From an uncultured Chlorobiaceae bacterium (GTDB lineage: Bacteria; Bacteroidota; Chlorobiia; Chlorobiales; Chlorobiaceae), in contig CAIRXW010000051.1 in the NCBI GenBank assembly GCA_903882665.1, positions 1 to 41,935 of the forward strand: 41,935 nucleotides of DNA, written 5' to 3'. A program made the position numbers and the translations under genes. Shown here in pieces: positions 1 to 41,935 of the stretch; position 1 is the first letter of the stretch, and every line of letters begins with the position of its first letter. The notes beneath the pieces are model-generated. The model saw only the letters and a program-made list of their open reading frames with translations, was not told the origin of the DNA and ran no database searches.

Positions 1-1
1 A

Positions 2-172
2 GCGGTTGACTTATTACCGAATCACAGGTATTTGATTCAAATTGAGAGTCAACAGCAACCTGAACCAAAAAAGAATGTTCTGCAACGGCTTTCAGAAAAA
101 GCAATGGATTTAGGAGTTTCTGATTTGGCCTCTCAACATGATCATTACTTATACGGGACAGAAAAGCGATGA
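2..172 (+). CDS. Antitoxin-like small protein upstream of PIN toxin (5' partial)
   Basis: The frame is open from the first bases of the window and ends in TGA, giving 56 visible C-terminal residues; the start lies outside. The tail (VSDLASQHDHYLYGTEKR) resembles the C-terminus of small proteins often encoded just before PIN-domain ribonuclease toxins. Its stop overlaps the ATG of the PIN gene in an ATGA arrangement, which is typical of translationally coupled antitoxin-toxin pairs. The likely role is to bind and neutralise the toxin and repress the operon. The antitoxin function is inferred from position and the tail motif; no DNA-binding domain is visible in the part present. Confidence 0.6.
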   Translation, partial: AVDLLPNHRYLIQIESQQQPEPKKNVLQRLSEKAMDLGVSDLASQHDHYLYGTEKR

Positions 173-585
173 GGAAATCTCTTTTTATTGATACCAGTTA
201 CATTTTGGCCCTGCTGAACGCCCAGGATTAATTCCATCGTCAGGCGGTAAGCCTTGCTGATCAACTTGACGGCTCATTGATGACGACTGAGGCCGTTCTT
301 ACCGAAATCGCAAATGCGTTGGCAAAACCGCAATGGCGTGCATTAGCGATAGATACTATCAATAATCTTCGTGATGATAACGATGTGGAGGTGGTTTCAA
401 TTACGCCGAAACTGTTTTCAAAAGCTATGGAGTTTTACGCATCTCGCATGGATAAGGAGTGGGGACTCACTGATTGCCTCTCCTTTATCGTTATGAAAGA
501 GAAAAATCTGACTGATGTCCTGACCACCGATCATCATTTTGAGCAAGCGGGTTTCATACCTCTCATGCGCAAAGCGGGTAAGTGA
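169..585 (+). pseudogene. PIN-domain (VapC-type) toxin, broken by an internal TAA
   Basis: Reading from the ATG at 169 gives a normal PIN N-terminus (FIDTSYILALLNAQD) that stops at TAA 229-231. The same frame then continues without further stops to 585, so the full frame would be about 138 codons, normal for a VapC ribonuclease. The acidic residues expected for Mg2+-dependent RNA cleavage are present on both sides of the stop: Asp in FIDTS, Glu in TTEAVLTE, Asp in LTDCLSF and Asp in LTTDHHF. The stop replaces what is probably a CAA or GAA codon (D-Q/E-FH). Restart at TTG 277 or ATG 280 would lose the first catalytic Asp, so the toxin is probably inactive unless the stop is read through or is a sequencing error. 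It overlaps the upstream antitoxin-like gene by 4 bp. Confidence 0.8.
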
Positions 586-728
586 TGCGTTGTAGTATCT
601 CACGCATGAGTGTCTCGCCTCTATGCAGGTGCGTGGAGACGTGCGTTAATGACAAAGAGCGATTTTTATAAATTATTATTAAAAAAGGTTTTGCGGTATT
701 GCTGAACTGAAGGGTTGAAACCGAAGTA

Positions 729-1087
729 ATGAAACCAAATCAAAAGTTAGAACTGACCTGGATAGGCAAAGGGCATGAGCCAAAGCTGGAACCGAGGATT
801 CTCATAGAGCAGCCTGAATACAGTTACGGTGATCCGGATAGCGGGAATATGCTGATTCATGGAGATAACTTGCTTGCACTGAAGGCATTGGAGCAGGAGT
901 ATGCAGGGAAGGTTAAATGTATCTACATCGATCCGCCGTATAATACCGGCAATGCGTTTGAGCATTATGACGATGGGATTGAGCATAGCCATTGGTTGAA
1001 CCTGATGGCACCGAGATTGAAGTTGTTAAAAAGTCTACTCCGTGTTGATGGCGTTTTATTCGTAAATATTGATGAAAAAGAACATGC
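729..1087 (+). pseudogene. Type III restriction-modification DNA methyltransferase (Mod), 5' fragment
   Basis: The first about 120 codons match the N-terminus of type III Mod adenine methyltransferases: a LIHGDNLLALKAL segment (residues 42-54), the catalytic DPPYNTG motif (68-74) and an LLRVDGVLFVNIDEKEHA stretch. After about residue 120 the frame stays open to 1340, but the sequence (Pro/Ala/Lys/Thr-rich) no longer looks like Mod. A complete Mod is usually above 500 residues and carries a target-recognition region and an AdoMet-binding FxG motif, all missing here. No Res (helicase/nuclease) gene follows. This is the stump of an R-M system cut by a deletion or rearrangement near 1088. Confidence 0.8.
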
Positions 1088-1246
1088 CTACCCGTCCATA
1101 TTATCTTTTGTGATCTTTGAGGGATCTATAAACAGAAGAATTTCGACTAAACCAGTGGCAAGAAGCACCAAAAGTACAGCCCCGCCCCCAAAAGCAAGAA
1201 CCAATTTTGCAACAGATGCCTGCTGTGCTGAACCATTCTGTGCCAT
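1088..1246 (-). CDS. Possible small single-pass membrane protein
   Basis: The frame encodes 52 residues on the minus strand. A GGAGG Shine-Dalgarno sequence lies about 5 bases before the ATG, unusually good for this window. The product has a polar N-terminus, then one strongly hydrophobic helix (LVLAFGGGAVLLVLLATGLV and following, about residues 15-40), then a short charged tail ending KDNMDG. An upstream in-frame ATG would extend it to about 73 residues. A TATAAT hexamer on the minus strand at 1409-1404 could be a -10 element. Its stop sits at the point where the opposite-strand Mod homology ends. I do not recognise a family; it may be a real small protein or the tail of something larger that was rearranged. 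Confidence 0.35.
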   Translation of the reverse strand: MAQNGSAQQASVAKLVLAFGGGAVLLVLLATGLVEILLFIDPSKITKDNMDG

Positions 1247-1419
1247 ATCCGCCTCCATTGAGAAATGCCCTGATTCCTTTTTCGCTGACCGCAAGGTCCG
1301 CCCTGACATCGCTACGGATAGCAATACGCAACGACGATAGCTTGGTGGGTAGCGTCCGAATTATCAGTAATGAGCTTGATCTGCCTCAACCGCAGATTTT
1401 TGAATTATACCCCATATAA

Positions 1420-2084
1420 AACCCGACCCTGCAATCATATAAAACGCCGTTAATTAATTTTTTTAACGTTTTATATTGATCGGCACAAAAAAACATATCC
1501 AGAACACTCACAAAATACCCTTATCCGATATTCGATCGCTATGCGCGCAAACCATATCCAGTATGTACAGTCCGAAGACTGATATGATTTTCCCTTAAAC
1601 AACAACCTCGATTGGATTATCAAAATTGCGGAAAAAAGCGCTTATAAAATGTAAGTATATGATATATTTTGCGCAATAAAAATTTTTCGGTTCAGCATGA
1701 ACGGCAAACGGACGATTATTACTCATACCCCAAAATTGTAAAATCAGCTCATCGGCCTCTCTTGCCTTCGGCGGCAACGGAGCCTTACCCAAATCACCAC
1801 TCGCATGACGCTTCCAGGAATTCCAGAGTGGGAGTATTCATAAATACCGCAAGAACACACTATGTGACAACAATCCGGGCAAAAGGAAAAAAATGAAGTT
1901 TATTGGTATAGCGTAATCAATTTATCCTGGTTTACTGGCTGAGGCGGCAGACTCATTTTTTGTGCGACCTTCTTCACCAGTGCACTATTTGTGCGAAAGT
2001 AAATACTGTAAATTCCGTACCTTTGTAATGCTTTTGTCAGGCAAATTGGCGCACATTAACTCCAATCACAAAACAACAGCCATC
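1420..2084. other. Non-coding spacer, about 0.66 kb, probably debris
   Basis: No convincing gene is visible. There is an AT-rich patch with two ATATAAAAC copies (about 1412 and 1437) and an imperfect AAAACG...CGTTTT inverted repeat around 1440-1475. A short minus-strand frame at 1595-1792 has no start context or recognised domain. The 1980-2080 stretch is the probable leader and promoter region of the Sel1 gene. Confidence 0.4.
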
Positions 2085-3476
2085 ATGAAGCTCATTGTAA
2101 AAGCCCGCATCGCATGGCTATGGATTCTCATGATTTTTGTTTTCTGCGTGTTTTACTCAGTTTCCTTTTTCGGAACGGTGAGGGCAAATGATGCTGAAGA
2201 ATTTGAGGTATACAGGAAAAGTGGTGAACAAGGAGACATGGTCTCTCAATTTTGGGCAGGTTATTGTTACTCCAACGGAAAAGGCGTCGACAAAAACGAT
2301 GCCGAGGCTTTGAAATGGTATCGACTGGCGGCTGATCAGGGATATGCATCTGCGCAGTGTAATCTTGGGGTGATGTACTATACTGGTCAAGGAGTCACAA
2401 AAAACGATGCCGAGGCTCTGAAATGGTATCGCATGGCGGCTGATCAGAAAGATGCATCTGCCCAGAATAATCTTGGGAATATCTACTGGCATGGTGCTGG
2501 CGTCACAAAAAACTATGTCGAAGCTCTGAAATGGTATCGCATGGCGGCTGATCAGAAAGATGCAAATGCAGACAAAAATTTTACAGAGGCGGTGAAATGG
2601 TGTCGTCTTGTTGCTGATCAGGGAGATGCCGATGCACAGTTTGCTCTTGGGGATCTGTACTCCAAAGGAAGAGGTGTCGACAAAAACGATGCCGAGGCCG
2701 TTAAGTGGTATCGTATGGCGGCTGACAAGGGAAATGCAAGTGCTCAGTATTATCTCGGAAACATCTACGAAGATGGTACCGGCGTCGAAAAAAACAATGT
2801 TGAGGCTGTAAAATGGTATCGTTTGGCGGCTGATCAGGGAAATTCAAGTGCTCAGTGTTGTCTCGGAAACATGTACGCAGAGGGCACCGGTGTGGACAAA
2901 AACGATGCCGAAGCGGTGAAATGGTATCGTCTATCAGCCGACAAGGGAAATGCTTTTGCTCAGTGTTGTCTCGGAAATATTTATGTAGATGGTCGTGGTG
3001 TCGACAAAAACGATGCCGAAGCGGTGAAGTGGTATCGTAGTGCGGCTGATCAGGGATATGCCAAAGCTCAGTATAATCTTGGATGGTTATACTCTAAAGG
3101 AAAAGGTGTTGATAAAAACGATGTCGAAGCGGCGAAATGGTATCGTCTGGCAGCGGATCAGGGACTTGCTGCAGCTCAGAATAATCTTGGATTTATGTAT
3201 TCCAACGGTCAAGGGGTGATAAAAAACGATGTCGAGGCCGTGAAATGGTATCGTCTGGCGGCGGATCAGGGGCGTGCAAGTGCCCAGTATAATCTTGGAT
3301 ACAACTATATGTGTGGTCGAGGTGTCGGTAAAAATGAAGCTGAGGCGTTAAAATGGTATCACATGGCGGCTGATCAGGGATATGAAGAGGCCAAAAAGAC
3401 TCTCAGCACTTATGGACATGCTGCTTCAGGAGGTTACAGCGGTTCCGGCTCATCATCCCGTTCATCAGCAAATTGA
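2085..3476 (+). CDS. Secreted Sel1-repeat (TPR-like) protein
   Basis: The protein has 463 residues. I chose ATG 2085 because it places a charged start and a single hydrophobic segment (IAWLWILMIFVFCVFYSVSF) at the N-terminus, a signal peptide or membrane anchor; the frame itself is open from 1962. The rest is about 11 Sel1 repeats of 36 residues with the core GVDKNDAEAVKWYRLAADQG, which form a solenoid for protein-protein binding. One unit (around residues 160-175) is shortened by about 14 residues: it runs directly from ADQKDANADKNF to TEAVKWCRL. The repeats are also very alike at DNA level, suggesting recent expansion by recombination. The tail is Ser/Gly-rich. The partner and function are unknown; Sel1 proteins commonly act in envelope or signalling assemblies. 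Confidence 0.85.
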   Translation: MKLIVKARIAWLWILMIFVFCVFYSVSFFGTVRANDAEEFEVYRKSGEQGDMVSQFWAGYCYSNGKGVDKNDAEALKWYRLAADQGYASAQCNLGVMYYTGQGVTKNDAEALKWYRMAADQKDASAQNNLGNIYWHGAGVTKNYVEALKWYRMAADQKDANADKNFTEAVKWCRLVADQGDADAQFALGDLYSKGRGVDKNDAEAVKWYRMAADKGNASAQYYLGNIYEDGTGVEKNNVEAVKWYRLAADQGNSSAQCCLGNMYAEGTGVDKNDAEAVKWYRLSADKGNAFAQCCLGNIYVDGRGVDKNDAEAVKWYRSAADQGYAKAQYNLGWLYSKGKGVDKNDVEAAKWYRLAADQGLAAAQNNLGFMYSNGQGVIKNDVEAVKWYRLAADQGRASAQYNLGYNYMCGRGVGKNEAEALKWYHMAADQGYEEAKKTLSTYGHAASGGYSGSGSSSRSSAN

Positions 3477-3794
3477 CCGCCCGCTTCTCTGCTCTCCCTT
3501 TCAGAGTCGGGGGATGGGGCAGCCTCAACCGTTGTTGCACCAGTTTGTTTATCTTTTAAGCTATCAATCTTGCAATCAAGCAATCTGTCAATATAGAATT
3601 ATTACAGACAAACAATCCGTCATTCCCGGATAGGATTCAGGAAGGGTAAAACATTTCAGCCGTCAAAAAATATTCTCCCGGTTTTCTCTGTTTATCTTTT
3701 ATCTTTCAATAACATTCCCGGTTTGTAATCCAACGGAGCGGGGAAGAGAGTATGGAAAATGAATGTCGGTTTTTTTTAAAGTTACAACCAGCTA
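3477..3794. other. Intergenic region without visible gene
   Basis: This is a 318-bp gap between the Sel1 gene and the DHH phosphoesterase gene. I see no ORF with coding character, no clear hairpin terminator and no recognisable RNA. The A/T-rich stretch just before 3795 presumably holds the promoter of the downstream gene. Confidence 0.4.
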
Positions 3795-4853
3795 ATGATA
3801 GTCCCACAGTATGGTCGGACGCTTAGTAACGCAGAATGGTCTCCGGTCATCAATGCGCTTCTTGAGGGTCAGCATTTTGTTCTTACAACCCACGAAAATT
3901 CTGATGGTGACGGCCTCGGCAGCGAGGTTGCCCTTGCAAGGGTGCTCAAGGCGCTCGGCAAGGAGGTGACGATTGTCAATCCCACGGAAGTTCCGCCGAA
4001 TTATCTCTTTTTAAAGAAACTCTATCCCATAACCCTTTTTGACAAGAAGAGTGAGGAGGCCATTCAGGAACTCTCGCTTTGCGATGTTGTTGTTTTGCTT
4101 GACGCCAACCTGCATGAGAGGATGGGCTCGCTTTGGCCTCATGTGAGTTTTTCAAGAGAGCTTGGTGCCCTGAAAATTGTTTGCGTCGATCATCATCTTG
4201 AACCGGATGATTTTACTGATGTGATGGTGTGCGAAAACTATGCATCATCGACCGGTGAGCTTGTTTATGGTTTGATTTATGCGCTTCAGGAGCGGGTTGG
4301 TCGTGAGCTGTTCACCCCTGAGGTTGCCGAGGCGCTCTATGTTGCCGTTATGACGGATACCGGTTCATTCCGCTTTCCCAAAACAACACCCTATGTCTAC
4401 CAGCTTGCCGGAGATCTTGTGGGAAAGGGGGCCGATCCTTCAGCGATTTATGACCGGATCTACAATTCGCTGACAACCTCGGCACTTAAACTGCTTGGCG
4501 CTGCCCTGAGCGCAATTACCATTCTTGATGAGGGCGATATTTCGTGGTTGTTCATTTCGCAGGATATGATCAAGGCGACCGGAAGCAAATTGTTCGATAC
4601 CGATCTTATCATTCGTTATCTTCTCAGTGTCCCTTCAGTTCGTATTGCAGTGCTTATCGTCGAGATGCAGGATGGTCGAACCAAGGCGAGTTTCAGGTCG
4701 CGCGGGAACATCTATGTCAATCAGTTTGCCAAGAAATATGGGGGTGGCGGCCACATGAATGCTGCCGGGTGTCTTTTTCAGTTCTCTTCTGACAAGGCCC
4801 AGATGGTCTTGCTCGAAGATCTGCGCCTCTTCCTTAAGGATATTAAAGAGTAA
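3795..4853 (+). CDS. nrnA: DHH/DHHA1 phosphoesterase (NrnA-like nanoRNase / pAp phosphatase)
   Basis: The product is 352 residues, the usual size for the family. These cytosolic enzymes degrade 2-5 nt RNAs and/or dephosphorylate pAp, and related ones hydrolyse linear cyclic-dinucleotide products. Visible metal-binding motifs are HENSDGDGLGSE (His33, Asp37, Asp39), LLDANLHERMG near 100 and VDHHL (DHH at 132-134). The C-terminal DHHA1 domain ends in the nucleotide-binding GGGGHMNAAG near 316-325. The ATG start has no strong RBS. The gene is 34 bp upstream of pepA on the same strand and may be co-transcribed. The exact substrate cannot be read from sequence. Confidence 0.88.
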   Translation: MIVPQYGRTLSNAEWSPVINALLEGQHFVLTTHENSDGDGLGSEVALARVLKALGKEVTIVNPTEVPPNYLFLKKLYPITLFDKKSEEAIQELSLCDVVVLLDANLHERMGSLWPHVSFSRELGALKIVCVDHHLEPDDFTDVMVCENYASSTGELVYGLIYALQERVGRELFTPEVAEALYVAVMTDTGSFRFPKTTPYVYQLAGDLVGKGADPSAIYDRIYNSLTTSALKLLGAALSAITILDEGDISWLFISQDMIKATGSKLFDTDLIIRYLLSVPSVRIAVLIVEMQDGRTKASFRSRGNIYVNQFAKKYGGGGHMNAAGCLFQFSSDKAQMVLLEDLRLFLKDIKE

Positions 4854-4887
4854 TTGTAATACCGTAAACTTCGATTATTGAACTTCT

Positions 4888-6399
4888 ATGAAAATAACAG
4901 TAACAACAGGCGATCTTGCCAGTGTGGAGAGTGCTTTTCTTGCTTTGCCGTTCAGCAGTGGTGAGTTGAAAAAAGAGGGTACAACGAGGCTTGCCGAGTT
5001 CGGAATTGAATTGCAGGTTTTGCACGATTTCAAGGCTGAGGCTGGTGAGGTTGTCGTTTTGTATAGCCAGAACGCTAACGGCTCGGCTTTGCGGATTGCA
5101 CTGCTTGGGCTTGGAGAGGCAGTAACTCTTGATGACTGGCGGAAGGCTGCACGCTCTTTTGCTTCCAGAGCTGTGGATATGAAGATCGAACACATCGCCC
5201 TTGATTGTTCGGGTATTGAGACTCTTGCCGTTACGACCGGCCAAAGTGTTGCAACGCTTGCGGCTGCTTTTGTTGAGGGCTGTTATGGCGGCTCTTACCG
5301 GTTTGATCGCCTGAAAAGCGGCAAGCTCGATACAAAGGGGTCTGGCGAAAAGTCGAAAGGAATTACCGAGCTTCTTTTGAGGGCTGATGTCGGCGCTGGT
5401 GAGGAGTGTGAGAAGGGTGCGGCCGAGGGCCGCATTGTTGGTTCATGCCAGCAAATGGCACGGGATCTGGTCAATTTACCAGGGAACTATCTGCAGGCCG
5501 TCGATATTGCTACTGCGGCAGAGGGATCTGGAAAACTCTATGGTTATGATGTGACCGTTTTTCATAAAAAGGAGATAGAGTCTCTTGGAATGGGCGGCCT
5601 GCTTGCTGTCAACAAGGGGAGCCATCATCCTCCGGCATTCATTATCCTTGACTACAAACCAAAAGGGAAGGTCGAAAAAGTTGTTGCACTTGTCGGCAAG
5701 GGTGTGACCTTTGATTCAGGCGGTATTTCGCTCAAGCCATCGGAAAACATGGGTGAGATGAAGTCGGACATGTCGGGCGCAGCCAGCGTTCTGGGAGCGG
5801 TTGAGGCGGCCGCCCGGCTTGGTCTGCCCCTGCACATTATCGGGTTGATTCCGGCTACCGACAATATGCCAGGAGCTACTGCCCAGCAGCCGGGCGATGT
5901 TATTACCACCTATTCGGGCATTACGGTTGAAGTTGGCAATACCGATGCCGAGGGTCGCCTTATCCTTGCCGATGCGCTGAGCTACGGAAAAGAGAAGTTC
6001 GAGCCTGATGTGATTATTGATATTGCAACATTGACCGGGGCCTGTATTGTTGCGCTTGGTTATGCTGTTGCCGGTTTTTTCAGCAACAACGACAAGCTGG
6101 CTGATGATATTTTTCAGGCGGGTCAGCAGTCCGGTGAAAAAGTGTGGCGTTTGCCGCTGTGGGATCTTTATGCCGAGCAGATAAAGTCTGAGGTTGCTGA
6201 TGTCAATAATACCGGTGGGCGTGGGGCAGGCACGGTTACGGCTGCAAAATTTCTTGAGAAATTTATTGATGGCCATACCAACTGGGCTCATATTGATATT
6301 GCAGGCCCTTCATTTTCACCAAAGGGGACTGGAAAGGTGAATGGGGGAACAGGTTTCGGTGTCAGCCTGTTACTTGAGGTGTTGAAAAAATTAGCTTAA
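4888..6399 (+). CDS. pepA: Leucyl aminopeptidase (M17 family)
   Basis: The product is 503 residues, full length for M17. It removes N-terminal residues, preferring Leu, from peptides in the cytoplasm as a hexamer with two metal ions. The C-terminal catalytic domain carries both family signatures: [16 protein letters not shown] (from about residue 271, with the metal/catalytic Lys and Asp) and [14 protein letters not shown] (from about 351). The N-terminal half is the less conserved macro-like domain. It lies 34 bp after the DHH gene and 58 bp before the hydrolase gene. Some M17 enzymes also bind DNA as regulators, but nothing here tests that. Confidence 0.95.
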
Positions 6400-6457
6400 A
6401 GAAAAGCGGATAAAAATCATATCAGTTGAAGCTCTGCAACAGAAACCTGAACTCGCC

Positions 6458-7162
6458 ATGAAGGATATCTCGCAAAATCCGGTCGTGATCATTCCAGGAG
6501 TGCTTTTCTGGGATACGTTGTACGATACGATGAAGGAGGAGCTTGCAGGCTATATTTCCAGAGAGCGAGTTATTGTGGCGCCGGTGTCGCTTGTTGACTG
6601 GATAGGGTTTCCTCCTTCGCCGGAAAAATCAACAAACCGGGTTATGAAGGCTGTTGACCGGGCGGTCAGAGAGATGGAGAGGAGGTTTCCCGGTGAAAGG
6701 GTGACGCTTGTGGCTCACAGCGGCGGAGGAACAGTTGCGATGATCTATCTTCTTGAACAGCCATTTCAGGGAGATGTTTATCATACAGCGGGAAGGGTTT
6801 CGAAGCTGCTCACTCTTGGGACACCCTTTCATACCTGTGAGCACTATGCGAAGATAAAGACCGATTTTATTTTCAGTCATCTGCAAATGGATTTTTTTGA
6901 GCGTTGTCGTGTTGTTTCTGTCGTTTGCGATAAGTATCATGGCAATGATCAGGGAGGTTTTTTAGAGAAAACGTGTTTCAAGTTTTATAAAAGCGTTCAG
7001 GAGGATGGCAATGTGTGGGGAGACGGTATTGTTCCTGCAAAAAGCTGTTTTCTTGAAGGTGCTGAAAATGTTACTATTGCAGATGCAGGACATCTTCCAA
7101 CACCGCATACCAGATGGTATGGTACAAAAGAAGGGGTAAAACAATGGATTCAATGGCTGTAA
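6458..7162 (+). CDS. Alpha/beta hydrolase, lipase-like
   Basis: The product is 234 residues. An alpha/beta-hydrolase fold is indicated by an N-terminal [12 protein letters not shown] strand-turn (oxyanion side), the nucleophile elbow VAHSGGG (Ser88), GDGIVP (Asp189) and AGHLPTPH (His212): a complete Ser-Asp-His triad. There is no signal peptide, so it is probably cytosolic or peripheral to membranes. A related lipase-like family is, as I recall, common in cyanobacteria and plastids, which would fit a phototroph, but the substrate is unknown. The last 19 bp overlap the start of the next gene, suggesting translational coupling to the lipoprotein. Confidence 0.75.
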
Positions 7163-7995
7163 GGGATAGTCGGCTCAGGGTTGCCGGGGTTGTTTTTTTT
7201 GCCGTTCTTCTTCTGCTCTCTTCGTGTAGCCCGGAGAAGCAAAAACCGGATCCCCGACAAGAGCATGTCGAGTCGATGATGGCGATTCTTGCCCAGGTAC
7301 AGAAAAATCTTGGCAGGATTCAGCAGAAAGAGGCTGTTGTTGAACGCCTTTCCTCCGGGATTGAAGGCAAGGAGACAACAAATGTGGAGCAAATCGGCAA
7401 GGATATCATGACCAGTATCCGTTTTATCGATTCCTCGCTTGTGTCAAGCAAAAATCTTATACGGAAGCTCGAGGAGGAGAACCGCTCATCTTCCTATCGT
7501 GTAGAGTCTCTTGACAGGCTTGTCTCTGAGCTGAAAATTGCCATCAACACCAAGGACAAGGAGGTCAATGCGCTCAAGGGTCATGTCCAGAAACTGAACA
7601 ATCAGGTCTCTTCACTCATTGCAACTGTGGATGTCCTCGATGAGTATATTCAGGGTCAGGAAAGTCAGCTCTATACAGCCTATTATATTTCCGGCACCTT
7701 CAGCCAACTGGTGGCCAAAGGTATTCTTGTGCGCATCAATCAGCTTGGGGGGATTTTCGGCAGCGATTACCGTCTTGCCTCTGATTTTAATGTGAATCTT
7801 TTCAAAAAAATAGATATTACTGAAACAAGGGATCTCTTTTTTGACAAGCCACTGAAAAATCTGAAAATAATCACACCACATACCGTAGGTTCCTATGAAC
7901 TTGCCGGTGGCAAAACCTCATCGCTGCTTCTTATTCGTGATGAGAACGCTTTCTGGCAGAAGTCCCGGTGCCTTGTGATTGTTGTAGAGGAGTGA
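7144..7995 (+). CDS. Lipoprotein with coiled-coil segment
   Basis: The product is 283 residues. ATG 7144 is preferred over an earlier frame start because AGAAGGGG precedes it at good spacing and it gives a clean lipoprotein signal ([13 protein letters not shown], lipobox LLSSC). After the acylated Cys a polar stretch leads into a long heptad-rich region (about residues 40-160, rich in Leu/Lys/Glu/Asn), probably a coiled coil. The C-terminal 120 residues look globular, with a [16 protein letters not shown] segment. It overlaps the upstream hydrolase gene. No named family is recognised; it is probably periplasmic and attached to a membrane. Confidence 0.75.
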
Positions 7996-8050
7996 TAATA
8001 ATAAATCAGGCTTGTTGGGCTTTTGTAATTTTTAACCAAATATTTTTTTT

Positions 8051-9388
8051 GTGAAAATAACCATATTCGGTTCAGGTTATGTAGGGCTTGTTACTGGCGC
8101 ATGTTTTGCGGAAGTCGGTAATGATGTTCTTTGTGTTGATATAGACCAGAAGAAGATTGACCGTCTCAATGAAGGCCAGATTCCGATTCATGAGCCCGGT
8201 CTTGATGAAATTGTTGCCGAAAACGTCAGGGAGGGGCGGTTGCGCTTTACCTCGGATTTGCGTGAGGGCGTTGACTTTGGACTTTACCAGTTTATTGCCG
8301 TAGGAACTCCGCCTGATGAAGATGGCTCGGCAGATTTGCGCCATGTGTTGAGTGTTGCTGAAAGTATCGGTACCTTCATGAAGGAGTACCGGATTGTCAT
8401 CAATAAATCGACGGTGCCGGTTGGTACAGCCGATCTCGTGAAGGAAAAAATTCGTTCAGTTCTTGCGGAGAGAAAATCGGGTATCGACTTTGATGTGGTT
8501 TCAAACCCCGAGTTTCTCAAGGAGGGTGATGCGGTTAACGATTTCATGAAACCGGAACGAATTGTTGTTGGCGTCGATAATCCGCGTACCAGAGAGCTTC
8601 TTCGTTTTCTTTACTCTCCCTTCAATCGCAGTCATGAGCGTTTTATTGCCATGGATGTTCGTTCAGCCGAGTTGACCAAGTATGCCGCAAACGCCATGCT
8701 TGCAACAAAAATCAGTTTTATGAATGAGATTGCCAACATCGCTGATCGGGTTGGCGCCGATGTTGAGGCTGTACGAAAAGGTATCGGCTCTGATTCGAGG
8801 ATTGGGTTTTCCTTCATTTATCCAGGAATTGGCTACGGTGGTTCCTGTTTTCCCAAGGATGTTCGAGCGCTCGAAAGAACGGCACACAAGCATGGTTATC
8901 ATTCACGGATTTTGCAGGCGGTCGAGGCGGTCAACCATGACCAGAAAAGCTCTATGGTCAAAAAAATAAGTGGACATTTTGCGGATGATATTGAGGGGCG
9001 TGTTTTTGCAATCTGGGGGCTCTCTTTCAAGCCGAATACTGATGATATGCGTGAAGCGCCGAGCCGCAGGGTTATTGACGAGCTTTTGAGTGGTGGAGCA
9101 CGGGTAAGGGTTTATGACCCGGTTGCCATGGATGAGGCCAGAAGAATCTATGGCGAATGTGATGAGATCTTTTATGCTTCAAATCCGGAGGATGCCATTA
9201 AAAGCTCAAACGCCCTTGTGGTGCTGACGGAGTGGCTTGTTTTCCGCAGTCCTGATTTTGATATGATTAAACGGGATCTCTCTCATCCGGTTATTTTTGA
9301 TGGCCGCAATATCTACAGTCCTGATTTTATGGAGCAATCGGGATTTACCTATTACTCCATAGGCCGTCCACCCAGGGGAGTTGTCTGA
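8051..9388 (+). CDS. ugd: UDP-glucose 6-dehydrogenase
   Basis: The product is 445 residues and starts at GTG 8051. It oxidises UDP-glucose to UDP-glucuronate with two NAD+, supplying uronic acid for surface polysaccharides. The Rossmann motif GSGYVGL is at residues 7-13, the substrate segment [11 protein letters not shown] is present, and the catalytic Cys266 sits in GGSCFPKDV. The C-terminal domain has the [13 protein letters not shown] signature. Length and order match the bacterial family. A related UDP-ManNAc dehydrogenase is possible but less likely. Its 3' end overlaps the convergent thiD gene by 37 bp, so no separate terminator lies between them. Confidence 0.93.
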
Positions 9389-10206
9389 CCCTGTTTCCAT
9401 TGCATGCACTGGTGATGCAGCGGGCCGTTTCCCTTCCCGAGACGGTAAGCTGCGCCTGCCAGCAGCGCATCATCAAGATAGGCTTTTGCCTTTTCCACAG
9501 CGCTCTCCATTTTTTCTCCCCTGGCCATGAAGGCCGCAATGGCCGATGAGAGTGTGCAGCCTGTTCCATGGTTGTTGCCGGTCGATATTTTTTTTGAGCT
9601 GAACCAAAAAAAACGATTGTCGTAAAGAAGGCAGTCGCGGCAGTTTTCGCCATCTCCATGCCCTCCTTTTACAAGGACAGAGGTCGTGCCGCTTTCAAGC
9701 AGCTTCATTGCAGCCTCTTCTATAGATTCCGGAGTTTCGGGAACTTCTCTCATACCCAGGAGCCGGGCGGTTTCGGGCAGATTGGGTGTAATGAGTGAGG
9801 TCAAGGGAAAGAGCTCTTCTTTCATGAGCTGGATGGCCTTTTCCGCAAGAAGGGGAGTCCCTCCGGAAGAGGCGAGAATGGTGTCGAGAATGACCGGGGG
9901 AGTGCCTTGCAGTTCCCTGAGCAAGAGGGCAACCGTTTTGATGATGCTGGCGTTTCCAAGCATACCGATTTTTACCGCATCAACAGGGATGTCGGATGCA
10001 ATGCTCCTGAACTGCTCGATTACAGAGGTGTCGCTAACCGGGTAGACGGCATTTATTCCCATTGTGTTTTGGGCGGTCAGGGCGGTGATGACCGATAAAC
10101 CGTAACACTCCAGTGCGGCAAATGTTTTGATATCCGCCTGAATTCCGGCTCCGCCACTGCCGTCAGAGCCTGCAATGGTGAGAACCGTTGTGTATTTATT
10201 GTTCAT
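9352..10206 (-). CDS. thiD: Hydroxymethylpyrimidine / phosphomethylpyrimidine kinase
   Basis: The product is 284 residues. It phosphorylates HMP and HMP-P to HMP-PP for thiamine synthesis. Visible are the N-terminal [13 protein letters not shown] (13-25) and TALTAQNT, and the C-terminal anion-hole [14 protein letters not shown] (Cys near 216), all typical of the ribokinase-fold ThiD family. It is the last gene of a minus-strand tenI-thiE-thiD operon, with its ATG overlapping the thiE stop by 4 bp. The 3' end runs 37 bp into the end of ugd on the other strand. Confidence 0.95.
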
Positions 10207-10826
10207 GAACGGCTTTTGTTTATGGCGCAGAGCAGTTTGTGTGCAGCGAAGGTTGGGTCGGGCGCCCTGCTGACAGCGGAAATGACTGCTACAGCGGAGG
10301 CGCCGGATGAGATAAGCAATGCTGCATTTTCAAGGCTGATGCCTCCAATGGCAACAATCGGCAAAGAGAGAAGGGCGGCTGCTTGTCGGAGGGTTTCGGC
10401 TCCCAATGGAGAGTAGTCCTTCTCTTTTGAAGAGGTCGGAAAGATATGACCGAATCCGATATAGTCGGCCCCATCCTTTTCTGCCTGAACGGCCTCTTTG
10501 ACCGAAGAGGCGGAAACTCCGATAATGCGATGTTTTCCGAGAAGTTTTCGCGCGGCATCAATGGGCATGTCCTGCTGGCCGAGGTGCACGCCGTCTGCCT
10601 GGCTCGCCATGGCAATATCCACACGGTCATTGATGATGCAAATCGCCTGATGTTTCTGGCAAAGCTTGCGGATTTCAACAGCCCATAAAAAAAGCTGGCT
10701 CCCCGATGCTTGTTTATGGCGAAGCTGGATCATGGTCGCTCCTCCCTTGAGCGCCTTTTCTGCAAGGGAAAGAGGGCAGAGCGCCTCATCGGTTATGACG
10801 CAGAGAAATGGTGAGGAGGGTGTCAT
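10203..10826 (-). CDS. thiE: Thiamine-phosphate synthase
   Basis: The product is 207 residues. It condenses HMP-PP with the thiazole phosphate to make thiamine phosphate. TIM-barrel signatures are present: IQLRHK (33-38), INDRVD (65-70, Mg/pyrophosphate), GVHLGQQD (79-86), and the phosphate-binding FGHIFPTSSKEKDY segment (from 125) followed by AIGGIS. It overlaps the tenI-like gene upstream and thiD downstream by 4 bp each. Of the two ThiE-like proteins here this one keeps the canonical pyrophosphate-binding residues, so it is the probable synthase. Confidence 0.93.
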   Translation of the reverse strand: MTPSSPFLCVITDEALCPLSLAEKALKGGATMIQLRHKQASGSQLFLWAVEIRKLCQKHQAICIINDRVDIAMASQADGVHLGQQDMPIDAARKLLGKHRIIGVSASSVKEAVQAEKDGADYIGFGHIFPTSSKEKDYSPLGAETLRQAAALLSLPIVAIGGISLENAALLISSGASAVAVISAVSRAPDPTFAAHKLLCAINKSRS

Positions 10827-11470
10827 GGATTCAGTTGGAGATAGAGTTCTTCAATGGTATCAGCCAGTCGGGCAGTGTCTCGAAAGAGGGAGAGGGCGGC
10901 TATTCCGTAGGCTCCTTTTGTCATGCAGAGCGCAGCATTTTTTTGCGTTATGCCGCCCAGTGCAAAGACGGGAAGCGAGGTTGCGCGGCAGAGTGCACCA
11001 AGTTTCTCGAGTCCCTGAGGTGCCCCGTAAATTCTTTTTGAGGGGGTGTCAAATACCGGGCCGAAAAGCAGATAATCAGCACCGGCCTCTTCAGCAACGC
11101 GCAGGGCTGAGGGAGAGTGTACGCTGCAACCATAGATCAATTTTGGGGCAAGCGTGCGAAGCACTTTGGCTGAACAGGCGTTTTCCGGCAGATGCACTCC
11201 GTCAAGGCTGGCCGCAAGGGCAAGATCAACACGCTCATTCATCAGCAAAAAAGTGCCTTCGGGAAGCTCAATTTTCCGGGCTTTGAGGGCCAGCGTCAAA
11301 AGCTCTTTTGTGCTGAGCTTTTTTTCCCGGATCTGTACCATACAGGGGTGAGAGCGAGGCAGAAGGGCAAGCTGATTAAGAAGCAGTGTATCACTACCAG
11401 CCATCTCCTCTCCGCTGCTGATAAGGTAGAGGCGTGGAAGATGATTATTTTTGGTTCGATTCCCATTCAT
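10823..11470 (-). CDS. tenI: ThiE paralogue, TenI-like (thiazole tautomerase or second synthase)
   Basis: The product is 215 residues with the same TIM-barrel layout as ThiE: VQIREK (45-50), MNERVD (77-82), GVHLPE (91-96) and LFGPVFDTPSK (135-145), then FALGGI. The GVHLGQ motif is changed to GVHLPE and the phosphate-loop region is more TenI-like. TenI proteins aromatise the thiazole tautomer made by ThiG; the position in front of thiE and thiD fits that role. It is the first gene of the operon; I see no TPP riboswitch in the 180 bp before it. A second functional thiamine-phosphate synthase cannot be ruled out. Confidence 0.8.
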   Translation of the reverse strand: MNGNRTKNNHLPRLYLISSGEEMAGSDTLLLNQLALLPRSHPCMVQIREKKLSTKELLTLALKARKIELPEGTFLLMNERVDLALAASLDGVHLPENACSAKVLRTLAPKLIYGCSVHSPSALRVAEEAGADYLLFGPVFDTPSKRIYGAPQGLEKLGALCRATSLPVFALGGITQKNAALCMTKGAYGIAALSLFRDTARLADTIEELYLQLNP

Positions 11471-11652
11471 TTTGAAAACACTTTGATTTGTGCCAGACTA
11501 TAAATACTATTAAGCATAGTACCAACAAACACTTTTGTTGCTGTTTTTTTTGTCGGGCCGCGTATCTTGTTTTTGATGCTTTTTTTTATGAAACCGTTTA
11601 TTTCAGAAGAGTCGCCAGTAACAGTTTCTGTAACCTCCCGAACTCGTTTATA

Positions 11653-12132
11653 ATGGGTATCGTCGAAGAAAAAATTATCCAGATCGGCTTCATTTTGCCA
11701 CCGCCAGCAGCAGCAGCAGGGCTTTATTCTCCTGCCATCCGGAGTGGAAATCTGGTCTATACATCTGGTCAACTGCCTCTTTTTGAGGGGAAACTGGTTG
11801 AGCCAGGCGGAAAAGGCATGGTTAATGAGGAGCGTCAAGAGGAGGTTGTTCATGCCTCCAGAGTCGCACTTCTCAATGCGCTCGCTGCTATTAAATCGGT
11901 GACAGGAACGCTCGACAGTATAGAACGAATTGTCAAGCTTACCCTTTATGTTGCCAGCGAACAGGGTTTTTCAAGCCAGCATATCATTGCCAATGGCGCC
12001 TCTTCATTGCTGCACGAGATCTTTGGAGAGCGGGGAAGCCACGCAAGAAGCGCCGTAGGTGTTGCGGGATTACCTCTTGATGCAAGTCTTGAAATCGAGC
12101 TTATTGCCCAGTGCAAATTCCCCATCATCTAA
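11653..12132 (+). CDS. RidA/YjgF family protein
   Basis: The product is 159 residues from ATG 11653; the frame is open upstream but the homology starts here. RidA proteins hydrolyse reactive enamine/imine intermediates made by PLP enzymes. Family features are [12 protein letters not shown], the conserved Arg in [13 protein letters not shown] that binds the substrate carboxylate, and the Glu in ASLEIELIA. At about 159 residues it belongs to the longer RidA subfamily rather than the 128-residue archetype, so deaminase activity is not assured. It is divergent from the thiamine operon, sharing a 182-bp intergenic region. Confidence 0.87.
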
Positions 12133-12878
12133 GAATACTGACAAAACTTACCTTCGCCGCAGATTGTTTTAATCCCGCAAAAACGCCTCTTTTATCAGCA
12201 GTTAACTTTATCCAAAAATCACACTTATCGCTATGTTTCGCCATTAAAAATCATAGCGATCGGTATGCTATTTTTAACATATTTAATCATAATAAAATCC
12301 GATAATCAGCAAAAATACTATTAGAACTTCATAATTATGATCAATATTCAATATGCTTTTAGTCATAATAAAAATAAGCTTATCGTGCTAAAATAAATAT
12401 TTATTAAAATTCATTATTTGCTTTTAATGAAACAGATTACGTTATTTAACATAACAATATTTTTAGACTATTTTTACTGTCATTAATTAATGTATCTATT
12501 TATAATTTCAGTTGCTTTTATTGTTTGTTCCATGCATTATGTAGCATTTTTTATCAACCATATGGTGCTCGATTTTTCGTTATTATTAATGATTCTCTAT
12601 ATTGTTTTATTTGTTTTTAGCGGCTTTATTTTGTCTTGATATTTGTAATGGTATGGTTTTTTGTCTGGTGCTTTCTTTTTGGTTACAGCCTCATTGTTGT
12701 GCTTTGTTTTATTCTGATCTATTGCCTTTGTTGTGGGCGTTTTTATTCTTTTGTTTGGTGGGCTATCAGCTTCCCGTGCGCTGAGTGGTTATTCATGGTG
12801 TTGTATGTTTGATGCATAATGTTTTTTTTGTGATTTTGATTCGTGATCGGTAAACTGAGGCTCAGGAAATAATCCTGC
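12133..12878. other. AT-rich intergenic region, about 0.75 kb
   Basis: This is the most AT-rich long stretch of the window, especially 12180-12560, with many A/T runs and repeated ATAAT/TTAAT words. A 60-codon frame at 12602-12784 encodes only hydrophobic residues from T-rich DNA and has no RBS, so I do not call it. No tRNA, clear hairpin terminator or tandem repeat is visible. It may hold an unannotated RNA or simply be decayed sequence. Confidence 0.5.
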
Positions 12879-12908
12879 TTGCTGAAACCGGAAATCAACA
12901 ATACCCTT

Positions 12909-14558
12909 ATGTCTCGTATACTGATTATTCTGGTCGTGTTTGTTTGTGGAGCTATTGCTGGATGGAGCTTCAGTGGAGGGAGAGGGAGCGGCGGTTCTCG
13001 GTCACAAAAAAAAATACTTGAGGCCTATGGTTTGATAAAGGATTATTATGTCGATGAGGTTAATGGTGACAGTCTTGCGGGTGCGGGTATTCAAGGCATG
13101 GCCAGGCATCTGGATCCTCATACGGTTTATCTGGAACCGGAAAAGGTATCGTATTCGCAGGCGGAGTTCAACGGAAATTTTGATGGCATTGGTATAGAGT
13201 TTGATGTTATTAACGATACGCTGCTGGTTGTAACTTCCCTTTCGGGAGGGCCGAGCGCTGCTGCCGGAATTTCTTCTGGTGACCGAATCATCGCCATTGA
13301 CTCTGTTTCAGCGGTTGGAATTACGCGGCAGGAGGTCCTCAGAAAGTTGAGAGGAGTTAGAGGGACGAAGGTTCGGTTAAAAGTGCTCCGCCCTCTCAGT
13401 GGCAAGTTGATTGACTTTTTGGTGACCAGGGGAAAGATATCGACTTCGAGTATTGATGCTGCGTTCATGATTGATCGTCGTGTGGGATACATTCGATTGA
13501 ATCGATTTATTGCAACGACGGCTGATGAATTCCGCAGGGCACTTGCCTTGTTGAAACAGCAGGGTATGGTACGGCTTGTGATTGATTTGCGAGGAAATCC
13601 AGGAGGATTTCTTGAACAGGCTGTTGAGGTTGCTGATGAATTCCTCCCTGAAGGGCAGTTGATTGTCTATACGAAAAGCCGCAAGGGCGGCGCTGAGGAT
13701 TTGCGTTATGTCGCCAAGTCTGGTGGCGGTTATGAAAAAGGAGATCTGATTGTACTCATCGATAAAGGAAGTGCATCGGCATCTGAAATTTTTGCAGGAG
13801 CACTGCAGGACAACGGAAGAGCTCTTATTGTCGGTGAACTCTCTTTCGGCAAAGGCCTGGTGCAGCGTCAAATTCCGTTTGCTGATGGCTCTGCCCTTCG
13901 TATGACGGTCTCCAGATATTATACTCCTTCGGGCCGACAGATTCAGCGCGTTTATCGCAGGGGTATAGCAGGGCGTGAACATTATTTTCAGGATGCAATG
14001 ACCGATATCCATCCCCGGAAACTCTTCACCCATCCTGACAGTTTGTTGTACTTGCAGAACAATGAGGTTTCTGTGTATAATACAGCTTCCTTGCCTCAAC
14101 AGGTGGCGTCGATTCCTGTGACAAGATCGAAGGTGCAAAGTAAACTGGCTGAACTGAAAGATGCAGGAGGCATTATTCCTGATTTTTGGGTGACGGGAAA
14201 GAGTTATTCGGATTTTTATGAGAAACTCTCCCAATCCGGCTCTTTTGAGGATATGGCAAGAAAAATTCTTGATAATCCCCGAAGCTTGACTCAGCTTTAT
14301 CGCACCTCTCAGGAACGCTTTATTGTTGGTTATTCTGAGGAGAGCCATTTTGAAGCTCTTGTTACCAATACCTGCCGGGAAAAAAAGATTCCCTTTAATC
14401 AGGTTGCTTTTATTCGGGATAGAAAATACATTGTACGGGCTGTAAAATCGAAAATTGCTCATCAGCTTTTTGGCGCTGAGGGTCAGTTAAGGTTTTTTGT
14501 GCTTTATGGTGACCCGGTTGTCAAGGTAGCTGAAAGTCTGCCGGTCAAAAGAGATTGA
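12909..14558 (+). CDS. C-terminal processing protease (S41 family, PDZ)
   Basis: The product is 549 residues from ATG 12909; a TTG ten codons earlier (12879) is an alternative. The order is: an N-terminal membrane anchor or signal (ILIILVVFVCGAIAGW), helical region, PDZ domain (about 75-165, with GPSAAAGISSGDRIIAID), then the S41 catalytic core with DLRGNPGGFLEQAVEVADEF, the serine motif GSASASEIFAGALQDNG and the lysine motif FGKGLVQ. A long C-terminal domain of about 180 residues follows. Such Tsp/CtpA proteases trim or degrade periplasmic proteins at their C-termini. It stands alone after the AT-rich spacer. Confidence 0.92.
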   Translation: MSRILIILVVFVCGAIAGWSFSGGRGSGGSRSQKKILEAYGLIKDYYVDEVNGDSLAGAGIQGMARHLDPHTVYLEPEKVSYSQAEFNGNFDGIGIEFDVINDTLLVVTSLSGGPSAAAGISSGDRIIAIDSVSAVGITRQEVLRKLRGVRGTKVRLKVLRPLSGKLIDFLVTRGKISTSSIDAAFMIDRRVGYIRLNRFIATTADEFRRALALLKQQGMVRLVIDLRGNPGGFLEQAVEVADEFLPEGQLIVYTKSRKGGAEDLRYVAKSGGGYEKGDLIVLIDKGSASASEIFAGALQDNGRALIVGELSFGKGLVQRQIPFADGSALRMTVSRYYTPSGRQIQRVYRRGIAGREHYFQDAMTDIHPRKLFTHPDSLLYLQNNEVSVYNTASLPQQVASIPVTRSKVQSKLAELKDAGGIIPDFWVTGKSYSDFYEKLSQSGSFEDMARKILDNPRSLTQLYRTSQERFIVGYSEESHFEALVTNTCREKKIPFNQVAFIRDRKYIVRAVKSKIAHQLFGAEGQLRFFVLYGDPVVKVAESLPVKRD

Positions 14559-14617
14559 ATGTCGGGCAGTGAGGAGTGCGATGCTGGTTATTTTTTTAAT
14601 CGTTTAAACTTTTTTTT

Positions 14618-15274
14618 ATGTCGATACTTGAAAAAATCAATGACGCGACCTGTACATTACGGCTGAAAAATGACTGGCTTAAAATATTTACCTGTCCTGT
14701 TCCAACTTCTGATTTCCTCTCATTTGTTACTATTGCGACCATTGATGCTCCACAACATGCCGTCCTGAGTCTTTTGTTTGACATTGAGGTTGCTACCGAA
14801 TGGGTCTGGAAAACCAAAGAGATGCGACTGTTGCAGGAGTTGCGTGAAGATGAGGGACGGATAGTCTATCAGCTTGTCAGCGCTCCCTGGCCTGTTTCTG
14901 ATCGCGAAATCATCACCCGATCGCAGGGGTATATGGATCCTGAGACGTCCGAAGTGTTTATCAAACTTGAGTGCGTGGCGGATTATCTGCCAAAAAATGA
15001 TAAATATGTCCGAGTCCCCGAACTTCAGGGGGGATGGAACATTATTCCTCTTTCAGAAAATCAGTGCAGGGTTGTCTTTCGCCTTCATATCGAACCCGGC
15101 GGAGAAATTCCGTCCTGGCTTGCCAATATCGCCGTTATCGATACTCCCTATCACACCATGGTCAATTTGCGGGAAATGGTCAAGAAGGAAAAGTACATGA
15201 CACCGGTCGACGCTCCATTTAATAAATCAGCCAAAGATGTTATCCAGCATTATGAAAAATTTATAACCGAGTGA
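14618..15274 (+). CDS. START-domain (lipid-transfer fold) protein 1
   Basis: The product is 218 residues with no signal peptide. It has a START/SRPBCC profile: a short N-terminal region, [20 protein letters not shown], [12 protein letters not shown], and the C-terminal long helix after [19 protein letters not shown]. The fold makes a hydrophobic pocket for lipids or other non-polar ligands; the ligand is unknown. It is followed 52 bp downstream by a second START-domain gene with the same motif order ([11 protein letters not shown] against [22 protein letters not shown] against [11 protein letters not shown]), so the two look like products of a tandem duplication. Confidence 0.82.
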
Positions 15275-15326
15275 TTTTTTTTGTGTTTTGCGGCAGTATG
15301 GTCAATAATTTTACAAAAAAGAGCGT

Positions 15327-15965
15327 ATGGATATCGCAATGATCCTTGATGGGAATTGGGCATTTCGTGTTGAGCATAAGGGAATCAAGATATATTCTTC
15401 GAGGGTAAGCGGTTCCGACGTTTGCGGTTTCAAGGGAGAGACCGAGGTGTCGGTCTCGCTGAAAAAGTTGATAAGCCTTTTTCACGATATGGCAAGCTAT
15501 CCTCGCTGGGTTCATCAGCTTGCTGATATGGATATCCTTGAAAAAACTGAAGGTGTCGAGTATGTTGTGCGCCAGATTATTAATACTCCATGGCCTTTGC
15601 AAAAGAGAGAGATTATTCTGCGTACGGGGCTTGTATCGGCAGGAGAGAATGCCATAGGGGTTACCATGAAAGGTGAACCGGATTATCTGCCGGACAATCC
15701 AAACTACCACCGGGTGCGTCACTCAATGGGGATGTGGGTTTTTACCCCGACCGATCATGGAACGGTCCATATCTCTTTTGTAATGCATGTTGATCCCGGA
15801 AAAGATGTTCCAGCTCCGGTCAGTAATGCAGGCATGTTTGAGGTGCCTTTTTATTCACTGAACAATATGAAGAATCTTGTGATGGATGGCTCATATGACC
15901 CGCCCTATCCAGAGGAAATAGAACGGCACCTCTCTATAGTTGAAGATGTTCCTGATAAGCCTTGA
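15327..15965 (+). CDS. START-domain (lipid-transfer fold) protein 2
   Basis: The product is 212 residues. Conserved START landmarks are GIKIYSSRV near the N-terminus, [30 protein letters not shown] and [15 protein letters not shown]. It resembles its upstream neighbour throughout, although clearly diverged, and is probably co-transcribed with it. The last 32 bp overlap the 3' end of the convergent heptose kinase gene. The ligand and role are not known; cytosolic START proteins in bacteria may carry lipids, pigments or quinones, but none of these is indicated by the sequence. Confidence 0.82.
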
Positions 15966-16935
15966 GCAGTTTTTCGGGTCTGACAGGCACGGCACCCACC
16001 TCCTGGCAGACTGTTCCGGCCGCAAGATTAGCTATAGTGGCATTGGTCACGATATCAACACCAGAAGCAGCGCCGAGTGCGAGCGTACCGATAACCGTAT
16101 CTCCCGCCCCTGAAACATCGGCCACCTCAAGCGATGTTGCTTCAATATGGGTAAATGAGCCGTTATAGATGGTCATGCCTTTCTCGCCTCTTGTCACGAT
16201 AATGGTTTCGGCCTTGATTTTTTCATGGAGCAGGCGGCAGGCCTGTTCAACCTCATCGTCATTGTTGTGAAGTACGATGCCCAACGATGCCGCCATCTCC
16301 AAAAGGTTTGGCTTGAAAACAGAGCACCCTTTATAAGCAAAGAAATTACGGAGTTTTGGATCAACAAGCACCGGAACATTACGCTGCTGTGCTGATGTGA
16401 TAATGTGTTGAATAATTTGCGAGCTGAGCAACCCTTTGTTGTAGTCTTCCAGCACGATAGCGTCAATCGAGTCGAGTATGGCGTCAAAAGAGCCAAGAAT
16501 CGCTTGCTCAATTTCATTGTCGACCTCTTTTCTGCTTTCGAAGTCTACTCTTGTGATATGATGGTTTTGCGAAAGGATTCTTGTTTTGCATGTTGTTGGC
16601 CTGGATGGATCGCATACCAGTCCTTCGGTGGCAAGCCCGCGATTGCGAAAAAGATCCAGAAGTATCTCCCTGTTGCTATCTGCCCCGGTAATACCTATCA
16701 ACATTGTCTCCGCCCCAAGTGAAAGGGTGTTGAGTGCCACATTTGCGGCTCCCCCAAGCCGGTGATCTTCATGGGTGACATCGACAACCGGTACGGGATA
16801 TTCCGGCGAAATGCGCGAAACATGACCAAAAATATACTTGTCGAGCATGATGTCGCCGATAACGGCAATTCGCTTGCGGCGAAAAGAGTCAAGAATGTTT
16901 TTTATGGAGAGGGTTGCCATAACGTCTTGTTTCAT
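15934..16935 (-). CDS. rfaE1: D-glycero-beta-D-manno-heptose-7-phosphate kinase
   Basis: The product is 333 residues and matches the kinase half of HldE/RfaE (PfkB/ribokinase family). Features are [34 protein letters not shown] for sugar binding, VLVDPK, and the C-terminal catalytic [15 protein letters not shown] near 270-277. It phosphorylates heptose 7-phosphate at C1 on the way to ADP-heptose for the lipopolysaccharide core. The cytidylyl/adenylyltransferase domain found in fused HldE is absent, so a separate HldC is expected elsewhere. A second ATG five codons in (16920) is an alternative start. It is divergent from ffh and overlaps the START gene by 32 bp at the 3' end. Confidence 0.9.
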
Positions 16936-17031
16936 GATGTGTTCTGTCGTTGTTCAGTGAAAAATAGCAACAAAATCGGATTCAGCAATGAATGTTATGA
17001 TTGTATCGTTTTATTTTTTGCTATTTTTTGT

Positions 17032-17037
17032 TATAAT
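17032..17037 (+). promoter_or_regulatory. Candidate -10 element for the ffh operon
   Basis: A perfect TATAAT lies 47 bases before the ffh ATG in a T-rich region. No good -35 hexamer is seen at 16-18 bp spacing, so this rests on the -10 match and position alone. Confidence 0.4.
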
Positions 17038-17083
17038 TAAAGCTAAGCATTTTTAAGCGTTATCTGTAAAAAAGCAGGCACCA

Positions 17084-18433
17084 ATGTTTGATAGTTTAAG
17101 TGATAAATTAGAAGCCACCTTTAAAAAGCTTGCTGGTCAGGCCACCATTAATGAGGTGAATATTGGTCTCGCCATGCGCGATATCAAGAGAGCTCTGCTT
17201 GGTGCCGACGTCAACTACAAGGTAGCAAAGAAATTAATTGAAGAAATAAGGGAGAAGTCTCTCGGCGAACAGGTCATCAAAAGCGTATCACCGGCTCAGA
17301 TGATTGTGAAAATTGTTTATGACGAGCTGACCGAACTGATGGGTGGAGAGCAGAAGCCACTCAACCTTTCTCCAAAGAAACTGCCGGCAATCATCATGGT
17401 GGCCGGTTTGCAGGGATCCGGAAAAACGACATTCTGTGCCAAGCTGGCGTTACGGCTGAAAAAGAGCGGGAAACAGCCGATGCTTGTTGCGGCTGATGTT
17501 TATCGTCCGGCGGCGGTTGATCAGCTTAAGGCGCTTGGTCAGCAGGTTGATGTTCCAGTATTTGCCATTGAAGAGCAGGATGCTCTGAAGGCGGCCCTTC
17601 AGGGGCTGGAGGCTGCGCGGTCGGCAGCAAAAGATGTTGTCATTATTGATACTGCCGGACGGTTGCAGATTGATCAGCTCATGATGGCTGAGGCAGAGGC
17701 TTTGAAGCATGCACTCAAGCCTGACGAACTTCTCTTTGTTGTTGACTCCATGATGGGGCAGGAAGCGGTTAATACCGCAAAGGCTTTCAATGATCGTCTT
17801 GATTTTGACGGTGTTGTGCTTACCAAGCTTGACGGTGATTCGAGGGGTGGGGCAGCGCTTTCAATTCGCCAGGTTGTTGAAAAGCCGATAAAGTTTATCA
17901 GTATCGGAGAAAAGGTTGACGACCTTGATCTCTTCTATCCCGATCGTATGGCCCAGAGGATTCTGGGTATGGGTGATATCGTGAGCTTTGTTGAAAAAGC
18001 CCAGGAAAACCTAGATCTTGAGAAGACGCTTGAGATGCAGAAGAAGTTGATGAAGAATGAGTTTGATCTCAATGACTTTTTCGACCAGTTGCAGCAGCTC
18101 AAGAAAATGGGTTCGATTCAGGGATTGATTGAAATGGTCCCGGGTCTGAACAAGATGGTGCCGAAGCAGGATCTTGAGAATCTTGATTTCAAGCCCATTG
18201 AAGCCATGATCAATTCCATGACAAAGCAGGAAAAAAAGACTCCCGATATTATTAATGGAAGCCGTCGGCAGCGAATTGCCCGGGGGAGCGGCACGAAAGT
18301 CCAGGAGGTTAACCTTCTGCTGAAACAATTCGGAGAGATGAAGAAGATGATGCGTTCGGTATCAAAACTGTCGCAGTCCGGCAGAAAGATTACGTCGCAG
18401 AATCTTGCGCTTGAAAAGTTTTTAAAACGATAG
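17084..18433 (+). CDS. ffh: Signal recognition particle protein (SRP54 homologue)
   Basis: The product is 449 residues, full length. It binds 4.5S RNA and signal sequences and delivers ribosomes to FtsY at the membrane. The N domain is residues 1-90. The GTPase domain has the P-loop [15 protein letters not shown] (about 107-121), [16 protein letters not shown] and [14 protein letters not shown]. The Met-rich M domain follows from about 300, with NKMVPKQD and the RNA-binding [17 protein letters not shown]. It heads a cluster with rpsP, rimM, trmD and rplS, a conserved bacterial arrangement linking translation and membrane targeting. Confidence 0.97.
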
Positions 18434-18481
18434 ATTGCACATTCTGTGTCAACAGTAAACATTAACTAAAATACTTTAGCC

Positions 18482-18892
18482 TTGGTAAAGATCAGACTGA
18501 AAAGAGCAGGAAGAAAAAAATTGCCGGTATACCAGATTGTCGTGGCCGATGCGCGCTCACCAAGGGACGGCAAATTTCTTGAGGTTGTTGGCACTTATCA
18601 GCCAACAGCAAAACCACATGCTGTCACCATTAAAAAAGATCGTATTGTATACTGGATGCAGACTGGCGCACAGCCGACAGCAACCGTGAACAGCCTTATC
18701 CGCACGACCGGGTTGCTCTATGAACTCCGACTCAAAAGCATGGGCCGGAGCGAGGAAGAAATTTCGGCAGAGATGGGGAAGTGGCAGGAGCATCAGAACA
18801 TAAGACGCCGGAAGAGGCTTGCGCTGAAATCCCATCGTCGTAGCGCCAAGAAAGAGGCCGAAGCGAAAGCTGCTACAGGTGGAGAGGCTTAA
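18482..18892 (+). CDS. rpsP: 30S ribosomal protein S16
   Basis: The product is 136 residues; the N-terminal 85 match S16 ([48 protein letters not shown]). The C-terminal extension of about 50 residues is rich in Lys, Arg, Ala and Glu, as in several S16 proteins. The start must be TTG 18482, since the motif begins one codon later with no ATG or GTG available. It lies 48 bp after ffh. Confidence 0.97.
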
Positions 18893-18916
18893 TAACTCTC
18901 TTCCGGTGCGCTCAAC

Positions 18917-19420
18917 GTGGAACTCTATCTGACAGGTATCATTCTCAAGCCGAAAGGGTTGAAGGGTGAGGTGAAGGTGGAACCGATTACGGATTTCCCT
19001 GAAAGTTTTCTCTCCCGCAAGGAGTATTACGCAGGGATTTCCGTTGATTCGGTTCAGCGGTTAACGGTACAAAAAGCCGCTCTTGGTGGTGGCTTTGCCT
19101 GGTTGTTTTTTGAAGGGGTTGACAGTATGGAAAAAGCTGAAGGGCTTATGGGCTGGAAACTGTTTGTTGAAGAGAGTCAACTCTTGCCACAGTCACCTGA
19201 TCGGGCCTATCTTCATGAGATCATAGGGATGAAGGTTCTTGATCGCACACGTCGTGAGGTTGGCATCATTACCAATGTTCTTGCCATGCCGGCGCATGAT
19301 GTCTATGAGGTTAAGGTGGGCGAAAAAAAGATTCTGTTGCCGGCCATAGAGCAGTTTGTTGAGGAGTTTAATCTTCGTGAACAGTACATTGTTGTACCAA
19401 GATTTGATGAATTCCTTTAA
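18917..19420 (+). CDS. rimM: Ribosome maturation factor RimM
   Basis: The product is 167 residues from GTG 18917. It binds S19 and helps mature the 30S head. Visible are the N-terminal GIILKPKGLKGEVKVEPITD barrel segment, the linker AYLHEIIGMKVLD, and the PRC-barrel part with VYEVKVGEKKILLPAI. Length is typical. It is 24 bp after rpsP and 41 bp before trmD, in the standard order. Confidence 0.94.
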   Translation: MELYLTGIILKPKGLKGEVKVEPITDFPESFLSRKEYYAGISVDSVQRLTVQKAALGGGFAWLFFEGVDSMEKAEGLMGWKLFVEESQLLPQSPDRAYLHEIIGMKVLDRTRREVGIITNVLAMPAHDVYEVKVGEKKILLPAIEQFVEEFNLREQYIVVPRFDEFL

Positions 19421-19461
19421 ATGGTTGTGCATGAAAACTCTTTTGAAACCTTTCTCAGCTC

Positions 19462-20172
19462 ATGAGTGCCATTAGGATTGATGTGATTTCCGTCATTCCG
19501 GGTTTTTTTGATTCACCGCTTGACAATGGATTGTTAAGCATTGCTCTTCGAAAAAACCATCTGGAAATTCACATTCATAACCTGCATGACTATGGACTGG
19601 GCAGGTACAAGCAGGTTGATGATTCGCCTTTTGGAGGTGGAGCTGGAATGGTAATTCGTCCGGAACCGGTGTTTGCCTGTATCGAAGCACTTAAAGCTGA
19701 AAGAGAATATGATGAGGTGATTTTTTTTTCGCCGGATGGAGAGTTGTTTGAGCAGTCTATGGCAAACAGGTTTTCACGGATGCAGAACCTGATTCTTCTC
19801 TGCGGTCACTACAAGGCGGTTGATGAAAGAGTCCGTCAGAATTTGATTACCATGGAGATATCCATTGGTGATGTTGTTGTTTCAGGCGGGGAGATACCGG
19901 CACTGTTTTTTATGGATGCTCTCGTGAGGGTTATTCCCGGTGTTCTTGGTGACAGTGAGTCGGCGCTGACCGACTCTTTTCAGGCAGGAATCCTTGATTG
20001 TACCTATTACACCCGTCCAGCGGAATTCAGGGGAATGAAGGTGCCCGAAGTTTTGTTGAAAGGTCACCACAGCAAGATTGAGCAGTGGCGTAGCGAGAAT
20101 GCTCTTGAGAGAACGCGCAAGCGCCGTCCGGATCTTCTTGGTCAAGATAGTTTAGAATTAAAGGAAAAATAA
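19462..20172 (+). CDS. trmD: tRNA (guanine-N1-)-methyltransferase
   Basis: The product is 236 residues. It methylates G37 of tRNAs reading CNN codons, preventing +1 frameshifting. SPOUT/TrmD motifs are [38 protein letters not shown] and [20 protein letters not shown], the last being the domain linker and catalytic Asp region. It lies between rimM and rplS; 19 bp separate it from rplS. Confidence 0.97.
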
Positions 20173-20191
20173 CGTAAATAGCATAGTTGTC

Positions 20192-20554
20192 ATGGATCAG
20201 TTAATCAGGTTGGTTGAAGCCACTCAGGCAGTTACAGATTTTCCGGAAATCAATCCGGGTGATACCGTCAAGATTCAGTTGAAGGTTATTGAGGGCGAAA
20301 AGGAGAGACTTCAGGCTTTTGAGGGTGTTGTTATCAGCGACAGGGGTGCTGGCGGCAATAAAACCATCACCGTTCGCAAGATTTCTCATGGTGTCGGTGT
20401 TGAACGCATTATTCCGGTCAACTCACCCAACATTGAGAGTGTTACGGTGGTCAAGCACGGCAAGGCAAGAAGGGCAAAACTCTTCTACTTGCGCAAACGT
20501 ACAGGCAAAGCCGCATTGAAAGTCAAGGAACGCAAGATTGTGGAAAAGGTCTGA
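20192..20554 (+). CDS. rplS: 50S ribosomal protein L19
   Basis: The product is 120 residues, the normal size for L19. Motifs are [65 protein letters not shown] and the terminal KERK. It contacts 16S rRNA at the subunit interface. It is the last gene of the ffh cluster and is followed by a strong hairpin terminator. Confidence 0.97.
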
Positions 20555-20567
20555 GCTTTTTTTCAGC

Positions 20568-20606
20568 AATCCGGCAGGGCTTTACGGCCATGCCGGATTC
20601 TTTTTT
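20568..20606 (+). terminator. Rho-independent terminator after rplS
   Basis: A 9-bp perfect stem (AATCCGGCA with TGCCGGATT) encloses a 14-base loop and is followed by C and six T. It sits 13 bp after the rplS stop and would end the ffh-rplS operon. Confidence 0.85.
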
Positions 20607-20664
20607 CATGCCCCCCCCTTGAGTACCCCTCTTTTTTGGTCACGATCCCTTGCTGGAAGTTGCT

Positions 20665-21519
20665 ATGGTATTTCAACCTGTGAGTTCTGGGTTGCATCGT
20701 CAGAAGGTTGTACTTTTCCGCGAAAAGATTTTCAACTTTTACCGTTTGAACAAAAGAAGCTTTCCCTGGAGGGAACGCACTGACCGGTATGCTGTCATGA
20801 TCAGCGAGATCATGCTTCAGCAGACTCAGGCAGAGCGGGTTGCAGGGAAGTTTTTGGCCTGGATGGATCGTTTTCCTGATACCGAAACCCTTGCCTCAGC
20901 CTCACTCAGGGAGGTTCTTTTACTCTGGAGTGGTCTTGGTTACAACTCGCGAGGCCAACGGCTGCAAACCTGTGCAAAGGTAATCATGGATCAATTCGGC
21001 GGCGTGGTACCCGCCACTCCAGAACTGCTGAAAACCCTGCCGGGTATAGGCGACTATACCTGTCGTTCCATTCCGGTATTTGCCGACAATCTCGATGTCG
21101 CCGCCGTTGATACCAACATTCGCCGTATTATCATCCATGAATTCGACCTGCCTGAGGATAGCCCGAAACCAAAGATACAGTTTGCCGCAGAGCAGCTCTT
21201 GCCGAAAGGCCAAAGCCGTGAGTGGCACAATGCCCTCATGGATTACGGATCGATCCATCTCACCAGTCGCAAAACAGGCATTCGTCCATTAACGAAGCAA
21301 TCGAAATTTCAGGGTTCAAAGCGCTGGTATCGCGGCAGGCTTCTGAAGGAGCTGGTGGCTTCGCAACATGTTTATCTCGAAGAGCTTGAAGAAAGGTACG
21401 GTGACTGCCCATGGGGTCTTCAGGAGATTATTTATGGTCTTGTCCGAGACGGTCTCGTTGACGAAGCAGACAATCCGAACCGGGAGGGTGGGCGAGTGCT
21501 GAGGATAAGGGAGCAGTAA
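20665..21519 (+). CDS. MutY-like A/G-specific DNA glycosylase lacking the Fe-S motif
   Basis: The product is 284 residues from ATG 20665, which has GGAAG about 6 bases upstream; TTG 20650 is an alternative. It removes A mispaired with G or 8-oxoG. HhH-GPD features are ISEIMLQQTQAERV (Glu for catalysis), LWSGLGYNSRGQRL, the hairpin LPGIGDYTCRSI and AVDTNIRRI (catalytic Asp). After NALMDYGS, where MutY normally has the Cys-X6-Cys-X2-Cys-X5-Cys cluster loop, the sequence continues with no cysteine (LTSRKTGIRPLTKQS). The C-terminal NUDIX-like 8-oxoG-recognition domain is also absent. It is probably a reduced glycosylase of the MutY/Nth superfamily; the precise substrate is uncertain. Confidence 0.82.
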   Translation: MVFQPVSSGLHRQKVVLFREKIFNFYRLNKRSFPWRERTDRYAVMISEIMLQQTQAERVAGKFLAWMDRFPDTETLASASLREVLLLWSGLGYNSRGQRLQTCAKVIMDQFGGVVPATPELLKTLPGIGDYTCRSIPVFADNLDVAAVDTNIRRIIIHEFDLPEDSPKPKIQFAAEQLLPKGQSREWHNALMDYGSIHLTSRKTGIRPLTKQSKFQGSKRWYRGRLLKELVASQHVYLEELEERYGDCPWGLQEIIYGLVRDGLVDEADNPNREGGRVLRIREQ

Positions 21520-21676
21520 GCGATTGTCACATGAGTGAGCAGTAATGTCAAACCAGAATACTTTGGCTGGCAGGGTACTGTCCGTAGTTCTTTGTTTGTT
21601 GAGACATTCATTACCAACTGTTTTCTGACGCGACACTATGTTGCAGCGGTAAAAATAGCTCGATATGGATTATTCA

Positions 21677-22591
21677 TCAATATGGTTTCTGACCTTTTTT
21701 GTTCTTTTCCTTTTCCGGGTCCATCACCATCTCATCCTTGCCATCACGCAACGCCAGATACTCTTCTATGGCATGTTCTCCTGCAGACTTATTTTTAAAC
21801 TCCCAAAGATTCTTGAGCGTCCCTTCCATCAAGAGCGAATAAACCGCAGTCTCTATCGCCTGCCTGACTGCAAGCTGGACCGGTTCATTCACGGTGAATC
21901 CGGCTTCAGACTGAAAAAGGTTGGCAACTGTCAGGTACCTCAGAAAATTTCCATCAACAGCGACAGAGTAGACGGTCTTGGAACTGTTGACCACCAACAG
22001 AACACGTCCGCTTTCGACACTTATTGCCCTGAGATATACCGTTAAGAGGTCGCGGCGATATTGCGCACTGCCACCGATCCCCAGATAGACAGCACCAACC
22101 CCGCCCGTCATCACATTCGAGTCATAGGAGACAATTCCGCCTTCGATCAGTGTTCCACCGTACAGCATAGGCGGCAAGCCGGGCAACTTCTGACCATCAG
22201 CTCCAGGGTATTCTCCACGCGTCATCTTCACAATCTGGCGCTCCTGCAGGAGGTTTTTCAATGCTCCGCGTTCCGCTACCGTAAACCAATCTCCAGTTCC
22301 GGCGTCGAGCAACGCCTTCACGAGAATTGAGTACCCCCCTCTGGTCACAGCGCTGGAATACTCCGTGAATTTTTCGTTGTTCTTGAATTGTCCGGTCTGA
22401 TCCTGAAAGTCGTACACGACTACAGGAATCGGATGCAGAGGAGCGGGAAGCCCCATAAGAATCTCTGTTGCCCGCGTGCGGTCAGTGACATGAGCTTTTG
22501 ATACGGCAGCATTTTCATAGAACAAACGGGACGAACACCCACCAAGCACCGCAAGGCTGGCCACCAACAGAAGGACACCTCTTATCTTCAT
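21677..22591 (-). CDS. csgG: Curli secretion channel lipoprotein CsgG
   Basis: The product is 304 residues, slightly longer than E. coli CsgG. It forms the nonameric outer-membrane pore that exports curlin subunits. A lipoprotein signal is clear (VLLLVASLAVLGGC). Family landmarks are VVVYDFQDQTGQFK, WFTVAERGALKNLLQERQIV, a LPPMLYGGTLIEGGIVSYDSN strand and RRDLLTVYLRAISVESG, followed by helices toward the C-terminus. The last about 25 residues are Lys/Glu-rich. It is the last gene of the minus-strand curli-type operon, 19 bp after csgF. Confidence 0.92.
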   Translation of the reverse strand: MKIRGVLLLVASLAVLGGCSSRLFYENAAVSKAHVTDRTRATEILMGLPAPLHPIPVVVYDFQDQTGQFKNNEKFTEYSSAVTRGGYSILVKALLDAGTGDWFTVAERGALKNLLQERQIVKMTRGEYPGADGQKLPGLPPMLYGGTLIEGGIVSYDSNVMTGGVGAVYLGIGGSAQYRRDLLTVYLRAISVESGRVLLVVNSSKTVYSVAVDGNFLRYLTVANLFQSEAGFTVNEPVQLAVRQAIETAVYSLLMEGTLKNLWEFKNKSAGEHAIEEYLALRDGKDEMVMDPEKEKNKKGQKPY

Positions 22592-22610
22592 GAGAACAAC
22601 TTTTTTTTGA

Positions 22611-23048
22611 TTATTGATCCAGAACGGTTAGTGTCGTGGTACCATTGCCGGGACTGGTAATAGTGACCGTGATGTACCCGCCCTCACGCAGATAGCTGAT
22701 CGTGTTGCCACCTCCCAAATCGTAGGAGCCCGAAGGAGCCGATCCTTTGAACATATCATTGTATATCTTCGAGCTGATCTGACTGACAATAGATTGCTCT
22801 ATCAGCGTTGCCGGACTAATCGACGAAATCGTCGACTTAGCCGTCGGCTTCTCCACACTGTTCATCAGCACGGATGTGTCAGAAGGATTTGCACCCGGAA
22901 ACAACCCGGCATTCTGTCCCTGAAAAACAAGATTGCTCGCATCTGCCGCTGGAGAGTGGACAACTAAAAGAGCGACACCAATAAAGCTGGCTATACGCAG
23001 AACGCTGCCCGTCAACGTGCTGAAAAATACCAATGCTGATTGTCTCAT
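22611..23048 (-). CDS. csgF: Curli assembly protein CsgF
   Basis: The product is 145 residues. A long signal peptide ends about residue 38 (VALLVVHSPAADAS). The mature start, LVFQGQNAGLFPGANPSDTSV, parallels the E. coli CsgF segment that inserts into the CsgG pore (FQFRNPNFGG). Then come a helical SPATLIEQSIVSQISSKIYNDMF stretch, which matches the CsgF helix, and a C-terminal beta region. CsgF caps the CsgG channel and couples secretion to nucleation at the cell surface. It lies between the CsgB-like gene and csgG. Confidence 0.87.
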   Translation of the reverse strand: MRQSALVFFSTLTGSVLRIASFIGVALLVVHSPAADASNLVFQGQNAGLFPGANPSDTSVLMNSVEKPTAKSTISSISPATLIEQSIVSQISSKIYNDMFKGSAPSGSYDLGGGNTISYLREGGYITVTITSPGNGTTTLTVLDQ

Positions 23049-23078
23049 GGTTACGATGAATCCCTGTGGTATCGAATT

Positions 23079-23531
23079 TTAAGGGGTTACCTGTTCAATG
23101 AACGCTTCCCTGTCGTTTTGTATAATTACTTTTCGGTTATGACTACCGGTTTGACTTTCACGGGAACGATTATGGTTGCCGGTTTGCTCAACCCGCAGAT
23201 CATTGTTTTCCCCTGTTTGAATCTGTTCGGCCACATTGTCATCCCCCGTTTGAACCACACTCGATGCATTGCGGTATCCGCTCTGATTGATTACTGCGCT
23301 ATTCGCGCCTGTACGAACTGATTCAGCACGAGCGGCTCCGCTTGTTTCCGGGTTGGACAATACTTCGTCCTGAGAATGTCTCCCCTCTATTCCACTCTCT
23401 GGACTCTCCAACGTTGTATCACCGCCAGAACCGTCAAGGGTTGTTTGATTGGTATACCTGTTTTGAGCCATTGCTCCAGGAACTCCGATCATAGAAACAA
23501 AGCTTATCAGCGCAACTGTTGCCTTTTTCAT
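23079..23531 (-). CDS. Minor curlin, CsgB-like nucleator candidate
   Basis: The product is 150 residues with a signal peptide (ATVALISFVSMIGVPGAMA). A linker rich in Gly, Ser and Glu (about 25-70) leads to about 6-7 short curlin half-repeats: SAVINQSGYRN, SSVVQTGDDN, EQIQTGENN, RVEQTGNHN, RESQTGSHN and KVIIQN. The spacing and X-Q-T/S-G-x-x-N pattern match curlin strands. Later repeats carry several Arg and His residues, a feature of the CsgB nucleator in E. coli, so the likely role is membrane-attached nucleation of the fibre. It sits between the major curlin gene and csgF, 31 bp before csgF. Confidence 0.75.
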   Translation of the reverse strand: MKKATVALISFVSMIGVPGAMAQNRYTNQTTLDGSGGDTTLESPESGIEGRHSQDEVLSNPETSGAARAESVRTGANSAVINQSGYRNASSVVQTGDDNVAEQIQTGENNDLRVEQTGNHNRSRESQTGSHNRKVIIQNDREAFIEQVTP

Positions 23532-23619
23532 TTCCGTTTTTCCTGCTCCTGATGTTAAGAGGCAATGGAAGGCGCAGCTTTCAATGTGCGCCTCCCACTC
23601 CGAATAATGCTTGCTTTAC

Positions 23620-24387
23620 CTACTGAGTAATCGAAGCGTAACTACCGCTATTCTGCACAACATTAATAACCTTTCCAGTTCCGGACTGATACACATATGC
23701 CTGGTTGCCGCCGTTATACTGATTTACATTTGCCTGGTTATTGCTACCACCAGCTAATTGCACAATCACAGCAGTGTTACCATCCCCGGACTGATTGATG
23801 CTTGCGATATCATTAGAACCGTACTGATTGATTGAGCCCCAGTTGGAGGAATTACTCTGGCCGATAGTTGCATTTTCCGTATTAGACAATTCATCCTGAT
23901 AGATATAGGCATTGTTAGTTTCAAGGCCTCCCTGAGTGATGATTGCTGATTCATTACTACCGTTCTGATCGATCCGGGCCCAGTTGCCATAACCCGAGTT
24001 TTGAGTGATTCCTGCAGCGTCATTATAAGAGGCTGACCCCTGATTGATGACCGCAGTGCTACTGCTCGTGCCCGAGTTTTGATTGATAAATGCATACTCA
24101 TAAAAGCCATTTTGCGTCACCGATGCGACGTCACCAGCACCATTCTGATAGATAGATGCTTCGAGAGCGCCACTACCATTTTGCGTTACGCCTGCCGTCT
24201 CGTACTGCGAGCTATAATCCTGCAATATGTTAAGCCAATTATCAGCTCCTTCATGCGCGACCTGATTTGTCGTGGCACTGTCGCCATATCCGTTCTGAAA
24301 GATATAGGCACTGTCGCTGGCAAAAGCCGGGGAGTTTAACAGCAGAAATGCTGATAAAGCAAAAAGCGTTGATTTTATCGATTTCAT
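23620..24387 (-). CDS. Major curlin-like amyloid subunit
   Basis: The product is 255 residues with a signal peptide (STLFALSAFLLLNSPAFA). The mature chain is almost entirely curlin half-repeats of about 11 residues with the pattern A-x-I/V-x-Q-x-G-x-x-x. I count about 20, for example ASIYQNGAGD, ASVTQNGFYE, ARIDQNGSNE, ASINQSGDGN and AYVYQSGTGK, ending in YASITQ. E. coli CsgA has 10 such half-repeats, so this one would form a beta-solenoid twice as long. It is rich in Asn, Gln, Ser, Gly and Tyr, with little Lys or Arg. It is first in the operon and presumably the most abundant product. Confidence 0.85.
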   Translation of the reverse strand: MKSIKSTLFALSAFLLLNSPAFASDSAYIFQNGYGDSATTNQVAHEGADNWLNILQDYSSQYETAGVTQNGSGALEASIYQNGAGDVASVTQNGFYEYAFINQNSGTSSSTAVINQGSASYNDAAGITQNSGYGNWARIDQNGSNESAIITQGGLETNNAYIYQDELSNTENATIGQSNSSNWGSINQYGSNDIASINQSGDGNTAVIVQLAGGSNNQANVNQYNGGNQAYVYQSGTGKVINVVQNSGSYASITQ

Positions 24388-25281
24388 CTGATGTCAATTT
24401 TTAGTTTTTAGAGGATAAATAAGAAATTGTTACTAAAGCAGGATTACCTTTATTCAAAGGCTCTAAAATCCGTTTGATCAAGATTCGTTTTTGTGTTAGC
24501 GAAGTATTACTTGTGGTTACTACAAACTGAGTTTCAAGCAATCCAGTAATAATTCATTCTTGAAATGTTATCCTGACGCCAAGCTTTTACACGGTATTAA
24601 CACAGACCGCTCACTTCTTGACAGAGGGAGCGTAACATCCCTCAAGGCAAGACCAGAATCGCTTCGGAAACGTTAAACCGCTACGTATAAAGTTTCTAAC
24701 GGATTTTTTGTGCTGGACACAAAACCACGATATTCAGCCCGTTGCAATTCCTTGTGAGGGCATGAAAATGTGCTTGTTCAAGTTATTTCTTGGGTATTGA
24801 AGTATTAACGATTGTTAAATAAGCTTTAAAAAAATGAAATTTCCAAAAAAAGTAATTTTTTTTGTGTGAATTTCATGTTCCTGTAACGCATTGTATTGGT
24901 GTTTATACAGTGTTTGTTTTTAAGGAATTGTGTATACGGTTTTGTCCATTAGGAATGGAAACCATGTGAAACCTGATCCGAAGCCATGTGCCGAGTCTTG
25001 CGTGGTGTCTGGTAGCGATTACTGCGAAGTGGAGACAGGGAAATTGAAGGCTCGCCCGCTACGCGGCCGGAACAAATTCCACTGAATTTCAGGTTGACGT
25101 ACAAAGTTACGCCAAAATAAATCTATGCAATTTCAGGTAGGTAACACATCAGGTTATTGTTTTGAAATTGCTGGTGAGCAGAGGCCTATGAAAAGAGGGG
25201 TTACCCCGTCTCCAGGAGCCCGGGGCAACAAGTTTCTTGATGCGGCGTAAATAACATGCCAGGAGTGGGTGAACGACTACG
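24388..25281. other. Long regulatory or leader region upstream of the curli-type operon
   Basis: Nearly 0.9 kb lies between the major curlin gene and the acyl-CoA synthetase gene. Two hairpins stand out. One is at 24617-24646 (GAGGGA with TCCCTC, flanked by CTTG with CAAG). The other is an AT-rich inverted repeat at 24834-24876 (ATGAAATT with AATTTCAT plus internal A-run/T-run pairing). A GC-richer patch at 24966-25085 contains a 39-codon Cys-containing frame with no RBS, which I do not call. The operon promoter is presumably within 24390-24700. Confidence 0.5.
25204..25225 (-). terminator. Possible hairpin terminator after the acyl-CoA synthetase gene
   Basis: On the minus strand, about 55 bp past the stop, CCCCG-gg-CTCC-t-GGAG-a-CGGGG forms a strong imperfect hairpin. 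The following bases (TAACCCCTCTTTTC) contain only a broken T-run, so the terminator call is moderate. Confidence 0.5.
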
Positions 25282-27114
25282 TTATTCTGTGTTATAGACC
25301 ATATTGAGCGCATTATATACCTTGTCGATCTCTGCGGCATAGCGCGAGGTAATATCCTTGCGTTTGAGTTTCATCGTTGGGGTCATGTGACCGTTTTCAA
25401 TGGTGAATGCCGTGTCGACCAGCAGGAACTTGCGTACCTTTTCATGAGTGGCAAGCTGCCGTGAAACGGTACGCATGAGCTTTTCAAAAATCAGCAGGAT
25501 ACTTTTGTTCTCAATAAGCTCTTTGTTTGTGGCGGCAAGAATTCCTTCAGCAGCAAGAACCTCTTTGAGTTTGTTGAAATCAGGCACAATAAGGGCGATC
25601 AGAAAAGGTCTTTTTTCACCAATGACAATGACCTGATCGACGAACGAGCTTTCGGAAATCAGCTCCTCAATTGGCATTGGTGCAATATTTTTACCACCCG
25701 AGGTAACAATGATATGTTTTTTTCTGTCGGTTATTTTTAAATAGCCATCACGGTCAATAATGCCAATGTCGCCGGTGTGGAACCATCCATCCCGGATAAC
25801 TTCACGGGTTGCCTCCTCATCCTTCCAATACCCCTTCATGATATTCGGGCCCTTCAGCAGTATTTCACCATCCCCGGCAATCTTGACCTCAACGTTGTTT
25901 ACCGCAGGCCCTACAGTACCATACTTGATCTTTTCCGGTCTGTTCACGTGGGTTACCGGTGAGGTTTCAGTCAGACCGAATCCCTCAAGGATCGTGATAT
26001 CGAGTGCCTGAAAAAACTCGCCAATTTTCTGTGGCAGAGCAGCTCCTCCGGAAACAAAATAGCGCAACCGTCCGCCGAATTTGCTTTTGATTTTGCTGTA
26101 AACAAGCTTTTCAGCCAGTGCATGTTGCACAGAAAGAAGTTTTTGTGCCGTACCTCTTTCATTGACTTCCCGGTGATACTTTTCGCCCGTATTCAGTGCC
26201 CAGTAAAAGATTTTCTGCTTTAGGGCACTCTGTGTTGAAATCTGCTTGAGTATGCTCATCTTGATGCGGTCAAACAGTCTCGGCACGGTAAAGATGATGG
26301 TTGGGCGTGCCTCGCTCATGTTCAGCGAAATCGTTTCAACACTTTCGGCCAGATAGATGGTTGCTCCACAGGAAAAGAGCAGGTAATAACCTCCGGTTCG
26401 CTCATAGGCGTGGGAGAGAGGAAGAAAGGATAGTCCGCAATCAGAATCATCGAGGCGGATAACGGATGAGCAGGATTTCACATTTTCACAAATATTGCGG
26501 TGCGTGAGCATCACCCCTTTTGGCACTCCCGTCGTGCCGGATGTATAGATAATGGTCGCAACATCGTCGGGCTCGACAATCGTCCCGTCAAGGATCCATG
26601 GCTTTTCTTCAAGAATTTTTTCACCCATTGCCTTGACCTGATTCAGATCAAGGACATCTTCGATGGCTTCCTCAAGCCGGTTCATGACCACTACAAGTGT
26701 CAAATCAGGAAGTTTCTGCCAGATGGAAAGGATTTTGCCAAGCTGAAGCATGTTTGAGACTATGATGGCCTTCGCACTGCAGTTGTTGAGAATGTACTCA
26801 ATCTGGTTAGCCGGCAGAGAGGGGTAGAGCGGCACATTGATAGCCCCGATATTGAGTATAGCCATGTCAGCAAGGTACCATCCGGGTCTGTTTTCCGAAA
26901 GAATGGCAACCCGCTCTTTTGCCGAGATGCCGTTGCGTTTCAGAAATGCAGAGAGAGTATGGACATCTTTTTCAAAAGCATCATAAAAAATGGGTTCATA
27001 CACCCCATTGATCTTCCTTGCGATTGGAAATTTCGACTCCTGCCCTTTGAAATGGTAAAAAACAGAGGAGAAGAGTTCTGGCAATGTCTGGAAATCAGAA
27101 TTAATAAGTGCCAT
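25282..27114 (-). CDS. Long-chain fatty acid-CoA ligase (AMP-forming)
   Basis: The product is 610 residues. It activates fatty acids with ATP and CoA through an acyl-adenylate. The adenylate-forming signature is [17 protein letters not shown] (about 176-192). Others are [14 protein letters not shown], the SGGAALP and [11 protein letters not shown] segments, the hinge Asp in GWFHTGDIG, and the C-terminal Lys region [14 protein letters not shown]. It belongs to the bacterial/plant long-chain ACSL type. It is a single gene, divergent from the flippase-like operon across 219 bp. Confidence 0.92.
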
Positions 27115-27333
27115 CAGCGCAAGATTTTTTCTTGTGGAAGAAATCCCTCAAAGGGAAAACTGCCATGGATTTCACCGGAGCGTCATAAGTGGGTAATTCT
27201 CTTTGACACACCCCCCGGGCAGTTCATTCGTGGCAATTTCAATGAATGATAAATATTTAACCATACATTCTTATCTTTGCAAATTGTGAAAATGAATTTT
27301 GACTGTTTTTTTAGCTTTGTTTCCTGATTCTTT

Positions 27334-28395
27334 ATGGGATTGACGAAAAAAACCAGTAGTACTCTGGTCGGTTATATCGGTCTTGCTCTTGGAATTGTCC
27401 TGGTTGTGTTTCAGTTTCGTCACATTGATTTTGCGGGTGTGATTGGGCGGATATCCTCAATTGGCTTTTCTTCGGCATTTATCCTCTTGCCATTTCTCAT
27501 GCTTCATCTTCTGGAAACGTTTGCATGGATAAGGGTTTTTCCTCCAAGCATAACAGCGATATCGTTTTCAAAACTGCTGAAAATACAGTTTATAACCGAA
27601 ACCATATCCATGACGCTTCCTGCGGGAATGGCTGTCGGCGAACCTCTTCGTCCTTTTCTTTGTCACCGATTTATTGGAATTCCACTTCCTGCAGGCGTTG
27701 CAAGTGTCGCTGTGCGCAAACTCATGCTTGGTGTGGCGCAGGGACTTTATACCATTATCGGCGCCATAGCTGGCTTTTCGCTTCTGCAGACGATTTCTAT
27801 TCCGATATTTCCCTTTGCTGTGCTTGGTTATATTTTGGTTGGTGCTGGTACAATGGTTTTTCTCGTTTTCCTCTTTTTGCTTTTTCTTTTGCTTAACGGA
27901 AACGCTGCACAGAATGTTCACAGATTCTTGATGTTGGTACCATTCAAGAAAGTGAAAATATGGCTGCTTGCAAAGGAGGCGGGATTTCTTGATACCGATG
28001 AGGAGTTGAAGAGTTTCGACACGCCTTTTGCCGGCAGGTTGCTTTTTGTATTACTCATTTATATTCTTGCCTGGTTCATGCTTGCACTTGAGAGCTATAT
28101 TATCCTGCGGTTGCTTGGTGTCGAGCTCTCTTTTTTACAGGTGCTTGCAATGGATACAGCAATTACCATGCTCCGGGCTCTCTTTTTTTTCATCCCATCA
28201 GGACTCGGAGTACAGGAGTTAGGGTATCGTCTCTTTTTTCAAGCGCTCGGCATGAATAATTTCGCTGATTATGGCGCATTTGTGCTTTTGAGACGATTCA
28301 AGGAGCTTCTATGGTACAGTTTCGGTTATGGAGTCATGTTTTTTTCAGGGGTTCATCTGCGTGATGCGGAAGGGGTGAAGAGCGGAGAGTTATGA
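27334..28395 (+). CDS. Flippase-like multi-spanning membrane protein (UPF0104/AglD type)
   Basis: The product is 353 residues with about 8 hydrophobic segments, for example LVGYIGLALGIVLVVF, AFILLPFLMLHLLE, LGYILVGAGTMVFLVF and LLFVLLIYILAWFMLA. The end has the conserved FFIPSGLGVQELGYRLFF motif of the lysylphosphatidylglycerol synthase membrane domain/flippase-like family. It has no soluble aminoacyl-transferase domain, so it is not MprF. Members are thought to move lipid-linked or phospholipid substrates. It is the first gene of a five-gene operon and overlaps the next gene by 4 bp. A TATCTTTG box at 27272-27279 resembles the -7 element of Bacteroidetes promoters. Confidence 0.8.
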   Translation: MGLTKKTSSTLVGYIGLALGIVLVVFQFRHIDFAGVIGRISSIGFSSAFILLPFLMLHLLETFAWIRVFPPSITAISFSKLLKIQFITETISMTLPAGMAVGEPLRPFLCHRFIGIPLPAGVASVAVRKLMLGVAQGLYTIIGAIAGFSLLQTISIPIFPFAVLGYILVGAGTMVFLVFLFLLFLLLNGNAAQNVHRFLMLVPFKKVKIWLLAKEAGFLDTDEELKSFDTPFAGRLLFVLLIYILAWFMLALESYIILRLLGVELSFLQVLAMDTAITMLRALFFFIPSGLGVQELGYRLFFQALGMNNFADYGAFVLLRRFKELLWYSFGYGVMFFSGVHLRDAEGVKSGEL

Positions 28396-29348
28396 AAAAG
28401 AAAGTATTATTAATTTGCGGCTCGATGAACCAGACGACCCAGATGCATCAGATCGCCAGGTTTCTGACCGATTATGACCAGTATTTTTCACCGTTTTTCA
28501 GTGACGGTCTCCTCGGATCTGCAAGTGACCGAGGACTGCTTGAGTTTACGATCATGGGCCGCAAGCGGTCGGAGCGTACACTTGACTATCTGCGCCTCAA
28601 CCATCTGAAACTTGACATTGGTGGTTTTGCGCATGCTTATGATTTAGTGGTGACCTGTACGGATCTCATTGTACCGAAACATATCCGGCGAAAAAAAATT
28701 GTGCTGGTACAGGAAGGAATGACTGAACCAGAAACTCTCCTCTATCATCTTGCACGAAACTTCCAGTGGATGCCCCGCTGGATTGCCGGTACGGCCACTA
28801 CGGGGTTATCTGATGCCTATGAAAAGTTTTGTGTTGCCAGTGAAGGCTATCGTAATCTGTTTATCCGCAAAGGGGTGAGTCCAGCAAAGATTGAGGTGAC
28901 AAGCATTCCAAACTTTGACAATTGCGAACAGTATCTTCAGAACGATTTTGCCTGGCGCGATTACGTGCTTGTTTGTACATCGGATAACCGTGAAACGTTT
29001 ATTTACGAAAATCGCCTCAAAAACATCAGAAAGTATCTTGAAATAGCCGATGGCCGTCAGCTTCTTTTCAAATTGCATCCCAATGAAAATATCGAAAGGG
29101 CGACAAGGGAAATTGAACGCTACGCTCCCAGGAGCCTTGTTTTCAGTGAAGGAAAAACCGAAGAGATGATTGCCAACTCCGTGATGTTGATAGCACAGTT
29201 TTCATCTACCATTTTTGTGGCTTCCGCCCTCAACAAGATTGTACATTGCAGCCTGCCCCCTGAAGAGTTAAAAGCCCTTACGCCGTTACAGAATAAATCT
29301 GCAGCAAGAAAAATCGCTGATGTCTGCCGGCAGGTAATCGAGGGGTGA
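28392..29348 (+). CDS. Unknown GT-B-like protein in a sugar-acid operon
   Basis: The product is 318 residues with no signal peptide. I do not recognise a named family. The N-terminus ([20 protein letters not shown]) and the middle ([11 protein letters not shown]) look like the first Rossmann half of a GT-B enzyme. The C-terminal half has [14 protein letters not shown] and [19 protein letters not shown], which resemble the donor-binding HP and SST segments of CDP-glycerol/KpsS-type transferases and UDP-GlcNAc epimerases. The likely role is transfer or processing of the sugar acid made by the downstream genes. It overlaps the flippase-like gene by 4 bp (ATGA) and is 22 bp before the cytidylyltransferase gene. 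Confidence 0.55.
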
Positions 29349-29370
29349 CAACAAGAAACAACTATTTATT

Positions 29371-30084
29371 ATGCACACCGTAGCAATCATTCCTGCAAGA
29401 GGCGGATCGAAAGGGCTGAAAGAGAAAAATATTTATCCCGTGGCAGGAAAACCCTTGTTGGCGTGGACTGTTTTGCAGGCATTGACATCGACAAGCATTG
29501 AAAAAGTCTTTGTTACAACGGACGACGAGGCTATAGCAAAAGTTGCTTCTGAATATGGAGCAGAGGTGATTGTGCGCCCTGCGGAACTTGCCGGCGACAA
29601 GGCAAGCTCAGAATCGGCTCTCTTGCATGCCGCAGAGGTTATTGAACAGGAGTACAAGATGCCGCTCAGTACCATTGTCTTTCTTCAGGCCACCTCCCCC
29701 TTGCGGAAGCCGGGAGATATTGATCGTGCTGCAGAGCTGTTTTTTCGGGAAGAAGCGGATTCGCTCATTTCAGTCACCAGAGCCGATGACCTTACCTTAT
29801 GGGAATCAAGGGGAGGGAAGTGGGAGAGTGTCAATTTTGATTACCGCAATCGCGGCATGCGTCAGGATCGTTCAACGCAGTTCATTGAAAATGGCTCGAT
29901 CTATATTTTCACACCTGAAACTCTTGTTACTTTTGGCAACAGAATCGGTCAAAAACTCTCTGTTTATGAAATGGAATTCTGGCAAACATGGGAGATTGAT
30001 AGTGTCGAGGAAATAGATTTGATTGAGTATTACTTGTATAAAAAAAACCTGGCCGTCCAGGATGCAAATCAACAGAACCATTAG
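29371..30084 (+). CDS. CMP-sugar-acid synthetase (NeuA-type cytidylyltransferase)
   Basis: The product is 237 residues. The N-terminal [13 protein letters not shown] (8-20) is the CTP-binding loop of acylneuraminate cytidylyltransferases, distinct from the KdsB loop (PARYxSTRLPGKP). [15 protein letters not shown] and VTRADD follow; [11 protein letters not shown] is the substrate segment and [11 protein letters not shown] the metal-binding end. It would activate an eight- or nine-carbon sugar acid as its CMP derivative. The adjacent dehydrogenase and aminotransferase suggest that the acid is amino-substituted. The exact substrate is not shown by the sequence. Confidence 0.85.
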
Positions 30085-30096
30085 AACACTGATTTT

Positions 30097-31227
30097 ATGA
30101 ATTTTTTTTTATCCACCGATCTTGTTATCGGGGTTAACGAAGCACTGAAGCTGAATGAGCATCTGGCACAATTATCGGTGAAGAAGCCTGGCATTATCTA
30201 CGATGCCAACATAGCCGGAACGCTCTATTTTCAGGAGGTATTGAGGAACCTCACCTCTGCGTATACCAATGCCGTGCTCTATTGCAACGAATTCGGCGGA
30301 GAGCCGACCTATACCCATCTTGAAACGGTGGCTGAATTTTTCCGGAGTAATCCACCTGACACCATTGTTGCCATAGGCGGAGGCAGTACCCTTGATCTCG
30401 GCAAAGGGGTTGCACTGCTTATGACCAACACCGTCCCGGCTCTTTCGCTCAAGGGATTTCCTTCCGGGGTGAACGATCCTCTGCCGCTTGTAACGGTACC
30501 CTCACTTCTTGGCAGTGGCGCCGAAATCAGCTTTAATGCGGTCTTTATTGATGAAGTCGAGGGGCGGAAGCTTGGCATTAACAGCCGGAAGAATTTCCCC
30601 AAAAAAGCTGTTGTTGATCCGCAACTCTCCATGACGGCCCCTCTTGAAAGCGTTATTGCGTCGGCTATGGACAGTCTTGTGCATTGCGTTGACAGTTTCG
30701 GTTCGATAAAGCATACCGCTTTGAGCAGGATTTTTGCTGTAGAGGGATTTCAGCGCACCTTTTATGCGTTGCAACAAAACCAGCTTGATCGGGCAGAGTC
30801 GCGACTTGATCTTGCCATTGGCAGTGTCTGTGGCACGGCAGCACTCATGAACTCCGGAGACGGTCCGACAAATGGTTTTGCCTACTATCTCGGCGTAAAA
30901 CACCGTGTACCGCACGGTCTTGCCGGCGCGATTTTTCTCAAGGAGGTGATGCGCTATAACCACCTTCATGGTTACGAAAAATATGCACTCCTTAATCCCA
31001 TGCGTTCAACCCCTTCGCCCAGAGAGGCTACTGTCGAACTGCTTGAAGAGATGGATGAACTCTATCGGCAACTTCAGATACCTTCACTTGTCCCTTACGG
31101 GTATGGTAAAGGTAATGTAGCCGAATTTGCCCGTAACGCTTCAGAAGCCCTGAAAGGCTCTTTTTCGGGTAATCCGGTTTCATTTACTGAAGAATCAGCA
31201 CTGGCTGTTGTTACTCAATTAACCTAA
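30097..31227 (+). CDS. Iron-ADH family dehydrogenase, KdnB-like (Kdo 8-oxidase candidate)
   Basis: The product is 376 residues. It has the NAD-binding AIGGGSTLDLGKG (92-104) and the metal region AMDSLVHCVDS (Asp192, His196) and HRVPHGLAG (His269, His273) of the iron-containing alcohol dehydrogenases. At the position where the family usually has a further His (LPHVMRFN) this protein has LKEVMRYN (Glu283). Next to a DegT-type aminotransferase and a cytidylyltransferase it resembles Shewanella KdnB, which oxidises C8 of Kdo before amination to 8-amino-Kdo. That assignment is inferred from family and neighbours. It lies 12 bp after the cytidylyltransferase gene. Confidence 0.75.
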   Translation: MNFFLSTDLVIGVNEALKLNEHLAQLSVKKPGIIYDANIAGTLYFQEVLRNLTSAYTNAVLYCNEFGGEPTYTHLETVAEFFRSNPPDTIVAIGGGSTLDLGKGVALLMTNTVPALSLKGFPSGVNDPLPLVTVPSLLGSGAEISFNAVFIDEVEGRKLGINSRKNFPKKAVVDPQLSMTAPLESVIASAMDSLVHCVDSFGSIKHTALSRIFAVEGFQRTFYALQQNQLDRAESRLDLAIGSVCGTAALMNSGDGPTNGFAYYLGVKHRVPHGLAGAIFLKEVMRYNHLHGYEKYALLNPMRSTPSPREATVELLEEMDELYRQLQIPSLVPYGYGKGNVAEFARNASEALKGSFSGNPVSFTEESALAVVTQLT

Positions 31228-31247
31228 AAAAGAGCGGGATACATATT

Positions 31248-32405
31248 ATGGCTGGCGCAGAACTGATCGGAAGTGAGGAATTGGCTGAAATACAGGAGCT
31301 TTTCAGCCACGAAAAGGTCAATTTATACCGTTACGGCGGGGGTAATTACAAGGCAAGGGAGTTCGAGGAGAAATTTGCTGCATGGATGGGTGTAAAGTAT
31401 GCCCATGCTGTCTCTTCCGGTACCGCTGCAATCCATTGCGCCCTTGCAGGTGCAGGGATTGGGCCTGGTGATGAGGTTATCACAACAGCATGGACCTTTA
31501 TCGCTCCAGTCGAGGCTATCAGTGCGCTTGGCGCTCTGCCGGTGCCGGTTGAGCTTGATGAAACCTATCATCTTGACCCGCTTGAGGTTGAAAAAGCTAT
31601 TACACCTGCCACGAAAGCAGTGGTAGCAATTCCCATGTGGGCGTCACCAAAAATGGATGAGCTGTCTGCGCTTTGCCGCAAGCATGGCCTGATATTGATT
31701 GAGGATGCTGCACAAGCACTTGGAGCCTCTTTCAAGGGTCAGAAACTCGGCACTTTCGGGAGTGTTGCCTCATTTTCCTTTGATGCAGGCAAGACGCTTC
31801 ACACCGGTGAGGGCGGAATCATTGTAACCAACGACAAAGAGATCTATGACCGCGCAGCGGAGTTCTCTGACCATGGTCACATGCACCAGCCCGGTTTACC
31901 GAGAGGTAAAGATCCCAGACGCTCAAAAGGGTTGAACTTGCGTCTCAGTGAAGTGACTGCGGCAATCGGACTGGCCCAGCTTGCAAAAATTGATGCCATT
32001 CTTTCGAAATCAAGAGAGAATAAAAAGAAAATCAAGGAGGCAATCCGTCATCTTGACAACCTTATCTTTAGACCATTCAGTGATGAAGCTGGCTCACAGG
32101 GAGATACCCTGATTTTCAGGGTCAGGGATCGTGAAGCCGCCCTGCAGTTTGAAGCACACCTGACGGAACATGGTTTCGGTACCAAGATTCTGCCTGAAGC
32201 GCTCGACTGGCACTATGCCGGGGTATGGGGACACCTTCTTGGAGAGTATGACCGGTACCGCGATGCCGATCTTGAAGCGCTCTGGCCGAAAACAGGTATC
32301 ATGCTGCGCAGCAGTATCTGTCTGAACATTCCTGTGCTGATGGATGAGGTGACGATTGAGAAGCTTGTTCAGGCCATCGTTTCCGGTTCAAAAAAGATCG
32401 GATAG
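31248..32405 (+). CDS. DegT/DnrJ/EryC1 aminotransferase, KdnA-like
   Basis: The product is 385 residues. It is a PLP-dependent sugar aminotransferase: AVSSGTAAIHCAL, the cofactor Asp in LILIEDAAQALGASFKG, the Schiff-base Lys182 in SFDAGKTLHTGEGG, and SDHGHMHQPG and GLNLRLSEVTAAIG for substrate and dimer contacts. Given the KdnB-like gene 20 bp upstream it could aminate an 8-oxo sugar acid to the 8-amino form, but other keto-sugars are possible. It is the last gene of the five-gene operon, which ends at a strong terminator 23 bp further on. Confidence 0.8.
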   Translation: MAGAELIGSEELAEIQELFSHEKVNLYRYGGGNYKAREFEEKFAAWMGVKYAHAVSSGTAAIHCALAGAGIGPGDEVITTAWTFIAPVEAISALGALPVPVELDETYHLDPLEVEKAITPATKAVVAIPMWASPKMDELSALCRKHGLILIEDAAQALGASFKGQKLGTFGSVASFSFDAGKTLHTGEGGIIVTNDKEIYDRAAEFSDHGHMHQPGLPRGKDPRRSKGLNLRLSEVTAAIGLAQLAKIDAILSKSRENKKKIKEAIRHLDNLIFRPFSDEAGSQGDTLIFRVRDREAALQFEAHLTEHGFGTKILPEALDWHYAGVWGHLLGEYDRYRDADLEALWPKTGIMLRSSICLNIPVLMDEVTIEKLVQAIVSGSKKIG

Positions 32406-32427
32406 CGAGGAGGAGAGTTGTTCATAC

Positions 32428-32459
32428 AAAAAAAGCCTGCGCAATGCAGGCTTTTTTTT
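32428..32459. terminator. Bidirectional terminator between the aminotransferase gene and tRNA-Cys
   Basis: A perfect 6-bp GCCTGC/GCAGGC stem with a 5-base loop is flanked by seven A on the left and eight T on the right. The A and T tracts can extend the stem and serve transcripts from both sides: the plus-strand sugar-acid operon and the minus-strand tRNA. Confidence 0.88.
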
Positions 32460-32467
32460 GTTGCTTG

Positions 32468-32538
32468 AGGCGAAGAGCGGACTCGAACCGCTGTACAAGG
32501 TTTTGCAGACCTCTGCCTAACCACTCGGCCACTTCGCC
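32468..32538 (-). tRNA. tRNA-Cys (GCA)
   Basis: This is a 71-nt cloverleaf on the minus strand. The acceptor stem pairs GGCGAAG with CTTCGCC, with discriminator U, which is the cysteine identity base. The D-loop region reads GCCGAGTGGTTAGGC, the anticodon loop CTGCAAA holds GCA, and the T-loop GGTTCGAGTCC is canonical. CCA is not encoded. It is convergent with the sugar-acid operon, sharing its terminator. Confidence 0.95.
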
Positions 32539-32691
32539 ATTAAGGGAGTGTTAAGGTAAGAAAAAAGTTATTCTTTGCAAATCGGGGCAGACCCTTATTT
32601 GTCGCTTCAACAGATAAACATTATTATTACCGTTATATGAGTCGTAGGTGCCATAAAAATACGGTTTTTCATCCTTTCACAAACGCCTGTA

Positions 32692-33999
32692 ATGCTCATG
32701 ACTGTTGCCCTCTCGTTTATATTCTTTTTTCCTCTTTTTGTGCTGCTTGCTTTTGTTGCCTGGCGTATCGTGCGTGATTCCCCTCTTAAAACTGAACTTC
32801 TGCGTCTCAGGGCTGTTGAGCTTGATGCCCATGCTGTAGCTATGAGGCTTGAGTCGAAATCTCAGGAACTTGAAAATCTTAAAATTAAACATGCTCGCCT
32901 TGAAGCCGATATCATGAATGAGCAGCGCAGCTCATCGGAAAAGATCGCCCTTATGCAAGAGTCGGAATCACGCCTGAAAATCGAGTTTGAAAATCTCTCA
33001 AACAGAATTTTTGAGGAGCGAGGCAGGGCGCTTGGTTTGGAAAACCGCGAACGAATGGCCGGAATCCTGCAGCCCTTGCGCGAACAGCTTGACTCTTTTC
33101 GGAGAAGGGTTGACGAGGTGCATCACAGTGATACAGAACAGGCTGTGCGCCTTATTGAGCAGGTTCGTCAATTGCAGGAGCTCAGTGGCAGAGTGAGTGA
33201 TGAGGCAAACATGCTGGCACGGGCTATAAAGGGCGACCCAAAAAAGCAGGGTGAATGGGGCGAGATGATTATTGAGAGGATCTTTGAATCTTCAGGGCTC
33301 GAAAAAGGGCGTGAATATATAGTGCAGGAGAGCTTTCGGGGAGAGGGCGGTTTACTTAAACGCCCTGATTTCATGGTGATGCTACCGGGTGACAAGGCGG
33401 TGATCGTCGATTCAAAAGTGTCACTGACCGCTTATGAGCGTTTCTGCAGCTTTGATGAAGAAACGCAACGGCAGACGGCACTCCGGGATCATGTGCAGTC
33501 AGTGCGCCGCCATATTGCCGATTTACAATCGAAAGAGTACTGCGGAATCGGCGGCAACCGGACGCTCGATTTTGTCATCATGTGTATTCCTCTCGAACCT
33601 GCATGGCAAGCGGCCATGCAGGGTGATCCTGAGTTAATGTATGATCTTGCCGGCAAGAGTGTGGTCTTGTGTGGTCCAACAACGCTGATGATCACGCTCA
33701 AGTTGATTGCACAGATTTGGCGGCGGGAAAATGAGAACCGTAATGCCGAGCTTATTGCTGAAAAGGCTGGAAAGATTTATGATCAGGCCGTTCTCGTTTT
33801 TGAAGCCATGATTGATGCACGTAAAAAACTTTCAGGAGTATCAGAGTCGTTTGACCTCGCCCTTAAACGCCTGAAAGAGGGGCGGGGAAATTTGGTGGGA
33901 CGGGTTGAGGAAATTCGCAAGCTCGGAGCAAAGGTAAGCCGCCAGATACCGTCGGAACTTGCTGCGGAAGTTGAAGGTGATGCTTTCGAGAACGAGTAA
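32692..33999 (+). CDS. rmuC: DNA recombination protein RmuC
   Basis: The product is 435 residues. One N-terminal transmembrane helix (VALSFIFFFPLFVLLAFVAW) is followed by a long coiled coil (about 30-170). The nuclease-like core has the family motif GDPKKQGEWGEMIIERIFES, GLLKRPDFMVMLPG and VIVDSKVSLTAYERF, a PD-(D/E)XK-like arrangement. RmuC limits inversion at short inverted repeats; its biochemical activity is not settled. It is 6 bp from the convergent higA-like gene. Confidence 0.93.
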   Translation: MLMTVALSFIFFFPLFVLLAFVAWRIVRDSPLKTELLRLRAVELDAHAVAMRLESKSQELENLKIKHARLEADIMNEQRSSSEKIALMQESESRLKIEFENLSNRIFEERGRALGLENRERMAGILQPLREQLDSFRRRVDEVHHSDTEQAVRLIEQVRQLQELSGRVSDEANMLARAIKGDPKKQGEWGEMIIERIFESSGLEKGREYIVQESFRGEGGLLKRPDFMVMLPGDKAVIVDSKVSLTAYERFCSFDEETQRQTALRDHVQSVRRHIADLQSKEYCGIGGNRTLDFVIMCIPLEPAWQAAMQGDPELMYDLAGKSVVLCGPTTLMITLKLIAQIWRRENENRNAELIAEKAGKIYDQAVLVFEAMIDARKKLSGVSESFDLALKRLKEGRGNLVGRVEEIRKLGAKVSRQIPSELAAEVEGDAFENE

Positions 34000-34005
34000 C
34001 AATGT

Positions 34006-34314
34006 CTATGATCTCGACTCGTCGTAAGCCTTGATTTCATGCTCAATCCTTGCGCCGTCATTGTTCAGGGCCACTTTAAGATCGTAATCCATCTGCAGCC
34101 CGAACCAGAACTGTGCTGGTGTACTGAAATAGCGGCCAAGACGCAGAGCTGTCTCGGCTGTTATGCACCGTTTTCCCGCAATAATATCGTTGATGCGCCA
34201 GACGGGAATACAGAGATCCTCGGCAATTCTGTTTTCACTGAGATTCATGGGGGTGAGGTAATCCTCAAGCAGAACCGTTCCTGGATGAAGTGGCAACTTT
34301 TTTCTGACAAGCAT
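34006..34314 (-). CDS. higA: HigA-family antitoxin (XRE-type helix-turn-helix), apparently orphan
   Basis: The product is 102 residues. The N-terminal LHPGTVLLEDYLTPMNLSEN and the HTH core RIAEDLCIPVWRINDIIAGK, then TAETALRLGRYFSTPAQFW, are diagnostic of HigA/VapI antitoxins. HigA normally follows a higB RNase toxin gene on the same strand. The 34315-34563 region upstream contains no complete HigB frame, so the toxin seems to be lost. It could still act as a DNA-binding regulator. Its 3' end is 6 bp from the rmuC stop. Confidence 0.88.
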   Translation of the reverse strand: MLVRKKLPLHPGTVLLEDYLTPMNLSENRIAEDLCIPVWRINDIIAGKRCITAETALRLGRYFSTPAQFWFGLQMDYDLKVALNNDGARIEHEIKAYDESRS

Positions 34315-34538
34315 TGATGAATTTCCTCATGGTAACCTGAATTTGCAATCCTCGAACTCACGACAAATCAGTTTACCATTTTTTTATGTATTTCACCTCT
34401 TTTATTCTCCAACTCCTCTGTTGAACACCCTCTCATCCTTGATTTGCGACTTCTCCTTGAAGATGACTGGATTTTATTCTGCATTTCAACAAGCCAGATT
34501 TGCTTGAAATAATTTGTTTTTATTACAACTGATACTAT

Positions 34539-34550
34539 ATTGATATCAAT
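34539..34550. promoter_or_regulatory. 12-bp perfect palindrome, candidate operator
   Basis: ATTGATATCAAT lies 14 bp before the start of the Rrf2 remnant and about 150 bp before the Fe-S protein gene. It could be the binding site of the lost Rrf2-type regulator or of a Crp/Fnr-type one. A chance AT-rich palindrome is also possible. Confidence 0.3.
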
Positions 34551-34563
34551 TAAGCGGGTAACC

Positions 34564-34647
34564 GTGAAGGTATTGACAAAAAAAAGTGATCACGCAATAC
34601 GGGCACTGTTGAGGCTTGCCGTTTTGTGGGGTAGCTACCAGCATTGA
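34564..34647 (+). pseudogene. Rrf2-family transcriptional regulator, N-terminal remnant
   Basis: Twenty-seven codons from GTG 34564 read VLTKKSDHAIRALLRLAVL, the start of an Rrf2-type regulator (compare the common KLTKKTDYALRALLYLA). The frame then runs into a TGA after WGSYQH. A whole Rrf2 protein is about 140-160 residues, with a winged helix and usually three Fe-S cysteines, all missing. It stands 52 bp before the Fe-S protein gene that such regulators often control. The GTG start and leader remain, so this looks like an internal deletion. Confidence 0.72.
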
Positions 34648-34699
34648 ACACAAATGAACAATTCATCCAAAAAAAAGACCATAACGGAGTAATAAACTT

Positions 34700-35596
34700 A
34701 TGAAACGGCAGATTATCACAATAGATGAAACACGATGTACCGGATGTGGCGACTGTATTCCGGGTTGTCCAGAAGGAGCATTGCAGGTGATCGACGGTAA
34801 AGCCCGCTTGATCAGTGATCTTTTTTGCGATGGTCTTGGAGCCTGTATTGGCCATTGCCCGACCGGAGCAATGAAAATTGAAACCCGGGAGGCTGAACCC
34901 TATGATGAAAAACGGGTGATGCAAGAGAGTATTGTTCGTGGCGGCCCGAACGTGATTGCCGCTCATCTGCATCACCTTATCGATCATGGCCAAAGTGATT
35001 TTGTGCAACAGGCAATTGCCTATCTTGAAGAGCAGGGAATTGCCAACCCGCTTGATAGCCAGGTACACGATAATTTGCTCGTCCAACAGTTGCATAAGGG
35101 GCACCATCAGGCACCTCACGGCGGGGGATGTCCCGGAAGCAAAGTGGTTGATTTCAGCGCAAAAAAACATTCTTCTGCAGCAACGGTTGCTCCCGTGTCT
35201 GGAGTGTCAATCCAGAGCGCACTTCGCCAGTGGCCGATTCAGCTTCACCTTGTTTCTCCACAGGCCCCCTATTATCAGGGTTCAGATCTTCTGCTTGCAG
35301 CCGACTGTACCGCTTTTGCCGTCGGCAACTTCCACGGCTCTTTCATGCACGGCAAAAGCCTGGCAATTGCCTGTCCGAAGCTTGATTCAGAGATGGACAT
35401 TTACGTTGATAAACTTGCCACGATGATCGACCTGTCACATATCAACACGATCACTGTGGCGATTATGGAGGTGCCTTGTTGCGGTGGCCTGATGTCGATT
35501 GTTGCCGAAGCACTTCGAAAGGCGACACGCAAGGTACCGGTCAAAAAAATTGTTATCGGTTTGCAGGGTGAGACTCTGGCGGAAGAGTGGGTTTAG
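34700..35596 (+). CDS. 4Fe-4S ferredoxin-domain protein
   Basis: The product is 298 residues. The first cluster motif, RCTGCGDCIPGCPEGAL, has Cys13, 16, 19 and 23. A second, LFCDGLGACIGHCPTGAM, has Cys43, 49 and 53, i.e. one fewer Cys in the usual CxxCxxCxxxCP spacing. The rest includes a His-rich linker and a conserved VPCCGGLMSIVAEAL segment near 255. Similar proteins are found near hybrid-cluster (Hcp) genes and Rrf2 regulators in anaerobes, suggesting a role in nitrosative or redox stress, but no hcp is present here. The ATG has GGAG 10 bases upstream. The electron partner is unknown. Confidence 0.78.
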   Translation: MKRQIITIDETRCTGCGDCIPGCPEGALQVIDGKARLISDLFCDGLGACIGHCPTGAMKIETREAEPYDEKRVMQESIVRGGPNVIAAHLHHLIDHGQSDFVQQAIAYLEEQGIANPLDSQVHDNLLVQQLHKGHHQAPHGGGCPGSKVVDFSAKKHSSAATVAPVSGVSIQSALRQWPIQLHLVSPQAPYYQGSDLLLAADCTAFAVGNFHGSFMHGKSLAIACPKLDSEMDIYVDKLATMIDLSHINTITVAIMEVPCCGGLMSIVAEALRKATRKVPVKKIVIGLQGETLAEEWV

Positions 35597-35607
35597 GCCG
35601 GTTTTGA

Positions 35608-36051
35608 GTGCCGGGTTCTGAGAAGCTGCTTGGTCGATCAAGTGAAGTTTCAAAATTTAAACAGGAAAAAATCGTGCTGAAAGATGCGATGGGCGGATAT
35701 CGGGGGACGGCGATTGAAATCAGCAGGATCATCATGGAAGAGCCTGGCAATGCCGAGGCTTGGTATAACCGGGGCAACGCATGGAGCAGTTGCGGGAAGT
35801 ATGACGATGCTGTCAGGGATTATACTATGGCACTCAAGATTGGACTCCGGTTTCGAGAGGCCATCAATGCCTACGGTAACCGCGGAATGGCGAGAGTTGA
35901 AGCGGGTGATCTGGATGGGGCAATCAATGATTTTAGCGAAATCATTGCCCGAAAGCCAAAAAACAGCTTGATTTTGCGTACGGCATATCAGAATCTTGCA
36001 CTGGCCAGGGAAAAAAAAGTGATATTGAGTTTACAGCAGGGGACAGAATAG
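35608..36051 (+). CDS. Small TPR-repeat protein
   Basis: The product is 147 residues from GTG 35608, 11 bp after the Fe-S gene; ATG 35689 is an alternative start. Two or three tetratricopeptide repeats are visible: NAEAWYNRGNAWSSCGKYDD, NAYGNRGMARVEAGDLDGAI, and a weaker RTAYQNLALAREK. It has no signal peptide, so it is likely a cytosolic scaffold or adaptor. The close spacing suggests co-transcription with the Fe-S protein gene. Confidence 0.7.
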   Translation: MPGSEKLLGRSSEVSKFKQEKIVLKDAMGGYRGTAIEISRIIMEEPGNAEAWYNRGNAWSSCGKYDDAVRDYTMALKIGLRFREAINAYGNRGMARVEAGDLDGAINDFSEIIARKPKNSLILRTAYQNLALAREKKVILSLQQGTE

Positions 36052-36139
36052 AGGTTTGGTGGCTTAAAAACAACTTGCCTCTTGGCCATTAATGTTAAAA
36101 TAATTTTACACCGATATATGAGAAGTAGGCTATTTGCTT

Positions 36140-36367
36140 TCAATTCTTTGTTATAAATATCAAAATCATGCGAATTGCTGTTTTTATAACAGAAAAATCC
36201 AGCAAGACGATGTTCCCATTGTTGTCATAGACTGGATAGACGGCAATCTGATAGAGTACCTTTTTATTGCGATCAGCCTCACGGGTCTCATTGATAACCT
36301 CATCTTTAAAGTGAATCGGCTCTCCTGTATGAAAGAGCAGCTCAAACTTTGCTTTTCGATATTGCGA
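36140..36367 (-). pseudogene. Decayed PAS-domain fragment after the kinase gene
   Basis: On the minus strand, in a different frame from the kinase, the sequence reads FELLFHTGEPIHFKDEVI, then READRNKKVLYQIAVYPVYD and NNGNIVLLDFSVI, the C-terminal half of a PAS domain, ending in TGA at 36140-36142. It has no start and overlaps the last 26 bp of the histidine kinase gene out of frame. It is the leftover of a sensor gene or of another PAS module. The plus-strand frame over the same bases is a shadow. Confidence 0.65.
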
Positions 36368-39086
36368 GAGGGTTATCTTCAGAATTCAACAGCAGCTTTG
36401 GAGGTATTTGTATTGGCAGTGAAAATTGAAAAGTTGTGCCTCCCTCAGGTGGAGAGTCTACAGAAAGGTTCCCCTGATATTTTTTGACGATGATGTCGTG
36501 GCTAATGCTTAAACCAAGGCCGGTTCCTTTGCTGTGCTTTTTGGAGGCGAAAACGGGGTCGAATATTCTTTTCTGTATCTCTTCAGTAATTCCTGGGCCT
36601 TCATTTGTAATGGAAAAAAAGATGCTTTCGGCGGTGGCCCATGTTTTAATTTCAATCAGGCCGGGACTCTTCAGGTTTTGTAACTTGATGGCATGGCTGG
36701 CGTTGATGATCAGGTTAAGGACGACCTGATTGATTTGTGAGGGATCGCAAAAAAGAGGGGGGAGCTCTTCAAGCTTTAAGGCAACAGTGGCAATAGTGCT
36801 GTATTCCTGTTTTGCAATGACGAGAGTTTCCCGAATTACCTTGTTTAGATCAAGTGCGCTTATGCTGTTCAGCACATTCTTGAAAGAGTAGCTTCTCATG
36901 CTGCGGGTTATGGCCGTAATGCGTTCGATCCCATTTTTTGAGTTTTCAAGAGTTTCAGGAATGCTTTTGAGGAGTTGTTCAATCTGAAGCTCTCTCTCTT
37001 TATTACGGAGTTGTTCTACCTCTTCGGTTTCAGCACTTCCGGCTATGAATTTGTCAATTAGGCAGCGATACTGACCCACAAGTTCACAAAGATCCTCAAA
37101 ATCATCCTGGAGGTTATATTCGTTGAGGGTGATGTAATTGAGAGGGTTACCTATTTCGTGAGCGATTCCGGCTGCAAGCTGCCCGATCATCTCCATCTTC
37201 ATTGATTTCTGAAGCTGATCGTGCATTTTTTCCTGCTCATCTTCAGCAATTTTTTTAGCGACAATATCCCATAACTTGTTGGCAAGGAGTTCCATCCATT
37301 TGACATCATCCGCATCATACTCACGCAGTTTATTGCCAACCCCAAGAATTGCAACGACCTTTTCGTCGCGCAAAACTGGAACAACCATCTCACGCCTCAC
37401 CTCGGCATGACCCTCCGAAATCCATTTACGATCCTTGACTGCCTCATAATCATTATGGATAACGGCTCTCTTTTCGCGCACAGCATCGGCACATATTCCC
37501 GCCTTGTTCAGAGAACAGTACCGAGCATCACTTTTCGCTGGGCACATATTTTTTGTCGTGATGGTTGTGCACACATGCTTTGAGAGCATCATCTGATCCT
37601 CCGTAACAAAGTAAAAAAAACCAAGAGAGCTTTCTGTTAATAGTGCGGCTTCATCAATTGTCCTTTGCAAGAGTTCTTCTATCGAATGGGTTGCTTCCAT
37701 CAAAATAAGGGAGTGGTGAAATGCTATAACCATTTCGAAACGTTTCTGCTCGGTAACATCATGAATAATCGAATAGAGACAATCCTTGCCAGCAATCTCA
37801 ACCTTGTTGCTGAACACATCCACATCACGAACAGAGCCGTTTGCCCTCCTGTGCCGGAATGAAAAGTGATTTTGCTCTGATGAATAACTGTTTTCCATCT
37901 CCGTTTTTACCTCTTCAGGAGAAAGGGTATTGATCTCCTGTATGTGCATCCGGCAGAGTGTTTCGATTGGCCAACCGTAAAACGTTGCTGCTGCCGGATT
38001 GGCATCAATAATCCTGCCATCCTCGAAATCAATGATCAGCATCACGGCATGATGGTTCTGAAAGAGGTGCCGGTAACGTTTTTCACTCTGACGCAGATTT
38101 TTCTCCGCCAGTCGCTGTGCTTTACGGCTCCGCAATACTGTAATTCCATAAGCCAGGTTGTCAGCCAGTACTGTAAGCAGCGCTGTCTCCATTGAATCAA
38201 AGGCATCCGGATAGGAGGAATAAACAGTTACTGCGCCAAACACCTTATTGCCGACTTTCAAGGGGAAGGCCTGAACGGAAGCGTAACCTCGCTTTATGGC
38301 ATCCATACGCCATAGCTCGAATTGCGGATCGTTCAAAATATCATACACTAACGATGGCTTACCCGTACGAATTGCTGTTCCAGTAGATCCGCATCCACAA
38401 TCAACATCTGCCCATGAGACTATCACCTTTTCCAGAAACCCTTCATCAAAACCTGCCTGGGCAACAGGGCGGAGGCTTTTTGCCTTGCCCTGTGCCGTAT
38501 ACCCGACCCATACCATCCGATAGCCGCCAATCTCAACGATAATATCGCAAACCGTATGCAACAAATCCACTTCACTACAAGCATGAAGAATGCTCTCATT
38601 ACATTTGCCTAACGCCAGGAGTGTGCGGCTCAATCTCTGAAGCTCGCTCTCCGACTTCTTGCGCTCGGTAATGTCACTTCCAAGACCAATAAGAAATGGC
38701 TTATGATCAATGATAACCCTCTTGCCCCTTAAGAGATACCACAGAAATTCCGGACCGCCTCGACGAAAAGCTCTCACTTCAACCCAATCCTCAACGCCGT
38801 TGTTGATGATGTTCAAAATTTTTTCTTTCACCAACAAGCGGTCATCCGGATGAATACTTTGTAACGCGCTGGTAGCCGTCATCTCATGTTCGGATTTAAC
38901 CATTACTGAATCGCGCAAATAGTCATTCCACATGACAAATTGTGCGTTGGCATCCAGCAAGTAAAATAGACCGGGAATCGAATCAATGATGTCTTTGACG
39001 AAATCAGGTCCATTTTCGACATTACTCATATTCATTCTTGAAGTTTGAGTGGAGTCTGATTTTTCGTGGTTAATTTTTTGCGGCAT
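36342..39086 (-). CDS. Multi-sensor histidine kinase (PAS-GAF-PAS-GAF-HisKA-HATPase)
   Basis: The product is 914 residues and has no transmembrane segment, so it is a cytosolic sensor. Domains in order are: PAS (about 30-145, ending GSDITERKK), GAF (about 165-310), PAS (about 335-450), GAF (about 465-620), dimerisation/phosphoacceptor domain with His643 in AAGIAHEIGNPLNY, and the ATPase with NLIINASHAI (N box), ITNEGPGI (G1) and KGTGLGLSI (G2). The second GAF has several Cys residues (VCTTITTKNMCPAK and RYCSLNKAGICAD), which might bind a cofactor. No response regulator gene is adjacent. Its first PAS and last GAF resemble those of the kinase at 40546, indicating paralogy. Confidence 0.9.
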   Translation of the reverse strand: MPQKINHEKSDSTQTSRMNMSNVENGPDFVKDIIDSIPGLFYLLDANAQFVMWNDYLRDSVMVKSEHEMTATSALQSIHPDDRLLVKEKILNIINNGVEDWVEVRAFRRGGPEFLWYLLRGKRVIIDHKPFLIGLGSDITERKKSESELQRLSRTLLALGKCNESILHACSEVDLLHTVCDIIVEIGGYRMVWVGYTAQGKAKSLRPVAQAGFDEGFLEKVIVSWADVDCGCGSTGTAIRTGKPSLVYDILNDPQFELWRMDAIKRGYASVQAFPLKVGNKVFGAVTVYSSYPDAFDSMETALLTVLADNLAYGITVLRSRKAQRLAEKNLRQSEKRYRHLFQNHHAVMLIIDFEDGRIIDANPAAATFYGWPIETLCRMHIQEINTLSPEEVKTEMENSYSSEQNHFSFRHRRANGSVRDVDVFSNKVEIAGKDCLYSIIHDVTEQKRFEMVIAFHHSLILMEATHSIEELLQRTIDEAALLTESSLGFFYFVTEDQMMLSKHVCTTITTKNMCPAKSDARYCSLNKAGICADAVREKRAVIHNDYEAVKDRKWISEGHAEVRREMVVPVLRDEKVVAILGVGNKLREYDADDVKWMELLANKLWDIVAKKIAEDEQEKMHDQLQKSMKMEMIGQLAAGIAHEIGNPLNYITLNEYNLQDDFEDLCELVGQYRCLIDKFIAGSAETEEVEQLRNKERELQIEQLLKSIPETLENSKNGIERITAITRSMRSYSFKNVLNSISALDLNKVIRETLVIAKQEYSTIATVALKLEELPPLFCDPSQINQVVLNLIINASHAIKLQNLKSPGLIEIKTWATAESIFFSITNEGPGITEEIQKRIFDPVFASKKHSKGTGLGLSISHDIIVKKYQGNLSVDSPPEGGTTFQFSLPIQIPPKLLLNSEDNPLAISKSKV

Positions 39087-39291
39087 GGCTCGTCTACTTT
39101 CGACCTTTGAAGGTTTTCTGCAAAACAGATATTTGTACAGTTACCCATCATGAACACCTTGACGAAAACTAACGAAAATCATGGCCATTATAATAGTTTT
39201 TGTTACGTAAGAATGCTCCAGACTCAATGGTTGGCATATAAAACCTCATAATCATCTCTGTTTCGGTCATAGCCACGATAATGCGCTGGTA

Positions 39292-39615
39292 ATGGCGGAC
39301 ATCCTCAACGCTGAGTTTCCTCCGCAAGTACCACTCTCACCGGAAGAAGCCAGACATCAGATTATCGAGTAAATCCAATACTACAACGATGAACGTTTGC
39401 ACTGTGCGATTGGTTATATTGCCCCCAAGGACAAACTGGAGTGCCGTGACATAGAGATTTTCACAGAACGGGATAAAAAGCTTAAAGCCGCCAGAGAGGC
39501 ACTTAAACAAAAAAGACAGGAAATAAGACACAGTCTCGATTGTCACCATATTTCGACAACTGCAGCTAACTTTAACCCGATAACTCAACAAAGGTATTTA
39601 TCCATTTCCAGTTGA
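39292..39615 (+). mobile_element. Transposase remnant (IS3/integrase-core C-terminus)
   Basis: The frame gives PLSPEEARHQIIE, stop (TAA 39370-39372), then IQYYNDERLHCAIGYIAPKD and KLKAAREALKQKRQE. This is the C-terminal part of an IS3-family-type integrase core; YNxxRLHxAIGY is the usual context after the DDE domain. The catalytic residues upstream are gone and the in-frame stop confirms decay. I see no matching terminal inverted repeats. It lies between the two histidine kinase genes. Confidence 0.75.
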
Positions 39616-39649
39616 GGCAAAACGCTGTCGGTAACCGCTCCTGGTTTTT

Positions 39650-40240
39650 TTAGTAGTGTACCGCTGCGTAGAAGATGTTTTTTTTGATCTCGCTGATCAC
39701 AAACTGGTAACTTTCCCTATCTTTCCACCAGAGCACCCTGTGCCACCATAAAGGGTTTGTCGAAACCAGAATAAATGTTTTGGGAGATCCTTCAAATGCC
39801 CGACTCCATGTTTGATGAAGCCGGAGCATATGGGGTGGGTCGCTGACGACAATTGCACGTTGCCATCCATTGCTTTCCATCGTTTTTGATGTGTTTATTG
39901 CTTCATCCCAGGTTGTTTTTGATTTTGCATCGATAATAATTGCTTTTTTTGGGACGCCAAGTTCCCTCATACGCCGTTCACGCCAGTTAGGGTGAGCCGG
40001 ACGGTAAAATCGTTCGTCAATGCCTGTCAGAACAACGTGAGCGGCATATCCTGCATTGTAGAGTTCAGCCCCTTTGCGTACACGGAGTCCACTATCACCT
40101 CCCAGCACAACAATGACATCACTTTTTTCAGGATTGGTAGCATGTTGTGAAACAAGTATACCAAGGCTTAAAAAAAAGAGAGCTGCAGCGGTACCTGCGG
40201 AAAGACAAAATATCAGAGCAAGCTTAATAAAACGTTTCAT
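39650..40240 (-). CDS. DUF218 / SanA-YdcF-like membrane-anchored protein
   Basis: The product is 196 residues from ATG 40240; earlier in-frame starts to 40315 give an unlikely polar extension. One N-terminal membrane helix (LALIFCLSAGTAAALFFLSL) is followed by the DUF218 fold: VIVVLGGDSGLRVRKGAELY, HVVLTG, GVPKKAIIIDAKSKTTWDEA and AIVVSDPPHMLRL. Relatives (SanA, ElyC, YdcF) act in envelope polysaccharide or peptidoglycan maintenance, but the substrate is unknown. It is divergent from the second kinase gene across about 305 bp in which I see no other gene. Confidence 0.8.
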   Translation of the reverse strand: MKRFIKLALIFCLSAGTAAALFFLSLGILVSQHATNPEKSDVIVVLGGDSGLRVRKGAELYNAGYAAHVVLTGIDERFYRPAHPNWRERRMRELGVPKKAIIIDAKSKTTWDEAINTSKTMESNGWQRAIVVSDPPHMLRLHQTWSRAFEGSPKTFILVSTNPLWWHRVLWWKDRESYQFVISEIKKNIFYAAVHY

Positions 40241-40545
40241 AGAGACAATTGGAGGGTTAGTGTCCCGTAATGCAATTGTTGGTGAGTACATAACAGACAT
40301 TTCGATTGCCTGCAATCAAGATAGTAACCAATTTTTGAAAGTGAGATGTGGCTTAGCGGATAAATGAAAAATATCTCTTGTCGTTGAGCAATTTTCAGCA
40401 AGAAAAATAAAGTTGACCATAGTCTTGATTTTTGTATAAATTGCTGAACAGTAATGCTTTAGTGTATATTTTTCCCTAATAAAACTTTTACTCAATATAG
40501 ACAAACAATACAATTTGCTCGAACGAAAGCTAATAAGAATTTTCA

Positions 40546-41835
40546 GTGAAAGAGACGGATTGTGATAAAGAAAAAAATGACATCTCCGCAGAAAGAGAGG
40601 GGATAGGGAAGCGCGAACGGGCGTTCACGAAAATCATGATTGAGAGTTTACCTGGCTCGTTTTCTATCAGTGATGCCAATGGACGACTTGTCTGGTGGAA
40701 CACCTATTATCAAGCGGTGCTTGTCGGAAAAGATGATCACGAGATGTTTTCGACCAATGCTCTCGAGGTATTTCATCCAGATGACAGAGCATTTGTATTG
40801 GACAAAATGCTCAATGTCCTGAACCAAGGCATTGAAGAAACCGGTGAAGGGAGAGTCTTGCTTCGCGGCGGACCGAAATTCCAATGGCGAATGATAACAG
40901 GCAAGAGGATAATAATTGATGATGAACCGTTCGTTGTCGCTGTTGGTATTGATATCACGGAGCGCAAGCGGCTTGAAGCCATCACGGCGTTTCGTCTGCG
41001 TCTTCACGATATTATGGATACCGCTTCCCTGGATGAGCTATTGAGGGTTGCCATAGATGAAGTTGAACGTCTGACGGAGAGTTCAATTGGTTTTTTTTAT
41101 GTTGTCAGTGATGATCAGGTAAAATTTTCAATGCGGGTACGCTCAACCAGCACGCAAAATCTTGAAGAAGAACAACATAACATATCCCTGAACGAAGAGG
41201 AGATATTGGCCGTTGCGATGCAGCAGAGAGATGTTGTTATTTTCAATAATTACGAAGCATCAATAAAGCATGGTGATGCACCGGATGCCGATTCTGCCAT
41301 CAAACGGCTCCTCTTGATTCCCCTGATGCGGGGAGTCACCGCTCATGCACTGCTTTGCGTGGGAGGCAAGTCGTACGATTATGATGAGGATGACTCAATA
41401 ATGGCGGGCATTCTGGCTAATTTTGCCTGGGATGTTTTCTCTCGTAAACGTGCAGAGTTGTCGGAACAAAAGATCCAGAAGTCACTTTTTCAGTCTCAAA
41501 AAATGGAACTGGTTGGCCAGCTTGCTGGCGGTATTGCTCACGATTTCAATAACATGTTGGGAGTGATTCATGGCAATGCTGAGATAGCTATGAATCAAGA
41601 GGCTATTGACGGGCCGCTTCTGGATAATATAAAGGCAATTCTTAAGGCTGCTGAGCACTCTTCTTATCTCTGTAATCAACTTATTGCTTTTTCCCGTAAT
41701 CAGTGCGTCATGCCAATAGTTTTTGATCTTAACACCATGGTTGAACGGGTGCTTGGTATTTTGAAGCGGCTTATTGGTGAAAACATCACTCTGGTATTGA
41801 AGTGGACCCCAACCGGTAGACAAAAAGTGGCTTAG
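40546..41835 (+). CDS. Histidine kinase (PAS-GAF-HisKA), cut before the ATPase domain
   Basis: The frame has 429 codons from GTG 40546. PAS is at about 25-145 (SLPGSFSISDANGRLVWWN, ending VGIDITERKR), GAF at about 155-300, and the HisKA phosphoacceptor His332 lies in LAGGIAHDFNNMLG. The gene then reads ILKRLIGENITLVLK, where the ATPase should begin, and switches to WTPTGRQKVA and a stop. No HATPase domain is present, so it cannot autophosphorylate alone. The switch coincides with a TGGACCCCAA sequence typical of IS ends. The PAS and GAF are paralogous to those of the kinase at 36342-39086. Confidence 0.85.
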   Translation: MKETDCDKEKNDISAEREGIGKRERAFTKIMIESLPGSFSISDANGRLVWWNTYYQAVLVGKDDHEMFSTNALEVFHPDDRAFVLDKMLNVLNQGIEETGEGRVLLRGGPKFQWRMITGKRIIIDDEPFVVAVGIDITERKRLEAITAFRLRLHDIMDTASLDELLRVAIDEVERLTESSIGFFYVVSDDQVKFSMRVRSTSTQNLEEEQHNISLNEEEILAVAMQQRDVVIFNNYEASIKHGDAPDADSAIKRLLLIPLMRGVTAHALLCVGGKSYDYDEDDSIMAGILANFAWDVFSRKRAELSEQKIQKSLFQSQKMELVGQLAGGIAHDFNNMLGVIHGNAEIAMNQEAIDGPLLDNIKAILKAAEHSSYLCNQLIAFSRNQCVMPIVFDLNTMVERVLGILKRLIGENITLVLKWTPTGRQKVA

Positions 41836-41935
41836 TTTAAGTTACTAACCTGACCTGTTTATGCAGCGGAAAGGCGCTGCCCCTCTTTTATCTGTAACTC
41901 TTCTGTCGGCTTATTCTTCTTGCTGTATTTGTCAA
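41798..41935. mobile_element. End of a putative insertion sequence (partial)
   Basis: The sequence from about 41798 (TGAAGTGGACCCCAACCGGT then AGACA) resembles the terminal inverted repeats of IS3/IS150-type elements (TG..CTGxACCCCAA...GACA). The kinase reading frame loses homology exactly here. The other end, and therefore any target duplication, lies outside the window. Confidence 0.55.
41859..41935 (-). CDS. C-terminal tail of a protein inside the putative IS (partial)
   Basis: The minus-strand frame is open from the window edge and ends at TAA 41859-41861. The visible residues, DKYSKKNKPTEELQIKEGQR then LSAA, are polar and Lys/Glu-rich. From its position inside the IS end and its orientation it may be the tail of the element's transposase. 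The fragment is too short to recognise a family. Confidence 0.35.
   Translation of the reverse strand, partial: DKYSKKNKPTEELQIKEGQRLSAA

Follow-up and report, generated by a model that had tools for sequence, protein, structure and literature searches.

What sugar acid does a five-gene operon of the Chlorobiaceae handle, and from which precursor? The operon lies on contig CAIRXW010000051.1 of an uncultured member of this family (assembly GCA_903882665.1), and the 41,935 bp stretch that was analysed is here called the window. A first-pass annotation had proposed that the genes make, CMP-activate and perhaps export an amino sugar acid, either an amino-octulosonate or a nonulosonate analogue. 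The open reading frame list of the window places all five genes on the + strand in the order FLP-GTB-CMP-ADH-DegT:

FLP, 27334-28395, + strand: PF03706 polytopic membrane protein
GTB, 28392-29348, + strand: GT-B-fold protein, overlapping FLP by 4 bp
CMP, 29371-30084, + strand: NeuA/PseF-type cytidylyltransferase (CTP_transf_3), after a gap of 22 bp
ADH, 30097-31227, + strand: iron-ADH-family dehydrogenase, after a gap of 12 bp
DegT, 31248-32405, + strand: KdnA-type PLP aminotransferase, after a gap of 20 bp
Terminator-like hairpin, 32428-32458, + strand: 14-pair stem and T-run, closing the operon
tRNA-Cys, 32467-32538, opposite (-) strand: just downstream of the hairpin

The tight packing and the terminator were confirmed by the coordinates and by a terminator scan, in which this hairpin was the top-scoring intrinsic candidate. 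The same gene order was common to the Chlorobiaceae loci on contigs of sufficient length, as had been suggested, and therefore the arrangement is far above chance. In a few Chlorobiaceae operons, two of the neighbouring genes are separated by an insert of 0.9-1.3 kb; when these inserts were searched for added enzymes, no convincing candidate was found.

Aminotransferase, dehydrogenase and cytidylyltransferase

The best PDB match to DegT was KdnA (5k8b) at 278 bits, with the next at 162 bits, and in a tree with 12 other DegT proteins it grouped with Shewanella KdnA with support of 98/96. The aminotransferase is thus KdnA-like, as first proposed, and does not belong to an unrelated family. DegT was present in 47/49 Chlorobiaceae, and nothing in the 12 other Chlorobiales scored above 167 bits. 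KdnA aminates the terminal carbon of an ulosonate, and we propose that DegT aminates the aldehyde produced by ADH. To our knowledge, the sole characterised substrate of KdnA derives from Kdo, not Kdn.

The proposal that the dehydrogenase is KdnB-like fared less well. ADH is a member of PF00465 (120 bits), but only a distant relative of KdnB and not its ortholog. It is 26% identical to Shewanella KdnB, the structure of which (5k8c) ranked 24th among its PDB matches (59.7 bits; best match 101.9 bits). All 81 ADHs from CMP-ADH-DegT trios include the motif DGPTNGFAY, which has Asn at the third metal-ligand position where Shewanella KdnB has His; the ligand positions (Asp/His/His/His in Shewanella KdnB) were assigned according to those generally known for iron-ADH enzymes. 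The identification of ADH as KdnB was therefore rejected. We propose that ADH acts on the terminal CH2OH of the sugar acid, yielding an aldehyde by oxidation.

CMP matched the Pfam family CTP_transf_3 at 91 bits, and its closest relatives in the PDB were NeuA/CMP-Neu5Ac synthetases (119-117 bits), whereas KdsB scored 36 bits or less, in agreement with the original assignment as NeuA-type rather than KdsB-type. It was found in 49/49 Chlorobiaceae and 0/12 other Chlorobiales. In the source genome it is the only non-KdsB cytidylyltransferase above cut-off and the only NeuA-type enzyme, and we propose that it activates the sugar acid with CMP.

This gene content could be taken to mean that the operon makes 8-amino-3,8-dideoxy-Kdo (Kdo8N) from Kdo through a CMP synthetase and a transferase of its own, with NeuB acting separately. 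The Shewanella KdnA/KdnB pathway, which is described as making Kdo8N (PMC5125639), likewise places a KdnA-group aminotransferase beside an iron-ADH-family dehydrogenase and a cytidylyltransferase. The closeness of DegT to KdnA, the presence of Kdo genes in the genome and the Kdo reaction given by Cba. tepidum LOS in DMB-HPLC (PMC12285230) all fit such a reading. However, when Shewanella loci L129-L131 were compared with the window, the order in Shewanella was KdnA-KdnB-KdsB, with a KdsB-type enzyme, rather than the NeuA-type-ADH-DegT order seen here. The Chlorobiaceae operon also has the additional GTB and FLP, and its relatives are linked to NeuB rather than KdsA. The different order and cytidylyltransferase, the link to NeuB and the altered metal ligand of ADH argue against Kdo8N, and the genomic context of NeuB described below adds to them.

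GT-B-fold protein and its membrane partner

A profile search with GTB returned no Pfam family above cut-off. Its earlier description as an unrecognised GT-B-like transferase was borne out as to fold by an AlphaFold2 model (pLDDT 89, pTM 0.87), which matched GT-B-fold proteins with Z of 14-17.7. The best structural matches were UDP-GlcNAc 2-epimerases (Z 17.7), with NeuC among them (Z about 17). As there is also a weak Epimerase_2 match of 13.9 bits, GTB might be an epimerase-like, NeuC-type supplier of the NeuB substrate instead of a transferase. We consider this quite unlikely. The Epimerase_2 score is under the Pfam cut-off, TagF and MurG match the model too (Z about 15), and the catalytic carboxylates of epimerases were not apparent by eye. 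Moreover, QEG and KLHPNE are invariant in 114/114 relatives and lie 121 residues apart, a pattern that recalls the D/E-D/E-G and HP motifs of bacterial sialyltransferases (PMC2169525).

Sialyltransferases of families GT-38, GT-52 and GT-80 share with GTB the GT-B fold, the -EG motif and the HP motif, but the first residue of the former motif is D/E in these families and Gln throughout the GTB relatives. No significant sequence match to the three families was found. From the modelled fold and the motifs, GTB is a putative CMP-sugar-acid transferase. It was present in 59/61 genomes of the order Chlorobiales.

FLP scored 89.6 bits against PF03706 (LPG_synthase_TM/UPF0104-type; Pfam cut-off 33.4), consistent with the membrane protein first described. 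Identity with the hopanoid-associated HpnL was rejected, as the TIGR03476 score of 91 bits is under the cut-off of 195.65. FLP adjoins GTB throughout the Chlorobiales, and in 3/19 sampled loci of other Bacteroidota. We propose that it provides a membrane step, flipping or anchoring, for a glycosylated lipid; that it exports the product is a guess.

NeuB genes and the counterpart operon in other Bacteroidota

In the source genome, a short NeuB (PF03102, 254 bits) is encoded at C30:83479-84189, on a different contig from the operon. This NeuB, which has no SAF domain and is 70-86% identical between families, was found in all Chlorobiales genomes searched except the one genome of family f4, which is itself without GTB. 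The best model for the adjoining HAD phosphatase was KDN-9-P phosphatase (NF058599, 142 bits; curated cut-off 180), with KdsC models at 126 and 124 bits. A genome profile search located KdsA, KdsC-like and KdsB genes separately from the operon, so CMP is the only evident candidate for activating the NeuB product. The KdsA-linked phosphatase matched KdsC models only and by eye is without the nucleophilic Asp (FPVDG); thus, the NeuB-linked phosphatase may also serve Kdo.

The CMP-Kdn route of B. thetaiotaomicron consists of a Kdn-9-P synthase, a phosphatase and a CMP-Kdn synthase (PMC6200933). The same three steps are predicted here for the NeuB-family synthase, the adjoining HAD phosphatase and the NeuA-type cytidylyltransferase, whose substrate may be similar. 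The Chlorobiaceae genes differ in being found in two loci, and in being accompanied by the dehydrogenase, the aminotransferase, GTB and the PF03706 protein.

A sample of 19 loci containing GTB relatives from other Bacteroidota revealed an operon of the form GTB-SpsF-(split transketolase)-class III aminotransferase-SDR-HAD-short NeuB. An SpsF-like CTP transferase, a class III aminotransferase and an SDR were each present in 19/19 loci, short NeuB in 17/19 (the remaining two stretches end before it), a KDN-9-phosphatase-like HAD in 13/19 and the split transketolase in 14/19. Outside the Chlorobiaceae, GTB and the class III aminotransferase coincide in 52/54 genomes, a count that ignores phylogeny, and the aminotransferase was never found without GTB. 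It was present in 0/83 Chlorobiaceae with GTB, and the CMP of the operon was found instead in all 49 genomes searched. The literature searches used returned no published description of this phylum-level NeuB operon, which is brought to light here.

The Bacteroidota and Chlorobiaceae operons thus comprise the same set of enzyme classes and share the GTB, NeuB and phosphatase families. They differ in the families or subfamilies of the cytidylyltransferase, dehydrogenase and aminotransferase, and in the transketolase that most of the former include. Because the partner genes of GTB are swapped between the two groups, CMP, ADH and DegT appear, from sequence relationships, to be non-orthologous substitutes within a conserved pathway of nonulosonate type. 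They would have replaced the SpsF-like cytidylyltransferase, the SDR and the class III aminotransferase, with or without the split transketolase, and the same NeuB and GTB would have been retained in both lineages. Such a replacement would be a clean one, affecting three enzyme classes and leaving the synthase, the phosphatase and the transferase in place.

The CMP-ADH-DegT trio was also found, in the same order, directly upstream of a NeuB fusion in two SAR86-type gammaproteobacterial genomes, both of which hold another CTP transferase. When 369 genomes from the SAR86 class were screened for more such trios, the only hit was the query's own genome. The SAR86 NeuB is 35-36% identical to the short NeuB of the Chlorobiales, which is not notably close, and the SAR86 link therefore supports the type of pathway but not orthology of the synthases.

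Proposed pathway and product

We conclude that the operon is likely to encode the later steps of a sugar-acid pathway of nonulosonate type that is based on NeuB. Its substrate is probably not Kdo, as relatives of GTB share an operon with NeuB in other Bacteroidota, the trio precedes NeuB in SAR86-type bacteria, and Kdo genes form a route of their own elsewhere in the genome. The Kdo8N reading, which in addition leaves the NeuB product with no evident CMP synthetase, is unlikely. The general idea of a CMP-activated amino sugar acid has held up, and between the two products first suggested, the nonulosonate analogue is the better choice and the amino-octulosonate from Kdo is disfavoured.

Most likely, the operon aminates a sialic-acid-like, nine-carbon sugar acid, couples it to CMP for activation and links it to the cell surface. 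NeuB would join PEP to a hexose phosphate, for which mannose-6-phosphate is the simplest candidate. The adjoining phosphatase would release the acid, which would be Kdn or a closely similar compound. ADH would then oxidise the freed terminal CH2OH, DegT would convert the aldehyde to an amine, and CMP would couple the aminated sugar acid to CMP. GTB, with FLP as its membrane partner, would move the sugar acid to a lipid or LOS acceptor. The product may be, for example, 9-amino-Kdn.

Alternatively, the operon may make the same CMP-sugar as the Bacteroidota SpsF operon, but this could be another NeuB-derived amino sugar acid, with the amine elsewhere or a different chain length. The enzyme classes are swapped one-to-one with GTB and NeuB kept, an SDR and a class III aminotransferase alone leave the amine position undefined, and the split transketolase hints at carbon-chain chemistry. 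Set against this, kinship with KdnA indicates the terminal carbon, 5/19 loci are without the transketolase, and no counterpart of it was seen in the Chlorobiaceae operon; we regard this alternative as doubtful. A broader version of the preferred, terminally aminated product can be put forward only tentatively. In all Chlorobiaceae, a terminally aminated nonulosonate (9-amino-9-deoxy-Kdn or a close relative) might accompany Kdo among the core sugars of the surface, and many other Bacteroidota might make the same CMP-sugar via an unrelated cytidylyltransferase, dehydrogenase and aminotransferase, with NeuB and the transferase in common.

The operon and the unlinked NeuB/phosphatase pair predict a second acid sugar across the family Chlorobiaceae. 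The outer-membrane lipid structure of a model green sulfur bacterium was previously unestablished, and its 'Kdo' was detected by DMB-HPLC (PMC12285230). In another study, a peak aligning with Kdn and Kdo standards was assigned by mass (PMC6200933), and a second acid sugar could therefore have been missed.

Layout and enzyme families of the operon

The operon lies in one contig of a near-complete 2.8 Mb genome, and relatives up to 99% identical in these genes bear the names Chlorobiaceae/Chlorobium. ORF coordinates and a 14-pair hairpin confirmed the five genes, the tight spacing (from FLP to DegT, a 4 bp overlap, then gaps of 22, 12 and 20 bp) and the closing terminator described in the first-pass annotation:

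27334-28395, +, FLP, PF03706 membrane protein
28392-29348, +, GTB, GT-B-fold protein
29371-30084, +, CMP, cytidylyltransferase
30097-31227, +, ADH, iron-ADH family
31248-32405, +, DegT, aminotransferase
32428-32458, terminator-like hairpin of 14 pairs, 3' of DegT
32467-32538, -, tRNA-Cys (gca), directly past the terminator

A long-chain acyl-CoA ligase (AMP-binding) gene at 25282-27114, divergent from the operon, also adjoins FLP in other Chlorobiaceae and several sister families, and a tie to a lipid acceptor is conceivable. In some Chlorobiaceae, GTB and CMP are split by approximately 1.3 kb on the opposite strand (L067:2929-3906) in which a GNAT-like ORF is paired with a short one, by eye resembling a toxin-antitoxin pair.

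DegT and CMP belong to the families originally proposed. The best solved relative of DegT is KdnA (5k8b), a Shewanella 8-amino-Kdo enzyme, at 278 bits, with the next at 162 bits, and the two group together against 12 other DegT proteins (support 98/96). CMP is NeuA-type and not KdsB-type: among solved structures, NeuA/CMP-Neu5Ac synthetases score highest (119-117 bits), and KdsB reaches at most 36 bits. ADH was proposed to be KdnB-like, which holds only in the loose sense that it is in the iron-ADH family, as KdnB ranks just 24th among its solved relatives and all 81 ADHs of CMP-ADH-DegT trios have Asn (DGPTNGFAY) where Shewanella KdnB has His, at a position expected in this family to bind metal. 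FLP scored 89.6 bits against PF03706 (Pfam); its score was far under the HpnL cut-off, and that identification was rejected.

GTB and its changing partners

GTB exceeded no Pfam family cut-off, and phmmer found no match in the PDB. An AlphaFold2 model built from 18 homologs (pLDDT 89, pTM 0.87) matched UDP-GlcNAc 2-epimerases (Z 17.7) and TagF, a CDP-glycerol polymerase, and MurG (both approximately 15), predicting a GT-B fold. The motifs QEG and KLHPNE, spaced 121 residues apart, are invariant in 114 proteins. Bacterial sialyltransferases have D/E-D/E-G and HP motifs with roles in CMP-Neu5Ac binding and catalysis (PMC2169525). The HP and -EG elements are alike, but GTB has Q in place of the first D/E, and this likeness, though not strict, is suggestive.

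GTB was found in 59/61 Chlorobiales genomes. CMP is in all 49 Chlorobiaceae and DegT in 47, the two exceptions having GTB/CMP near a contig end, whereas none of the 12 other Chlorobiales has a match above 67 or 167 bits, respectively. Thus, within Chlorobiales, FLP-GTB is an ancient pair and the trio is restricted to Chlorobiaceae. Of 10 loci from sister families, 7 have another CTP transferase, an SpsF-like one, after GTB; in one family (f3), it is succeeded by a split transketolase and a class III aminotransferase.

A GTB profile search returned 44 further Bacteroidota genomes outside Chlorobiales, and 20 stretches were fetched. An SpsF-like CTP transferase, a class III aminotransferase and an SDR follow GTB in 19; the twentieth (L176:5966-6988, - strand, genome G506) is a second GTB copy standing alone, outside the operon. 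Among the 19, a short NeuB is present in 17 (the other two end before it), a phosphatase in 13 and a split or fused transketolase in 14. The arrangement is:

L169-L188, e.g. L187:700-6996, Bacteroidota operon: GTB, SpsF-like CTP transferase, (split transketolase), class III aminotransferase, SDR, HAD phosphatase, short NeuB

Some copies add an OlsE-like fatty-acid-hydroxylase-family gene. A literature search with the terms used returned no published description of this GTB-SpsF-class III aminotransferase-SDR-NeuB operon. Class III aminotransferase matches above 580 bits occurred in exactly those 44 genomes and in 8/10 GTB-bearing Chlorobiales outside Chlorobiaceae, in no genome lacking GTB and in 0/83 Chlorobiaceae with GTB (Fisher p ~4e-57 over 308 non-Chlorobiaceae genomes, a value that ignores shared descent). 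The neighbours and co-occurrence pattern indicate that Chlorobiaceae exchanged the CTP transferase, dehydrogenase and aminotransferase for others and kept NeuB, phosphatase and GTB.

NeuB, phosphatases and the proposed pathway

At C30:83479-84189, the source genome encodes a short NeuB of 289 aa that lacks a SAF domain. It is present in all Chlorobiales genomes searched, 70-86% identical between families, except a single f4 genome that has only weak, partial NeuB-like matches and also lacks GTB. KdsA (over cut-off) adjoins a KdsC-like gene, and KdsB is elsewhere. As only KdsB and CMP exceed the PF02348 cut-off, CMP is the sole evident enzyme for activating the NeuB product. An independent link of the trio to NeuB comes from two SAR86-type gammaproteobacterial loci, where CMP-ADH-DegT (49-51, 45-46 and 60-64% identity, respectively) is followed directly by a CBS-NeuB-SAF-TIM-barrel fusion; both genomes carry another CTP transferase. 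The order in Chlorobiaceae and SAR86-type loci differs from KdnA-KdnB-KdsB in Shewanella.

The best curated model for the HAD phosphatase adjoining the short NeuB is Kdn-9-phosphate phosphatase (142 bits, under the cut-off of 180), with KdsC models at 126 and 124 bits; the KdsA-linked phosphatase scores with KdsC models only. By eye, the latter (L155:1462-2013, - strand, G000:C17) has FPVDGVL where the DxD nucleophilic Asp is expected and is perhaps inactive. As its nucleophile seems absent, the NeuB-linked phosphatase may serve Kdo-8-P too.

The operon most likely represents a pathway of the nonulosonate type whose amination module is KdnA-type. The first-pass interpretation, an amino-octulosonate or nonulosonate analogue, stands in part. 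We infer every reaction as follows. PEP and a hexose-6-phosphate, Man-6-P by analogy with the Kdn routes of B. thetaiotaomicron and Prymnesium (PMC6200933), would give an acid 9-phosphate. The phosphatase would free the terminal OH for oxidation by ADH and then amination by DegT, a position suggested by kinship with KdnA; CMP would activate the aminated acid and GTB transfer it, with FLP assisting at the membrane. This order is chemically consistent because the terminal carbon is free only after dephosphorylation. Kdo was reported in Cba. tepidum LOS by DMB-HPLC (PMC12285230). In Prymnesium, mass was used to assign a peak that aligned with Kdn/Kdo standards (PMC6200933), so the Cba. tepidum report speaks neither for nor against a second acid.

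Some Chlorobium genomes carry a second NeuB of approximately 640 aa (L141, G013:C6), which is 43% identical to the SAR86 fusion, compared with 35-36% for the short NeuB.
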